Shown here piece after piece: positions 1 to 48,984 of a DNA stretch of 48,984 nt. Both the position numbers and the translations under genes were made by a program. Within the stretch, counting starts at the first letter, position 1; each line of letters opens with the position of its first letter. Where the stretch lies: the IMG/VR virus record IMGVR_UViG_3300011416_000015, positions 1 to 48,984 of that record. The stretch is one strand, 5' to 3'. The notes below the pieces were generated by a model. That model ran no database searches. It was not told the origin of the DNA and saw only the letters and a program-made list of their open reading frames with translations. This DNA comes from a virus.

Positions 1-242
1 TCCCGGATGGTTGCCGCACGCGTGTAGCCTTGGGCAGCACAGAGGCGGCAGAGGGGTTCTGTGGCGAAGAGGTCGACTCGTAGACGCTGGAGCTTGCGGC
101 CGCGGATGCGGGTCGCGTCGGTGGTCCAACCCTTGTCCGTTGGTTCCTTGTGCTTCGCGCACTTGCCAGAGGTCACCAGGGTTGGACACCGTACGCTGGT
201 CTCTGCGCATGGCTGGAGCCTGCGGAGAGGAGGGCACGTCAC
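1..242 (-). CDS. HNH endonuclease, N-terminal part (runs off window)
   Basis: The reading frame starts at a GTG overlapping the stop of the upstream gene (GTGA) behind a strong GGAGAGGGGAC ribosome-binding site, and stays open to base 1. The visible 80 residues have the usual start of phage HNH nucleases: a first Cys cluster (RCPTLVTSGKCAKH), a basic helix (RIRGRKLQRLR), then EPLCRLCAAQG, which normally lies directly before the catalytic DHI..H box. The catalytic box is outside the window. In phages this type of HNH gene often sits beside the small terminase, which fits head genes lying to the left. Family assignment is good from the paired CxxC spacing, but catalysis is inferred. Confidence 0.72.
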   Translation of the reverse strand, partial: MTCPPLRRLQPCAETSVRCPTLVTSGKCAKHKEPTDKGWTTDATRIRGRKLQRLRVDLFATEPLCRLCAAQGYTRAATIR

Positions 243-565
243 GTCCCCTCTCCGAACTGCTTGTGATTTAATGACTTAGCTTCCACGCGCGTACGCCACA
301 CGTGTTCCCAGTTGGCGCCATCGCCTTGCTGGACATCCGTGATGCGCCCGCTGAAGAGGATGGAGCCGTCCGTGTCGGTCAGAACGATCGCGGTCTGGTC
401 CTGTCCCTGCGCCCTGTCCCAGCCTGCCGCGTAGCCGTACACGTCGCCGGCGCCATACACGCGGTCCAGTCTGCCGATCGCCCATGGTGACGTCGGCACG
501 AGACGCGCACCGAGCGCCGCTGCCGGCACCGCCAAGAGGGAGGCGAGGAGCTGGCGGCGGGTCAT
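239..565 (-). CDS. Small exported protein with twin-arginine-like signal
   Basis: 108 aa. Residues 2-20 read as basic TRRQ followed by a hydrophobic Ala/Leu stretch ending in an AAALGA-type cleavage region, resembling a Tat or Sec signal. The mature part (WAIGRLDRVYGAGDVYG onward) has alternating strand-like segments including TAIVLTDTDGSILFSG. No family is recognised. The start overlaps the upstream stop (ATGA) and its own stop overlaps the HNH start (GTGA), so it is embedded in the operon. It may be an envelope-localised accessory protein; the function is unknown. Confidence 0.6.
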   Translation of the reverse strand: MTRRQLLASLLAVPAAALGARLVPTSPWAIGRLDRVYGAGDVYGYAAGWDRAQGQDQTAIVLTDTDGSILFSGRITDVQQGDGANWEHVWRTRVEAKSLNHKQFGEGT

Positions 566-813
566 CGCAACCCCTGCCGACGAGGCTCAGACAGTAGACG
601 CTCGATAACCTGACGGACCAGCGCCTCGCCGTTGAGCGTCAGCGTGACGACTTGGCGCGGTGCGCGCGTACCGGACTCGGCGGTCAGCCTCGCGGATCTC
701 GACCAGCACTTGAGCGAGGCCGCAGTTGCACAAGGGGTCGGCGCGGTCTCCGAATGTGCGGAATTGCTGGCAAAAGGCTGATCGCGCCAGTACATGGAGA
801 CCGGGCCGATCAT
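562..813 (-). CDS. Hypothetical protein, 83 aa
   Basis: I chose the ATG at 813 because it overlaps the stop of the SPFH gene (ATGA) and the downstream gene overlaps its own stop in the same way. A start at 855 is also open. The C-terminus (VVTLTLNGEALVRQVIERLL) looks like a genuine strand-helix unit, while the N-terminal half is of low-information composition. No family is recognised. The case for it being real rests on the chained overlaps and the otherwise empty interval. Confidence 0.45.
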   Translation of the reverse strand: MIGPVSMYWRDQPFASNSAHSETAPTPCATAASLKCWSRSARLTAESGTRAPRQVVTLTLNGEALVRQVIERLLSEPRRQGLR

Positions 814-1376
814 GGCGCTGGCCTCGTTCCGTGAGCTGAGTCCGAATAGTTCCAATCGGACACGTTCTTGAGCGCCACGCCGGTGCCGTGCTGGGTGAAG
901 TCCAGCCGCTCCAAGGTGACGCCGAATGGTCGGAGTTCCATTTCGAGTTCATCAACTACGGCTGCCGCCCATGCCGCGAGATCGTCGCGCTGGCCCACAT
1001 GTCGGGCAACGGCCGCCTGCGCACGGTTATCGATCAGGGCGTGCGTGTGGAGGGCCTTCGTCGCCGTGAGCACCGCGTCGTGGACACGGAATTGAACAGC
1101 CGCCGCGCACAACAGGACGTGAGGTACGATGCCTGCCGCGGCGGCCGCGAGCGGCAGCACCTGCGAGGACAACTGCACCGATTGCGTGGTAACCGGAACC
1201 TGCACGAGGGCGTGCGTAATCGGCCAGTAGACAACAAGACCTGGCCCTACCTGCCGCGCCGATCCACGGGGACCAAAGAGCACGCCCCGGTGCGTCGGCT
1301 CAATCAGGACCAGCCGAGGAATCCAGCGCCCGAGCCATTGCGCGAGGTCGTTAAGGAACGCGAGCGCGCTGGTCAT
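810..1376 (-). CDS. SPFH/Band 7-like protein
   Basis: 188 aa. The segment around residues 20-110 follows the SPFH (stomatin/prohibitin/flotillin/HflK) pattern: an early hydrophobic strand, PGLVVYWPITHALVQVPVT, a strand rich in Val and Ser, then an acidic/basic helical C-terminus (AAWAAAVVDELEMELRPFGV). It is shorter than typical cellular stomatins (about 250-300 aa) and lacks a clear N-terminal transmembrane helix, having only an amphipathic start. SPFH proteins form membrane-associated oligomers. In a phage it might associate with the host membrane, but this is inference. An AGGCGG sequence lies upstream of the ATG. Confidence 0.68.
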   Translation of the reverse strand: MTSALAFLNDLAQWLGRWIPRLVLIEPTHRGVLFGPRGSARQVGPGLVVYWPITHALVQVPVTTQSVQLSSQVLPLAAAAAGIVPHVLLCAAAVQFRVHDAVLTATKALHTHALIDNRAQAAVARHVGQRDDLAAWAAAVVDELEMELRPFGVTLERLDFTQHGTGVALKNVSDWNYSDSAHGTRPAP

Positions 1377-1394
1377 GCGGACACCGCCTGTCCG

Positions 1395-1685
1395 TCAGGC
1401 CAGCGGACATTCCCTCGGTAAAACTGCTGCGCGATCCGTTGACGGATGCCACGGTGCGCCTGCGCCACGGGAGATGGCGCTTCGATACCGACGTCGACCA
1501 GCAAGGCCGTGAGCCCGATGGGACGCCAGCAGGAATAAGACCAACGACGTGGCCGCCTTACCGTTGTCGCACATCGCGCACGCGGGCGCTCGATTCTCCC
1601 AGCCGTCTCGGCCGCCAACGGATTGCGGAGTGATGTGATCGAGCCCGGTCGCATCGCCATGAACTCGGACTGGTTCATCGGCCAC
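1395..1685 (-). CDS. HNH endonuclease, compact
   Basis: 96 aa from a GTG at 1685, which overlaps the end of the upstream gene by about 11 bases. The core DHITPQSVGGRDGWEN followed by APACAMCDNGKAA is a full HNH box: Asp-His, the Gly-Gly turn, the Asn, and the CxxC...K pair. No N-terminal CxxC is present, so it is a minimal version. A different frame beginning with the ATG at 1678 is also open, but it scrambles this motif and is rejected. The exact start is uncertain. A nicking or homing-like nuclease role follows from the family. Confidence 0.7.
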   Translation of the reverse strand: MADEPVRVHGDATGLDHITPQSVGGRDGWENRAPACAMCDNGKAATSLVLFLLASHRAHGLAGRRRYRSAISRGAGAPWHPSTDRAAVLPRECPLA

Positions 1686-2043
1686 GGCCCCGCAAGTGCT
1701 CCTCGATCGCTCGGTCGTACTCTGCCTGCGTGACACGGACACGATCGATGTAGTACTCCGCCTTGCCCGTCGGCTTGTAGGTGACGTGCGTTTCGCCAGG
1801 CTGCGGCTCTTGCTCGACAATTTGCGAGACCGCGTAGATACCGAGCGGGACTTCGTCGCCATTGCAGTCCAGGACCGGCTTGTGTTCGTCAGGTGAAGGA
1901 ACCGCCTGCTCGTATTCGTGGCAGCACGTCCCCGGCGCGTGCAGGACGCAGCATGAGATCCCCTGCGCATTCACGAGAAACCACCCGCCGCAGCCTGGAC
2001 AGTGATACGGCGCCGGCGCCGAGATGGGCGGGAAGTACGGCAT
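1675..2043 (-). CDS. Cys-rich zinc-binding-like protein
   Basis: 122 aa. It starts at an ATG directly after the upstream stop (TAGATG) with GGAGG at ideal spacing. The N-terminal third carries CPGCGGWF, a CC pair and TCCHEY, giving six Cys plus His for one or two metal sites. The C-terminal part (YYIDRVRVTQAEYDRAIEEHLRG) is strand-helix and ends in a basic tail. No named family is recognised. It belongs to the run of small zinc-type proteins of the accessory region. Confidence 0.68.
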   Translation of the reverse strand: MPYFPPISAPAPYHCPGCGGWFLVNAQGISCCVLHAPGTCCHEYEQAVPSPDEHKPVLDCNGDEVPLGIYAVSQIVEQEPQPGETHVTYKPTGKAEYYIDRVRVTQAEYDRAIEEHLRGRGR

Positions 2044-2256
2044 CTACGCCTCCACCGTTTCAGGTTCGTCGGTCTCCACCAACGTGACGGACCACGACGC
2101 CTTGAGCCGCTGACCACAGCGCGGGCAGGTGACCACTTTGTCTCCTTCAGTGAGGCCGTGAATAGTGGACGTCGTCACCGGTGAACCGGGCTTGTCAGCG
2201 TGACAGCGAAAGCCGATCGCCCCGTCATCTTCCCAGGTGATGTCGTGGCCCTTCAT
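2044..2256 (-). CDS. Small zinc-ribbon-like protein
   Basis: 70 aa with FRCHADKPG in the first half and VVTCPRCGQRL in the second, a plausible single zinc knuckle. The start overlaps the stop of the upstream gene (ATGA) and the stop abuts the next start (TAGATG). Such proteins are common in phage early regions and are usually uncharacterised. The function is unknown. Confidence 0.62.
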   Translation of the reverse strand: MKGHDITWEDDGAIGFRCHADKPGSPVTTSTIHGLTEGDKVVTCPRCGQRLKASWSVTLVETDEPETVEA

Positions 2257-2477
2257 GCCTGCCCCTGTTGTCGAGAGACGTAGAGCAAGGCCCCGGTCGG
2301 CGTGTAGAGCCGATAGATGGCCTTCTGCTGTTCATCGGCGAGCGCGGCCGTGCTGATCCGCTCGCGTGTCGTGAAGCACCAGCCGGCGACCGTGAAACAC
2401 ACCCCTCCGAGTTGGTCCAAGATCACACCGATCCATGATCGACCTCGAGCGGAGAGATCCGTGCGTAAGGTGCGCAT
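2253..2477 (-). CDS. Hypothetical protein with GIY-YIG-like hairpin
   Basis: 74 aa. Residues 14-35 are moderately hydrophobic (ILDQLGGVCFTVAGWCF). The C-terminal AIYRLYTPTGALLYVS resembles the first beta-hairpin of GIY-YIG domains (pattern lYrLYd..G.LLYvG), but the protein stops just after it, so the catalytic Arg and Glu parts are missing. It may be a remnant of a GIY-YIG nuclease or an unrelated short fold. The stop overlaps the next ATG (ATGA). Confidence 0.5.
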   Translation of the reverse strand: MRTLRTDLSARGRSWIGVILDQLGGVCFTVAGWCFTTRERISTAALADEQQKAIYRLYTPTGALLYVSRQQGQA

Positions 2478-2571
2478 GCGCTGAAGGAAGGACGACCTCG
2501 TCTGCTACACAAGCCCGAGCACAGAATACGACTGAACGTTCCACGTGGAGCAAAGTGGACACGCAGTGTGG

Positions 2572-2799
2572 TCACACGGCTGGATGTTTCACGCCGTAGA
2601 CTCGACGTTCCGCGTCCGACATGCACTCCCAGGCTCGACGCGGATCGATGCTTGTGAAGAACGCGGGCCACTTCTGCCCGCATTCCCTACAGCGCAGCAC
2701 CTTCCGACGATACCCGCGCCGGCGCCGGCTCGAGATTACCCGGAAGCGACCGACCGAGCGGCAGGATGGGCATTCCTCGGGATCGCGGAGCATGGTCAT
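2572..2799 (-). CDS. Zinc-ribbon protein
   Basis: 75 aa. Residues 10-42 read CPSC...RCRECGQKW, a treble-clef or zinc-ribbon arrangement with a basic linker (SSRRRRGYRRK), which suits nucleic-acid binding. I start at the ATG at 2799, which overlaps the stop of the upstream membrane gene (ATGA). A second ATG lies two codons later. Longer upstream extensions of this frame run through another gene and look non-coding. The exact role is unknown. Confidence 0.65.
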   Translation of the reverse strand: MTMLRDPEECPSCRSVGRFRVISSRRRRGYRRKVLRCRECGQKWPAFFTSIDPRRAWECMSDAERRVYGVKHPAV

Positions 2800-2966
2800 C
2801 GACCGAGATTCCGCAACAGATAGACGCCGAGTACGAAGAAGAACATGCTGAATACCGACATCGTCCACTTCTCCCCCTGGTGCTTGGCTATGGCGACGTG
2901 CGCTTGAGCCAGAGCGCCCACTCCGAACAGCGACGCGATGAACACGACGTTCAGCCACTCGGTCAT
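2796..2966 (-). CDS. Small membrane protein, 56 aa
   Basis: The frame begins with MTEWLNVVFIASLFGVG and contains two hydrophobic stretches (about residues 4-22 and 36-52, the latter FSMFFFVLGVYLL). It is linked on both sides by four-base ATGA overlaps, which is strong evidence for such a short gene. Two helices with a short polar loop fit a holin-like or membrane-accessory protein, but no family can be named. It is not near the lysis block. Confidence 0.6.
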   Translation of the reverse strand: MTEWLNVVFIASLFGVGALAQAHVAIAKHQGEKWTMSVFSMFFFVLGVYLLRNLGR

Positions 2967-3166
2967 GGCTGGCGTTCCGGCCTGACTGGCCTGACCTCAT
3001 ATTCGATGGTGGTCGCCGTACGCCGACAGGTTCTCCTCTTGGCGTCATACCCGTCATAGCCGCGCATCTGGCAATCGTGGCTGTGGCCAGACACATGACC
3101 CAGAAACGACGCCAAAAACACGGCTAAGATGAACCACGCGATTATCCAGCCACCTTTTCGGGTCAA
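2963..3166 (-). CDS. Small membrane-anchored protein
   Basis: 67 aa from a TTG start with GAAAGG upstream. Residues 6-25 (GWIIAWFILAVFLASFLGHV) form one transmembrane segment or uncleaved signal. The rest is polar with paired Cys and His (SGHSHDCQMRGYDGYD). The stop overlaps the next ATG (ATGA). It is the first gene of this leftward sub-operon downstream of the divergent regulatory region. Confidence 0.5.
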   Translation of the reverse strand: MTRKGGWIIAWFILAVFLASFLGHVSGHSHDCQMRGYDGYDAKRRTCRRTATTIEYEVRPVRPERQP

Positions 3167-3336
3167 ATTGTCACGAGCCTTTCGTGAGCGGTGTCCGCGG
3201 AGATCCTGTCGGTTGGAGAGGGCAAGGTGACATCTAGCGCGTCACGTTTTCGTCGTCGTCTCTGGTGTCTCGTGGAGCGAGGGTATTTGTTCCATCATGA
3301 ATTCACCTTAGGACTTACTAAAAGTAATCTCCCCGC
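3167..3336. promoter_or_regulatory. Divergent intergenic region with possible mini-ORFs
   Basis: No long gene lies here. On the minus strand an 18-codon frame (3242-3298, starting MMEQIPSLHE) follows a good AAGGTG ribosome-binding site, and a second 20-codon frame (3171-3233) lies after it. Both could be leader peptides or chance. A 5-bp inverted repeat with a 3-base spacer (TTACT-AAA-AGTAA, 3315-3327) sits next to the rightward promoter and may be an operator shared by the two directions. No clear leftward promoter was found. Confidence 0.35.
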
Positions 3337-3365
3337 TTGACAGCTTGCCAGCAAGCATGTATAGT
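3337..3365 (+). promoter_or_regulatory. Sigma70-like promoter with palindromic spacer
   Basis: TTGACA (3337-3342), a 17-bp spacer and TATAGT (3360-3365) form a near-consensus promoter for the rightward cassette. The spacer holds a perfect inverted repeat, GCTTGC-CA-GCAAGC (3343-3356), positioned where a repressor would block polymerase. The expected transcript start lies near 3372, just before a hairpin AGCCGGC-ATTTAC-GCCGGCT (3376-3395) in the leader of the first gene. Confidence 0.68.
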
Positions 3366-3423
3366 GTCTCTTGTCAGCCGGCATTTACGCCGGCTCTCGA
3401 ATCGAAAGAGAGCTGAGAGCGCC

Positions 3424-3651
3424 ATGACAACCTACACCAACTTCCGCGGCGATGGCCTCGATAACCCCCTCAGCCCGAATAGTGGCGGCGCGACGTGGCA
3501 CGACGTCTGGCGTACCTGCGACGGCGCAGACGTCGTCGAGAGCTATGACGTCGCAGCGAAGGCGATCAAGTGGGTCGGGGAGCGCGAGCCAGAGACGTTT
3601 TGTGATCCAGGCGGCGCGTTGCGTGCGATCGGCGAAATGTCTCACGCGTAA
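3424..3651 (+). CDS. Hypothetical small protein, first gene of rightward cassette
   Basis: 75 aa starting MTTYTNFRGDGL. The ATG follows GAGAGCGCC, the same leader that precedes the next gene at 3760, so the two starts share a duplicated initiation region. The protein is soluble, with Trp-containing helices (TWHDVWRTCDGADVV) and no recognised domain. It is transcribed from the promoter at 3337. The function is unknown. Confidence 0.55.
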   Translation: MTTYTNFRGDGLDNPLSPNSGGATWHDVWRTCDGADVVESYDVAAKAIKWVGEREPETFCDPGGALRAIGEMSHA

Positions 3652-3759
3652 ATTCAACTCGCCCGGCGGCCTCATTGAAGGCATGCGTGTGTGGTTGGGC
3701 TTGCGAGTCCATTCGCCTTTCCGCCGGGCTTCTACAATTTTGCAATCTAGGAGAGCGCC

Positions 3760-3984
3760 ATGACACAGACCCCTACGAACCGCAACGCCACCAAGCACGA
3801 ACTCGCGCTCGGAGTCGCCGCCGAATACGCCCGCCTCGCCGGCCGCGGCGACGTGGTCCTCGCTGCAGGATCCGCCAAGGACATCGACGACCTCGTCGGG
3901 TACTGGGACCAGAGCGGGCCGGCGCCACGCCTGATGTGGCCCGCCGATGTCGCTGCCGTCGCGGGCGTCACGCCGCTCCGCTAG
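3760..3984 (+). CDS. Hypothetical small protein
   Basis: 74 aa. The start follows CTAGGAGAGCGCC, a good ribosome-binding site. The upstream 108-bp gap contains a long-range inverted repeat (GCCCGGCGG near 3661 against CCGCCGGGC near 3721). The protein is helical and acidic to neutral (HELALGVAAEYARLAGRGDVV) with no recognised domain. Its stop TAG abuts the ATG of a 19-codon frame (TAGATG). Confidence 0.55.
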   Translation: MTQTPTNRNATKHELALGVAAEYARLAGRGDVVLAAGSAKDIDDLVGYWDQSGPAPRLMWPADVAAVAGVTPLR

Positions 3985-4044
3985 ATGCCATCGTACACGC
4001 TGCGCAGACTCCCGGCCGATCTGATCGGCCGGGCGAAAGGATAA
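3985..4044 (+). pseudogene. Truncated copy of the ribbon-helix-helix gene start (19 codons)
   Basis: The frame MPSYTLRRLPADLIGRAKG then stop matches the first 18 residues of the gene at 4291 (MPTYVLRGLTSDLVARAKA) at 12 of 19 positions, the rest mostly conservative. It begins immediately after the stop of the upstream gene. It could be a decayed duplicate or a leader peptide. Its DNA contains a perfect palindrome (4011-4033) at the site corresponding to an imperfect one in the intact gene. Confidence 0.5.
4011..4033. repeat. Perfect 23-bp palindrome
   Basis: CCCGGCCGATC-T-GATCGGCCGGG has 11-bp arms around one base. As RNA it would form a strong hairpin just before the ribosome-binding site (AAAGGATAAGCC) of the gene at 4049. 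As DNA it could be a dimeric repressor site for the ribbon-helix-helix protein encoded downstream. No T-run follows, so it is not a classical terminator. Confidence 0.6.
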
Positions 4045-4048
4045 GCCA

Positions 4049-4291
4049 ATGAACATGACAGCACAGGCCCTCGATGACATCCGATGCGCGATTCTCGCCG
4101 CCACCGCCACCCCGCACCTACGGTACGTCAGTGAGTTGCCCTGCGCCAGACTAGTGGCGCAGGAAATCAATATCGACGCCCTCCTGGCCGAGATGGAGCA
4201 GCGTCTCGCCGAGGTCACGCTGGACACGCTAAGGCGCCTGGATGCCAGCCTCCTGCCACTACTAGCGCCGGTCACGGTGCTGAGCGCCTGA
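4049..4291 (+). CDS. Hypothetical small protein
   Basis: 80 aa starting MNMTAQALDDIRCAI, mostly helical with a leucine-rich second half (LLAEMEQRLAEVTLDTLRRL). The start follows AAAGGATAAGCC. The stop overlaps the next start (TGATG), so it is translated with the ribbon-helix-helix gene. It may act with that protein as in toxin-antitoxin-like pairs, but no toxin fold is visible and this is only a possibility. Confidence 0.55.
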   Translation: MNMTAQALDDIRCAILAATATPHLRYVSELPCARLVAQEINIDALLAEMEQRLAEVTLDTLRRLDASLLPLLAPVTVLSA

Positions 4292-4536
4292 TGCCAACCT
4301 ACGTTCTCCGCGGGCTCACGAGCGATCTCGTGGCCCGCGCCAAAGCCAAAGCCAGCGATGCCGACACGACGCTCGATGCCGTCCTGGTGGCGTTCCTCGA
4401 GTCCTACGCCGAGCACGGCGCGGTGGGCGCGCGAGGGGGACACGCCCGCGCCCGCATGCTGACCGCTGATCAGCGCAGCGCCATCGCCCGCCAAGGGGCC
4501 GCCGCCCGATGGAAAGATCACGTCCGCGAACCTTGA
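4291..4536 (+). CDS. Ribbon-helix-helix-type DNA-binding protein
   Basis: 81 aa. Residues 2-45 fit the RHH pattern: a short strand (TYVLRGL), helix A (SDLVARAKAKASD), then a second helix (TLDAVLVAFLESYA). The C-terminus carries RMLTADQRSAIARQGAAARW, a segment often seen in small RHH or phage regulators ending AARW. It is the last gene of the rightward cassette. It likely binds DNA, possibly the palindromes within its own operon. An imperfect inverted repeat (4312-4336) lies inside its coding start. Confidence 0.6.
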   Translation: MPTYVLRGLTSDLVARAKAKASDADTTLDAVLVAFLESYAEHGAVGARGGHARARMLTADQRSAIARQGAAARWKDHVREP

Positions 4537-4616
4537 TCGGGAGATGGCGTGGAGACATGGGGCGGTAAGCCCTTCTCTATGGTAGTGGTCAAGTTTGCAG
4601 GTTTAGGGGTAGTGTC

Positions 4617-5477
4617 TCATTCCGCCTGAGCGGCCGGGACTAACATCTCGGACTCTTCGATCATCGCGGCCACGTCCGCCATGTCCCACACGCGTTCCGT
4701 CAGCCCCGCCGCCATCGCAGGCGTCGTTCTCAGCGTCTTGTGAATCTTCGTCCAGTTGTAGAACACGGTGTAGAGAGCCACCATGTGCATGTGGTTCTCG
4801 AATTTCTTGCTGAACGCATTGGTCAGGCGCGTGAAGCGGCGCATGTGCATCCGCATCGTGAGATTCTGACGCTCCACGTACGACGTAGAAATGTGTTTCG
4901 GATTCGGTGCGCCGCAGACCGTTTCCTGCTTCGATCCGAGGCAGACGGCCGGGCTGTACCGCTTCTCAGGATTCGCGTCCTGCCCGTAAATCTTCTGGAG
5001 GACTGCGTAGTCGATGTCTCCGCCGAACGCTTCCTCTACGGCCACCAGATAGGGCCTGTGGCCGTCGCTGGTGAGCTGAATGCGGTTGCTCACGCGGTCG
5101 CGCAAGTCGTTCATGAAGGCGATGGCGTAGTCCGTGTCGCGTCCGCCGACGAGCCACGACACGATCAGTTTGGAGTCGGCATCGAGCGCGGTCCACGTCC
5201 ACGTATCGCCAGCCGCAGCCGGGGCCTTGCTCGCGCCCGCGACGTTCTTCTGCTTGGCGTAGGTGAACGACCAGATTTCGTCCACCTGGACGCGGCGAGC
5301 CTTCACGCCGCGCACCTTCTCATCATGGAACTCGGCGCAGACGCGCCCCGCGTCCACCAGCAGCTTGGAGACGGTGTTGATCGACACGTCCGCCAGCCGC
5401 GAGGTTGACCGCATGGAGTTGCCTTCGCAGAGCAGCGAGAGGATTTGAATACGCTTGGCGATAGGCAGCCGGTTCAT
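4617..5477 (-). mobile_element. IS1-family-type DDE transposase
   Basis: 286 aa from the ATG at 5477 (MNRLPIAKRIQIL, the usual start of this family). An N-terminal helix-turn-helix (ADVSINTVSKLLVDAG) is followed by a DDE core: VDEIWSF (Asp66), LTSDGHRPY (Asp138) and YVERQNLTMRM (Glu202). The HMVALYTVFYNW segment is also family-typical. The frame is intact with no frameshift. I could not identify convincing terminal inverted repeats or a target duplication, so element ends are not assigned. It lies between the rightward cassette and the ImmA/IrrE-type gene. Confidence 0.85.
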
Positions 5478-5484
5478 GCCCAGA

Positions 5485-5513
5485 ATCATACTGAACTTTG
5501 TGCTTACCGTCAA
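5485..5513 (-). promoter_or_regulatory. Promoter of the transposase gene
   Basis: On the minus strand TTGACG (5513-5508), 17 bp, TATGAT (5490-5485). The expected transcription start is at about 5478, directly at the transposase ATG (5477), which predicts a leaderless or nearly leaderless mRNA. The -35 box is the part that an insertion end could have supplied. Confidence 0.55.
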
Positions 5514-5521
5514 GCGTGCGG

Positions 5522-6796
5522 TTATTTTAGGGATGGCCTAAATTCTGTGATTGTCGCCGTGGAATTTAGCGCCCCCTCTGGCAAGTTGCACAATTGCTCG
5601 ATCACGCGGCGATTGATCTGGATCGCTGCGGCAAGTTCGTCGGCGGATCGGTGCCCACTTTCCAGCACTAGGCTGGCAGCCCGGCTCAGCAACTTGGGTT
5701 CTTCCATCGGAAATTCGTCGTCGTATGGTTCGCGCTTCCGCCACTTCCGAAAAGAAATCGTCTTGAACAGATTCAAATACTGGTCGTCATCAATAACGCC
5801 CAAGTGGTGGCACCGCATTACAAGGCCCTGAATGGACACCTTCCAACGTCGCTTCAACGGCAAAAATGCATCCAGTCGAGTGCTGAACACTTCACCGAGA
5901 AATGACCCTTTTGGTAGTAGGAACGCGCTCGCGAATTTGTCCGCCTCGCTTTCCACTTGCTTCAGCTTCTCGGGCTGATCTTCAATGTCCTCAATGCCGA
6001 TCCCTCGGTGCATGATCAGGTGGCCGAGTTCGTGCGCCGCATCAAATCTAGCCCTGACAGACGAGCTTTTTTCCGATGCTAGAAAGACGAACGCTCTATT
6101 CCCGTTCCAAAACGAGAACGCTTGTATGGTTTCGTTTGGGATTCCGTACCGGCAAACGATCACGCCCTTGTTTTCAAGGAGAGAGACAACGTTGGAAATG
6201 GGGCCTTGGCCGAGACCCCACATTTGGCGACATTGCGCGGCAAGTGCTTCGATCTCTTCAGGCGAATAGCGCCCATCGGCGCTCTCAGGCACAGGCGCTA
6301 GTGGGATGCTAACCGACGGGTAGTTCACGATTCCGTCGAGACACTTGGCTGTTTTCACCAACCAGCTTCCGAGTACTTCGCACGCGAGATTACGGCGCTT
6401 CGTCTTGAGTCCAAACGCGCGGAAAAACCGCGTACTGGATTCGCCAAACTCTGGCGGAGGATCATCGACAAAATAGGTCAGGGGTTGCTCGACAGCATTC
6501 GCAATACGCTCCATCACGAGCGGTTCAGGTATCGTTTGTCCCGATTCATACATCGAGACCGATTGTCTCGTCTTGCCTATCGTGTCACCGAGTTCAGTTT
6601 GGGTGAGCCGCATTGCGAACCGCGCATCGCGCAGTTTTGAGGGACGAAGACGTCTTGCCGTCGTCGCAGCCCTTGGTGAGCCGGCTCCGAAGGGCGCAGC
6701 CTCGGCGTAGGCCGATCTAAACGCGGGCGGCAAAACGACTTGTTGCTTTATTGGGATCTGATCAGCCAGAAACGCGTGAGCCGCCTTCGTATCCAT
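5522..6796 (-). CDS. HTH and ImmA/IrrE-type metallopeptidase regulator
   Basis: 424 aa. Residues 53-108 are an XRE helix-turn-helix (RLTQTELGDTIGKTRQSVSMYESGQ). Residues 180-300 hold the peptidase domain with the zinc site HELGH (255-259) and a downstream Glu-rich helix (ESEADKFASAFLLP). The C-terminus is helical. Proteins of this build (COG2856-type) cleave or relieve repressors in mobile elements, or act as antitoxin-like regulators. It has AGGAGG before the ATG and its own promoter. It is larger than ICE ImmA proteins because it fuses the DNA-binding and protease parts. It probably controls the 4.6-7.6 kb insert. Confidence 0.88.
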   Translation of the reverse strand: MDTKAAHAFLADQIPIKQQVVLPPAFRSAYAEAAPFGAGSPRAATTARRLRPSKLRDARFAMRLTQTELGDTIGKTRQSVSMYESGQTIPEPLVMERIANAVEQPLTYFVDDPPPEFGESSTRFFRAFGLKTKRRNLACEVLGSWLVKTAKCLDGIVNYPSVSIPLAPVPESADGRYSPEEIEALAAQCRQMWGLGQGPISNVVSLLENKGVIVCRYGIPNETIQAFSFWNGNRAFVFLASEKSSSVRARFDAAHELGHLIMHRGIGIEDIEDQPEKLKQVESEADKFASAFLLPKGSFLGEVFSTRLDAFLPLKRRWKVSIQGLVMRCHHLGVIDDDQYLNLFKTISFRKWRKREPYDDEFPMEEPKLLSRAASLVLESGHRSADELAAAIQINRRVIEQLCNLPEGALNSTATITEFRPSLK

Positions 6797-6841
6797 GAGC
6801 CAACCTCCTGCGCCGAAGACTTGCGCGACGCGTTGGGCAAG

Positions 6842-6870
6842 TTTATACGAATTTAGCGCTGTTTTGTCAA
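6842..6870 (-). promoter_or_regulatory. Consensus promoter of the HTH-peptidase gene
   Basis: TTGACA (6870-6865), 17 bp, TATAAA (6847-6842) on the minus strand. It overlaps the last codons and stop of the upstream small gene (6853). A GCGCAGGAGG ribosome-binding site follows about 30 bases later. It is the best promoter match in the window. Confidence 0.72.
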
Positions 6871-7119
6871 GCGTTGTTTGATTCGGCTTCCGTGCCGCGC
6901 TCTTGCCCCTTTTCGGGCGATCTCGACGCGTCGAGCCTTGCTGATGCTCTTCGCACGCGCGGCGCCACCGAGGCGTCCTAGCTCTACGGCCGCCTTGCTC
7001 TTGCCGTCTTTCGTCAGCCCGGCGGTATCCTCGATCTCGCCCGTGGCGATCTTCATGACCGTGACAGCGTTCGCGATCACGTCGGCCGGGCGCTTTTGAC
7101 CCTTTGGTCCCTTGGGCAT
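6853..7119 (-). CDS. Small basic RNA/DNA-binding-like protein
   Basis: 88 aa starting MPKGPKGQKRPADVI. A conserved front (KRPADVIANAVTVMKIATGE) is followed by a Gly/Ala/Lys-rich basic tail (LGRLGGAARAKSISKARR). Chromosomal proteins of this exact type are common and often annotated as RNA-binding, without experimental support that I know of. The gene is of bacterial rather than phage character and supports an insertion from the host. An upstream TTG would add 14 residues; I prefer the ATG that gives the family start. Confidence 0.65.
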   Translation of the reverse strand: MPKGPKGQKRPADVIANAVTVMKIATGEIEDTAGLTKDGKSKAAVELGRLGGAARAKSISKARRVEIARKGARARHGSRIKQRLTKQR

Positions 7120-7144
7120 ATGCTTAGCGGTAAGGATAGCAGAA

Positions 7145-7579
7145 ATGGCCGACGCGCCCAAGCTTGGGACTCGAAGATTGCCTTTGGATGGAGCATGGAG
7201 CCTCTTGGAACTCTCAGGTTTCGGGCGGCAATATGTTCAGTCGTATTCCTTCTTCCACGCCATTCGATTCGGAGCCGATGGCGAGATGGAAGGGATGGTC
7301 GAATACGCCTTCCGAGGATTTCCGTGGCGCGGAGGATGGAGCACCGTTGATTTCTATGAGGTACTCCAAAGCATCGTGCCTGAAGACGAGCGTTGCAGAG
7401 TCGTCGCAATCGAGTACGCCTCTCCAGGCTACATCGATCTTGGCGTCGTTCTATCCGCGGCCGTCGCCATCTCTGGAATTGTTAGGCACATCTGCAAGAG
7501 CATCGACAGGGCGAACGCGACGTACATCGCTCGAATGCTCGCACGCGCTCAAGTATCGCGAGATAGTCCGCGTCGGTGA
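7145..7579 (+). CDS. Hypothetical protein, rightward
   Basis: 144 aa starting MADAPKLGTRRLPLDG, after AAGGATAGCAGAA. The middle (YSFFHAIRFGADGEMEGMVEYAFRG) looks like a soluble beta-rich domain. A hydrophobic segment (LGVVLSAAVAISGIV) lies near residue 110. It is divergent from the 6853 gene. Its last 98 bases overlap the end of the leftward gene at 7482 tail to tail, which is unusual here and suggests that a module boundary falls in this overlap. Confidence 0.55.
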   Translation: MADAPKLGTRRLPLDGAWSLLELSGFGRQYVQSYSFFHAIRFGADGEMEGMVEYAFRGFPWRGGWSTVDFYEVLQSIVPEDERCRVVAIEYASPGYIDLGVVLSAAVAISGIVRHICKSIDRANATYIARMLARAQVSRDSPRR

Positions 7580-8315
7580 GTGCGTGTGGCGGCTCGGCTC
7601 GATACAGTTCGTCCACCTTCGCGAGCAGGAGCATCGCCGCTGCGTGCCAGTCCCCTCGGTTCATCGCATCGGTGAGCTGCTCGGACAGAGGCGCGTGCGG
7701 CGGCGCGGCCTCAGCCTTCCCCGACGCAAATCGGCTGTCGAAGTCCACAACGTTGCGGCCCATGTGATCGAGCTGCAGGCGCACGTGGCTCCACAGCCAG
7801 CACTCGGCCAGATCCGCGCCTTTCATCAAAGTGAGCGCGGAGAAGCCCTCGCAGAAGGCCGCCACCGCGAACTCGTCCCAATCGTCCGGCCCTCTGCCCG
7901 CGGCGCTCGAGGGGGCCTGCGACTCCAGGTGGGCCAGCTCGGCATCGATGTCGATCCCGTTGGCCGCGAACACCCCTGATTCATCGTCATCGGCCAACAC
8001 GAGCCCGAGGAACTTGCGAGCCATCGCCGTTGCGGTGAGCAACTCGAAATCATCGTCAGAGTCGAATGACATCACGAGACGTCGGAGAATCTTCCCGGCA
8101 ACGCCTGGACGCGGTCGGCTCCCCTGCGCCTCAGGAGGCGAGAGGGACGCTGGCGAGCGCGAGTCCAGCAGCAGACGAAACGACGCCATGATGGTGTCGA
8201 TCTTGCCCTGGCAGGACTCACACCAGTGCGACACGTCGGCATTTTGGCAAATACACAGATCGCCGCCGAGTTCTTCATACAGCGCTTCAGCGCGCTCGCG
8301 GTCCTGTTCCTTCAT
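7482..8315 (-). CDS. Hypothetical phage protein with Cys cluster
   Basis: 277 aa starting MKEQDRERAEALYEELGGD after a perfect AAGGAGCCCCA. An early cluster, CICQNADVSHWCESC, may bind metal. The remainder is helical and acidic. The C-terminus (CTSRSPCRCSCRCA) is odd in composition and lies in the overlap with the opposite-strand gene, as if the original end had been replaced. The start overlaps the upstream stop (ATGA). No family is recognised. Confidence 0.6.
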   Translation of the reverse strand: MKEQDRERAEALYEELGGDLCICQNADVSHWCESCQGKIDTIMASFRLLLDSRSPASLSPPEAQGSRPRPGVAGKILRRLVMSFDSDDDFELLTATAMARKFLGLVLADDDESGVFAANGIDIDAELAHLESQAPSSAAGRGPDDWDEFAVAAFCEGFSALTLMKGADLAECWLWSHVRLQLDHMGRNVVDFDSRFASGKAEAAPPHAPLSEQLTDAMNRGDWHAAAMLLLAKVDELYRAEPPHALTDADYLAILERVRAFERCTSRSPCRCSCRCA

Positions 8316-8503
8316 TGGGGCTCCTTCGTTTCCGAGGTGGGGCCTAGCGGTGTGACAGTCACGCGCTGCCCGGTAGTTGAAAATCGCAGCAGGGCTGCCG
8401 TCCACCAGACGGCCCATTCCCATGTGAACGTTTTGGCGATCTCGTTCACGCGGCCGGCGAGCCACCACGAGACTCGCGATGCCAACCTCGTCTTCTCCGC
8501 CAT
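8312..8503 (-). CDS. Small Trp-rich protein
   Basis: 63 aa starting MAEKTRLASRVSWWLAGRVNEIAKTF, with a Trp-rich hydrophobic stretch (FTWEWAVWWTAALLRF) that could be a membrane helix or amphipathic anchor. It starts after TAGATG and ends SETKEPQ, carrying in its final codons the same GAAGGAGCCC ribosome-binding site used by four other junctions. The function is unknown. Confidence 0.6.
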   Translation of the reverse strand: MAEKTRLASRVSWWLAGRVNEIAKTFTWEWAVWWTAALLRFSTTGQRVTVTPLGPTSETKEPQ

Positions 8504-8626
8504 CTAGGGCTCCTTCTCACTCAACGCCGCGTGGCAGGCCGAGCACTCCCGGCACCCTTCACCGGTCTCCGGATCGACGTCGGTGCAGTCACAGGGCTCG
8601 CCGCACCGGGGGCAGTCGTGTGTCAT
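8504..8626 (-). CDS. Tiny Cys-rich zinc-knuckle protein, 40 aa
   Basis: The frame MTHDCPRCGEPCDCTDVDPE continues to CRECSACH and ends EKEP. Four CxxC or CxC units in 40 residues point to one or two zinc sites. It lies exactly between two TAGATG junctions with the shared AAGGAGCCC ribosome-binding site. The perfect fit between neighbours makes it convincing despite its size. Confidence 0.65.
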   Translation of the reverse strand: MTHDCPRCGEPCDCTDVDPETGEGCRECSACHAALSEKEP

Positions 8627-8887
8627 CTAGGGCTCCTTCTCGTAGGTGGCCGCGAAGATCTCCGGCTTGCACGGATACCGTTCGCCCTGCACGCCCGTGA
8701 TGATCCAGTCACCCGGCTGTACGAGGTGGCCGCCCTCAAGCGTTGGACACCAGCCCCACTCTCCCGTATTGATCGCATGGTGCGACGTTGGATGATCGTA
8801 CGGAACAGGGACGACGGCGGGGTGGTCGCCATGTTTGAACCACTGCGTTGCCTCGATTACGACGGGTTTCTTCCGAAACTGTGCCAT
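8627..8887 (-). CDS. Phage hypothetical protein (MAQFRKKPVVIEA family)
   Basis: 86 aa. The N-terminus MAQFRKKPVVIEATQWF and the later GGHLVQPGDWIITGVQGERYPCKPEIF form a small phage family I recognise by pattern: a beta-rich protein with PGDWII and a CKP..F end. No function is established to my knowledge. It ends EKEP-TAG with the next ATG adjacent. Confidence 0.75.
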   Translation of the reverse strand: MAQFRKKPVVIEATQWFKHGDHPAVVPVPYDHPTSHHAINTGEWGWCPTLEGGHLVQPGDWIITGVQGERYPCKPEIFAATYEKEP

Positions 8888-9034
8888 CTAGGGCTCCTTC
8901 CGCTCAGATTCCTGCGTGGCGCTCGGCCAATTCTTGCAGTCGCATTTACACGACAGGCACATCGGCCCGCGCCCGCACCAGATGCACCGCATACCAGCCT
9001 GACAGCGTTTGAAGCACTTCCAGCACTGTGCCAT
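8888..9034 (-). CDS. Tiny Cys-rich protein, 48 aa
   Basis: The frame MAQCWKCFKRCQAGMRCIWC contains CWKC, CIWC, CLSC and CDC, that is four closely spaced Cys pairs, and ends RKEP. Both ends are TAGATG junctions with AAGGAGCCC. It probably folds around two zinc ions. It shares its first three residues with the next gene (MAQ), as expected if the junction including the first codons was duplicated. Confidence 0.65.
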   Translation of the reverse strand: MAQCWKCFKRCQAGMRCIWCGRGPMCLSCKCDCKNWPSATQESERKEP

Positions 9035-9865
9035 CTAGGGCTCCTTCGGATCGTGGGTCAACCAGTGGCGCGGTTCGTTCGCCTTCCAGTTCTGGAAATA
9101 CATGTTGACCATCCACGCCTCAATCTCTTCGCGTGCTGGCTCGGCGGGAACTGGAGCATCGTCGAGCAGGTCCTTGATCTGCCGTTCCAGTTCACCAGCT
9201 TTTGTCAGCGCGTCCTGCATCGGTACGTCCCCGAGGCGCACGGCGTAGACGAACGCGCGGTCCTTCTCCGGCATCGGTAATGTCAGCTTGCCGGTCGACA
9301 TCAACTCGACGCCCTGAAAGCCAAGCCTCAGGATGTGCATGGCGTACTTTGTGTCGTAGCCGTGCTTGGCTTCCAACTCGGGCCGATTGGTTTTCTTCTG
9401 GCCGCGCTCTCCAAGCAACCGCTGGCGCTGCGCCTCCAGGTAGCCGAGATACCGATGCCCGGCGGCGCGGCTCACGATCAGCGGCGCGAGGTCCTGAAGT
9501 TGTGCTCCACGCGCGTCACGCTGAAGGCACAGGGAGAACGGTACAAAGAGGCACTGAAGTATCTGAGGATTCCCCTGCATGGCCAGCCGTAGGAACTTCC
9601 GCAGGCTGAAGATAGTTAGGTCCAGATCGCCGTGCTGACTCGGCGCGTCGTGACGGCCTTCACGCTCAGCCGCCGTTCGGTAAATGTATTGCTCGAACTC
9701 CGAGAATCCGATCGCATGCTCGATGCTCTCGATGCAGATGCCGACCTCATCGCTGTCGTCCGTGCCTGGAATGCTCAGACCGTGCAGGTTGGACCCTGCT
9801 GGCACACGAAGGATCGTGTTGGCCTCTGCCATCGCTCTGGACTTGTCGCCGCCTGATACACCCAT
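9035..9865 (-). CDS. Polymerase beta-type nucleotidyltransferase (COG3541-like)
   Basis: 276 aa. RVPAGSNLHGLSIPGTDDSD (20-39) is the GS...D.D catalytic strand-turn of the superfamily, followed by VGI. HGDLDLTIFSLRKFLRLAMQ (78-97) supplies the third Asp region and the LRKF helix typical of the phage/YcgL branch, with the NP.. segment after it. The rest is helical. These enzymes transfer nucleotides to unknown acceptors. An in-frame ATG at codon 12 could be the true start, but AGGAG upstream of the first ATG favours the longer form. It ends PKEP-TAG. Confidence 0.85.
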   Translation of the reverse strand: MGVSGGDKSRAMAEANTILRVPAGSNLHGLSIPGTDDSDEVGICIESIEHAIGFSEFEQYIYRTAAEREGRHDAPSQHGDLDLTIFSLRKFLRLAMQGNPQILQCLFVPFSLCLQRDARGAQLQDLAPLIVSRAAGHRYLGYLEAQRQRLLGERGQKKTNRPELEAKHGYDTKYAMHILRLGFQGVELMSTGKLTLPMPEKDRAFVYAVRLGDVPMQDALTKAGELERQIKDLLDDAPVPAEPAREEIEAWMVNMYFQNWKANEPRHWLTHDPKEP

Positions 9866-9869
9866 CTAT

Positions 9870-10355
9870 CTACTCCTCCCGTCCTGTCGTCTCGGGTGAG
9901 GCGCACACGACTGGATTCCACCGCTCGGCGCCCTTCTTGTAGGTAATACCCTGTGCGTGGTACGCGCGCAGTTCTCCGAGCAGTAACCGACGCTCGTGCT
10001 CGACGGATTCTAAGCACGGCTCCAGAATGGTAGGCTGTGACCGCCGTCGGCAGGCGCGGCCGTCCCACTCCAGCAGACCCCACGGCTGCGCAGGAACCGA
10101 GTCGGGCGTCAACAGCCCGGCAGGAGTCAGATACCACCGCTCGCGCCCGAACGACGCAGGGCCGTTACGGTGAGGCTTCCGTAGGTCGGCTACGAAATCA
10201 GCGCGTGTCACCTTGACCTCTACCACGATCGTGAGCCGGCCCCAGCCGATGGCGTCAGGGATCTCATGCGTGCCACGCTCGGTCAGGACGACGTTGCACC
10301 CGCGCGAGTTGCGCAGCCAGTGCGACGCAACGTCAACCAGCTCCGCATGCGTCAT
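9870..10355 (-). CDS. PD-(D/E)XK-type nuclease-like protein
   Basis: 161 aa. The pattern HEIPDAIGW (Glu31, Asp34), VVEVKVTRADF (Glu46, Lys48) and DLRKPHR matches a restriction-like fold resembling the MmcB/phage variants, with LTPAGLL and WGLLEWDG afterwards. The family cleaves or processes DNA, but the exact substrate is unknown. The start overlaps the upstream stop (ATGA). It ends ETTGREE just before TAG, similar to the ETGEEG endings of two neighbours. Confidence 0.75.
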   Translation of the reverse strand: MTHAELVDVASHWLRNSRGCNVVLTERGTHEIPDAIGWGRLTIVVEVKVTRADFVADLRKPHRNGPASFGRERWYLTPAGLLTPDSVPAQPWGLLEWDGRACRRRSQPTILEPCLESVEHERRLLLGELRAYHAQGITYKKGAERWNPVVCASPETTGREE

Positions 10356-11218
10356 GGCGTGTCCTTAGTCTGCGGCGGGACCGGCGAGACGGAGAGGGCG
10401 GCAGCGACATCGCTTCGCAGCTTGACCGTTGACGCCATCAGGTCTTCGGGGACAACGGCGATTTCATCACAAGAGTTAAAGGTAGCCTCATCCCACGACT
10501 TCAGGGCCCCTCGCAGCGCCGCGAGCTGGGACTCGGCGGCTTCGGCAAGATTCTCGGTATTGGCCTCATCGATCTGGTCTCGGAGTTCCAGAACGACCGC
10601 CTGCGTGTCGTCCAGTTCCTTCCGCGCCTCCTCGAGCTGCGCGGTCAGCGTGGTGCGTGCGTCACGCGCGCCATCCAGTTCGTCGGTCACGCTGGCGATC
10701 CGTTCGGAAATGGTCGACCGCAACACGTCATCGGCGCCATCGCCATCGGCTTCGAGAGCTGCCCATGTGCGCCAAGCGTCCCGCGTCTTGGCGCAGCTGG
10801 GATCTGTGCAGGGCGACGCATCACGAAACGCGAGATCGCGCTCGGCCCCCTCGGCTCGTGTTACCGCCTCATCCCGTTCGGCTTGCAGGACGACGCGTTG
10901 GGATTCGGCCTGTTTCAGCATCTCGAATGCGCCATCAGCCCGCTTGTGGTAGTGCCTGACTTCCTGCTGCGCCTCGTCTCGCGCCCGCTCGGCGGCGGCC
11001 TTCTCCGCGAGGAGGGTAGCGCTAAATTGACGCTTGACATGAGCCGCGAAAGCCAGAAGCACCGTCTTGATTCCGGCAGGCGAATAGGGCGGGTCGTGGA
11101 GTTCGTCCACGAAGGCGTCTATACCTCTGATCGTCGTCTCCTCCCGTGCCTGGGGAGGGGCCAGGGGCTCTGTCAGCGCTTCGATCGTCCTCCGGATCTT
11201 TGACTTGTCGCCGGCCAT
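10352..11218 (-). CDS. Long coiled-coil protein
   Basis: 288 aa. Residues 60-135 and 165-245 have heptad-like Ala/Glu/Arg/Leu patterns (AERARDEAQQEVRHYHKRAD; LTAQLEEARKELDDTQAVVL). A short Cys segment (SPCTDPSCAKT) lies between the two helices, so the protein could fold back as an antiparallel hairpin. No enzyme motif is present. It starts after TAAATG and the repeated GGCGAGGAGGGA ribosome-binding site. Confidence 0.7.
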   Translation of the reverse strand: MAGDKSKIRRTIEALTEPLAPPQAREETTIRGIDAFVDELHDPPYSPAGIKTVLLAFAAHVKRQFSATLLAEKAAAERARDEAQQEVRHYHKRADGAFEMLKQAESQRVVLQAERDEAVTRAEGAERDLAFRDASPCTDPSCAKTRDAWRTWAALEADGDGADDVLRSTISERIASVTDELDGARDARTTLTAQLEEARKELDDTQAVVLELRDQIDEANTENLAEAAESQLAALRGALKSWDEATFNSCDEIAVVPEDLMASTVKLRSDVAAALSVSPVPPQTKDTP

Positions 11219-11239
11219 TTATCCCTCCTCGCCTGTCTC
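11215..11239. repeat. Junction repeat copy 1 (25 bp)
   Basis: The same 25 bp occur at 11497-11521. On the minus strand they encode the end of an ETGEEG C-terminus, the GAGGAGG ribosome-binding site, TAA and the next ATG. It is a repeated gene-junction cassette and not a transposon end. Confidence 0.8.
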
Positions 11240-11500
11240 GTCGGACGGCGGAGCTACACGCTCGCATTGGCAGCCGAGCAAATGCTTGCCAAACGAACAT
11301 CTATTCACCGTGGTCGGGTCGGTGCTGTGCATCGTCCATGGATGGCTGCAATCTGGGCAGGCACCTACTGGCCGCGCCTGGGGATGGGCTAGGGGCTCAC
11401 ATGTGAAGCCGGTTGGTGAAAAGTGCCCTTGCATCCCGCTTCGCTCGCCGCAGTTGGCGCAGTGCCAATCCTCGCGGTCTGGCTGATCGCCAAGTCCCAT
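11219..11500 (-). CDS. Zinc-binding protein ending ETGEEG
   Basis: 93 aa with WHCANCGERSG (residues 12-22), ACPDCSHPW (around 48-56) and two further Cys near CQCERV, giving two likely zinc sites. It lies between two identical TAAATG junctions. The sequence CPDCSHPWTMHS resembles small phage zinc-ribbon proteins. The function is unknown. Confidence 0.62.
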   Translation of the reverse strand: MGLGDQPDREDWHCANCGERSGMQGHFSPTGFTCEPLAHPQARPVGACPDCSHPWTMHSTDPTTVNRCSFGKHLLGCQCERVAPPSDETGEEG

Positions 11501-11521
11501 TTATCCCTCCTCGCCTGTCTC
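11497..11521. repeat. Junction repeat copy 2 (25 bp)
   Basis: Identical to 11215-11239. It gives the upstream gene the same six C-terminal residues (ETGEEG) and provides the ribosome-binding site and start for the gene at 11219. Confidence 0.8.
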
Positions 11522-11761
11522 CAAGACGACGCCGCCAACCTTCGTCTCGTCCTCTCGGGCGGGGTCGGACAGTGGTGACGCGCACGCCGCACAGAGGACT
11601 ACGGGCTCATCGTCGCGCGTCATTTCGCTTTGACAGCGATCGCACCGTTGGAGATTATCGACGAGGTTATGCAGGCGCTTCAGCGGGTCCGTTTCGCGCT
11701 GTCGTGGAGGGTTCTGCGCAGCCAACCACGCGCCAATGGGATCTGTCGTCATTTGTTCCAC
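11501..11761 (-). CDS. Zinc-knuckle protein ending ETGEEG
   Basis: 86 aa. An N-terminal helix (LHNLVDNLQ) precedes RCDRCQSEMTRDDEPVVLCAACASPL, a four-Cys zinc ribbon. The tail is acidic and ends ETGEEG. Its start lies inside the end of the upstream gene (13-base overlap). The function is unknown. Confidence 0.62.
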   Translation of the reverse strand: MEQMTTDPIGAWLAAQNPPRQRETDPLKRLHNLVDNLQRCDRCQSEMTRDDEPVVLCAACASPLSDPAREDETKVGGVVLETGEEG

Positions 11762-12618
11762 CCGTCGATCTGCTGCTCACGTTCCGTCGTGAATGGCGGC
11801 CACTTGGAGCCTTTCGGTTGCGGGCTTCGCGGAGATCCAGCCGCACCCGGTACGTCAGGCGTTCGCTGGCGCGTAGCGTCTTCGTCCTTCGTCGGTGCCG
11901 TCGCGATGTCCCGCCACGTCGGGCGAGACACGGGGAGGGCGGATGCGAGCTGCGCGAGGAGCCACGGGATGTCGGCGCGGGCGTGGGCGATGAGTTCTGC
12001 GTCAGGTTCATGATAGACGCGCCCGAGATAGTGCTCGCTCACGCCTGGCCACGATGCGCCTATGCGGTATTCTTGCTCGTAGCAGTCGTGAGACGAACGC
12101 TGGCGCGTGGTGAACCAGTTTCCCTTCGTCGCCGCCTGCTCCCGCTCCCGTATCGCCTGCACCCGCGCCGCGATCTCGGCCTCCGTCGCGCTGCTCTGCG
12201 CATACTCGCGCAGGATGCCGCATACCTCGGCGGCGGTTGGTAGCTCCTCAGCCGTCGCCGCGATCTCGGCCGAGGGCGGAGCGGTGGACAGCACGCACTC
12301 CAGTTCGTCGGCGCACTTGCGTTCGCCACGAGCAACGCCGTAGTCGAGTTCGTCAATGTCAGCGATGCCTGTTGACGCGCGCGTATTCGCCCGTGTCCGC
12401 CACTTTGCCGGTAGCCCCTCGATCCCGTCCGTCGATCGGGCGGTGAGCAGATCGAGCAGCCCCTTGAACGCTTCGGCCATCTCGATCGACAGGTCCGCGC
12501 CTCTGGCCACTCGACCCGCAATGTCGACGGACATCTTGCAGGCCAATGCCCAACGCTCCTGCGGTGTGCGCGCCTGAATCTCCCGCAGCCTCGTCGCGAT
12601 CCCGTCCGGATGATCCAT
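11749..12618 (-). CDS. Phage protein with AATKGNW-type domain
   Basis: 289 aa starting MDHPDGIATRLREIQ at the ATG that overlaps the upstream stop (TGATG). Residues about 160-235 carry IREREQAATKGNWF...DAELIAHARADIPWLL, the pattern of a widespread phage domain of unknown role (Ead/Ea22-like proteins; AATPGPW and FIAHAR.DIP.LL). The N-terminal half is helical. The C-terminus (PTWRDIATAP) resembles a linker to a DUF551-like end. Confidence 0.68.
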   Translation of the reverse strand: MDHPDGIATRLREIQARTPQERWALACKMSVDIAGRVARGADLSIEMAEAFKGLLDLLTARSTDGIEGLPAKWRTRANTRASTGIADIDELDYGVARGERKCADELECVLSTAPPSAEIAATAEELPTAAEVCGILREYAQSSATEAEIAARVQAIREREQAATKGNWFTTRQRSSHDCYEQEYRIGASWPGVSEHYLGRVYHEPDAELIAHARADIPWLLAQLASALPVSRPTWRDIATAPTKDEDATRQRTPDVPGAAGSPRSPQPKGSKWPPFTTEREQQIDGWNK

Positions 12619-13058
12619 CACAGCGCGTCCTGCTCGGATTCGTCGCCGTTGTAGTCGTCTGAGCCATCGTCGTCATCGTCGTCGCGATGCGGCGGCAGCG
12701 TGGCGGCTTCAGGCGGGATAGAGACGACGGACACCTTGCGGGTCTGCATCGATTCGACCGCCTTCTCGGCGGCGTCCTGCGTGCAGGGCGTCATCGCGTA
12801 GATCGCGCCTGGGCCAAAGAACTTCGTATAGCCCTGCACCGCGCCTTCCTTGACGGTGCTGCCGGGAGGCACGCTCGTGCCGCCATCGTCGTAGCCGTAG
12901 TGCTTCGTGATGCGCTCGCGCTCGGCCAGCGGCGGAACATCCACGCGGAACAGCACGGCCTGACCAAAGGCTTCGGTCGTCACGAAACCGGCATACCGCT
13001 GATGACCAAACACTTCCACGATGGCCCAACCTTCAAACGTCGCTTGCTTTTCCGACAT
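12618..13058 (-). CDS. Phage hypothetical protein with acidic tail
   Basis: 146 aa. The first 100 residues (FEGWAIVEVFGHQRYAGFVT; AVLFRVDVPP; YTKFFGPGAIYAMTPC) form a beta-rich domain common in phage early regions. It ends in an Asp/Glu tail (DDDDDDGSDDYNGDESEQD), which could mimic DNA or bind cations. The start has GGAGG and TAGATG-like spacing. The biochemical function is unknown to me. Confidence 0.68.
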   Translation of the reverse strand: MSEKQATFEGWAIVEVFGHQRYAGFVTTEAFGQAVLFRVDVPPLAERERITKHYGYDDGGTSVPPGSTVKEGAVQGYTKFFGPGAIYAMTPCTQDAAEKAVESMQTRKVSVVSIPPEAATLPPHRDDDDDDGSDDYNGDESEQDAL

Positions 13059-13197
13059 CTACGCCTCCTGATGATTGCGATGCGAACCGCTCGGCTATGT
13101 GGCGGAACGTGAACGCTGCGACCGGCCACGTCCGGTAATCTTCGTGTTCGCCAGACGATCCGATCACGACGTAGATCGTCTTGGTCTGGTCCGTCAT
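13033..13197 (-). CDS. Small protein, 54 aa, overlapping the next gene
   Basis: The frame MTDQTKTIYVVIGSSGEHED reads on to YRTWPVAAFTFRHIAERFA. The pattern YVV.G..GE..D...W.VAAF...E.A matches a small phage family I recognise only by pattern. It starts at an ATGA overlap with the upstream stop and ends 26 bases inside the following gene in another frame. The overlap supplies the next ribosome-binding site. Confidence 0.6.
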   Translation of the reverse strand: MTDQTKTIYVVIGSSGEHEDYRTWPVAAFTFRHIAERFASQSSGGVDVGKASDV

Positions 13198-13601
13198 GGC
13201 TGGGACTCCGCTTTCTGGATGGCGGCGCGGGCAGCCGCGAGCACGGAATGGCCGTAGTTCAACGACGCTCCGCTGCGCTCGAGTGTTGGGATGTAATCAG
13301 CTAGTGCGTTCTCAGCTTCCTTGAGTGCCGCCAACAACTCCGGCGCGGCGGCTATCAGGCGCCCGTCTGGATGCGCCCACGGATCGACCGCATGGAGAAT
13401 GCCGCCGCGTCGACCCCTTGGCAGGCCATCGTCCATGACCGCGAATCGCGGTGTCGCACCTTGCATCCCGCAGCGCACGAAGTCCATCACGATGAGCCGT
13501 CCGCGATCGGGCGTTTGTAGGCGCACGCGCCCGAATGAGTCGTCCACCCATTCCCACGGCCCCGGCGTATGCTGCGTCCGCGTCGTCTGGTCCTGACTCA
13601 T
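13194..13601 (-). CDS. Phage hypothetical protein (HTPGPWEW type)
   Basis: 135 aa. HTPGPWEWVDDSFGRVRLQT near the N-terminus and PDGRLIAAAPELLAALKEAE in the second half are both hallmarks of a very common phage family without assigned activity. ACGAGGTAGCC precedes the ATG. The start of the next gene overlaps its stop (ATGA). Confidence 0.75.
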   Translation of the reverse strand: MSQDQTTRTQHTPGPWEWVDDSFGRVRLQTPDRGRLIVMDFVRCGMQGATPRFAVMDDGLPRGRRGGILHAVDPWAHPDGRLIAAAPELLAALKEAENALADYIPTLERSGASLNYGHSVLAAARAAIQKAESQP

Positions 13602-13633
13602 GGCTACCTCGTAAATACAAAAAGAGAAAGACG

Positions 13634-13903
13634 TTACGCGCGTGGCCCGCCTGTGACCTTCTCACCGACTGGATCTACCGCGCCCACCTCCACGGGCAGA
13701 TCGCGGAGCTTGTCGAGAAATTCCTGGAACATCGTCCTGGAATGCTCGGCGCAGAACTCTCCTAGCACGCTGCCGCCTGCTTCGATCAGCCGCGTGGCCC
13801 GCGCCGTACACGTCTCGATGTCGCACCTCTCACGGGACCATGCCGGCATGACGCGCTCGACGAGAACAGCGTTCGAGGTGATTCCTTTCCACGGATTTCT
13901 CAC
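13634..13903 (-). CDS. Hypothetical protein with CxxxC...CxxH
   Basis: 89 aa. RCDIETCTARATRLIEAGG followed by FCAEHSRTMFQEFLDKLR gives a likely single metal site (Cys-Cys-Cys-His) and a C-terminal helix. The start overlaps the upstream stop (ATGA). No named family is recognised. Confidence 0.58.
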   Translation of the reverse strand: MRNPWKGITSNAVLVERVMPAWSRERCDIETCTARATRLIEAGGSVLGEFCAEHSRTMFQEFLDKLRDLPVEVGAVDPVGEKVTGGPRA

Positions 13904-14250
13904 CGTTGGTTCTCCTTCATCACATCCAAGGGCCTGAACAATCGTCCCACCCGAAATCCGTCCGCCGCGTAGCGCGCGATCGTCTCGTCGTGCTCCACCC
14001 CCGGGGGCGTCTGACCTTCTGCTCCGAGCGCGAACGCGCGATGGAACGCCCAGTACTCGGGCGTGCCATGCCGGGCGATCGTCGGCGGCCGGTGACTCTT
14101 CGGTCGGTGATCGTCCAGGTCGAACGGTGCTGCCGAGAGACGAGCCGAGGTATGTGCAGTCGTTGGGTCTAAGACCTCGTGTTTCCGCACCGGCCCGTCT
14201 CTCGGTGGTACCGCGTCGATCAGGACGTCATCGAATAGAGGCAGCGACAT
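13900..14250 (-). CDS. Hypothetical protein, 116 aa
   Basis: Starts MSLPLFDDVLIDAVPP. The C-terminal half (TPEYWAFHRAFALGAEGQTP...ETIARYAADGFRVGRLFRP) is helical and aromatic-rich. The start overlaps the upstream stop (TGATG). The N-terminal PLFDD is reminiscent of a clamp- or DnaN-binding peptide, but that is only a resemblance. The function is unknown. Confidence 0.55.
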   Translation of the reverse strand: MSLPLFDDVLIDAVPPRDGPVRKHEVLDPTTAHTSARLSAAPFDLDDHRPKSHRPPTIARHGTPEYWAFHRAFALGAEGQTPPGVEHDETIARYAADGFRVGRLFRPLDVMKENQR

Positions 14251-14714
14251 CAGACCTCGAGCCCAGCGCGCACCGCCGCCGACAATTCCGGCCCATGCTC
14301 GCGCGCCACCGCGAGGATCACGCGCTTTGCTTCCGTGTTCGCCTCCGGCTCGAGCAGAATGGCGAACCCGGCACAGAGTTGCTTGTGATCGCGGAGCTGC
14401 CGATGGTCGTCAGCGGTCCAGTCCGCGATCGGTTTCTTCCACGGGATCCCCTCATGGCAGTAGAACGGCTGGTCGTTTAGAACGCACTTCAGGAGCCCGT
14501 TGACGGTCGTGTCGAAGCCTTGCCACCCATCGGTGGACGGGTTGAAGGCGCAGCTGTGGCAGGGCCGTCCAGCGTTCGGGAATCGTTCGTAGTGCGCCGG
14601 GGCGACGCGTTTCAGGATGGCCCTGAACTCCACGATGACCCGCTTCAATATGCGATCGACCAACGTGCGCTTCCGTTGGACCGCATCGCGGCGCCGGCGC
14701 GAGACCCTACCCAC
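14250..14714 (-). CDS. Cysteine-motif protein (CxxCAFxPxT...FxCHE), copy A
   Basis: 154 aa from a GTG overlapping the DUF5131 stop. A basic N-terminal helix leads to CHSCAFNPSTDGW (Cys52, Cys55), LLKCVLNDQPFYCHE (Cys77, Cys86) and QLCAGF. The same Cys pattern and spacing occur in the gene at 26077. Five conserved Cys and a His suggest a zinc or iron-sulfur site. Longer upstream starts in this frame run through the DUF5131 gene and are not credible. The activity is unknown. Confidence 0.65.
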   Translation of the reverse strand: MGRVSRRRRDAVQRKRTLVDRILKRVIVEFRAILKRVAPAHYERFPNAGRPCHSCAFNPSTDGWQGFDTTVNGLLKCVLNDQPFYCHEGIPWKKPIADWTADDHRQLRDHKQLCAGFAILLEPEANTEAKRVILAVAREHGPELSAAVRAGLEV

Positions 14715-15594
14715 GGGGCACCGCCGGCAGGTCGTTGTGCTCGCGGCCGTCGAGCATCCGCCCGCCGGCCTTCGGTGTCCGTCCGCCCCATTGCTTGAAG
14801 AAGAACGCCACGCCAGCAGATACGCACTGATCGCGCACGGAGCGAACCCAGGCGGGATCGGTCGGTCGGACGCGCGGACCACTCTCACCGCCGACGATGA
14901 CCCAATCGAGCCCACGGAAGGAACCGGCATCGTGTGGGCTGTGTACGACAGTTCCACCGAGCGCGTGAACCAGACCGCCATTGTGTAGTCGGATAGCCGT
15001 AAGGTCGACTGGCCCCAGCAACGGCTCCGCAGAGATGAACCGTACCGCCGCCGGCGTCTGCAGCAGCAGCGGGATCCGCTCGGCCGCGAATCGCTGGTTC
15101 TCCACAGAGACGCCCAGCCACACGTTCGGCAGGCACCATCCCCCATTGCCGAGCCCCCACCAGAAGCCGGGACCATCAGGCTGCAGCGCCTTCGCCGCAA
15201 GCGACACGCGGTCGACCTCGTGGTGTCGGCCGAGCGTCGAGCAGTAGGCGCGCATGCGCTCGGCGCGCTTCGTGAGGATCTGGAACGTGTGCTGCGGCGC
15301 CAGCGCCATCACCGCGAACACGCGGTCGATGAACGTGTCGGGCACGTCCTGGTGAAACAGATCGCTGAGGCTGTTCACGAAGTAGACCGTTGGCGTCTTC
15401 CGACGCAACGGACCGTCCAAGCGGTCAGGATGCAACACGATCGGAATGTGCCCCTTGACGAACTTGCGGCCACGGATCCGAAACGGTGGCGTCCGTTCGA
15501 TGTAGCAGGAGCTACATGCCGGGCTGATCTTGGTGCATCCCGTCGTAGGATTCCAAGTAGCCTCGGTCCATTCGATCGCGCTGTCTTTCCCCAT
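14707..15594 (-). CDS. DUF5131 (phage Gp37/Gp68) family protein
   Basis: 295 aa. The N-terminus IEWTEATWNPTTGCTKISPA continues to CSSCY, giving the Cys triad (20, 27, 30) typical of the family. VYFVNSLSDLFHQDVP, FQILTKRAERM, NVWLGVSVENQ, RFISAEPLLGP and DWVIVGGESG follow in the expected order. The family looks like a radical-SAM-related or Fe-S barrel, but no reaction is established to my knowledge. ATG and TAG are adjacent to the upstream gene. It is full length and intact. Confidence 0.92.
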   Translation of the reverse strand: MGKDSAIEWTEATWNPTTGCTKISPACSSCYIERTPPFRIRGRKFVKGHIPIVLHPDRLDGPLRRKTPTVYFVNSLSDLFHQDVPDTFIDRVFAVMALAPQHTFQILTKRAERMRAYCSTLGRHHEVDRVSLAAKALQPDGPGFWWGLGNGGWCLPNVWLGVSVENQRFAAERIPLLLQTPAAVRFISAEPLLGPVDLTAIRLHNGGLVHALGGTVVHSPHDAGSFRGLDWVIVGGESGPRVRPTDPAWVRSVRDQCVSAGVAFFFKQWGGRTPKAGGRMLDGREHNDLPAVPRG

Positions 15595-15933
15595 CTACGC
15601 CGCCTTCTTCTTGCGTGGCCGCTTGAGCCACTTCGACTCGCAGCACGCGTACCCGTTGTCCCATGCCCGGCCGTGAATCGTCGCGAACGTCGCGGTCAAC
15701 TCCTGCCCGGTGATCTTCTCGAGCGACTGGAGCCGTTGGAGCTCGCCACGAAAGAGCGCCAGCCGCCGCTCGACGACGTTCTTTAGACGCCCGCGCCGAC
15801 CGGCCTCGGCCCGAAACGCTCGCGGCACGCACGCCACCGAACACCAGCGGGATCGCTTCCCTTTGACGCGCCACCGCTGCTTCACCCGGTTGTCGCACCC
15901 GTCACGCTCGCACTTTGGCAACAGGGCCCTCAT
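15595..15933 (-). CDS. Basic Cys-containing protein
   Basis: 112 aa. CERDGCDNRV and WCSVACVPRAFRAEAGRRGR form an N-terminal zinc site like that of MYND or phage HNH-associated fingers, then a helix and a very basic tail (KWLKRPRKKKAA). It may bind nucleic acid. The start overlaps the upstream stop (TGATG); its own stop abuts the next start (TAGATG). Confidence 0.6.
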   Translation of the reverse strand: MRALLPKCERDGCDNRVKQRWRVKGKRSRWCSVACVPRAFRAEAGRRGRLKNVVERRLALFRGELQRLQSLEKITGQELTATFATIHGRAWDNGYACCESKWLKRPRKKKAA

Positions 15934-16151
15934 CAGTCCGCGTCCTTTCCGGCCTGCAACTGCTTCGTGTCGACGACATCACCGCGCCGATCCTCCCGCC
16001 GCGAGTGGAAGGACGTCCGCGTCACCGCCGCCTTCACCGTGCAGGTCACACAGAGTCCCGTGAGCGGGTTGAGGTTCACCGTCGGCCGGCCCTTCGCGTC
16101 GAAGCCGCGCTGCTCCGGCGTTCCGCAGCCTGTGCACGCCCTGGCGGTCAT
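15933..16151 (-). CDS. Small zinc-finger-like protein
   Basis: 72 aa starting MTARACTGCGTPEQRGFD, with a second pair LCVTCTVKAA, giving a CxxC-CxxC ribbon, followed by a basic segment (SFHSRREDRRGD). It sits in the replication module between the replication organiser and the basic protein. The start overlaps the upstream stop (ATGA). Confidence 0.6.
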   Translation of the reverse strand: MTARACTGCGTPEQRGFDAKGRPTVNLNPLTGLCVTCTVKAAVTRTSFHSRREDRRGDVVDTKQLQAGKDAD

Positions 16152-16852
16152 GCGGCCCGCCTGCGGCCGCGCTGAAGCGGCACCCGCGTCATGGCGACCT
16201 CGACCTGTCCGTGGAAGAACTCGCTGCTGTAGACCAGTTTGGCGCGCGCCGCGGCGACCTTCAGGCGCTCGAGGACGTTCGAGTACGTGAACTCTTCGGA
16301 GGGATCGTCGTAGGCCGCGTGGACTTCACGCCAGACCAGCGCCTTGAGCACCCGCAGGTTTTCGACAGCCTGCGGAAATCTCCCGCGCAACGCGCGGTGA
16401 TCTTCCTGATGGGTACCTATAGAAAGGCCGGGACGGGCCGGGGTCGCTGGAACCACGACAGATTCCGCGTGGAATCCCGTAGGATTCTGCGTCGAGTCCG
16501 TCTCGACCGGACGCCGCTTCTTTCGCTCCAAGTCCTTCTTGCGCTTAGCAGTTACCTCGGCCTTTGACGGCTGGTAGTCGGTGTAGTCGTGGAACCGATA
16601 CCCGTGGTCGACTTTGTCGAAGATACCGGCCATGACCATCACCGAAGCAACATCGAGAGGCCTCCGATCGACCACCGTCCATGACTTCAAGATGCGCTCG
16701 GAAATGACCCCGTCCGTGAGGTTGTGGTTGCAGTAGCACATCCCTTTGAGCCAGATCGCTAGCACGCGGCCGACGCCGTTCGAGCCAAGCTGGAGACCGG
16801 CGTCGAGCACCTTCGGGTGATCCGGGAGCGCGTCGTCGACCTTGACCCACAT
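16148..16852 (-). CDS. Replication initiator/organiser-like protein
   Basis: 234 aa starting MWVKVDDALPDHPKVLDAGL at an ATG overlapping the methyltransferase stop (TGATG). The N-terminus (WVKVDDALPDHPKV, VLAIWLKGMCYCNHNLTDGV) matches the winged-helix start of many phage replisome organiser/DnaD-like proteins. The Lys/Glu-rich linker (TAKRKKDLERKKRR) and C-terminal helices fit. It may load helicase at the phage origin. No origin repeats were recognised in its gene. Confidence 0.68.
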   Translation of the reverse strand: MWVKVDDALPDHPKVLDAGLQLGSNGVGRVLAIWLKGMCYCNHNLTDGVISERILKSWTVVDRRPLDVASVMVMAGIFDKVDHGYRFHDYTDYQPSKAEVTAKRKKDLERKKRRPVETDSTQNPTGFHAESVVVPATPARPGLSIGTHQEDHRALRGRFPQAVENLRVLKALVWREVHAAYDDPSEEFTYSNVLERLKVAAARAKLVYSSEFFHGQVEVAMTRVPLQRGRRRAA

Positions 16853-17454
16853 CAGGCCGCCACCTCGTTTCCCCACACGTCCCAGCCCGGCGCTGGCCGC
16901 CTGGCGAACATCTCAAGGTAGGGCCCCGTGCTGACCATCTCCACGGTCTTCCTGAACGACTCCGGCTTCTGCGAGTGCTCCTGGCGGGGTGCCGAGAACC
17001 ACGTCTTCCCCTGCGCCCGCTTGCCGTCCTCACGCAGCCGGTAGGGCACCATGCCGCGCACGCCGAACAGCACGTCCTCTGAGCAGCCGCGGAAGTACTG
17101 GCCGAGCCCGACCTGCAGGTCCGATTCGTCTGGCACTTCGAGCCGGCCGTCCTTCGCCTTCGTCCAGGTGATCTTCGTGACGTAGCGGAAGCCCCAGGCG
17201 TCCATGACCGCGAACCCGTCCTTGAGAAAGTTGTTCGTGACCCACAAGTACAAGTGCGCGTCCGGAGCCGCCCATGTACCAACCGGTAGCGCGCAAATGT
17301 CCTTCGTCGGCATCAACGGGTAGTGGCGATCGGCGCCGCGTTTGATCTGGCCGCCGCCGCGTTCGAGCCACGGGGGATCGGCCATGATCGTCTGGTAGAG
17401 CCCGACGCGTGCCGGTGGAGCGACTTGCGGTGAGAAGAGATCGAGCCCGCTCAT
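16852..17454 (-). CDS. MT-A70-type N6-adenine methyltransferase
   Basis: 200 aa. ADPPW (25-29) is the catalytic DPPW motif, preceded by the SAM-site strand (YQTIMADPPW). LYLWVTNNFLKDGFAVMDAW, the helix FRKTVEMVS and the C-terminal GWDVWGNE also match the family. Phage members methylate adenine in their own DNA, most likely to resist restriction. It overlaps the Dam-type gene by four bases, so the two methylases are co-translated. Confidence 0.92.
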   Translation of the reverse strand: MSGLDLFSPQVAPPARVGLYQTIMADPPWLERGGGQIKRGADRHYPLMPTKDICALPVGTWAAPDAHLYLWVTNNFLKDGFAVMDAWGFRYVTKITWTKAKDGRLEVPDESDLQVGLGQYFRGCSEDVLFGVRGMVPYRLREDGKRAQGKTWFSAPRQEHSQKPESFRKTVEMVSTGPYLEMFARRPAPGWDVWGNEVAA

Positions 17455-18812
17455 GACGCAGCCTCCGACATCGTCAGCATAGGGTGGCGGGTATCAGACA
17501 GGCAGTGCGGCGAGAACCAGATCCGCTCCGCGTGCCGGTTGCCCTTCCCGCGCACGGTCCGCCCGTAACCGCCGCCGGCCTTCCAGTGCGTGACGGACCA
17601 CGTCGACGGCATGTGCGGGCCGTGCTCGTCCTCGTAGCCACAGAGCGCGATGCGGAACTTCGGGTCGTCGCCGTTGGCGAGCGCCCAAGCGCGGACCTCG
17701 GCGCTGATGCCTTCGACGTCGTGCGAGTAACACAGCTCGCGGAGGTCTTGCTGGTAGGGCGGATCGAGGAACACGCCCGTCAGGCCGATGTACGTCGTCA
17801 CCGCCGGTGTCAGCACGCGCTTCCAGTCGCCGCAGCAGACGCGCACGCGGCGCAGCCTGGCGGCAAGCTCGTTCATGTAGGCGTAGAGCCCGCCGGAGCG
17901 GTCCCGGATGCCATCGGACATCGCGCCGCGCTGGGAGCCAGAGCCATCACCGGAGAGTTGCGGCAGTTGCCGCGTGAGCCGAGGTGCGTGGACGCCTTGC
18001 CCACCGCCGCGGCCGCCGCCGTTCGGCCGACGGACGCTGGTGCGGACCGTCTCGACGACGCTCGTCTTGTGGACGCCAACGCCGCCACCGTGGCCGCCGA
18101 GATAGGGACGCTTCTCGACCGTCGACGTCATCACGCCGCCACGCCCGTTCGCGGCCGTCAAGTCGGGCCGCTGCTCCCAATCCACAATTCGGTCGACGTC
18201 GGTGCCGTTGGCGTGGCGCTGGACGCGCTCGGCGTTGATGCCCCGGTCGGCGCTCAACTGCGGCCGCCGCTTCTGGTCCGGACCGTAGCCCATACGCGGG
18301 CTCTTCTCTTCGAGATCCTGATGCACGCCGCGCCCGCTGCCGCGATCGCAGTGGGGGCGCTTCTTCTGGCCGGCCGGATATTCGTTCCGCCGCCGGCGGT
18401 CCGTCGCGCACCAGCCGGAGCCGATCCAGAGGCACTGTCCGTAGACCCACCAGCCGGCGATCTTCGCGTCGAAGAACTCCGGGTTGGTCGTCAGCATCTC
18501 CACGCGATCGCGCGCGGTCTCGACCAACCATCGGTGCCGCGCGTGCAGGTCCGTCTCATTCACCGGCCAGTCGGCGTAGAAGGCGACGTGGTCGGGATCC
18601 TTCTGCACCGCTCGCCAGAAGTTCGCGAGGTAGGCGTCCTTGTCGTTGACCGTCTCGACCCGTGGCGGAAACTCCACGGGCCGAGCGAGGAGGTTCGCCA
18701 GAGAGCCGGCGAACGGTTCGATGTAGTTGGCGACGTCACCGAACCGCGGCCACACGAGGTGCGCCGCACGGCTCTTGCCGCCGAACCACGGGAAGGGGGC
18801 ACGGAGGGGCAA
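17451..18812 (-). CDS. D12-class DNA adenine methyltransferase with repetitive insert
   Basis: 453 aa from a TTG with AAGGA six bases upstream. PFPWFGGKS (residues 6-14) and YIEPFAGS (30-37) are the SAM-binding parts, and FLDPPYQQ (349-356) is the catalytic DPPY. Between residues about 148 and 300, where ordinary Dam proteins have a short target-recognition region, sits a long Gly/Arg/Pro-rich insert made of degenerate units starting KRP, RRP or QRP and often containing GxGVH. The core looks intact, so activity is likely. The insert probably affects target choice or protein contacts, which is inference. Confidence 0.88.
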   Translation of the reverse strand: MPLRAPFPWFGGKSRAAHLVWPRFGDVANYIEPFAGSLANLLARPVEFPPRVETVNDKDAYLANFWRAVQKDPDHVAFYADWPVNETDLHARHRWLVETARDRVEMLTTNPEFFDAKIAGWWVYGQCLWIGSGWCATDRRRRNEYPAGQKKRPHCDRGSGRGVHQDLEEKSPRMGYGPDQKRRPQLSADRGINAERVQRHANGTDVDRIVDWEQRPDLTAANGRGGVMTSTVEKRPYLGGHGGGVGVHKTSVVETVRTSVRRPNGGGRGGGQGVHAPRLTRQLPQLSGDGSGSQRGAMSDGIRDRSGGLYAYMNELAARLRRVRVCCGDWKRVLTPAVTTYIGLTGVFLDPPYQQDLRELCYSHDVEGISAEVRAWALANGDDPKFRIALCGYEDEHGPHMPSTWSVTHWKAGGGYGRTVRGKGNRHAERIWFSPHCLSDTRHPMLTMSEAAS

Positions 18813-18814
18813 GG

Positions 18815-19696
18815 TCAGTCCTTGGGCTGCTGCGCCGCCGGCGCCGGGCCGTTGTAGATCGGCGTCTCTTCCCCGACCTCGGTCTGGATCTTCAGGAGCT
18901 CGTCGTCGAACGCCTCCGTCAGCACGTCCTGCATTCGCACCAACTCGAAGCCAAGCGTCACCTTGCTGGCCGCAAGCCGATAGCGGAGACGGGCCTTGAT
19001 GGTGTAGAGCTTCGAGCCCTCGAACGGCTGGAGCCGCAGCGTGATCTCAGCAGGGATGTCGATCCGGCCGTCCTTCGTGGTCGCGGACCCCGTGACGTTT
19101 TCCAGCCACGCGAACCGGTGCGCGCCGTTCTCGGCCCGGACGTGGGACTGGAACGACACGTCCATGTTCGCTTCCAACGTGCGGGCGATCTCGACGAGTA
19201 GCGCGCCGGACGGCTCCGCGATGTCAGGAATGTTGTCCTCGAGGAACTGCGCGAAGTCGGCCTGGTTGACTTGCTTGCCGTTCGCCGCAGCCCACACGTT
19301 CCAACTCGGGGTGTGCCGCAACGGCAGGAGCGCCCGGAAAAGATCCCAGGACGTGGCGTCCTGTTTGTCTCCGGCCGGGTGGTAGTCGAGCGCGGCCGTG
19401 AACTTCGCGCCGATGCGATCAGCGAAGATGACGGTCGCCGGCGTCTTGTAGCGGTTCACGAACCGCGCGAAGCTCAACGCCTCGTAAAACGTGACCTCTC
19501 CGCGCCGAAACGGCGCCGCCAGGCGCAGGTTCTCGAGCGTCTGGATCTGCCCGTCTGCCGTCACCCTGAACGGCTTGAAGCCATCCTCACGGTGAACCGT
19601 GGCGGTAAGCTCCGCGATCTTCCGCGCCAGTTCCTCGCCAGCCAGCACGCCGGCACCGGCGTTCGTCTGCGCGTTGAGCATCTTCACGTTATCCAT
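18815..19696 (-). CDS. DUF2303 (YfdQ-like) family protein
   Basis: 293 aa. The order ADGQIQTLENLRLAAPFRRG, FARFVNRY, VIFAD, AALDYHPAG, LPLRHTPSWNVWAAANGK, FAQFLEDNIPDIAEP and a long beta-rich C-terminus is that of DUF2303. These proteins lie in phage early operons near recombination genes; no activity is known to me. It overlaps the next-upstream gene by eight bases. Confidence 0.88.
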   Translation of the reverse strand: MDNVKMLNAQTNAGAGVLAGEELARKIAELTATVHREDGFKPFRVTADGQIQTLENLRLAAPFRRGEVTFYEALSFARFVNRYKTPATVIFADRIGAKFTAALDYHPAGDKQDATSWDLFRALLPLRHTPSWNVWAAANGKQVNQADFAQFLEDNIPDIAEPSGALLVEIARTLEANMDVSFQSHVRAENGAHRFAWLENVTGSATTKDGRIDIPAEITLRLQPFEGSKLYTIKARLRYRLAASKVTLGFELVRMQDVLTEAFDDELLKIQTEVGEETPIYNGPAPAAQQPKD

Positions 19697-20030
19697 TCGA
19701 CTGTTCCGCCCTTTCTACCGGCGGCATGTTGCGAACAACACCCATCTCCGTCAACTTCGGTTGACGCGGATCGCGACGCGACAGGTCGCTTTCCTCGGTG
19801 ATGAAGAACACGGTCGTCGTGTCCTTGTCCGGCTCGGGGATGACCTGCTTGACGTCGTCGGTCACCATGAGCACCCCGCCCTTGCCCATGCTCAACTCGA
19901 ACGAGATCGTGAACTTCCCCTTCCGCTTGGTGGCCTGGACCGCCTCGACCACTTCCTGCAGCTTGCGCGGCAGCTCCGCGAGCAACTCGCCGTCGCGGAC
20001 GTCGCGGAGCGTGTCTACGAATGCCCTCAT
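19689..20030 (-). CDS. Phage protein accompanying DUF2303
   Basis: 113 aa. A helical front (FVDTLRDVRDGELLAELPRK) leads to a beta-rich core (KGKFTISFELSMGKGGVLMV) and a Pro-rich tail. Genes of this shape commonly sit just upstream of DUF2303 genes, so they probably act together. The start abuts the upstream stop (TAGATG). Confidence 0.7.
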   Translation of the reverse strand: MRAFVDTLRDVRDGELLAELPRKLQEVVEAVQATKRKGKFTISFELSMGKGGVLMVTDDVKQVIPEPDKDTTTVFFITEESDLSRRDPRQPKLTEMGVVRNMPPVERAEQSNG

Positions 20031-20396
20031 CTACGAACCCTCCTTTGGAAATGCCAACTCGATCAACCTGAGCGCCGCGCCGCTCGCCACGTCCCGCGGA
20101 GTCACCCGCAACAGTCGCCAGCCCATGAGCGCCAGCGCGTTGTATTTCTCGAAATCACCCAGCGCCCCGACCCCGCGCGAATGCCGACCCTGCATGAAGA
20201 TGCCCCCCTCAACCTCCAACCCAAGGCGTTCGTCACTCCACGCCCAATCGATCGCCCACTTCCGCGGCTTGACCTGGCCGATCGCCTTGAGTTCCACGGC
20301 GTCCAGCGCCTTGGCGAATTGAAACTCAGGCCGCGGAACCGGCAAGCCAGACAACTCGCATTGCCGATCAAGCGCAAGCGCCGGACCTCGTCTCAT
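20031..20396 (-). CDS. Vsr/restriction-like endonuclease
   Basis: 121 aa. KWAIDWAWSDERLGLEVEGG (Asp50, Glu61, Glu63) is a PD-(D/E)xK-type catalytic strand pair. RHSRGVGALGDFEKYNALAL and GWRLLRVTP match the phage resolvase-like or Vsr-like family. It could act as a Holliday-junction or flap nuclease within the recombination module; this follows from the family and is untested. ATGA overlap upstream, TAGATG downstream. Confidence 0.82.
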   Translation of the reverse strand: MRRGPALALDRQCELSGLPVPRPEFQFAKALDAVELKAIGQVKPRKWAIDWAWSDERLGLEVEGGIFMQGRHSRGVGALGDFEKYNALALMGWRLLRVTPRDVASGAALRLIELAFPKEGS

Positions 20397-20656
20397 GCGG
20401 CCGTGCTCCGTCCCTTGGGCACCTTCACCAACGCATACTCGCTCAACGTCCAGGTCCGTTTGCCGATCCGCCGGCGCCGTTGACGGTTCACGATGTCCCG
20501 TCGAAGATTGCGCGCCAGTCCCCGAGCTTCGCTGAGGGCAGTCCGCCACGCCTGCCGGCCGCCAAGCCGCTCGAATCGAGTCGCCTCGATCCAGCAGCCT
20601 TCACGGTCCAGCAGGAAATCCAACACGCGGCGGGCGCGGTTCGGTGGCCGTGTCAT
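20393..20656 (-). CDS. Winged-helix-like small protein
   Basis: 87 aa starting MTRPPNRARRVLDFLLDREG at the ATG overlapping the stop of the Gly-repeat gene. VLDFLLDREGCWIEATRFER followed by TALSEARGLARNL looks like a small winged helix, and the tail is strongly basic (RQRRRRIGKR). It probably binds DNA. The longer frame extending into the hexamer repeat would add poly-Arg/Leu and is not credible. Confidence 0.6.
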   Translation of the reverse strand: MTRPPNRARRVLDFLLDREGCWIEATRFERLGGRQAWRTALSEARGLARNLRRDIVNRQRRRRIGKRTWTLSEYALVKVPKGRSTAA

Positions 20657-21084
20657 ACAGAAACGCCGTCGCCGTCGCCGTAGCCGTCGCCGTCGCCGTC
20701 GCCGGAGCCGGAGCCGGAGCCGTAGCCGTAGCCGGAGCCGTAGCCGGAGCCGGAGCCGTCGCCGGAGCCGTCGCCGTAGCCGTAGCCGGAGCCGGAGCCG
20801 GAGCCGTCGCCGGAGCCGTCGCCGGAGCCGTCGCCGGAGCCGGAGCCGGAGCCGGAGCCGTCGCCGTAGAGCGTCTGGACAATGCGTCGCCTCCACTGCG
20901 CCCACGGCGCAGTAGATTTGACGTGACACCGCTCCGCGATCCAGGCCATCCAGTCAGGATTGGGGCACGCGGCCAGCGCCGCCTCATCGATCGCGCGTCG
21001 ACCGGCCCACGCAATCGCCTCCTGGCATGCGCCGAGATGTAGCAGCAGCACGGCGAGTGGCGGCAGCGGCTGCTCTACCGCCAC
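20653..21084 (-). CDS. Protein with 34-fold (Ser/Asp/Tyr)-Gly dipeptide tail
   Basis: 143 aa from a GTG overlapping the upstream stop. Residues 1-72 form a helical Trp/Cys-containing domain (WAGRRAIDEAALAACPNPDW; WAQWRRRIVQTLY). Residues 73-140 are 34 consecutive X-Gly dipeptides where X is Ser, Asp or Tyr, from a 204-bp tract of hexamers. The tail is flexible, polar and acidic, like low-complexity segments that drive condensation or multivalent binding. The function is unknown. Repeat number may vary between copies. Confidence 0.65.
   Translation of the reverse strand: MAVEQPLPPLAVLLLHLGACQEAIAWAGRRAIDEAALAACPNPDWMAWIAERCHVKSTAPWAQWRRRIVQTLYGDGSGSGSGSGDGSGDGSGDGSGSGSGYGYGDGSGDGSGSGYGSGYGYGSGSGSGDGDGDGYGDGDGVSV
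20665..20868. repeat. Hexanucleotide tract, 34 units
   Basis: Thirty-four head-to-tail hexamers of the form GCC-GTC, GCC-GGA or GCC-GTA (plus strand). Because the unit is six bases, slippage adds or removes dipeptides without shifting frame. The three unit types are interspersed in short runs, suggesting repeated local duplication. Confidence 0.95.
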
Positions 21085-21359
21085 GGGGCACCTTCCCAGC
21101 GCTTCACCGCCTCCGGCGTCACTTCCAGGACCGCCGTGACGCCACGCAGCGTGATATCCGCGGCGGGACCGATCCGGCAGTCCTGACTCGGACCATTCGC
21201 TGCCAAGCCCATGAAGCCCTTGACGTCGGCGCTCCAGTAGACACAGTTACGGGCACGGGTCAGCGCGACCACATCTCCGTCTGTGTCCGTGGCGTACCCG
21301 AAGAACACGCCCCGATGCGCGGTCGTGACAATCACCGGACGCTCAGCCTTCTGTGTCAT
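21075..21359 (-). CDS. Phage small protein (DUF6948-like)
   Basis: 94 aa. RPVIVTTAHRGVFFGYATD, ARNCVYWSADVKGFMGLAAN, GPSQDCRIGPAADITL and VTAVLEVTPEAVKRWE form a conserved phage family that I associate, tentatively, with DUF6948. It is a compact beta-rich fold with no known activity. The start follows AAGGAGATCGC and lies downstream of a 12-bp-arm hairpin. Confidence 0.78.
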   Translation of the reverse strand: MTQKAERPVIVTTAHRGVFFGYATDTDGDVVALTRARNCVYWSADVKGFMGLAANGPSQDCRIGPAADITLRGVTAVLEVTPEAVKRWEGAPWR

Positions 21360-21379
21360 GCGATCTCCTTCTAAATGTT

Positions 21380-21415
21380 GGCCGGCGCGTGACGCGCTCC
21401 ACGCACGCGCCGGCC
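21380..21415. repeat. Intergenic 12-bp inverted repeat
   Basis: GGCCGGCGCGTG (21380-21391) and its exact complement (21404-21415) flank a 12-base loop. It lies just after the stop of the 44-aa gene (leftward) and about 25 bases before the next start. With no T-run it is more likely a processing or attenuating stem than an intrinsic terminator. Confidence 0.65.
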
Positions 21416-21422
21416 GATCCGG

Positions 21423-21557
21423 TTACTTGGTGGCGTCCTCCGCGACCGTTGCGGGTTCCGCCGTGGTGTTGCCGGGATCGCCGTCGCCCTGGGGCGAGGC
21501 GGCCGTGTTCCCGTTGGGCATGTCTTCCGTGTCGTCGTCACGCTTCGTGTCGTTCAT
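21423..21557 (-). CDS. Small acidic protein, 44 aa
   Basis: The frame MNDTKRDDDTEDMPNGNTAA follows AGGAGAGAGCAC, a strong ribosome-binding site. It is Asp/Glu/Thr/Gly-rich with no hydrophobic core, so it is probably disordered. It could be an inhibitor or DNA mimic by composition, which is inference. It is flanked by the HNH gene upstream and a hairpin downstream. Confidence 0.5.
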   Translation of the reverse strand: MNDTKRDDDTEDMPNGNTAASPQGDGDPGNTTAEPATVAEDATK

Positions 21558-21592
21558 GTGCTCTCTCCTGATCAGCGGTAGGCCGGGACTGG

Positions 21593-22000
21593 CTACCGCG
21601 ATGCTCTTGATGCCGTGATGATGTGGACGTGTTTCGGCAACTCCTTCGTCCCGAAGAGGTCCACGACGGCTGCTTCCGCAATCTCGAACGTCAACCGCTT
21701 GTCCGCGTTCTTCCCGAGAATCCAGAGTTGCCGCGCGTGCAGAAGCGCATGACACAGGACGCACAACAGCAGCACGTTCTCCACGCAATCCCCACCACCC
21801 TTCGATCGGAACGTCAGGTGATGGTGATGGAGCTTCTCTCGGCGGCCACAACAGCGGCAGGCGCGCTCATCTCGAGCATCGACCGCGGCGTAGACGGATC
21901 GGCGCACACTCTCCCGATCGCGCTTCAGGTCGCGCTTGTCGAATACGGACGGACGTGGCCTTGGCTGGGCGTTCGGGAGCATCAGCAGCACTCCAGGCAA
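21593..22000 (-). CDS. HNH endonuclease
   Basis: 135 aa. A basic helix (DKRDLKRDRESVRRSV) leads to ACRCCGRREKLHHHHLTFRS and then VENVLLLCVLCHALLHA: two zinc Cys pairs surrounding an HHHH catalytic region and a GG turn. The C-terminus continues with VVDLFGTKELPKHVH. It overlaps the start region of the upstream gene by 19 bases. It is likely a phage nicking enzyme. Confidence 0.82.
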   Translation of the reverse strand: MPGVLLMLPNAQPRPRPSVFDKRDLKRDRESVRRSVYAAVDARDERACRCCGRREKLHHHHLTFRSKGGGDCVENVLLLCVLCHALLHARQLWILGKNADKRLTFEIAEAAVVDLFGTKELPKHVHIITASRASR

Positions 22001-22269
22001 TCGACATTTGCATCGGACGCCCGAGAGATGAGCGGGTGTCTCTGGTTCATCCGCACGCGAACGATCAGATCCACCATGTTCGGGTAGAGATGGATCTCGT
22101 ATCCGAGCACCTTGCAGCGCCGGGGCACGTCGTCAGGCCCACGCACCGTTGTGTGGTGTGGCCTTCCCTTCGTGCGCGTCACTCCGCAGAAGATGCGCAC
22201 GCTTGAACCGATGGCCGGCGCCTTCGGCTCAATCGCCCGAACGAACGTCATTGCGGCGGCAACTTTCAT
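21982..22269 (-). CDS. Hypothetical phage protein
   Basis: 95 aa. AIEPKAPAIGSSVRIFCGVT and CKVLGYEIHLYPNMVDLIVR are beta-rich; a Cys pair (DCLECC) ends the protein inside the HNH start. The ATG overlaps the upstream stop (ATGA). No family is recognised. Confidence 0.55.
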   Translation of the reverse strand: MKVAAAMTFVRAIEPKAPAIGSSVRIFCGVTRTKGRPHHTTVRGPDDVPRRCKVLGYEIHLYPNMVDLIVRVRMNQRHPLISRASDANVDCLECC

Positions 22270-22583
22270 CGCTTCAGATCCCGCATGATGGACGCCTGCT
22301 GTTCGCGATCGAAGGACGAGGACTCTCTCCCTCGAAAGGTTGCTCCGTCAGGTTCGGGAGGTTCACGATCAATTGACGGGTTGCCCTCATCGCATCGACA
22401 CTTCGGAATCGTGAATCCGGCTTTGGCGAGCAGATCCAGATCCCGTCGAATCGTCCGCGTCGTCACGCCGAATGTTTTCGCCAGATCACTCAACGGCGGC
22501 GCGAACGGCAATCCTTCAAGATGTCGTTGCAGCTTTAGCACGCGGAGTAACGACACCCCACGGCCTGCGTTGGCCTTCCTCAT
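22266..22583 (-). CDS. DeoR-type winged-helix protein
   Basis: 105 aa starting MRKANAGRGVSLLRVLKLQR, overlapping the upstream stop. Residues 10-60 (LSDLAKTFGVTTRTIRRDLD followed by LLAKAGF) are a clear helix-turn-helix of the DeoR/HTH_11 class, as in WYL and DeoR regulators. The C-terminal effector domain is missing; only a polar tail follows. It could be a small phage transcription factor for the early operon. Confidence 0.72.
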   Translation of the reverse strand: MRKANAGRGVSLLRVLKLQRHLEGLPFAPPLSDLAKTFGVTTRTIRRDLDLLAKAGFTIPKCRCDEGNPSIDREPPEPDGATFRGRESSSFDREQQASIMRDLKR

Positions 22584-22972
22584 CGCGGTTTCTCCGTCAT
22601 CGGCTGTCCGTTGAATGCGATGGGCTTGCCGTTCAGGTTCACAACGCGCGCCCATCCCAATTCACGGTTCATCAAGATCAACGCCTCACCCTGCGTCCGG
22701 CGGTACCCGATGTCCTCGCCGTACTCTTCGTTCTTCCAGCGACGGACCACACGAAAGCACTTGTGCTCCGGGGCCTTGATCGCCGGATGGTAGACACGTT
22801 CCGTGACGTCGGCCCTGGCCCGCTCCGCGCCGGCGGCCGCATCCTGTTCGGCCTGGGCGGCGTCCATCCGCATGGACTTCGTCGACATCCCCGACAGGGA
22901 TCGGTTGTAGCGATCGCCGAGTCCGGCTGGTCTGCTGCTCATGATGCGGTCCCTGTAAAAGCCACGGATCAC
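22580..22972 (-). CDS. Hypothetical phage protein
   Basis: 130 aa from a GTG overlapping the upstream stop (GTGA). An in-frame ATG at 22942 (MSSRPAGLGDRYNRSL) with AGGGACC upstream may be the true start. The C-terminal two thirds (HKCFRVVRRWKNEEYGEDIG; GEALILMNRELGWARVVNL) is a small alpha/beta domain. It sits between the NinB-like gene and the winged-helix gene. The function is unknown. Confidence 0.6.
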   Translation of the reverse strand: MIRGFYRDRIMSSRPAGLGDRYNRSLSGMSTKSMRMDAAQAEQDAAAGAERARADVTERVYHPAIKAPEHKCFRVVRRWKNEEYGEDIGYRRTQGEALILMNRELGWARVVNLNGKPIAFNGQPMTEKPR

Positions 22973-23448
22973 GCCGCTGCGCCCTTCTTCGCTTCACGTG
23001 CGGCGGCGCGCTCGTACTCCTGCCGAACGTCGTCGCCGGGTTCCTCGAACGTGAGCCCGCCGAACTCCTGCCAGAACAACTTGACGTCCTCCAGAAACTT
23101 GGCGAACCGCTTGACCTTCATGCCGGACGTCCGGCGCACGACTTCGACTGCGACCATTTCGCCCGTCGCCGGGTTCACGTAGGAAATCATTTCCGTCGTG
23201 AACCGGACACACATCTCATCGTGGATGTCCTCTTTCGACTGCCCGGTGTAGTCGTGGACCACGTCGTAGACCGGACCCCAGAGGTAGCGGTTGGCCGCGC
23301 TGGATCGCTTGGCTTCTTCCGTCTCGAGCGTGAGCGTGGCTTCACACGTCGGCCATGTCGACAGCGCCAGATCGAGCGCCTTCCGGTCGACGTCGATCCG
23401 GCCCTTGTGGACCTTCACGCCGATCGAGAATGAGAAACCCTTGGCCAT
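22969..23448 (-). CDS. NinB-like recombination protein
   Basis: 159 aa. A small N-terminal beta unit (FSFSIGVKVHKGRIDVD) precedes RSSAANRYLWGPVYDVVHDY, SKEDIHDEMCVRFTTE and KVKRFAKFLEDVKLFWQEFG, which follow the NinB/lambda Orf arrangement (single-strand DNA-binding recombination mediator). It lies directly after the RecA-like ATPase (TAGATG), the usual pairing. The assignment is by pattern and context. Confidence 0.68.
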   Translation of the reverse strand: MAKGFSFSIGVKVHKGRIDVDRKALDLALSTWPTCEATLTLETEEAKRSSAANRYLWGPVYDVVHDYTGQSKEDIHDEMCVRFTTEMISYVNPATGEMVAVEVVRRTSGMKVKRFAKFLEDVKLFWQEFGGLTFEEPGDDVRQEYERAAAREAKKGAAA

Positions 23449-24630
23449 CTACAGAACCGGCTGCTCGTCTTCGACGGGCGGCAGTGTGGCTTCGTCCTGC
23501 ACGATATGGAGCCGATCGAGCGCCTGTTCGGCGGTGCCTGGCATGTCGCGCACGCACGCGGCCTTCAGCTCCCTGAGCGTGGCCACGGCGTTTTCGAGCT
23601 CCAGCGCATCGCGCGACTCGATCGACGTCCACGAGAACGTTCCAAACAGGGCATGGAGGATGTCCTGCCGGATCTTCTTCTCTTCCTTCGTCTCGCCGCC
23701 CCACAGGTGACGGAGGATGCCCGCGACTTCCTCGGACGCGATCTGCCGGCGTCTAGCCATGGCCGCGCCCATGCTCTCGCCGCTCGCCGTGAACAGGTCG
23801 CTGCTGGTCCGGCTGCCATCCACTGACCGTTGCGTGGCCTTGCCGATCGCAAGCCGGTCGAAGTGTGGCCGGAAGGCGTTGAACACCGGCAGGTATCCGC
23901 CAAGCTTGTAATCGTTCATGTCCTTGAACGTGAACGTCCGGCCGTTCAGCACGCGCCAGCGGTCTTTGACGACGTAGGCGTGATGGACAATCGAGCCCTG
24001 CTTCGCGCGGGTCTTCTTCTGCCGAGAGGCTTCCGTCTGCAGCCCTTCCATCTCGATCAACAGCGACGGCTCGTAGCCGGCTTCCGATTCCGATTTCATC
24101 TTCGTGCCGAGCTTGATCAGGTCGCCCTTGGTACCGTCCTCGTCGTTCTCTTCGCGGTCCCACACGTAGCCCAGGCGTCCAGCCAAGATGACGTGCAGCG
24201 GAGAGTTGAGCATCTGGTCGGTCCAGACCTGCCACATGCTCTTGAGTTCGTCCATGTGGTGGAACTCGAGCTTTCTCCGGCGAGACTTGGCCTTGAACGT
24301 GTCGACCAACTCCTTCCAGGGATGCGTGTAGCTGTCGACGATGTAGACGCAGCACCCGCTCTGCTCGGCTTCCACGAGCCCGGCCTTCATGTCCTTAAAT
24401 GCCCGGCTCTTGAAGTTCCGCAACTCGACGCCTTCCTGGTCCGCGATGGGGACGACGTAGTCCGATCCGTTCTCGGTGTCGTCCATCGCGATCGGGGCGC
24501 CCTGATGGTAGGTCTTCGACAAACCCAGCGCGATCAAGAGTGCCGTGGTCGTCTTGCCGGCGCCCTGACTGGCGAAGATTCCGACCTTGGCGGCCGATTG
24601 TTCGACGGTCGCCTTCTGTAGCAATCCCAT
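23449..24630 (-). CDS. RecA-like recombinase ATPase (Sak4 type)
   Basis: 393 aa. FASQGAGKTT (19-28) is a Walker A motif. CVYIVDSYTH near 94-103 is a Walker B strand, and NSPLHVILAGRLGYVWDRE continues the P-loop core. Phage Sak4 proteins are single-strand annealing or strand-exchange recombinases of the RecA fold. The C-terminal 130 residues are family-variable helices. It starts after TAAATG with a 33-codon gene before it. With the NinB-like, DUF2303 and nuclease genes it makes a recombination module. Confidence 0.85.
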   Translation of the reverse strand: MGLLQKATVEQSAAKVGIFASQGAGKTTTALLIALGLSKTYHQGAPIAMDDTENGSDYVVPIADQEGVELRNFKSRAFKDMKAGLVEAEQSGCCVYIVDSYTHPWKELVDTFKAKSRRRKLEFHHMDELKSMWQVWTDQMLNSPLHVILAGRLGYVWDREENDEDGTKGDLIKLGTKMKSESEAGYEPSLLIEMEGLQTEASRQKKTRAKQGSIVHHAYVVKDRWRVLNGRTFTFKDMNDYKLGGYLPVFNAFRPHFDRLAIGKATQRSVDGSRTSSDLFTASGESMGAAMARRRQIASEEVAGILRHLWGGETKEEKKIRQDILHALFGTFSWTSIESRDALELENAVATLRELKAACVRDMPGTAEQALDRLHIVQDEATLPPVEDEQPVL

Positions 24631-24732
24631 TTACTTGATTCCTTTCGTTTCTGGCTCAGGCGCCGCCTCGATCACGTCCTGCTCGCGCGGATACGTACCG
24701 GGCTGGTCGCCCACCGACCGAGCTACAGCCAT
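24631..24732 (-). CDS. Tiny protein, 33 aa, coupled to the recombinase
   Basis: The frame MAVARSVGDQPGTYPREQDV continues through an acidic stretch to TKGIK and stops at TAAATG with the recombinase start. GAGGAACCA precedes its ATG at good spacing. Its likely role is translational coupling or leader function; a partner peptide is also possible. Confidence 0.5.
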   Translation of the reverse strand: MAVARSVGDQPGTYPREQDVIEAAPEPETKGIK

Positions 24733-24795
24733 TGGTTCCTCGTTTCCGTTGCGCGGTGAATGTGTGACGCGCCACCGCTACGCGCTTTGAGAACG

Positions 24796-24871
24796 TTCGA
24801 CGGGTCTGTGTTCCACGCAGCCGCGCAACATTGCGCGGTCGCGGCCTCTCTAAGTCCGCGAACCCGTCGAA
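24796..24871. repeat. Nested inverted repeats between genes
   Basis: The outer arms TTCGACGGGT (24796-24805) and ACCCGTCGAA (24862-24871) surround an inner hairpin CCGCGCAA-CA-TTGCGCGG (24821-24838). The right arm is in the 3' end of the gene at 24850. The two-stem structure lies in the only sizeable gap of the early operon, upstream of the recombinase, so it may tune expression there. Confidence 0.6.
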
Positions 24872-25185
24872 ACTTCATGCCGCACGCGCTCGTGCGTGCT
24901 CAGTCCGCGATTGCCACGTCCTGCACAGGCTTGTGAGGCATAGCGCATCCGGAAGAACACCTGGAGACCACATCCGCACGCGCACCGACGTACCGGGGCA
25001 ATTGGCGCTCCTGCCGGTCGGACCTCTTCACGGTGGACCGTGCCGTCATAGACGATTTCGTACTCTCGACGGCCGACGATCAGTGAGCGATGTTCGGGAT
25101 CGGTGTAGTGCGCCCGCGTCAACAGATCCAACTTCGCGTGCATCCGTTCGACCCTCTCGCGTTCGGCGGCGGCTATGTTCGGCAT
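24850..25185 (-). CDS. Protein with CxCGCG zinc motif
   Basis: 111 aa starting MPNIAAAERERVERMHAKLD at an ATG overlapping the upstream stop (TGATG). An N-terminal helix and a beta segment (YEIVYDGTVHREE) precede CACGCGLQVFF (Cys68, 70, 72), MRYASQACAGRGN. The CxCGCG knuckle is the same as in the HNH genes at 29663 and 45979, but no HNH box is present here. It may bind nucleic acid. Confidence 0.6.
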   Translation of the reverse strand: MPNIAAAERERVERMHAKLDLLTRAHYTDPEHRSLIVGRREYEIVYDGTVHREEVRPAGAPIAPVRRCACGCGLQVFFRMRYASQACAGRGNRGLSTHERVRHEVSTGSRT

Positions 25186-25277
25186 CAGAACCAGTCCTTG
25201 ATCTCGTGACGGACAATCCATGCCCCGACGCAAGCCCATACGATCACCGCGCCGCCGAGCCAGTGGTACCAGTTCAT
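25185..25277 (-). CDS. Tiny membrane protein, 30 aa
   Basis: MNWYHWLGGAVIVWACVGAW then IVRHEIKDWF: one transmembrane helix of about 18 residues with a basic then acidic C-terminal end. It overlaps the upstream stop (ATGA) and the downstream start (TGATG). Such single-pass peptides in phage early operons are usually of unknown role. Confidence 0.58.
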   Translation of the reverse strand: MNWYHWLGGAVIVWACVGAWIVRHEIKDWF

Positions 25278-25393
25278 CGCGTCACCATCAGGACGCCGCC
25301 ACCGATGACGAGCGCGATCATCACGAGGGCAATCGTCAGCACGAAGCCCGCGGCGATCCAATCCCAACGGCTGATGTCGGCTTCGCGGGTCAT
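25274..25393 (-). CDS. Tiny membrane protein, 39 aa
   Basis: The frame MTREADISRWDWIAAGFVLT continues with a long hydrophobic run (IALVMIALVIGGGVLM) and ends VTR. It is a single transmembrane segment. ATGA overlaps on both sides tie it to the neighbouring genes and to the other membrane peptide at 25185, and the two may act together. Confidence 0.58.
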   Translation of the reverse strand: MTREADISRWDWIAAGFVLTIALVMIALVIGGGVLMVTR

Positions 25394-25668
25394 CGCGTCA
25401 CCGCCGATGGTTCCGCCTGCTCGCGCTTGAAATCGGCCAGCGCCGCGGTCACCTTCGCCTGATCCAGCCAGATGACAAGTCCGAGCTTTTCGGGAGTGCC
25501 GAGCGCCACGTCGGTAGCGGTGATCACCCGCGTGCCGAACCGGATCTCCGTCGCGCCGTCCTTGAGCTGTTGGGCGCCGCGCATGTCGGTCATGAGGTTC
25601 TGGAAGATCACGGCCTCGTCTCCGCCGCAGCGACGAATCAACTCCATGATTCCGAGTGTGGCCTTCAT
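25390..25668 (-). CDS. Hypothetical phage protein, 92 aa
   Basis: Starts MKATLGIMELIRRCGGDEAV after GGAGGAAGGTGTC and overlaps the upstream stop. It has an early helix, a beta stretch (GATEIRFGTRVITATDVAL) and LGLVIWLDQAKVTAALADF. The order resembles a small alpha/beta phage protein with no known activity. Confidence 0.6.
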   Translation of the reverse strand: MKATLGIMELIRRCGGDEAVIFQNLMTDMRGAQQLKDGATEIRFGTRVITATDVALGTPEKLGLVIWLDQAKVTAALADFKREQAEPSAVTR

Positions 25669-25895
25669 GACACCTTCCTCCGGTAGTCGTAGCGTTGGCT
25701 CCACTCAGCGACGTTCCGCAGCTTCCCGCGCGCGCGTGAGCCCTGGAGTTTTTTCAGGTCCGCCGGCTGTGTCTGTCGATACCGCTGGCCCGTGCTGACG
25801 TAGGACGCCTTGCGCATCTCGGCGATCGTCTGCGGCTCACGACGAGAGAACCGCACGAGCGCCAGCGACGACCAGATCGCGCGAAGGGATGTCAT
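25665..25895 (-). CDS. Small basic protein, 76 aa
   Basis: Starts MTSLRAIWSSLALVRFSRRE. It is rich in Arg, Lys and Gln (GQRYRQTQPADLKKLQGSRA) with no Cys. Basic composition suggests nucleic-acid contact. ATGA overlaps on both sides. No family is recognised. Confidence 0.5.
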   Translation of the reverse strand: MTSLRAIWSSLALVRFSRREPQTIAEMRKASYVSTGQRYRQTQPADLKKLQGSRARGKLRNVAEWSQRYDYRRKVS

Positions 25896-26080
25896 CGACC
25901 GTCCTTCGGCAAGGCCGCCATGACCAACGCGAACCGGAGCGCCTGCTTCATGTCACGCTCGGTGAATGCGCAGCCATCCTCGTCCTTGGACATCTCACGG
26001 ACCAGACGCTTCACCAGCGTGTTGAACACAGGGTCGGTCACGTACCGCGTCGCGATCTGATCGAATGGCGTCTTGCTCAT
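25892..26080 (-). CDS. Small hypothetical protein, 62 aa
   Basis: Starts MSKTPFDQIATRYVTDPVFN at an ATGA overlap with the copy-B cysteine-motif gene. It is helical (LVKRLVREMSKDED; KQALRFALVMAAL). It resembles short phage proteins with FxxhxxRYxxDPxF, but no function is known to me. Confidence 0.58.
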   Translation of the reverse strand: MSKTPFDQIATRYVTDPVFNTLVKRLVREMSKDEDGCAFTERDMKQALRFALVMAALPKDGR

Positions 26081-26526
26081 GACCGACCCTCGGCCTTGGC
26101 GATGGCGGCGCCTAGCACGGCCGTGTCGGCGTCTCGCGCGGCGGCTATGGCATCCCCATAGAGATCGGCCGCCAACGTGTTCGCTGCCTGCCAACGCCGC
26201 TCGTCCTCGTTCTGAGGCACGCCGTTCAGATTGACGGCCGCGATGAAGCCGCGACATAGGCCGGGATTCTCGTGGCAGTGGAACGGCCGCAGCCCTTCAA
26301 CACAGAGTCTCGCGAGCGTGATCGTGTGCGCGGTTGTGTTCGCTTCGGTGCCTGGGCGGAAAGCGCACGTCGCGCACGGACCACCATCAGCCGGCGTCGG
26401 ATGCACCGCCGCCAGCACGGCATCGCAGGCGGCGCTCGGAACACCCCAGTCGGTGGGTGCGGCGGGTTGACGATCGGACAGGGCACCGCTGTCCCTGCGC
26501 GTCGAAACGTCGTTCGTCGTCCTCAT
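26077..26526 (-). CDS. Cysteine-motif protein (CxxCAFxPxT...FxCHE), copy B
   Basis: 149 aa. CATCAFRPGTEANTT (Cys51, Cys54), LCVEGLRPFHCHE (Cys75, Cys84) and GLCRGF repeat the Cys pattern of the gene at 14250 with identical x8 spacing between the third and fourth Cys. The rest differs (C-terminal Ala-rich helix). The two copies are about 11 kb apart in the same operon. A metal- or cluster-binding role is likely; the activity is unknown. Confidence 0.65.
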   Translation of the reverse strand: MRTTNDVSTRRDSGALSDRQPAAPTDWGVPSAACDAVLAAVHPTPADGGPCATCAFRPGTEANTTAHTITLARLCVEGLRPFHCHENPGLCRGFIAAVNLNGVPQNEDERRWQAANTLAADLYGDAIAAARDADTAVLGAAIAKAEGRS

Positions 26527-26566
26527 GCTGTCGCCTCCTCACGCGCCGGGACCGCCACTGTGACGA

Positions 26567-26794
26567 TCACTTGCCGTTCCCCTTGCCGAAGTTTGTATGC
26601 CGCTCCATCGCGACTTCACGCGCTCGCCCACTCTTCGCCAGCGCCTCGCGCACGATCCGCAATGTCACGCTCTGCGCCTCGTCCCGACCGGCGCGCGCAT
26701 TCATCTCGACGTGATGAACTTCCACGGCACGGAGTCCCGCAAGCAGGATCTCGTTGGCCTCGATCAGTTGACGGAGTTCTTCGGGGATGGTCAT
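26567..26794 (-). CDS. Small helical protein, 75 aa
   Basis: Starts MTIPEELRQLIEANEILLAG, overlapping the HNH stop (ATGA). It is almost entirely helical with heptad-like Leu/Val (LRAVEVHHVEMNARAGRDEA), so a coiled coil is likely. The function is unknown. Confidence 0.58.
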   Translation of the reverse strand: MTIPEELRQLIEANEILLAGLRAVEVHHVEMNARAGRDEAQSVTLRIVREALAKSGRAREVAMERHTNFGKGNGK

Positions 26795-27324
26795 GCAGCA
26801 CTCCTACGTTCCTGGCGGACTCGGTTCTCGTGCTGCATGTGGTGGGACCGGCACAGCGGCTCGTGGTTGTCGTCCGCGTTGTTCAGCGGATCGCCGTCTC
26901 GGTGGTGAACATCTGCCAGAAGTCCGCAGTGGCAAATAGGCTCAACACCCCCGTGCCTACTCATCCAGATTTGTCGCGCGCGTCGGCGCGTGGCGGTTCG
27001 GCTGAGACCGTGAGGTTTGCCCTTGTTCGATGCGCAGGCACGAGAGCAGCACTTCGCATTGCCGCGCCTGACTTCTGCTGTCCGAGCTACAAACAGCGCT
27101 CCGCAGACCGCGCACGCGCGGATGGTTACTGCAGTCTGGCGATTGGGCTGGACGAACGCGGCTGGTTGGGTTACTGTACGGCGTCGCGTCGGCTGCGATG
27201 CCTGCCTGGAAACGTTAGGGAAATCGTTAACTTTGCAAATCGCAAAGTCAACACTCCATACATTATCGGAACCCGACACTTTACCTAGGGTTTCCGCCGT
27301 CATCGTTGTAGGACGGACACCCAT
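26791..27324 (-). CDS. HNH endonuclease with double zinc finger
   Basis: 177 aa from the ATG at 27324, two bases after the stop of the repressor gene and behind GAGGG. Residues 70-97 (ACAVCGALF...KCCSRACASN) form a zinc ribbon. Residues 130-167 (ICHCGLLADVHHRDGDPLNN then LCRSHH) give the HNH catalytic box with the H..N..H order. The first 50 residues have no match and contain, in the DNA, a 27-bp palindrome. It is probably a free-standing homing-type nuclease beside the switch region. Confidence 0.8.
   Translation of the reverse strand: MGVRPTTMTAETLGKVSGSDNVWSVDFAICKVNDFPNVSRQASQPTRRRTVTQPAAFVQPNRQTAVTIRACAVCGALFVARTAEVRRGNAKCCSRACASNKGKPHGLSRTATRRRARQIWMSRHGGVEPICHCGLLADVHHRDGDPLNNADDNHEPLCRSHHMQHENRVRQERRSAA
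27226..27252. promoter_or_regulatory. 27-bp inverted repeat, operator candidate
   Basis: GTTAACTTTGC-AAATC-GCAAAGTCAAC has 11-bp arms with one mismatch around five bases. It overlaps a TTGACT box on the minus strand (27252-27247 region). It lies inside the HNH coding start close to the repressor gene, so an XRE dimer could bind here and control the early operon. A good -10 box at proper spacing was not found, so promoter activity is uncertain. Confidence 0.5.
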
Positions 27325-27325
27325 A

Positions 27326-27550
27326 TTACGCAACCCTCGCAAGATTGGCGATCACTTCGATCGGCACGTTCGTCGTCTCGGCGAGCTTCAGCACCACGTC
27401 TAACGACGCGCGCCGCTTCCCTCCGAGGATGTTGCACAGGTGGGACCTGCTGATTTTAAGCAGCTTAGCCAAGTCGCCCTGGCTGGTACCCGTCGCGTCC
27501 TGCCACGCTTCGACTGAGGGAAAGGCGCGTTTTGTGCGGCGGTAATTCAT
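27326..27550 (-). CDS. XRE-family repressor (Cro/CI-like)
   Basis: 74 aa. TSQGDLAKLLKISRSHLCNI followed by LGGKRRASLDVVLKLAETTN is a full five-helix XRE domain with nothing else. It starts after CTGAGGTCGC. It is divergent from the longer XRE-like gene at 27731 with a 180-bp AT-rich region between them, the standard layout of a lysogeny or early switch. It most likely represses its own promoter and the rightward one. Confidence 0.8.
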   Translation of the reverse strand: MNYRRTKRAFPSVEAWQDATGTSQGDLAKLLKISRSHLCNILGGKRRASLDVVLKLAETTNVPIEVIANLARVA

Positions 27551-27730
27551 GCGACCTCAGAGAAAACCGTAAGACGTGACGATATTACGCCTTTCGCTGA
27601 AGTTTGCAAGCCCAAACATGCGATAAATTAAGAAAAACTCTAACATGTAGATTCTATTGGACTTGCTAGTTTCACTGAGCAACAATCTAGCGGCGCGGCG
27701 GCGAGTGGCCGATACCGGTGGCTGGGAATA
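27551..27730. promoter_or_regulatory. Divergent switch region between two XRE genes
   Basis: This AT-rich 180 bp contrasts with its GC-rich surroundings. On the minus strand TTGCAA (27609-27604), 16 bp, TAATAT (27587-27582) is a plausible promoter for the 74-aa repressor. An inverted repeat GTTTG-CAAGCC-CAAAC (27602-27617) overlaps its -35 box. For the rightward gene I see no clear consensus. No gene is credible within this interval. Confidence 0.5.
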
Positions 27731-28210
27731 ATGACCATGCGCCAAGACAACGCAGCAGCTCGCGTCAGGCGACGGATTGCGGAATGGGCAAAGGCTAAAG
27801 GGCACGGCAGCCGCAAACGCCTGGCCGATGCGGTCCGTGGCCTTTACGGGAAAGCCCGATCTTCGTCGTGGGTCACAGACCTGATCGATGGCCCTGACGA
27901 TGGCGGCCAGGATTTGCGGCTACGCGACCTCGATGCCGTCGCCGACGTGATGGGCGTCGCGCCGGGGGATCTCGTTCGACGCGATGACAACATGTACGCG
28001 GAAGTCACTCCGTCAGAAATGCGGATTCTCCGCTTCCACCGCTCCATGCCAGAGGTCACGCGTCATCAGGTCATGGGGTACTTCGACTACATCTACAGCC
28101 TTCAACAAAAGGCACTGGAAGGCCAAGCGCGCGAGCGTGACGAGCGAACAGCTGAAGCCAAGCGCCAGCGGGCACGGGATGAGAAGACCCGCAAGCGACC
28201 GCCCGCGTAG
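27731..28210 (+). CDS. XRE-like regulator with basic tail
   Basis: 159 aa. Residues 8-85 (VRRRIAEWAKAKGHGSRKRL; SSWVTDLIDG; RLRDLDAVADVMGVAPGDLV) form an HTH of the CI/Cro class in an elongated version. The middle (TPSEMRILRFHRSMPEVTRH) resembles the linker found in phage repressors, and the last 40 residues are Arg/Lys/Glu-rich. It lacks the LexA-like peptidase of CI. It is likely the opposing regulator of the switch. Confidence 0.7.
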   Translation: MTMRQDNAAARVRRRIAEWAKAKGHGSRKRLADAVRGLYGKARSSSWVTDLIDGPDDGGQDLRLRDLDAVADVMGVAPGDLVRRDDNMYAEVTPSEMRILRFHRSMPEVTRHQVMGYFDYIYSLQQKALEGQARERDERTAEAKRQRARDEKTRKRPPA

Positions 28211-28282
28211 GTGAAATACTGACGGCCCCAATCCAGTCAAAGGTGCTATTCTTTTGCGTCTCCACAACCGATAGGAACGATC

Positions 28283-28741
28283 ATGAAGCACTTCAGTCTT
28301 GTCGTCGTGCTGCTCTGCGGACTCACCGGGTCCGCATTCGCACAAGCCATCCCCAACCTTCCCACGGAGCCGGCCAACCCCAAAGGCGGCGACGTCTGGA
28401 TCTGGGTGGAGAACCCCGTCGGTGAGATCGGCGGTTCCTCGGTCACCGTGAACTTCTGGGCGTTCCGCTGTGGCGGGACGATCACCGCCGTGAAGCCGTC
28501 CACGTTTCGCACGGGCCCGTTGACCAACTACGCCAGCCACCTGCCACGGCCGGACATCCAGGCCGCCATGGCGTCGAAGTGCTCGAGCATTCCGCAGAAT
28601 ATCGGGTACGCCGTCACGATCGACTTCAACGGGCTCGCGCGCGGGCCGGAAGTCGGCTACATGGTCGACGTGGAAGTCACGGACGATCTGGGGCGCAAGA
28701 CGATGCTCCGGCAGACGCGCGGGTCCTTCACGATTCGCTGA
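28283..28741 (+). CDS. Secreted protein, possible cargo
   Basis: 152 aa. A clean Sec signal (KHFSLVVVLLCGLTGSAFA) precedes a beta-sandwich-like mature domain (GDVWIWVENPVGEIGGSSVT; VGYMVDVEVTDDLGRKTML) with two Cys (CGG, KCSS) that could pair outside the cytoplasm. It sits alone rightward of the switch, where temperate phages carry conversion genes, and could alter the host surface. No family is recognised. Confidence 0.6.
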   Translation: MKHFSLVVVLLCGLTGSAFAQAIPNLPTEPANPKGGDVWIWVENPVGEIGGSSVTVNFWAFRCGGTITAVKPSTFRTGPLTNYASHLPRPDIQAAMASKCSSIPQNIGYAVTIDFNGLARGPEVGYMVDVEVTDDLGRKTMLRQTRGSFTIR

Positions 28742-28841
28742 ACGCGCTCCACGAACTGGAGCGCCGCCGACGGCTGGCGCGGCGATCAAGCGGCGGTAAA
28801 AGGGAAGCCACCCGAACCTCTGATACGATGGAGCGCCTGAC

Positions 28842-29456
28842 ATGCCCGAGCACGACGACGATCCGCCGAAGTGCTTCATCGACGGGATCGACCTGTCCGC
28901 GTGCGTGAAGAACTACCAGATCACGCCTGACGGTCCGGTGTATGATTTGCCGCCGTTCGGCGGCGCGGCAGGCTTGAAGCCGATGGCGCCGATCACGATC
29001 ACCGGCTACTTCGATGACGGCCGCATGACGTGCGGGAACTGCGGGGATCGCTTCATGCCAGGACCGGAAGGGACGCCGACGATCACGCACGAGCCCTCTG
29101 GTGTTGCCGTGGTGGCGTGCCCGGCGTGCGTCGTGGCTATCTTGAAGGTCGACGAAACGGAAAGGATAACGCGCATGCCTCTCTCCAACGACGAACTCAG
29201 CGAACGCCTAAACCGAGCCGCCGCCGATACCGTTATCCGCTTCGGCTTGTCGTTCGCTGCGCTCAGCGCTGCACTCGACCGATCCGGTGACGCGTTGAAG
29301 GCATTCGGCGAGACGATCGCGCGCGACTGCGATCAGGCTGTCGATGCGATGACGCCAGCGGAGCGCGACCTCTACACCGCCCTGATCGCCTGCGGCACGC
29401 CACGTCTCGACGCGATCTGCGAGGCGCACGCCCTGACTGAATCAAGCGGCGGGTAA
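28842..29456 (+). CDS. Hypothetical protein with zinc ribbon
   Basis: 204 aa after TGGAGCGCCTGAC. An N-terminal beta part (FIDGIDLSACVKNYQITPDG) precedes a zinc ribbon (CGNC at 64-67; CPAC at 93-96) and a helical C-terminal half (LNRAAADTVIRFGLSFAALS). An inner methionine at about residue 113 could start a separate helical protein. The function is unknown. Confidence 0.58.
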   Translation: MPEHDDDPPKCFIDGIDLSACVKNYQITPDGPVYDLPPFGGAAGLKPMAPITITGYFDDGRMTCGNCGDRFMPGPEGTPTITHEPSGVAVVACPACVVAILKVDETERITRMPLSNDELSERLNRAAADTVIRFGLSFAALSAALDRSGDALKAFGETIARDCDQAVDAMTPAERDLYTALIACGTPRLDAICEAHALTESSGG

Positions 29457-29526
29457 GAGGTTAGACAACCGACCTTCGCAACCGGGGCAGTTGCGGCCCA
29501 GCTCGGCTCTTCTCCGTTCTCACCCA

Positions 29527-29563
29527 CCGCCCGAACTTGTATAGCGTGTATACTATCGGGCGG
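29527..29563. terminator. Bidirectional stem between convergent genes
   Basis: CCGCCCGA (29527-29534) pairs with TCGGGCGG (29556-29563), with a second inner stem GTATA-GCGTG-TATAC. It lies between the rightward gene ending at 29456 and the leftward HNH ending at 29663, where termination in both directions is expected. There is no long T-run, so Rho-independent efficiency is uncertain. The rest of 29457-29662 holds no convincing gene. Confidence 0.55.
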
Positions 29564-29662
29564 GCGCTACGGGCGCGGGTGCGGCAGGGCTTGAATCCAC
29601 CGTGCCCGTTCCCTCTCTTCCCGCCGTTCCCCACTCCACTGGATCGAGTCCTTCCCGGTCCC

Positions 29663-30169
29663 CTACTGCTGACGGCGCAACGCGGCAGAGGTCCGACTGC
29701 ACTCCTTGCACATTGACGTTGGGGCGCCGATCGGCTGATATGTCGTGGCTGTTCGTCTCGCATAGAATTCTGACCGCGGCCGAGCGCGCCGACAGCTTGA
29801 GCAGACCGCATCTTGATCGGGATTGCCACCGGCCATTACCACCCTGAATCTCTTGTGCAAGAGCAGGTGATACCCCTGGTCCTGGCAGATCACGAGAGGC
29901 GCTTCGGCTTGCTTCGTCCCATCCGCGTGATGAACGACGGCGCCAAGAGGCAGCGACTTGCCCAGCGCTCGCTCCGCTCGGAGCACATGGATGCGAACGT
30001 TTTTCCGTCCATCCATCGTGGTCGGGTAGCCCTTCCTGTCCTTCGCGCTGTTGTGACCCTTTAGATACCGACGCCACACACCAAAGCGCAGGACGTTTTT
30101 CACGCGCCTATTGACTGGGTTCCCGCAGCCGCACGCGCACGCGGGTGGATTAGTATGCAGATCAGCCAT
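29663..30169 (-). CDS. HNH-type nuclease with CxCGCG finger
   Basis: 168 aa. ACACGCGNPVNRRVKNVLRF opens with the CxCGCG knuckle, and RRYLKGHNS follows at the spacing seen in the gene at 45979. VHVLRAERALGKSLPLGAVV then HHADGTK is the ββα-metal core with its HH. A C-terminal CSSCRRARPRSEFYARR...CKEC ribbon ends the protein. It is the last gene of the late operon before the switch region. It is likely a free-standing homing endonuclease. Confidence 0.78.
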   Translation of the reverse strand: MADLHTNPPACACGCGNPVNRRVKNVLRFGVWRRYLKGHNSAKDRKGYPTTMDGRKNVRIHVLRAERALGKSLPLGAVVHHADGTKQAEAPLVICQDQGYHLLLHKRFRVVMAGGNPDQDAVCSSCRRARPRSEFYARRTATTYQPIGAPTSMCKECSRTSAALRRQQ

Positions 30170-30199
30170 GCGGCACCGCCTCCTAAGCGGTGTTCTTGG

Positions 30200-30418
30200 T
30201 TAGGGGCTCGCGGGCTGCTTCAACGGCTCGCGAGTCCCGTCTATTTTACATCCTCTTCGCGGCAGCAGCGTGACCGGATCCAGGTCCTCGCGACAACAAA
30301 TGCACACGTCCTCGTTGTCGCGGTAGAAACCTGACGATCGTTCCGCCTGCCCGTGTCGGATGAAGGGCACGTGGCATTCCGGACAGAGGATCGTGCGCGG
30401 CTCAATCACCAGCGGCAT
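30200..30418 (-). CDS. Zinc-binding small protein
   Basis: 72 aa. LCPECHVPFIRHGQAERSSG and DVCICCREDL provide two Cys pairs plus His, a typical zinc ribbon. It overlaps the upstream gene by 17 bases. It ends in a polar tail. The function is unknown. Confidence 0.6.
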   Translation of the reverse strand: MPLVIEPRTILCPECHVPFIRHGQAERSSGFYRDNEDVCICCREDLDPVTLLPRRGCKIDGTREPLKQPASP

Positions 30419-30599
30419 CGGCCTGCGCGAGCGCCTTCCGCCGATCGGCGTCCGCGATCACCGCGTCGAGCGCCGCCGTGTCGGCTTCGATCCCGTTCGC
30501 CGCGAGCACGTCCTTGATCTGATTCCACGGCCCGGCGCCGGCCGCGAACACCTGCTGGCCGAGCGCCAGCCACTTCAACGCCGTCTGTAGTTCGTCCAT
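30402..30599 (-). CDS. Small helical protein, 65 aa
   Basis: Starts MDELQTALKWLALGQQVFAA at a TAAATG junction with the upstream gene. It is helical and Ala-rich, ending AQADAAGD. It is part of the post-holin accessory group. No family is recognised. Confidence 0.55.
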   Translation of the reverse strand: MDELQTALKWLALGQQVFAAGAGPWNQIKDVLAANGIEADTAALDAVIADADRRKALAQADAAGD

Positions 30600-31112
30600 T
30601 TACACCCCTCCAACCTTCTGCGCCAACGCCGCCTTCTGCGGCGACGCGGGCATCAACGCGAAGATGCGATCGATGATCGCGGCGATCCGCCCGAGCAGCG
30701 CCGGGACGTCGGCCGACGTGACACCACCAGGCCGCACCGCACGGACCAATCGCGCCACCTGACCATCCAGGTCGAACGCGGTGACAAGCTCGCCGGCGAT
30801 CCGGCGATGCACGTCAGGCGGGACGCAGGCAGGCGGCGCCGGCGCAGTCACGGCGTCACAGACCAGCAGCCGTTCACCGTCCTGCACGGCGCTCAGGACC
30901 GCGTGAACGCTGACGATGCTGACGGTGGCGACGTGTCGCGGACCATGGAGAGACGCGCACGACGCCGACAGCAGCGCCAGCACGATGAGCAATCCAGCCT
31001 GCCGCAGGACGTGACGGCGCCACCCAACGAAGCCCGGGAACAGGCGTGCCGCCTCCGCCTCGTTGAGTCGTCGGTTGGTTTCACGTTGCGCACGGTACCG
31101 GTCGATCTTCAT
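30600..31112 (-). CDS. Membrane-anchored or lipoprotein-like lysis accessory
   Basis: 170 aa starting MKIDRYRAQRETNRRLNEAE, overlapping the holin-candidate stop (ATGA). Residues 38-52 are hydrophobic (QAGLLIVLALLSASC), ending in a Cys in lipobox-like context (LSASC), after an unusual basic 37-residue lead. The rest is helical with a Cys pair (ACVPPD). It could be a spanin-like or periplasmic lysis accessory by position, but this is inference. Confidence 0.6.
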   Translation of the reverse strand: MKIDRYRAQRETNRRLNEAEAARLFPGFVGWRRHVLRQAGLLIVLALLSASCASLHGPRHVATVSIVSVHAVLSAVQDGERLLVCDAVTAPAPPACVPPDVHRRIAGELVTAFDLDGQVARLVRAVRPGGVTSADVPALLGRIAAIIDRIFALMPASPQKAALAQKVGGV

Positions 31113-31375
31113 GGCTTGCCCTTGTCTGCCGCCGCGGCGGCTTTGTTGTCCGCGATTTCCCCAGCGACTCCGGGCGGCAGCGAGGACATCGGCGTGACCT
31201 GGGCGCGCGTCAGCAGCCCCAGGATGATGCCCACAAGGCCGGTGATCGCCGCCTGCTGGGCGCCCGTGATGGGCACGTTGAACGAGATGAGTAGTTGCAT
31301 GAACGCTTGAAATAACGTGGTCCCGCCAGCAACAAGGACCATGACGGGTTCGCCGCCGAGTTTCTTCCAATCCAT
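31109..31375 (-). CDS. Holin candidate (two-helix membrane protein)
   Basis: 88 aa. Residues 10-32 (EPVMVLVAGGTTLFQAFMQL) and 39-58 (AQQAAITGLVGIILGLLTRA) are hydrophobic helices around a short turn, with a basic start and an Ala/Lys tail. This matches small phage holins in size and layout, and it lies next to the membrane-anchored gene and near the SleB hydrolase. Pore formation is inferred from class and context only. Confidence 0.62.
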   Translation of the reverse strand: MDWKKLGGEPVMVLVAGGTTLFQAFMQLLISFNVPITGAQQAAITGLVGIILGLLTRAQVTPMSSLPPGVAGEIADNKAAAAADKGKP

Positions 31376-31390
31376 TTTTGTGGTTCCCTT

Positions 31391-32563
31391 CTACTTCGTG
31401 ATCTCGATGACGCGGATCCCAGGCTGGTCCGCGATGGTGCCGACAGGGCGCCAGCCGCCCCCCCACACGACGCGCGGGTCCGACTTGAGCCCGACGAGCA
31501 CTGTCCATCCCCTGTTCTGAGAAACGAAGCTGTAGGCCCGCACGATGCCGTTGTCGAAGTCGGCGCCGGCGACAGGCGACCCAGCCCAGCCCGCGTTGAT
31601 GAAGTCGAGACGACTGTGGGTATCGATCGCGCGCCAGCCGGCGACGAACGCTTCCGCGCATGCGCGCGTCACTGGACGCAGCGTCCGCGCCCACAAGCCG
31701 TCTTCGGAGTGAAAGACCGTTGCGAGCTCGAAGCCGCGGCTGAGCAGCCCTGCGGCGAAGAAAAACGGCGGATCGTTCCGACGTTGCTTGGTGCCGGTCG
31801 CCCCGCCCATCTGTTCATCGGCGCCAATCATTTCGCCGTTGAACATGGGGGTTCGTTGCGACTCGCGCACTGCCGCGAGTTCGCGCAGGCGTCGGACCTG
31901 GTTCCAGGTGTCCCTGTCGCGGTCAAGGTGCGCGTCATTGAACAGCCCGCCGGCGGTGGGATACGTCCCCTCCGGCGTCGGCTCATCGGTCCCCAGCGGG
32001 GCGCCCAGCGTCCACGGGAGGCCCGCCGGAACGACGCGACGCATCGTCGGCAGGAGCCATCCGACGTCGCTGGCGAGGTCGCTCAGCGAGGGATGGCCGA
32101 TCTCATTGGCCCCCTCCAGGAGCACCCCAGGCCGGCCGCGCAGAACGGCCGCGACTTCGGTCAGGTGGTACTCCACGTCGTAGGCGGGATCCTTGCCGCC
32201 CGTGATGGCACAGCAGTAGAGGCCGAGTCGGCGCCGCTCGAGCGCGGCCAGCAGCCCGGGAAGCGCCACGCGCGCGGACAGCGGGGTCTGGTTGGCGTAC
32301 CCCAGGTGCCCCGCGAACGTACGCACCCCGTTGAAGCCCAGCCCCACGGTGTCGTCCAGGAAGGCGTCGCGTTCGTCCGGAGTCCGCGCCAGCAGCGTGA
32401 GGCCCGACTGGTAGAGCGGGCGGTATGTCCCGGCGGCGGTGACGAAGAACAGCCCGTCGACGCGGATGTCAGCCAGCGCTGGGAGTGCACCGCCGCCGGC
32501 GCGCAGTTGGCTCGCGACCGGAAACCCGATCACAGTTCCACGACCGTGAGGCAGGCCGAACAC
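31391..32563 (-). CDS. Glycoside-hydrolase-like TIM-barrel protein
   Basis: 390 aa. LGFNGVRTFAGHLGYANQTP, GLYCCAITGG, GVLLEGANEIGHPSLSD and NGEMIGADEQ follow the strand order of clan GH-A barrels, with NE (in ANEIGH) as the probable acid/base and a Glu in FNGEM as the candidate nucleophile. It follows the Pro-hinged protein and overlaps it by 34 bases. In phages such proteins degrade surface polysaccharide during adsorption or release. The substrate is unknown. Confidence 0.6.
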   Translation of the reverse strand: MFGLPHGRGTVIGFPVASQLRAGGGALPALADIRVDGLFFVTAAGTYRPLYQSGLTLLARTPDERDAFLDDTVGLGFNGVRTFAGHLGYANQTPLSARVALPGLLAALERRRLGLYCCAITGGKDPAYDVEYHLTEVAAVLRGRPGVLLEGANEIGHPSLSDLASDVGWLLPTMRRVVPAGLPWTLGAPLGTDEPTPEGTYPTAGGLFNDAHLDRDRDTWNQVRRLRELAAVRESQRTPMFNGEMIGADEQMGGATGTKQRRNDPPFFFAAGLLSRGFELATVFHSEDGLWARTLRPVTRACAEAFVAGWRAIDTHSRLDFINAGWAGSPVAGADFDNGIVRAYSFVSQNRGWTVLVGLKSDPRVVWGGGWRPVGTIADQPGIRVIEITK

Positions 32564-33729
32564 TGACCGGCGCGCGCCCCGGTGTACTGCGCCAGCACGA
32601 CCTCCGGACCGCCGGCGCCGAGCTGCCAGCCGGCGAGCTGCTCATTCTCACCCCAGTCGTCCTCAGGCTTCCCGAAGAACTGCTGACAGACGTTGCCGCC
32701 GAACTCCGTCGCGTCGATGCTCAGGAGCGCTCCGGTCGTCTCGTGCGTCGCCTTGAACTTGCCACCGGCCGCCGGCTGCGACAACTCGAACCGGCACGCC
32801 GGATCGGTCTGGTCGGTCCGGTCGAACAGCACTCGACGCCAGCCAGGCCACGGGGCCTTGCCGGTTTCGGCGGGATCAATGCGGGCGAAGTAGACGCCCA
32901 GGCGGAACGCAACAGGCTTTGGAGTCATGAGGTCCTCAAAGGGAACCGCGGGCGGATACGGCCACGGTTCCGGAGACGGCGGCTTGGGTGGTACGGGCGG
33001 TTTCGGGGGTTCCGGCTTGGGCGGCACGGGTGTCGGCGGTTCCGGCGGGATCGGCGGTACCGGTATTGGCGCCGCGGTGACCGGCGGCATGGCGCGGAGT
33101 TCCGCGAACGAGCACCAAAGGATCGTGGCCGTGCGCGTGTCGTAGTTGCAGAAGCCGATCGCGAACGCGTCACCCCTGCGCCGGACGCGGACGTTGCGGA
33201 TCGTGCCGAGCACACGCTCACCAGAGACCTCGAGACGACGCAGGACGCCGTCATCAGCGAACCGGACCTCGGCACCCTGATTCGGCTTGGCGCCCTGCCC
33301 GATCGCGACATCGCCGTAGTCGGTGAACTCGTACAGGCCGCGCGCCGCGTCGACGTAGGTGGCTTCGCACGTCAGGATCGTCCAGTCGTCACGCACGTAC
33401 CGGTAACCCACCGCCGGCGGGACGCTGATGATCGCCGGCTGATCCGCCCCGTCGAAGATGCAGGCGTTCGGCCCGAAGGCCACGCCGAGCGCGGTCCACT
33501 CACCATCCCAGAGCCACGCCCGATCGTCCTGTTGCCCCTGGCAGATGATGCGTCGGCCATCGTCCGCGATCCGGCAGTAGGACGCCGACGTGTTGCCGGG
33601 CGGGAGCGGACGCATGCCCTGATTGGTTCTGACTCCGGAGCCTGGAATGTTGAAAATGAACGCGCCGCCGGGAAGTCCTTCGCAGAACCCTGGCACGTTC
33701 CCGATCCACGTCTCGGTTTCGGTTCTCAT
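32530..33729 (-). CDS. Two-domain protein with proline hinge
   Basis: 399 aa. A propeller-like N-terminal part of repeating aromatic strands (FIFNIPGSG; RAWLWDGEWTALG; YRYVRDDWTILTCEATYVDA) is joined through a Pro/Glu/Lys repeat hinge (residues about 220-260: PPKPEPPKPPVPPKPPSPEP) to a beta-rich C-terminal domain (FRLGVYFARIDPAETG). Such hinges space two domains apart. Its neighbours suggest a surface or cell-wall-binding role. No family is recognised. Confidence 0.6.
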   Translation of the reverse strand: MRTETETWIGNVPGFCEGLPGGAFIFNIPGSGVRTNQGMRPLPPGNTSASYCRIADDGRRIICQGQQDDRAWLWDGEWTALGVAFGPNACIFDGADQPAIISVPPAVGYRYVRDDWTILTCEATYVDAARGLYEFTDYGDVAIGQGAKPNQGAEVRFADDGVLRRLEVSGERVLGTIRNVRVRRRGDAFAIGFCNYDTRTATILWCSFAELRAMPPVTAAPIPVPPIPPEPPTPVPPKPEPPKPPVPPKPPSPEPWPYPPAVPFEDLMTPKPVAFRLGVYFARIDPAETGKAPWPGWRRVLFDRTDQTDPACRFELSQPAAGGKFKATHETTGALLSIDATEFGGNVCQQFFGKPEDDWGENEQLAGWQLGAGGPEVVLAQYTGARAGQCSACLTVVEL

Positions 33730-34187
33730 GGCACGTTGTAGAATCTATGAACGCCGACTATCGCCGCCGGCGTCAGACCAGCAGCCCACTTCGGCGGAGC
33801 AGACATCCAACTCGCGTAGTAGTGATCAGCACCGTTGACGCGGTCCTCTTCGATCGATCCGCTGATGAGACCGTCCGCAATCCAGAGCGCCTGCCGCGGC
33901 CACGGCTTCGCGCCTGACAGGCCCGCTTCGCACCGGGCCAGCAGCATGCGATAGTTCTGTTCCCCGCCCTGCGGGATCCAGCAGGAGAATTGCCACTTGG
34001 CGAGACAGACACCGGCCCACGTATCCGCGAATCGTTTCGGACGCAGCAACCGATTGCGGATGACGCACCCGATCGCGATCTCCCCTTCGATCGGTTCGGC
34101 TCGAGCTTCCGCCCAGATCGTCATGCCGACCACCTGGACGGGCGAAAGCGCCGCCTTGATCTGCGCGTCGTTTGGGTAGAGCGTCAC
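33726..34187 (-). CDS. Cell-wall hydrolase, SleB/Hydrolase_2 type (endolysin)
   Basis: 153 aa. TIWAEARAEPIEGEIAIGCV followed by IRNRL holds the catalytic Glu (in WAEAR) and the family GE..IG...RNR signature. KWQFSCWIP and the C-terminal ADHYYASWM region complete it. SleB-type enzymes cleave the glycan strand of peptidoglycan. It has no signal peptide, so export would need the holin candidate. ATGA overlaps link it to both neighbours. Confidence 0.88.
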   Translation of the reverse strand: MTLYPNDAQIKAALSPVQVVGMTIWAEARAEPIEGEIAIGCVIRNRLLRPKRFADTWAGVCLAKWQFSCWIPQGGEQNYRMLLARCEAGLSGAKPWPRQALWIADGLISGSIEEDRVNGADHYYASWMSAPPKWAAGLTPAAIVGVHRFYNVP

Positions 34188-34453
34188 GGCCCCACCTTTG
34201 GCGCCTGTGCGTTGTCACGCTCCCAGCGATCATGATCGACGATCGACTGCTGGATTGCGTCCAACTGCGTCGTATCCGGTAGGGTGGTAGTGGTGTGCAA
34301 ACGGTCCCCCCAAATCTTGACGAATTGGCGAATGTGCTCCTGGTCCCGACGTATCCGCATCGCGATCACGATCAGCCAAAAACAAACGAACGGCTGGATC
34401 AAGATCTCGATGATCAACAGCCAGCGCAACGTCTCCCGCATCCACGGGCTCAT
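34184..34453 (-). CDS. Small membrane protein, 89 aa
   Basis: Starts MSPWMRETLRWLLIIEILIQ at an ATG overlapping the upstream stop (ATGA). One strong transmembrane segment (residues 11-32) is followed by a basic, helical tail (RRDQEHIRQFVKIWGDRL). It is a possible second holin or spanin part. Position beside the endolysin supports a lysis role. Confidence 0.62.
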   Translation of the reverse strand: MSPWMRETLRWLLIIEILIQPFVCFWLIVIAMRIRRDQEHIRQFVKIWGDRLHTTTTLPDTTQLDAIQQSIVDHDRWERDNAQAPKVGP

Positions 34454-34653
34454 TTCGCCATCCTTTGCACGAGTTGAATCAACGCGGTGATCGCCGAGGT
34501 GTTTTCCTTCACGACCGCCATGAGCATGTCGGACTGTCCCCGCCATGCCTCGGCATTCGACTTCATGTCCTTTCGGTACACGAAGAACATCATCCCGGCG
34601 AGCGTGCCGCCGACGCCGAGACTCCCGAGATACTTCAGGGTGTCCGCGTCCAC
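34450..34653 (-). CDS. Small membrane protein, 67 aa (holin/anti-holin-like)
   Basis: From a GTG two bases after the upstream stop (TAACCGTG): MDADTLKYLGSLGVGGTLAG then MMFFVYRKDMKSNAEAW. One Gly-rich transmembrane helix precedes a polar coiled-coil tail ending in IQLVQRMAK. The Gly-rich helix and short tail recall small phage holin-type proteins. The GTG start is chosen because longer frames run into another gene. Confidence 0.58.
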   Translation of the reverse strand: MDADTLKYLGSLGVGGTLAGMMFFVYRKDMKSNAEAWRGQSDMLMAVVKENTSAITALIQLVQRMAK

Positions 34654-34655
34654 GG

Positions 34656-34871
34656 TTAGGCTTTCGCCAGCCGCGCGATCTCCTGCTTCACGAGCAGGAA
34701 CGACCGCGGCGCCAACGTGAAGTACTCGAAGATCATCTTCGCGCAATCTTCTTTCGTGTGGCAACGATCGCGCTTGAACATATCGATCAGTGCCGCAATC
34801 GCTTCCGCCGACGGCTTCTCCACGGTAGACTCGCAGCAAATCTCCTGGACACAATTGAGCAGTTCTTCCAT
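34656..34871 (-). CDS. Small Cys-containing protein, 71 aa
   Basis: Starts MEELLNCVQEICCESTVEKP, helical, with paired Cys (CVQEICC) and later RCHTKEDCAKMIFEYF. It lies between two membrane proteins of the lysis block. Possibly a regulator or chaperone of that block; no family is recognised. Confidence 0.55.
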   Translation of the reverse strand: MEELLNCVQEICCESTVEKPSAEAIAALIDMFKRDRCHTKEDCAKMIFEYFTLAPRSFLLVKQEIARLAKA

Positions 34872-34873
34872 AG

Positions 34874-35206
34874 CTACTTCGCCCCCCGTCTCGCGTTGTC
34901 GTTTTCCAGTTGCCGAATACGAATCTCGAACGCCTTTCCGGTGACTTCCAACTCACGAATCCGCGAGTCCCGCGTCGTGGCGTCACGCTCCGCGAGCTTC
35001 GTATCGCCCTCCATCTGCTTCGCGATGATGCTCAGGGCGGTATTGATTTCCGCGAACTTACCCTGCATGCCGTACCACTGCGCCGCCAGCGCCAGCACCC
35101 ACACCACAATGGCCGCAACTGTGGTGGCCGAGAATCGCGACTTTTCGACATCCACGGTGCGCCTCTCTCGAGTCCCCGATCGTGCCGAACTCCGACGTGT
35201 CGCCAT
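34874..35206 (-). CDS. Membrane-anchored coiled-coil protein
   Basis: 110 aa. A basic N-terminal 24 residues, then a transmembrane helix (TTVAAIVVWVLALAAQWYG), then a polar helix with heptads (DTKLAERDATTRDSRIRELE). A membrane anchor plus coiled coil matches inner-membrane spanins or XhlA-like phage proteins. No outer-membrane partner lipoprotein is clear. It is the first gene after the intergenic structured element. Confidence 0.62.
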   Translation of the reverse strand: MATRRSSARSGTRERRTVDVEKSRFSATTVAAIVVWVLALAAQWYGMQGKFAEINTALSIIAKQMEGDTKLAERDATTRDSRIRELEVTGKAFEIRIRQLENDNARRGAK

Positions 35207-35238
35207 GAGACTCCCTTTACGTCTAGCAGGGAGGCGCC

Positions 35239-35313
35239 CTAATGTTCCGCCCGGTCGATCCGATAGATCATCGGGGGCGGTTCAGGCGCACTAACCTGCG
35301 TCATCTTCGTCAC
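35239..35313 (-). CDS. Possible mini-gene, 24 aa
   Basis: The frame MTKMTQVSAPEPPPMIYRID then RAEH begins at GTG. It lies in the same frame as the upstream gene after its TAG, so the two are separated by only 15 sense codons. The composition (PEPPPMIYRID) looks coding. No good ribosome-binding site precedes it. It could be a mini-gene, a readthrough tail, or chance within a structured RNA. Confidence 0.35.
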   Translation of the reverse strand: MTKMTQVSAPEPPPMIYRIDRAEH

Positions 35314-35356
35314 GGGCTGTATCCCGTGGTGAGGGGAACCGCCCCCACTCGGATCG
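35256..35356. ncRNA. Self-complementary intergenic element (candidate structured RNA)
   Basis: Three nested stems lie in 101 bases: CGATCCGA/TCGGATCG (35256-35263 with 35349-35356), GGGGGCGGTTC/GAACCGCCCCC (35273-35283 with 35336-35346), and an inner CACGGG-CTGTAT-CCCGTG (35311-35328), with a weaker arm near 35287-35302. The outer two are perfectly complementary. It lies between the tail and lysis genes, a usual place for a processing or attenuating structure. The class is unknown. Confidence 0.55.
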
Positions 35357-35358
35357 AT

Positions 35359-35808
35359 CTACGCCTTCGCGTCTGTTGCCGGATCGAGCTCGAACATCGG
35401 TCCGAACGCGATCAGGTCGTTCCCGGCGATGTCCGGGTAGTCCTTTACCATCTCCCGCGTGATCGGGCCGTACGTGATCGTCGTCTTGACGGCCAGCAGT
35501 TCCTTGACGCGCGTGGTGTACTCGGCCATGTGCTCGCGCTTCACGGCCATGACCGGCGCCGGCCCGCGTTGTGCCCGCTCCGCGCCCGTGGGCGGACGCT
35601 CCTCGCCCAACTCGGCGATCAGTTCGTCCCGTCGCGCCTCGAAGTGCTTGACCTCGGCCAGTGAGAGCCGCTGCAGCTTCATGATGTGATAGCGCAGCTG
35701 CTCGTCGACACGCACCTTCAGCACACTGGAGAACGCGGACTCCTGGTTGCGGTCCATCGTGTGGGCCTGGATCAACTCCTCGTACGTCGCTACGATCTCT
35801 TTCGCCAT
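35359..35808 (-). CDS. Helical tail-associated protein
   Basis: 149 aa starting MAKEIVATYEELIQAHTMDR after AGGAGATTC. It is helical with a Lys/Glu-rich middle (LSLAEVKHFEARRDELIAEL) and later KTTITYGPITREMVKDYPDI. It sits between the secreted protein gene and the structured element. No family is recognised. It ends in TAG followed by an in-frame open stretch. Confidence 0.62.
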   Translation of the reverse strand: MAKEIVATYEELIQAHTMDRNQESAFSSVLKVRVDEQLRYHIMKLQRLSLAEVKHFEARRDELIAELGEERPPTGAERAQRGPAPVMAVKREHMAEYTTRVKELLAVKTTITYGPITREMVKDYPDIAGNDLIAFGPMFELDPATDAKA

Positions 35809-35818
35809 GAATCTCCTG

Positions 35819-36331
35819 TTACTGCGTGGTGACCGTGACGGTATTGCTTTCGGCCATGCGCCCCGTCGAGTCATAGAGCCTCAACTTGATCGTGTGCTGA
35901 TGGTTGCCGATCCAGCCAGGCTGGAAGACGGCCATGTCGACGAGCGACGTCACCCCAACATGCATCGGCACGAAACAGAAACCCTCATACGCCGCGTTGA
36001 CGTCTGACCGGAGGTAGCGATACACGGAGCCAGGCCCCGACTGGACGCTCTGGACGCCGTCGACCACGACCACGACGCGCGCGTCCGGATCCTCACACGC
36101 GAACACCCACCCGTTGACGAACACGACGCCCGGTGACGACTCGTAGGCGGTATCGATGTTCAACCGCATGCGCAGGTCGCCAGTTCCATCCTGCCGACGC
36201 TGGATCGCATCAACTTGTTGCTGCAGGACAAAGAGCATCCGCAGCATCGTCAGCGGTCCGCCCTGCGCCGTCAGGGGGATCGCGACCAGCGCGATCAATG
36301 CGGCGACGATTCCCATACGCAGGCGTCTCAT
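35819..36331 (-). CDS. Exported protein downstream of the fibre
   Basis: 170 aa. A signal peptide (RRLRMGIVAALIALVAIPLTA) precedes a beta-rich domain (VVFVNGWVFACEDPDARVVV; YRYLRSDVNAAYEGFCFVPM) with two Cys. It overlaps the 1304-aa gene by four bases (ATGA). In context it could be a tail-fibre accessory or an exclusion-type envelope protein; neither is proven. Confidence 0.62.
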   Translation of the reverse strand: MRRLRMGIVAALIALVAIPLTAQGGPLTMLRMLFVLQQQVDAIQRRQDGTGDLRMRLNIDTAYESSPGVVFVNGWVFACEDPDARVVVVVDGVQSVQSGPGSVYRYLRSDVNAAYEGFCFVPMHVGVTSLVDMAVFQPGWIGNHQHTIKLRLYDSTGRMAESNTVTVTTQ

Positions 36332-39300
36332 GCTCTCAGCCTCGCCACTTCTGATCTCAGCGTCGCCACTTCAGATTCCATCGCGGTGATCCGCGCTTCA
36401 TGGTCAATCTCGTAGATCATCATCTGCTCCGCGCCCTGCCAGAGACTAGTCACGATGGACCCGAGGGAGCGCCGCGTCTCGAAGTTCTCTGCCGATGGCA
36501 TCCACGGCAGGCGCCGCTCCGCCTGCGCGATGGCGGCCACTTCCGCGATTGAAAACAAGCGCCCGGCGTGCTCGATAGACGTGCGGCCGTCGTAGTGCAG
36601 GTCGAAGAGCCAGTCTGTCAGCAAGACGTTGTCGTCGTACACCGCGACGGCATTGATGGTCCCGGCGCCTTTCGATCCGCCCGTTGGCGCGCCCCACACC
36701 AGGCCCCCGCCCGCGCCACCTGTCGAGAAGTCCACGTACCCGGCCTGCACCACGTCGGTGCCTGATGCGGCGTCGTCTTTCGTGAAGAACAGCAGACGCC
36801 CGCCGTTGCTGCTTGCCCCGACGCCTCCGACCGCCTGGATCGTGGCCTTCCGCTGGGCTGTACCCTGGAGATAGAAGTTGATGTTGGCTAGCGAGGTCGA
36901 GCCGGCGACGCCGACCGCCTCGCCGTTGTTACCGGCCATAAGGTTCGCGTTGCTCTGCGTGTACGTCGTCGAGTCCGACCCTGTACCAGTGCGCAGCGTG
37001 TGGCTCGTCGTCACGATGTGCTGGAGGCGGATCGTGTCGGAGGCCGTCACCGTCACACGGCCGGGATGGGTTTGCGTGGACTCCAACGTGATGTCGGCCG
37101 TCCCGAAGTTGCCCAGCCCGATGCGGTCCCAGCCCTTTGCCGTCAGAAACACGTAAGCGTTGCCGTACTCTGTGGCGTCACCAACAACTGTGTTTTCCAG
37201 CGTCAGGTACTGGTCGGCGGTGCCGTCTGCGCTCCAGATGGCGTAGACATCGCCGGTGTCACCAAACCCATTCACCGTCGGACGCGTGAACCGATAGGAC
37301 GACTGGCCGGAGTAGGAACTGCCGGAGGCCGGCGCCAACGTGATCCCCGCACTGCCAATGGTGAGGTTCGCGGACACGACCGTCAGGTTCGTGCCGTCCC
37401 ACGCCACCCGGTTGCCGGCGGCGGCACCGAACGTGAACGTCGTGGACGCCAGGACGGCGTAGTTGGTCGTCCCCACACGGAATCGGATCCCGTTCGTGGC
37501 GTCGATCACGAGGTTCGCCGCGGCGGCATCGCCCATCGCGACACCGTAGAGCGAGCCGCTGACGCCGTACAACCCGTCCAGATTCCCGATCGCCCACCGC
37601 GCCGCGATGTCGCTGTAGGTTGTGCCGGTCCGCACGTTCCCGACGATCGTCGGTCCAGTCCCACTCAGCACGCCAGCCGTCGAGTAGATGTCGATGAAGC
37701 CGTTGACGGTGTCGACGGCCGCATCGCCCGCGTACCACTGGTCCGCCCCGGACCCGTCGAGATTTCTCGTGACGGTGTAGGTGTAGGCCCCCGCCGATCC
37801 ACCAGCCACCGACGCCACCGCCATCCATTCGAGCTTGCCTTCGGCTTCCAGACGGATCCGATCCCCGTTCGTGAAGTTGTTGTACTTCACGGTGATCAAC
37901 GTCCCGGCCGGCGCGAGATCCGCCGTCAGGATGTTCGTCGGCGCCACGATCACCCGCCCGCCGATCGTCGCGGTCGTGTTCTGCGCCACCAGCGTCTCAA
38001 CGACCAGCTCCGCAATGTGCGCCTGCAGGAACTTCGTCGCGGTCGCGCCGAGATTGCTGACGTAGTTCGTCGCCGGTAGGACGTGCGTCGTGAAGGTGCC
38101 GGTCCCGGTGACAGCGAGGGCGCCCGTCAACGTGAGCAACTGGCTCGCGCCGAACGTCGCCGCCAGCGTGTTCCGTGAGTAGACCCGCACGTCGCCGGAC
38201 GCATGCGAGGCGGTGATCGACACGCCCCCGGCCCCGGTGGCGATGACCTCTCCAGCCGCTTGGACCGCCGATCCGGCCGTCGTCCAACCCTGCGAGTAGG
38301 CGATCAGGAACGCGCCCGTCGTCCCGGCCGTGGCCCGCATCGAGGCCGCCGCCGTCGGCCCGGAGGTCGTGTTCTCGACGAACAGCCGATTCGTCGTCGC
38401 GCTCGCGCCGCTCCAGGTGTGGACCCCGGCGGCCGTGTGCGTGTTCACTGCGCCGAGCAGATCCACCCCGGTGAGATTGACGCCCGACAGCGAGGCGAAG
38501 TACGTCGAGCTGATCGCCGGGATCTTCCCGGTGGAGTCGATGATCCCGACCGCACCCGATCCGGCCGTGATCCCACTCGATACCGCCAGCGCCCCCGCGC
38601 GCGAGAGCGTGAGGATCGTCGCCAGTACGGCGAACGCATCCGTGAGCGTCTGGACCTGCAGCACCCCGCCCTGTAGATCGAACCGGATCGCCTTGAGGTC
38701 GGCGCCTTGGTCGGTCTCGTTGAGGTACAGCGCCGGCTCCGTCGTCGAGATGAACGGCGCGGACGTGAACGTCCAGGCGCCCGTGGCGGACGTCGCCCCG
38801 CTGATCGTGGGCACCACCAACGACCCAGCGATCGTCATGACCGTGCCGCTTTCGCTGAGGACCGAGTCGGTCAGGATGGCGCCCGTCGCCCACTTCGCGA
38901 TCTTGCCGGCGGTCCCGGATCCCCCGACGCCGCCGCTGGAGACGACCGTGACGACGCCTCCGGATGACGCCCCCGTGCTCGAGCCGCCCCAGGCCATGAC
39001 CGTCTCACCGATCGACGCCGGGAGGATCTCGCCTTCCACGGCCGTGACGTTCCGCCGCACGCGAATCCCCGCGGTGTTCTGGATCTGCACGTCCGTGATC
39101 ACGAACTGACCGCTCAGGTTCCGCTTCGTGATGTCGAACAGCTGCGTCTGCCCGGGATGGATCCCCGTCTCGAAGGTGCCGTAGCGCACCGTGCGCGGTT
39201 GGCGCATGTCACGGGCGAGGTAGGCATCGGCGAGCCCCTGCGCCACGAGCCGGATGAAGACGGTGGGCTCGGCGTACGTCTTGTCGCGACGGTCCGCGGC

Positions 39301-40242
39301 GGCTGCGCCGCCGTCCGCGAACACGGACAGCGGAAACTGTCCCGTGTAGCTCATCTCGATGTAGTGCCCCACCGCGATCACGGGGTAGCCCGGATCCTGA
39401 ATGATCGCGTTCGTCGCGGCGTCGAACGTCCATTCCATGGTGTCGACGCCGTAGACCCCTACCAGGAACCCGCCAGCCCCCCCATCGATCCGCAGCGCCC
39501 CGATCAGCGCAATCGCCGTGACGTCCAGCACAAACGACCGCGTGACGCCGTCCCCGTCGTGGCGCTCGAAATAGATGTTCCGTGTCCCTTCGCCAGCCAG
39601 GACCGTGACGTAGTTCGCGTAGTTCGAGGCGGTCGGTTGTTCGACCGTGATGTCCCCGTCCACGTAGTCCGCGACGTCGACATCTTCCACGTCGAACGGC
39701 GCCGGAGTGGCCGCGATCTCGTACATGCCGAGGACTTTCTCGTAGCTGATGTTCCAGGTCCACGCGTAGTCGGTCAGCGCCGAGAGTTGATCGAGCACGT
39801 CGCGCAGGCGTTCCCCGTCGAAGGACAGGGCCGGGAGCGTCGGGCCTGTCGCCTGCGCCGCATCGAGCGTGACCCCGTAGTCGTCGTAGTAGGGCTCCAG
39901 CGCGATGAGCGCGGCTTCCAGAGACCCGGCCGCGATGTCGAGCACGACCTGTCGACGATCGGCGATCTCGTTGTAGTCGACCGCCGAGACCCGCAAGGTG
40001 ATCGCGTCGGTCGCGGAGACCCCGCCGAACCCCGCCTCTGCTGGCTGGTCGATCGTCCCGCCGAAGATGAACGTCCCGTCTTCTGTCAGGTCGATGTCGT
40101 CGCCGACCTCGAGCCGGAACGATCCATCGAGCGACAGCATGGAACCGTCGAACAGGTTCCGCCCGTTCGGCGCCTCACGGATCGAGAACCCTGGCTGGAG
40201 GGATTTGGCGCTTGCGTTAACGCGAAACACGTAGACAGCCAC
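36328..40242 (-). CDS. Tail hub/fibre protein, 1304 aa
   Basis: The first 400 residues have a baseplate-hub look: VYVFRVNASAKSLQPGFSIR, DVLDQLSALTDYAWTWNISY, and TFETGIHPGQTQLFDITKRN resemble gp27/gp44-type hubs. A Gly/Ser/Val linker (GGSSTGASSGGVVTVVSSGG) leads into about 800 residues of Thr/Ala/Gly-rich fibre repeats. The last 60 residues (ENFETRRSLGSIVTSLWQGA; ARITAMESEVATLRSEVARL) form a fibre tip with a trimeric coiled coil. It follows the tape measure immediately, the normal place for hub and receptor-binding genes. Confidence 0.82.
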   Translation of the reverse strand: MAVYVFRVNASAKSLQPGFSIREAPNGRNLFDGSMLSLDGSFRLEVGDDIDLTEDGTFIFGGTIDQPAEAGFGGVSATDAITLRVSAVDYNEIADRRQVVLDIAAGSLEAALIALEPYYDDYGVTLDAAQATGPTLPALSFDGERLRDVLDQLSALTDYAWTWNISYEKVLGMYEIAATPAPFDVEDVDVADYVDGDITVEQPTASNYANYVTVLAGEGTRNIYFERHDGDGVTRSFVLDVTAIALIGALRIDGGAGGFLVGVYGVDTMEWTFDAATNAIIQDPGYPVIAVGHYIEMSYTGQFPLSVFADGGAAAADRRDKTYAEPTVFIRLVAQGLADAYLARDMRQPRTVRYGTFETGIHPGQTQLFDITKRNLSGQFVITDVQIQNTAGIRVRRNVTAVEGEILPASIGETVMAWGGSSTGASSGGVVTVVSSGGVGGSGTAGKIAKWATGAILTDSVLSESGTVMTIAGSLVVPTISGATSATGAWTFTSAPFISTTEPALYLNETDQGADLKAIRFDLQGGVLQVQTLTDAFAVLATILTLSRAGALAVSSGITAGSGAVGIIDSTGKIPAISSTYFASLSGVNLTGVDLLGAVNTHTAAGVHTWSGASATTNRLFVENTTSGPTAAASMRATAGTTGAFLIAYSQGWTTAGSAVQAAGEVIATGAGGVSITASHASGDVRVYSRNTLAATFGASQLLTLTGALAVTGTGTFTTHVLPATNYVSNLGATATKFLQAHIAELVVETLVAQNTTATIGGRVIVAPTNILTADLAPAGTLITVKYNNFTNGDRIRLEAEGKLEWMAVASVAGGSAGAYTYTVTRNLDGSGADQWYAGDAAVDTVNGFIDIYSTAGVLSGTGPTIVGNVRTGTTYSDIAARWAIGNLDGLYGVSGSLYGVAMGDAAAANLVIDATNGIRFRVGTTNYAVLASTTFTFGAAAGNRVAWDGTNLTVVSANLTIGSAGITLAPASGSSYSGQSSYRFTRPTVNGFGDTGDVYAIWSADGTADQYLTLENTVVGDATEYGNAYVFLTAKGWDRIGLGNFGTADITLESTQTHPGRVTVTASDTIRLQHIVTTSHTLRTGTGSDSTTYTQSNANLMAGNNGEAVGVAGSTSLANINFYLQGTAQRKATIQAVGGVGASSNGGRLLFFTKDDAASGTDVVQAGYVDFSTGGAGGGLVWGAPTGGSKGAGTINAVAVYDDNVLLTDWLFDLHYDGRTSIEHAGRLFSIAEVAAIAQAERRLPWMPSAENFETRRSLGSIVTSLWQGAEQMMIYEIDHEARITAMESEVATLRSEVARLRA

Positions 40243-42945
40243 CTACCAGCCCCTACGGTCTTTGGCTTTCACGACTGCCTTGAGAAGGACGTCACCGTCC
40301 GGCATTACAACCGTGACCTGCGTGTCGCCGGCACCGGACGTGCTCGCGCGGCTGGATGACGCGCCGCCGCTGTACCCACTGTCTCGGCTGGACGTCGGCA
40401 CGCCGGACGGGACGTACCCGTAGCCGCTCCCGGTCTGGAAGCCAGGCACCCCGTACCGTGTCGGGATGTCGAGCCCCTGCCCGAAGATCCGCCGCAACTC
40501 GTTGTAGGTGTCCGTCCCGGCAGCGAGCACCTGGTCGAAGGTCTCTTGCTTCGCCGCGATCTCGGCGTCGCGCATGATGATCTGCGCGGCCTTCTCGGCT
40601 TCGATCTGTTCCATGCGCGCCCGTTCTTGGGTCTCCACAATCCCCATGAACTCCTCGGCCGCTTCCTTCGAGACGGAATCAGACAGCGACCTGTATTCGC
40701 TTTCGAGCTTCGAGATCGCGCCGGAGTACTTCTCAGAGATCGCGTCGAGCGCGGCTTGCTGCGCGGCGGACGACTCGGCAGCGGCGGCGGCGACCTCGGC
40801 GGTCTTCTCTTTCTGTTTCGCGAGGGCCGCCGTGATCTCCTCGATCGTGGCCTTGGCCTGGGCCGGGTTGTTGCGGCCGGTCCCTTGGGTCAACTTGATC
40901 CAGAGCCGTTCCCCTTCAGCGCCGAGCGCGTTCAGCGCCTCGTGCAACCCGTCCGGACCATCGAACCCGCCCGTGAACGTCGCTGCGAAGTCCTTCACGG
41001 CATCCCGCCCGGCCGTGCCGAACAACTTGTTCCAGATGGCGCCAGCGAGCGGACCGATCAGCGAGCCGATGATCGGCAGCGCGCCAGCGAACACCTTCCC
41101 CAACGCGCTATTGAACAGCGGCCCCGCCTTGTCCACCGTGCCGACGAGCGACTTCCCAAGGTTCCCCATCGCCATCGACCCGATCGCACTGATCCCGGAC
41201 TTGAGGGCGTCGCCGCCGCCCTGGAACGCCCCCGTGATCGTCTGCGCGAGATACTGACCCATCTCCGCGGACGTCCCGAACATGCCCTCCCAAATAGATT
41301 GCCGCGGCGCCTTCGGGATGATCGGCTTCCCGATGTCGATGTCCTTGTTCCCACCGAACGTCAGGGAGCCGACCGTGATCGTCTTCGACATCGCGCCCAG
41401 TTGAGCCACGGCCTTGACGTACGCATCCACGTGCGACGCGTTGACCGCCACCTCGGTGCCGATGTCCTTCAGGTTGAGCGCGGTCAACTTCAAGCTTGGG
41501 TGCAGCGCGTTCGTCACGCGTGCCATCTCGTACAGGCGGTCGGTGAGCGTCGCGCCTTCACCTTGGAGCTTGATGGCTTCCTTGACGATGGCGTCGATCT
41601 GATCTCTGGTGAGTTGTCCGCTGGACGCCAACCGCCTGAACACGACATCCAGGTCTTTCATCGCCGCGGTCGCGTTCGCTCCCGAGTACTTCTTGAACAG
41701 GGCGTCGATCGCGTCCGCGTGCCTTTTCGCCGCTTCGGTGGCTTTGTTCATCGCCTCGCGTTTCTTGTCGAGGGCGTCGCCCTCGGCCAACAACGCCGCC
41801 ACGTCGAACTTGGGCATGACTACGCCGGCGCCGACCGCACGCGGATCGGCCCCAACCTTCGGCAGCTTGCCGAGACTGCCGACGGCGGCCTCGGCCCACC
41901 GACCTAGGTCCTGCAGGTCCTCCGAGGCCTGCTTCGTGTCGAGATGGAGCGCGGCGAAGAACCGCGCGGCGTACTCCTTTTCCTCAGGCGAGTTCCATGC
42001 CGTCAACATCTTCGAGACGCTGGCGATCATTTCGCCGGAGATGATCGTGACCTTGTTCCCGAGCTTGGTCCACGCATCGCCGGCATCATCAAGACGCCGA
42101 ATCGTTTCGGCCGACATCACGTCGGCGGACCGGCCCGTCTCGACGAACCCTTCGGCCATCGCCGCGAGCATGGCCTTGCCGCCCTTACCGAACAGTTCTT
42201 GCTGGACCTCCGCCTGCTTCATGGCGTCGGTCATCTTCGACACGGCCGTGACAGTGACTTCGAAGGCTTCCTCCGGCTTCATCGCGCGGATCTTGGAGAA
42301 CTCCAGGCCGGCGTCCGCAAGCGCTTCGCGCGTTGAATTCTCGCCGGCGCCGAGCGACTTATTCATGAACGACAGCGCCCGTTCGACGTCGTCGATCGTA
42401 CCGCCGCTTAATTTAATGGCGTAGTCCCACCGTTGCACGGCATCCGTGGACACCTTGAGCTGCGCCGCCAGGTCTTGCACGTGGCTCGCGGAGTCAATCA
42501 CGCGGCCGACGAATCCGACAACGGCCTGCGCAGAGAACGCGATGCCGACGGCGGCGCCGATCTTCGTCAGCGTGCCCAGTAGGTTCGCGCTGCTCCCTAC
42601 GCCGCCTTTAGCGGCATCGTCTACGGCCCGCAACTTGTCCGCGGTCTGCTGCATCAACGGAGGGATCGGTTGGCCTGTCTGTTTGAGTTGCGCCAACCCA
42701 GCATCCAACTGCTTGAGATTCTTCGCGGCATCGGCAACGGTCAGCGTCGACACGCTGACGTCCTTCATGGCCGCCGTGATCGTGGCCGCCTTTTCGACGA
42801 CGAGCGCGCCGTTGCGCGCCCACGTCTCCTGCATCTTCGCAATCGACGGTCCGTACGACTCGATCGCGCCCTTCCCCGCGTTGAGGTTCGCGATCAGCTC
42901 CGCCGTATTGGAGACGATCTTGACGGCAAGTTGGGGTTGAGCCAT
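40243..42945 (-). CDS. Tail tape measure protein, 900 aa
   Basis: MAQPQLAVKIVSNTAELIAN opens the tape-measure N-terminus. LGTLTKIGAAVGIAFSAQAV, VQDLAAQLKVSTDAVQRWDY and FGKGGKAMLAAMAEGF match TP901-type tape measures. A hydrophobic stretch (AGALPIIGSLIGPLAGAIWN) lies in the middle, then long Ala/Glu coiled coil. A length of 900 aa suggests a tail near 130 nm at the usual 1.5 Å per residue (inference). It lies after the chaperone pair and the gp10-like gene. Confidence 0.92.
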   Translation of the reverse strand: MAQPQLAVKIVSNTAELIANLNAGKGAIESYGPSIAKMQETWARNGALVVEKAATITAAMKDVSVSTLTVADAAKNLKQLDAGLAQLKQTGQPIPPLMQQTADKLRAVDDAAKGGVGSSANLLGTLTKIGAAVGIAFSAQAVVGFVGRVIDSASHVQDLAAQLKVSTDAVQRWDYAIKLSGGTIDDVERALSFMNKSLGAGENSTREALADAGLEFSKIRAMKPEEAFEVTVTAVSKMTDAMKQAEVQQELFGKGGKAMLAAMAEGFVETGRSADVMSAETIRRLDDAGDAWTKLGNKVTIISGEMIASVSKMLTAWNSPEEKEYAARFFAALHLDTKQASEDLQDLGRWAEAAVGSLGKLPKVGADPRAVGAGVVMPKFDVAALLAEGDALDKKREAMNKATEAAKRHADAIDALFKKYSGANATAAMKDLDVVFRRLASSGQLTRDQIDAIVKEAIKLQGEGATLTDRLYEMARVTNALHPSLKLTALNLKDIGTEVAVNASHVDAYVKAVAQLGAMSKTITVGSLTFGGNKDIDIGKPIIPKAPRQSIWEGMFGTSAEMGQYLAQTITGAFQGGGDALKSGISAIGSMAMGNLGKSLVGTVDKAGPLFNSALGKVFAGALPIIGSLIGPLAGAIWNKLFGTAGRDAVKDFAATFTGGFDGPDGLHEALNALGAEGERLWIKLTQGTGRNNPAQAKATIEEITAALAKQKEKTAEVAAAAAESSAAQQAALDAISEKYSGAISKLESEYRSLSDSVSKEAAEEFMGIVETQERARMEQIEAEKAAQIIMRDAEIAAKQETFDQVLAAGTDTYNELRRIFGQGLDIPTRYGVPGFQTGSGYGYVPSGVPTSSRDSGYSGGASSSRASTSGAGDTQVTVVMPDGDVLLKAVVKAKDRRGW

Positions 42946-43338
42946 CTACCTGCCCACGTCTTCAAGCCACTGGACGATCGCGTCCGTCAGCCGCCGCATG
43001 TGTGGTTCTTGTTCGAGCCTAGCCGAACTGAAAAAGAAAGGCCTCGCGTACATGTGGACGGTGCCCCATTCCAAGTACTTGTCGATCGGGTCCTCTCCGA
43101 TCCCCGTGCGGTACCCGAGCACGACGTAGCCCTGGCCGTCTCGGCTGAGTTCGTAGTGGATCTCTGACGCCGTCTCACCCGTACGCCGTTTGGCTCGGTT
43201 CTTCGCCTCAGCGACGATCCGCTCTGCCGTCTCACGCGCCGCGGCACGGCACACAAAGTCCGCCGACTGCGCAAGGCGATCGAACAACGCGATCAGCGCT
43301 TGGGAGTCGACGGAGGCGGAGAACATGGGGCCGGCCAT
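42946..43338 (-). CDS. HK97 gp10-like tail component
   Basis: 130 aa. SALIALFDRLAQS-type helix, AERIVAEAKNRAKRRTGETA and GYRTGIGEDPIDKYLEWGTV followed by ARPFF match HK97-gp10 proteins (KR.TG and EfGT..m.arPF). These act at the head-tail joint. Here it sits between the chaperone pair and the tape measure, a less common place. TGATG overlaps the chaperone stop, and its TAG abuts the tape measure ATG. Confidence 0.8.
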   Translation of the reverse strand: MAGPMFSASVDSQALIALFDRLAQSADFVCRAAARETAERIVAEAKNRAKRRTGETASEIHYELSRDGQGYVVLGYRTGIGEDPIDKYLEWGTVHMYARPFFFSSARLEQEPHMRRLTDAIVQWLEDVGR

Positions 43339-44124
43339 CAGAGGTTCTGTTTCCTTTTCTGTCGCTCTTCCTCAGCGAGCGCGAAGTCGATGTCACTCAC
43401 GAGCGCGAAGAACGGCGTCTTCGGCAGTCGCGCTCTCGCTTCCGCCGTGTCCGCCGCCTCCGTCATCTGGTACGCCTGCTTGTAGCACTTCGCTTCGAGC
43501 ATTTCCTCGAGATACCCGATGGGTTGTCTGTCCATCTCGACCTGAATCTCAGACGGCAGGCGCCCTGGAAAGTGCTCACAGAGATCGGCCATCCGCAACA
43601 TGTCTGGATACGGCGCGTCCTCGTCGCCGTCAAGCGATCGGTGAATCGCTTTCAGTCTTTTTTTTTGCGTCCTCCCGCTTGTCAAAGTCGAGAAACAGTG
43701 CCGGCTTGGTGAACCGCAGGACTTCGCGCGCGATGAATTCCAGACGCTCGGCATCGAGCTCGTCGACTTCGGCATCGGTCACAGGGATCGGCGTGCCGTC
43801 TTCGAGATCGACGAACGTCCAGGCCGTAGCGCCGGACTTCACGAGGGTGAGTTGATCGAACGCATGAACGGGATCGCCGATCACGGCCGGCTCGCCAGAG
43901 GCCTTCCGTTCGGCCGCCAGTTTGGCGTGCTGCGCGGCGACACGCTCCCGGTAGGCATCGCCCCCCATCTTGTCGACGTACTCGTTCAGGGCGAAGTCGC
44001 GCTCTTCGTCGGCCTTGCGGAGATGGCGGCCCGCGAGCTTCTGGATCGTGACTTCGTGTGGGGTGCCGTCAGGTCTCGGATCGAACGGGATCGTGATGGT
44101 CTTTTTGCTGCGACGTGAACTCAT
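43338..44124 (-). CDS. Tail assembly chaperone, frameshifted long form (GT-like)
   Basis: The frame open from about 43657 to 43338 continues the short chaperone after a shift at the A9 run. It reads RLKAIHRSLDGDEDAPYPDM, FPGRLPSEIQVEMDRQPIGY, YKQAYQMTEAADTAEA, and ends RQKRKQNL, the helical T-like part of lambda GT. The shift needed is +1 or -2 (not the usual -1, which stops after two codons). The fusion would be about 261 aa. It has no good start of its own in the first part, which supports the frameshift. Confidence 0.78.
43630..44124 (-). CDS. Tail assembly chaperone, short form (G-like)
   Basis: 164 aa starting MSSRRSKKTITIPFDPRPDG after AGAGGGTTCC. A beta-rich front (GTPHEVTIQKLAGRHLRKAD), a helical middle and RLEFIAREVLRFTKPALFLD then DFDKREDAKKKTESDSPIA give the typical G-like chaperone that binds the tape measure. 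It ends shortly after the A9 run. Longer starts upstream (44166) are less likely. Confidence 0.8.
   Translation of the reverse strand: MSSRRSKKTITIPFDPRPDGTPHEVTIQKLAGRHLRKADEERDFALNEYVDKMGGDAYRERVAAQHAKLAAERKASGEPAVIGDPVHAFDQLTLVKSGATAWTFVDLEDGTPIPVTDAEVDELDAERLEFIAREVLRFTKPALFLDFDKREDAKKKTESDSPIA
43658..43666 (-). other. A9 slippage site for programmed frameshift
   Basis: On the sense strand the codons read GCA-AAA-AAA-AAG-ACT, that is nine A in a row, 29 codon-frame bases before the short-form stop. Runs of nine A are known to cause ribosomal or transcriptional slippage. Deleting one A (or a -2 shift) enters the long frame. Confidence 0.75.
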
Positions 44125-44204
44125 GGAACCCTCTGAAAGAGGAGAACGGGTGGGCCGTGACCCCATGCCACGGCCGGTCCGTCTCGTGTTTCACCTACTG
44201 ACGA

Positions 44205-44648
44205 TTAACTCCACGCGCCGTCGAAGCCGCTGGCGCCCTGCGCCGGCCGCAACACGACCGACAGCCGCGTCAGTTTCTCGTTGACGACGACGGGTTCGGT
44301 CTTGATCAAGTGGTAGTGCCCTGACCATGTCGCCCCCGTCGCGACCACCGCGGAGACCAGTCGACCCGCACTCCCGACCGCCTTGTCACCCGCGACCTGT
44401 TTCAGCACGGTCCATGACCCAACCGTTGCGGCTGTTTCATAGAGCACCGAGAACACCAGGTCCGGGCTCTTGGTCATACCGACCGGCGTGTGTCCTTCGG
44501 CCGTTGATCCGAACGGATTGGACTGCTCGGTGATTGACTCGATCGCCATGCCGCTGATGGACTCCGGCGCAGGCGAGATGGTCCGCGCCGTCCCCCCAGG
44601 CGAGTCTTCGATCGAAAACGTGAAAGAAACGGAGCTATCTTTTGCCAT
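44205..44648 (-). CDS. Tail tube-type protein, short paralogue
   Basis: 147 aa. EQSNPFGSTAEGHTPVGMTK matches the corresponding segment of the 344-aa gene (DQSNPLGSGAEGHDPVGVTK). The rest is beta-rich (VGSWTVLKQVAGDKAVGSAG; HLIKTEPVVVNEKLTRLSVV), as in tail tube proteins. It is directly before the chaperones, the usual place of the major tail protein, so this is the best candidate for it. Confidence 0.72.
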   Translation of the reverse strand: MAKDSSVSFTFSIEDSPGGTARTISPAPESISGMAIESITEQSNPFGSTAEGHTPVGMTKSPDLVFSVLYETAATVGSWTVLKQVAGDKAVGSAGRLVSAVVATGATWSGHYHLIKTEPVVVNEKLTRLSVVLRPAQGASGFDGAWS

Positions 44649-44672
44649 GTGCGTTCCCGCCTTCGTGCCCGC

Positions 44673-44900
44673 TTATCGCGGGCGGTTATCGTCTGCGTGC
44701 GTGACGCCCTGTTGCGCCTGACGGGCCTTCCGCATCTCCACCCACGAATCGAGCGCCTTCCGTAATCCAACCACGTATCGATACGCCGTCCACCCGCTGG
44801 CGAGCTCTGACGGACTCTCTTCGGTATCCAGAAGGAACTTGATCGCCCGCTCCGTCTCGGCGGCTGACGCCAACGCACCAGCCAGCCGGTCGTCATCCAC
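44673..44900 (-). CDS. Small protein between tail tube genes
   Basis: 75 aa from a GTG adjacent to the upstream TAG (TAGGTG). It is helical (LASAAETERAIKFLLDTEES; YVVGLRKALDSWVEMRKARQ). No family is recognised. It separates the two related tail proteins. Confidence 0.55.
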   Translation of the reverse strand: MDDDRLAGALASAAETERAIKFLLDTEESPSELASGWTAYRYVVGLRKALDSWVEMRKARQAQQGVTHADDNRPR

Positions 44901-45935
44901 CTACGCGCCGCCTCTCGCAAACCCACCGAACACCGTGATCGATCCCGCGGTCGTCAAGTCGCCGACCCATGCTAAATATCTCCGAACAATCGTGGTCACA
45001 GCCGCGGTTGCTTTGCGCTCAGCGACGTGCGCGCCCGAGGCGGTATCCGTGAACGTGATCAGGTCGGCCCAGGTCACTCCGTCGACGGAATGCACGACCT
45101 TGCCGACGTTCGCCGTCACACCTGACCGCGCCGTGAGCTGCATATGGCCGTAGCCCCCGCCGGCCCACGAGACGCGGATCAAGTACCCGCCCGTGCCATC
45201 GTTCGTCACGTCCACGGGAATCGAGAACGACGTCGCGTTGATGACGGTCACGGTGTGACCGATGCCTGTCCAGGCTTGTGCCGCCGCCGTGTCGTTGATG
45301 TCTGGCGTGATCCCGCCGGCCATCTCGAAGATCGCCACGACGTCACCCGTCACAAGATGGTGATCGTCTGGTGTCGTGATGATGCTGATCGCCGCCGCTT
45401 CCACGCTGGCGCCCGTGATGGGCACCCGGAGTGCCGCCGGATCGTCCGCGTAATCCACCGGCGTGGCCTTCGTGTCCCAGTCGATCGTCTGTGCGGCCAG
45501 GGCCTGGACGATTTGTCCTTCGTCGACCTGTCCGGTGACCTGATACCCGACGTTCGATTTCGTCAGCTTCCCGTTGCTGCTGAGTACGTCGTACTTCTGG
45601 GAGTAGGTGCCCTCGTAACCGGTGAAGTGGTTGCCGATCGTGTGGCCCTCGTTGAATACGCAGACTACGCGCGGCGTGGCGCCGACGGTGTCCGACAATC
45701 CGCTATCCGCGATGCCCGCATGCAGCAGATCGACTGCCTCGTCGAAGTAGCCCCCGCCGACCGCCAGCATGCCTTTCGTGACCCCAACAGGATCGTGTCC
45801 TTCCGCGCCGGAGCCGAGCGGGTTGGATTGGTCGGTCACGATCTCATTCGACCGGCTGACGGTCTCCATGAGGAGTGGCGTCAGGTCGTTGCCGTCGACA
45901 AGCAACGCAAAGGACGTGCTAGAATATTTTGACAA
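44901..45935 (-). CDS. Tail tube-type protein with extra C-terminal domain
   Basis: 344 aa from a TTG (STSFALLVDGNDLTPLLMET) with AGGA ten bases upstream. Residues 1-150 resemble tail tube proteins and share the QSNP..S.AEGH.PVG.TK box with the gene at 44205. The C-terminal part contains ISIITTPDDHHLVTGDVVAI...GHTVTVINATSFSIPVDVT, which resembles FCCH-like beta domains of phage tails (HGL.tGD.V.I.g.), followed by VAWVG-type strands. It may decorate the tube. It is next to the opposite-strand HNH gene. Confidence 0.72.
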   Translation of the reverse strand: MSKYSSTSFALLVDGNDLTPLLMETVSRSNEIVTDQSNPLGSGAEGHDPVGVTKGMLAVGGGYFDEAVDLLHAGIADSGLSDTVGATPRVVCVFNEGHTIGNHFTGYEGTYSQKYDVLSSNGKLTKSNVGYQVTGQVDEGQIVQALAAQTIDWDTKATPVDYADDPAALRVPITGASVEAAAISIITTPDDHHLVTGDVVAIFEMAGGITPDINDTAAAQAWTGIGHTVTVINATSFSIPVDVTNDGTGGYLIRVSWAGGGYGHMQLTARSGVTANVGKVVHSVDGVTWADLITFTDTASGAHVAERKATAAVTTIVRRYLAWVGDLTTAGSITVFGGFARGGA

Positions 45936-45978
45936 GTGGCACAGTTCCTATCTTGTTATCGGCTACGATGGTTACATC

Positions 45979-46812
45979 ATGCCGAAAGCTATTACGCCAC
46001 CGCCTGCGAGTTATCCCACTCACGGCTTTTGTCTCTGTGGATGCGGCCAGAAGGCAGCCATTTCCAAATCGAACGGCCCGGGCGCGAATCGCTTCAAGGG
46101 CTACCCTCGGCTCTACATCCACGGACACAACGGACGCGGGAAGAAAAGAGATGCACCGCCGTACCGCGAACTCGGCACGCCGACTATTTGCGAGTGCGGG
46201 TGTGGCAGATCTTTCTCCAGAGAGGTCAAGCATGGAGCTCCACTGCGCTTCATTCCTGGCCATCAGTTCAGAACGCCAATCGCAAGACAGAACTCGCTGG
46301 CTGCGAAAATGCGGCAACGCGCCGCGCCTACGTGTGTCCATTCCGGCGTGTGCCTCTGCGGGTGTGGCCAAGCCACGCCAATCTCCACGTATACATCGGT
46401 CCCGCGTGGTTTCTATGTCGGCCTGCCGACTCTCTTCGTGCCTGGACATAAGCCGATGCCTACAGGCCCTGACAATAAACTCTTCATCGGCAGACGAAAG
46501 AGCGCACTTGGCTACGTCTACGTCTACTACCCAGAACATCCAGGCGCCATAAAGACGAAAACTATGCGGGGCTATATTGCCGAGCACAGAGTCGTGCTTG
46601 AGACGGCGCTCGGTCGCTTTTTGTTGCCGAACGAATGCGGGCATCACATCAATGGGATTCGAGACGACAACCGTCCTGAGAACTTGATCGCCTTGACTCG
46701 CAGCGAGCATCGCAAACTGCATCAGCCAGACGACGAGTGCAGTGCAGAGACACGCCGGAAGCTCTCCGAAGCGTCGCGCAGAACATGGGCCAAGCGTCGC
46801 GCGAAGGCGTGA
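45979..46812 (+). CDS. Opposite-strand HNH endonuclease with three CxCGCG units
   Basis: 277 aa. Three repeats each have a CxCGCG knuckle (Cys18-22, 71-75, 125-129) followed about 25 residues later by a Gly-His pair (HGH, PGHQ, PGHK). The catalytic box ECGHHINGIRDDNRPENLIA lies at 219-238. The C-terminus SAETRRKLSEASRRTWAKRR is NUMOD3-like, a DNA-binding piece of homing endonucleases. It lies antisense between two structural genes with no other rightward gene nearby, as for a homing insertion. Confidence 0.85.
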   Translation: MPKAITPPPASYPTHGFCLCGCGQKAAISKSNGPGANRFKGYPRLYIHGHNGRGKKRDAPPYRELGTPTICECGCGRSFSREVKHGAPLRFIPGHQFRTPIARQNSLAAKMRQRAAPTCVHSGVCLCGCGQATPISTYTSVPRGFYVGLPTLFVPGHKPMPTGPDNKLFIGRRKSALGYVYVYYPEHPGAIKTKTMRGYIAEHRVVLETALGRFLLPNECGHHINGIRDDNRPENLIALTRSEHRKLHQPDDECSAETRRKLSEASRRTWAKRRAKA

Positions 46813-46817
46813 TTTGC

Positions 46818-47012
46818 TCATCGCCCACGTTCCTTCTCGTACTCGAACGCACAGCGTTCACACGTCACGTCAACGAGCGCACCCATACCAGACCGCACCC
46901 GTCGATCGGGTCCGGCACCACACCGTGGACAGTTCGCCGTGCGCGGCAGACGCGCGGGCTTCCCCTGTGGCGTCACGATAGCGGAGGCCGCGTCCTGGGT
47001 CTCGTCAGGCAT
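46818..47012 (-). CDS. Zinc-ribbon small protein
   Basis: 64 aa from an ATG overlapping the upstream stop (TGATG). NCPRCGAGPDRRVRSGMGAL then CERCAFEYEKERGR is a classical four-Cys ribbon. Such proteins sit in many late operons and their role is unknown. The HNH gene lies immediately after it on the other strand. Confidence 0.62.
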   Translation of the reverse strand: MPDETQDAASAIVTPQGKPARLPRTANCPRCGAGPDRRVRSGMGALVDVTCERCAFEYEKERGR

Positions 47013-47236
47013 CAACGTTTGCCTTTCCCCTTTACCGGCGTGGGCACGTCAGGCGCGGCCTGGGCCTTCTCCATCGACGCAACAGCTTTGTCGACGGACG
47101 CCCAGAAGTCCCGTGTCTCGGCGTTCCGGAACACCTTCGCCGGCTGAGAGACTTGCTCACGAATGGGCCGGCCAGCGTCGTCGTAGGTCCGGACGACGAG
47201 TTGCACGATCACTTCTTCACAACGGGTCTTGTTCAT
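47012..47236 (-). CDS. Small tail-region protein, 74 aa
   Basis: Starts MNKTRCEEVIVQLVVRTYDD at a TGATG overlap. It has a strand (VIVQLVVRTYDDAGRPIREQ) then a helix (FWASVDKAVASMEKAQAA) and a Lys-rich tail. No family is recognised. It lies between two small structural genes. Confidence 0.6.
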   Translation of the reverse strand: MNKTRCEEVIVQLVVRTYDDAGRPIREQVSQPAKVFRNAETRDFWASVDKAVASMEKAQAAPDVPTPVKGKGKR

Positions 47237-47568
47237 CAGACCCCTGCGAGCAGTGACCAATCCGCGGCGAGCTGCGCCTCGATGTCCGCATCGCCAGAGG
47301 CCGTCACGACCGCGCCCTGCTGGAAGTCGTACGACGTGGTAAACGCGACCACGCTGGTCCGCATGACCAGCCACGGCGCCACCTGCAACGCGGCGCCATC
47401 CACGTTGGCGATCACCGTCCTGGCGTAGGCCGCCCTGACCGCGTGGTCCTGCGTGGCGCCCGACTCGTTGAGGACCTGCCACGCGACCTTCGCGAGTGCC
47501 GCCTTGACGCGCTGCCGAAACCGACCGTCATCCGCAAGCGCCTGCTGGGTGAATGCGTCGTTTGCCAT
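47236..47568 (-). CDS. Hypothetical structural-region protein
   Basis: 110 aa starting MANDAFTQQALADDGRFRQR. A helical first half (VKAALAKVAWQVLNESGATQ) precedes YARTVIANVDGAALQVAPWL and a hydrophobic C-terminus. It resembles phage proteins near head-tail joining genes in position only. AAGGGGAAGACC lies before the ATG. Confidence 0.6.
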   Translation of the reverse strand: MANDAFTQQALADDGRFRQRVKAALAKVAWQVLNESGATQDHAVRAAYARTVIANVDGAALQVAPWLVMRTSVVAFTTSYDFQQGAVVTASGDADIEAQLAADWSLLAGV

Positions 47569-47594
47569 TGGTCTTCCCCTTCTTCCGTGGCCGT

Positions 47595-48518
47595 TTATGA
47601 ATCAACCGTGATCGTCTTCACGACCCCGTCCGCATAGACGACCTTGAGATCGCCATCGGCGGTATCGACGTAAATCCGCGCTTCCCCTGTGCCGGCACCT
47701 GGTGCGTCGATACCGTCGCCAATCGCGAGGTAGCCCGCGAAGTGTCCGTGACGGGGACGGTTCGCGTTGGTCTGTCCGACGTCGTAGGTGTTGTCCGTCT
47801 GGTTGACGAAATGACCCGTCCCGCTCATCCGCCACGAGGCGAGGTTCGCCGGGTAAAAGTCCAGCACCGTGCCCGAAATGGACACCGCCGCATCTGGCAC
47901 GCCCGTGACGTTCGTGCCGATAAAGATGGGGCGCGCCGCTCCTGTTCCGCCCTTTTGCGTGCCGATGTAGAGTTGGTTACCGGAGTACCCGAAGATCGCG
48001 CGCTCGTAGTTGGTGGAATTCGTGAACGTGTTGTAGGGTCGAAACATCTGCGCGGTCGTACCGTTTCGCTGGTCGATCATATTCGCGGTGGATCCCTCCA
48101 GCACCGACCCGCCAGAGAACCCCACACTCGTCAACGTCGGCGTCGCAGTCCAGGCCGGCGTCGAACCACCCACGAGCACCGTCAAGGCCGCGCCAGTCGC
48201 CAACGATCCAATCGCGTTCGCCCCGGTGGCGACCATCAGATCTCCAGCCGTCGCACTATCGGGGAGCGTCAGCGTCGACCAAGCCGGCGCCGCAGCTGCC
48301 CCAGCCGACCGCATGTACGACCCTGCCGCCACCGGCTCCACCCACGAGAATCCATTCGCCGCTCCGCTGTCCCGAAACAGTAGTGCGCCTGTTGGATTTG
48401 ACGTGCCGAACATGGCCGTCAGTAGGCCCGTGATCCGGTTCAGGTCAGACGGGCGAAACTTCGTCGCGTCTGGCCCGTCCGCATAGATGCTCGTGAACAG
48501 CGGCGGCGTCAGGCTCAT
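47595..48518 (-). CDS. Fibre-like structural protein
   Basis: 307 aa. The N-terminus SLTPPLFTSIYADGPDATKF is followed by Thr/Ala/Gly-rich repeats (LPDSATAGDLMVATGANAIG; GVPDAAVSISGTVLDFYPAN) similar in style to those of the 1304-aa fibre, and a C-terminus with ARIYVDTADGDLKVVYADGV, a strand-rich end typical of fibre or spike proteins. It overlaps the tail completion gene (ATGA). It is likely a virion fibre or decoration protein. Confidence 0.65.
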   Translation of the reverse strand: MSLTPPLFTSIYADGPDATKFRPSDLNRITGLLTAMFGTSNPTGALLFRDSGAANGFSWVEPVAAGSYMRSAGAAAAPAWSTLTLPDSATAGDLMVATGANAIGSLATGAALTVLVGGSTPAWTATPTLTSVGFSGGSVLEGSTANMIDQRNGTTAQMFRPYNTFTNSTNYERAIFGYSGNQLYIGTQKGGTGAARPIFIGTNVTGVPDAAVSISGTVLDFYPANLASWRMSGTGHFVNQTDNTYDVGQTNANRPRHGHFAGYLAIGDGIDAPGAGTGEARIYVDTADGDLKVVYADGVVKTITVDS

Positions 48519-48964
48519 TGGATCCAGTCCGGATCAACGAATGGCACGGCGTCGTGGTTGTCCTGTTCCACCCAGATCGTGAAGATCGACACGACCTCGT
48601 GAACCTTGACGTCGTGAAGCAGTTCATCGCGGAGCGTGATCGTCTCTCGATAGACGATCCGGCCCGCATGCGAGTAGCCCGTATCGGTGAGCACGAGGCC
48701 GGCGTCTTTGAGCAACGCCACAATCTGCAGGTTGATGCCATGCGCCTCGGACATGGACCCCTGATCGCTGAACACGTGCGTTCGCACGTCGAGCTCTGGT
48801 AATCCGCCCGTCCCCAGGCCGCGCTTGTCGACCTCGCTCATGATCTCGATGAGCACGACAGGGCGCGGCGTGTTCTGCGGAATGTCGTCGTACAGCCGGC
48901 CGCCAATCGCCGCCTGTAGTGTCGCGTCCTGAAGGACCGCGAACACGGCCTCGAGCACCGGCAT
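48515..48964 (-). CDS. Tail completion protein, DUF3168-like
   Basis: 149 aa. EAVFAVLQDATLQAAIGGRL, LDVRTHVFSDQGSMSEAHGI, NLQIVALLKDAGL and EVVSIFTIWVEQ follow the DUF3168 order (early L..d..L...v.g.iyd, then h.l.vws...g..ea..i...v...L). These proteins complete the tail at the neck. It is the first gene visible in the late operon; the start ATG lies 20 bases from the window end, so the upstream gene is not seen. Confidence 0.8.
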   Translation of the reverse strand: MPVLEAVFAVLQDATLQAAIGGRLYDDIPQNTPRPVVLIEIMSEVDKRGLGTGGLPELDVRTHVFSDQGSMSEAHGINLQIVALLKDAGLVLTDTGYSHAGRIVYRETITLRDELLHDVKVHEVVSIFTIWVEQDNHDAVPFVDPDWIQ

Positions 48965-48984
48965 CGTCGCGGTCAGGATCGTCA

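Follow-up and report, generated by a model that had tools for sequence, protein, structure and literature searches.

The chaperone locus and its reading frames

The window, by which we mean the whole 49-kb stretch of viral DNA analysed (an IMG/VR virus record), carries its tail genes on the minus strand. Among these lie two overlapping frames, G and T, whose junction is marked by a run of nine A's (A9). The features in and around this junction are listed below.

40243-42945, minus strand: tape measure protein, 900 aa
42946-43338, minus strand: HK97-gp10-like neck/tail completion protein, its start overlapping the T stop
43338-43664, minus strand: T, 108 aa, starting KKRLKAIHRSLDG..., putative C-terminal extension in GT
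43630-44124, minus strand: G, putative short tail assembly chaperone, 164 aa, C-terminal end ...DAKKKTESDSPIA*
43632-43651, minus strand: predicted stem-loop with an 8-bp stem and a 4-nt loop (AAGCGAUU CACC GAUCGCUU), 6 nt past the A run
43652-43657, minus strand: GACTGA, the -1 frame stop and 6-nt spacer ahead of the hairpin
43658-43666, minus strand: A9 candidate slippery run, read as GCA AAA AAA AAG in frame with G and lacking one A for the -1 register
43671-43676, minus strand: GGGAGG, a Shine-Dalgarno-like element 4 nt upstream of the A run
44205-44648, minus strand: 147-aa protein similar to the N-terminal portion of the major tail protein
44901-45935, minus strand: major tail protein, 344 aa

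Translation of both frames confirmed the original prediction that T lies one base ahead of G (+1/-2). The G frame at the junction reads GAC GCA AAA AAA AAG ACT GAA AGC GAT TCA CCG ATC GCT TGA and, if nine is the true count of A's, T is reached from the genomic sequence solely by a Mu-type shift of -2 or +1, yielding a computed GT product of 262 or 261 aa, respectively. The translated window also bears out the claim that a -1 shift on A9 would soon terminate: it stops at GAC TGA after 157 aa. The end of G lies 28 bases past the run on recount, rather than 29 as first given.

The downstream frame had been described as coding and as lacking a ribosome-binding site of its own, and both descriptions held up. 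T is open, shows no sign of decay and is 50-55% identical to its counterparts in two related viruses (L003 and L013, introduced below); its stop overlaps the start of the next gene (TGATG at 43340-43336). No start in T has a well-placed ribosome-binding site. Were T nevertheless a separate gene, the ATGs at 43601, the first in the frame, and at 43592 would yield proteins of 84-87 aa; the ribosome-binding sites of both are weak or badly spaced, and initiation even at 43601 would drop a conserved KKR start that lies upstream of both codons and in 11 relatives leads into the slip site. On these grounds separate expression of T was rejected, and we regard it, together with the possibility that the window phage has ceased to make GT, as very improbable.

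The assignment of G and T as a tail assembly chaperone pair draws on position, predicted fold and two-frame layout, which agree with one another and with the original prediction. The two frames lie between the genes for the major tail protein and the tape measure protein, with the gp10-like gene intervening between T and the latter, and a second frame, conserved as coding, overlaps the end of G. The G model (pLDDT 87) gave as its best match in a Foldseek search of viral structures a tail assembly chaperone (E 8.4e-4, probability 1.00); further matches carry the same name, at TM-scores of just ~0.3-0.4. Searches of the G model against the PDB, and of the all-helical T model (pLDDT 91.5) against viral structures, gave no useful match. 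Membership in a known sequence family was not found: G and T of the window matched no family in PHROGs or Pfam, the aligned T family matched no PHROG, and the aligned G family gave no useful match, its one PHROG hit (E 0.0094) being of unknown function. Taken together, the position, fold and layout support a G/GT pair.

Slip sites and hairpins in the relatives

Single-protein searches of viral contigs and named phages found no relatives, nor did scans of bacterial and archaeal genomes. A repeat common to the major tail protein and its 147-aa neighbor led to a first relative, L003, and others came from wider alignments of the major tail protein and this paralog. All are from IMG/VR, and 12 distinct ones hold the junction; those alike at the junction (L016/L017/L021 and L025/L027) were each counted once. 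The major tail protein of L008 is 73% identical to the window's, and its contig stops short of G.

All 12 carry a slip site of the form X XXY YYZ in the zero frame that leads into T by a -1 shift; the window has no such site, and it alone needs +1 or -2. In 11 of them (the A-type relatives) G carries the heptamer A AAA AAC close to its end and stops 1-8 codons past it, and T, read in the -1 frame, begins KKR. The original proposal that T is expressed by slippage at the A run is supported. The twelfth, a distant relative (L025:6909-7262, and L027), replaces the A heptamer with C CCA AAA, also a -1 site. In L016:2754-2787 and L024:4948-4981 the G stop lies eight codons beyond the heptamer, much as in the window.

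G of the window is 35-38% identical to those of L003, L006 and L013. A tree of G and T together places the window with L003, near L006, L013 and L024, all of which are -1; support for the fork is moderate (94/95), and the window is 43-45% identical to its nearest neighbors. Alignment of relatives had been suggested as a check on whether A9 is conserved, and it is not: the relatives have six or seven A's followed by C, or CCCAAAA, and among those found no close one has the same long run.

A stem-loop is predicted a few bases past the heptamer in 11 of 11 A-type relatives (L003, L006, L010, L011, L013, L015, L016, L019, L020, L022 and L024; z -1.0 to -5.9). Its position ranks within the most stable 10% of the region in nine of these, and at 14% and 18% in L006 and L024, respectively; in L025, folding and stability ranking found no strong stem downstream of C CCA AAA. 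When seven relatives were aligned over the outer stem, 82% of cells were paired, a value reached by eight of 500 shuffles and by none of the slid versions of the alignment (38-52%). Four of the eight pairs remain paired while varying on both sides, which lends modest support to the stem, the sequences being few and related. A single hairpin conserved in all relatives was considered and rejected, as L011 and L015 pair differently. The pairing of the stem-loop varies between branches of the chaperone family. The window retains a stem-loop after the same 6-nt spacer. Whatever the true length of its A run, then, the analysis describes a family of tail chaperones whose heptamer is followed by a hairpin.

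The length of the A run

The run comprises exactly nine A's, flanked by GGAGGACGC and GACTGAAAGC, and is the sole A or T run of at least seven in the 49-kb window, in which ~0.03 runs of at least nine are expected by chance. It places at the frame junction an A or T tract of the length (about nine or more) looked for in transcriptional slippage. The stem-loop downstream (z -3.16 together with an adjoining hairpin; top 3.5% of local positions) follows a spacer within the 5-9 nt of -1 sites, and GACTGA, which forms that spacer, sits where L006 has its G stop (AAC GAC TGA). Upstream, GGGAGG has the strongest anti-Shine-Dalgarno pairing of the set (-10.3 kcal/mol) and is a possible stimulator. With an 8-bp stem at -1-site spacing and GGGAGG upstream, the layout of the window still looks built for a -1 shift.

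Codon spacing indicates how this layout may have changed. L003, L006, L013 and L024 have LF, nine residues and [TQR]KN (LFM-DAAEREAD-TKN, LFQ-TGEEAKAE-QKN, LFL-TEDERQAV-QKN and LFQ-TPADAETE-RKN), where the window has LF, nine residues and KKK (LFL-DFDKREDA-KKK). Aligned by codon, L006 reads CAA AAA AAC GAC TGA and the window AAA AAA AAG ACT GA; one extra A in the latter would give AAA AAA AAA GAC TGA, the layout of L006. Measured against this spacing in its four closest relatives, the run reads most simply as A10 minus one, derived by substitutions from codons like CAA AAA AAC, and the site as a hairpin-stimulated -1 site, expanded into poly(A), from which one A has been lost. Since all relatives are -1 and the spacing is one A short of the ancestral register, the need for +1 or -2 is not a family trait: either one base was lost recently or the homopolymer was miscounted. 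The sequences show how the frames relate, that the site descends from a -1 site, that a hairpin follows and that one A is lacking.

If the homopolymer was miscounted, the genome has A10 and one A went missing from the contig, through an assembly error or because a minority variant was taken as consensus. The junction would then read GCA AAA AAA AAA GAC TGA, an ordinary -1 site with slip sequence A AAA AAA, the hairpin 6 nt on, and a G of 157 aa that stops one codon past the heptamer as in L006; this restores exactly the layout of the relatives, fits the codon spacing of the four nearest and matches the -1 shift found in every one. The remaining -1 geometry suits such an undercounted run equally well, which counts against a real A9. 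On the other side, nothing points to indels as a general problem: the neighboring tail genes are intact from end to end, and a C7 run (39477-39483) lies within an uninterrupted 1304-aa frame. Consensus from short reads is usually correct at runs of nine to ten, and from this general experience we give a real A9 combined with mixed slippage somewhat better odds than an A10 that was undercounted, the latter being a serious but less probable reading. Should A10 prove correct, the locus would be a cautionary case in which one miscalled homopolymer made a standard -1 site look like an exotic shift.

Possible routes to the extended product

The reading that we prefer, at a probability of roughly one half, is that the G/GT pair descends from a hairpin-stimulated -1 ancestor, that A9 is real and one A short, and that GT is still made, because a poly(A) run of such length tolerates changes of register. 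The ancestral -1 site would have consisted of A AAA AAN, then a 6-nt spacer, then a stem-loop. In the window phage the heptamer would have grown into poly(A) and come to rest one A below the -1 register, and RNA polymerase would yield mRNAs with other A counts. Products were computed for runs of A6-A13: A8 and A11 mRNAs would fuse G and T directly, as proteins of 261 and 262 aa, and an A10 mRNA would restore the ordinary hairpin-stimulated -1 site. Loss of one A, the slippage route originally proposed, does join the frames, but it is one route only, as a gain of two (A11) also does so. A hairpin-stimulated -2 slip of the ribosome on A9 may add to GT.

With a real A9, GT needs slippage of RNA polymerase, a -2 ribosomal shift, or both. 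Precedent makes slippage in transcription at this run plausible: nine consecutive A's are enough for bacterial polymerase to slip (PMC5009743; PMC6260861), it mostly adds A's at such runs (PMC5574713, PMC5009743), and an A11 run in Citrobacter rodentium tssM1 rescues a split gene at ~20% (PMC4256274). Against the polymerase reading, one study in E. coli found that poly(A) slips less than poly(T) (PMC6260861). We infer a true A9, polymerase slippage at it and production of GT. That the G:GT ratio is set by polymerase slippage on A9, having evolved from the hairpin-stimulated -1 site of the relatives, is a narrower proposal that we put forward tentatively.

The ribosome alone might also suffice on a real A9, by a -2 slip on AAA AAG, as in phage Mu, or by +1, aided by the hairpin and GGGAGG; tail chaperones offer precedents for both directions (PMC5009743), every position in the run allows tRNA-Lys to pair again, and the hairpin and the Shine-Dalgarno-like element are present. 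A -1 slip, however, should compete strongly and would end at GAC TGA, no relative uses -2 or +1, and a nine-A run is expected to slip in transcription as well. We therefore consider a purely ribosomal route unlikely and favor mixed slippage on the A run.

Tailed phages use -1, -2 or +1 depending on the member (PMC5009743), and since -2 and +1 are already known in tail chaperones, the direction of the shift alone is not new. Like lambda G/GT and its -1 homologs, the window has a short and an extended chaperone before the tape measure gene with a slip site near the end of G, and its relatives share the -1 heptamers; it differs in that its run is A9 and out of the -1 register. A stem-loop also lies downstream, whereas according to a review certain tailed-phage shifts seem to do without a stimulator (PMC5009743). 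With phage Mu and other -2/+1 tail chaperones the window shares the +1/-2 relation of G and T, but it differs from them as a one-genome departure from a -1 family, at a poly(A) run with a hairpin. Tail assembly in lambda is sensitive to the ratio of G to GT, and a register shifted by one base should therefore come at a cost.

A further parallel is dnaX, which relies on transcriptional slippage at A9 in Thermus thermophilus and on a -1 ribosomal shift, at a heptamer with a hairpin and a Shine-Dalgarno-like element, in E. coli. As in the window's family, homologous genes carry in one case the heptamer with its hairpin and Shine-Dalgarno-like element and in the other an A9 run; the gene in the window differs in being a phage tail gene whose slippage is a candidate. 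C. rodentium tssM1 resembles the window in that an out-of-frame gene end is reached through poly(A) and two products are needed, and differs in its A11 run, its demonstrated slippage and in being no phage chaperone (PMC4256274). In a full-text search of the accessible literature, which turned up a general review, a prediction tool and a survey of frame transitions, we found no report of polymerase slippage in a tail assembly chaperone. If the polymerase reading is true, the locus would mirror in a phage the two dnaX mechanisms, growth of poly(A) having freed the run length to drift; a real A9 would mean that such growth can make a gene of this kind tolerant of indels and shift control from ribosome to polymerase.

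Several other features of the window were noted. At 17451-18812, the N-terminus of the predicted protein matches only the start of D12 adenine methyltransferase, and the long remainder is mostly unmatched. Almost no family matches were obtained in the ~2.6 kb at 45936-48514, which separate the major tail protein gene from a tail completion gene (48515-48964); in L003 and L008 these two genes lie close together. The tandem proteins encoded at 44205-44648 and 44901-45935 share a major-tail-protein-like N-terminal part (QSNP.G...AEGH.PV), and the pair is kept in L003, L005, L006, L010 and L011. Finally, the product of 5522-6796, which combines a helix-turn-helix with an IrrE-like M78 peptidase domain, may regulate lysogeny.
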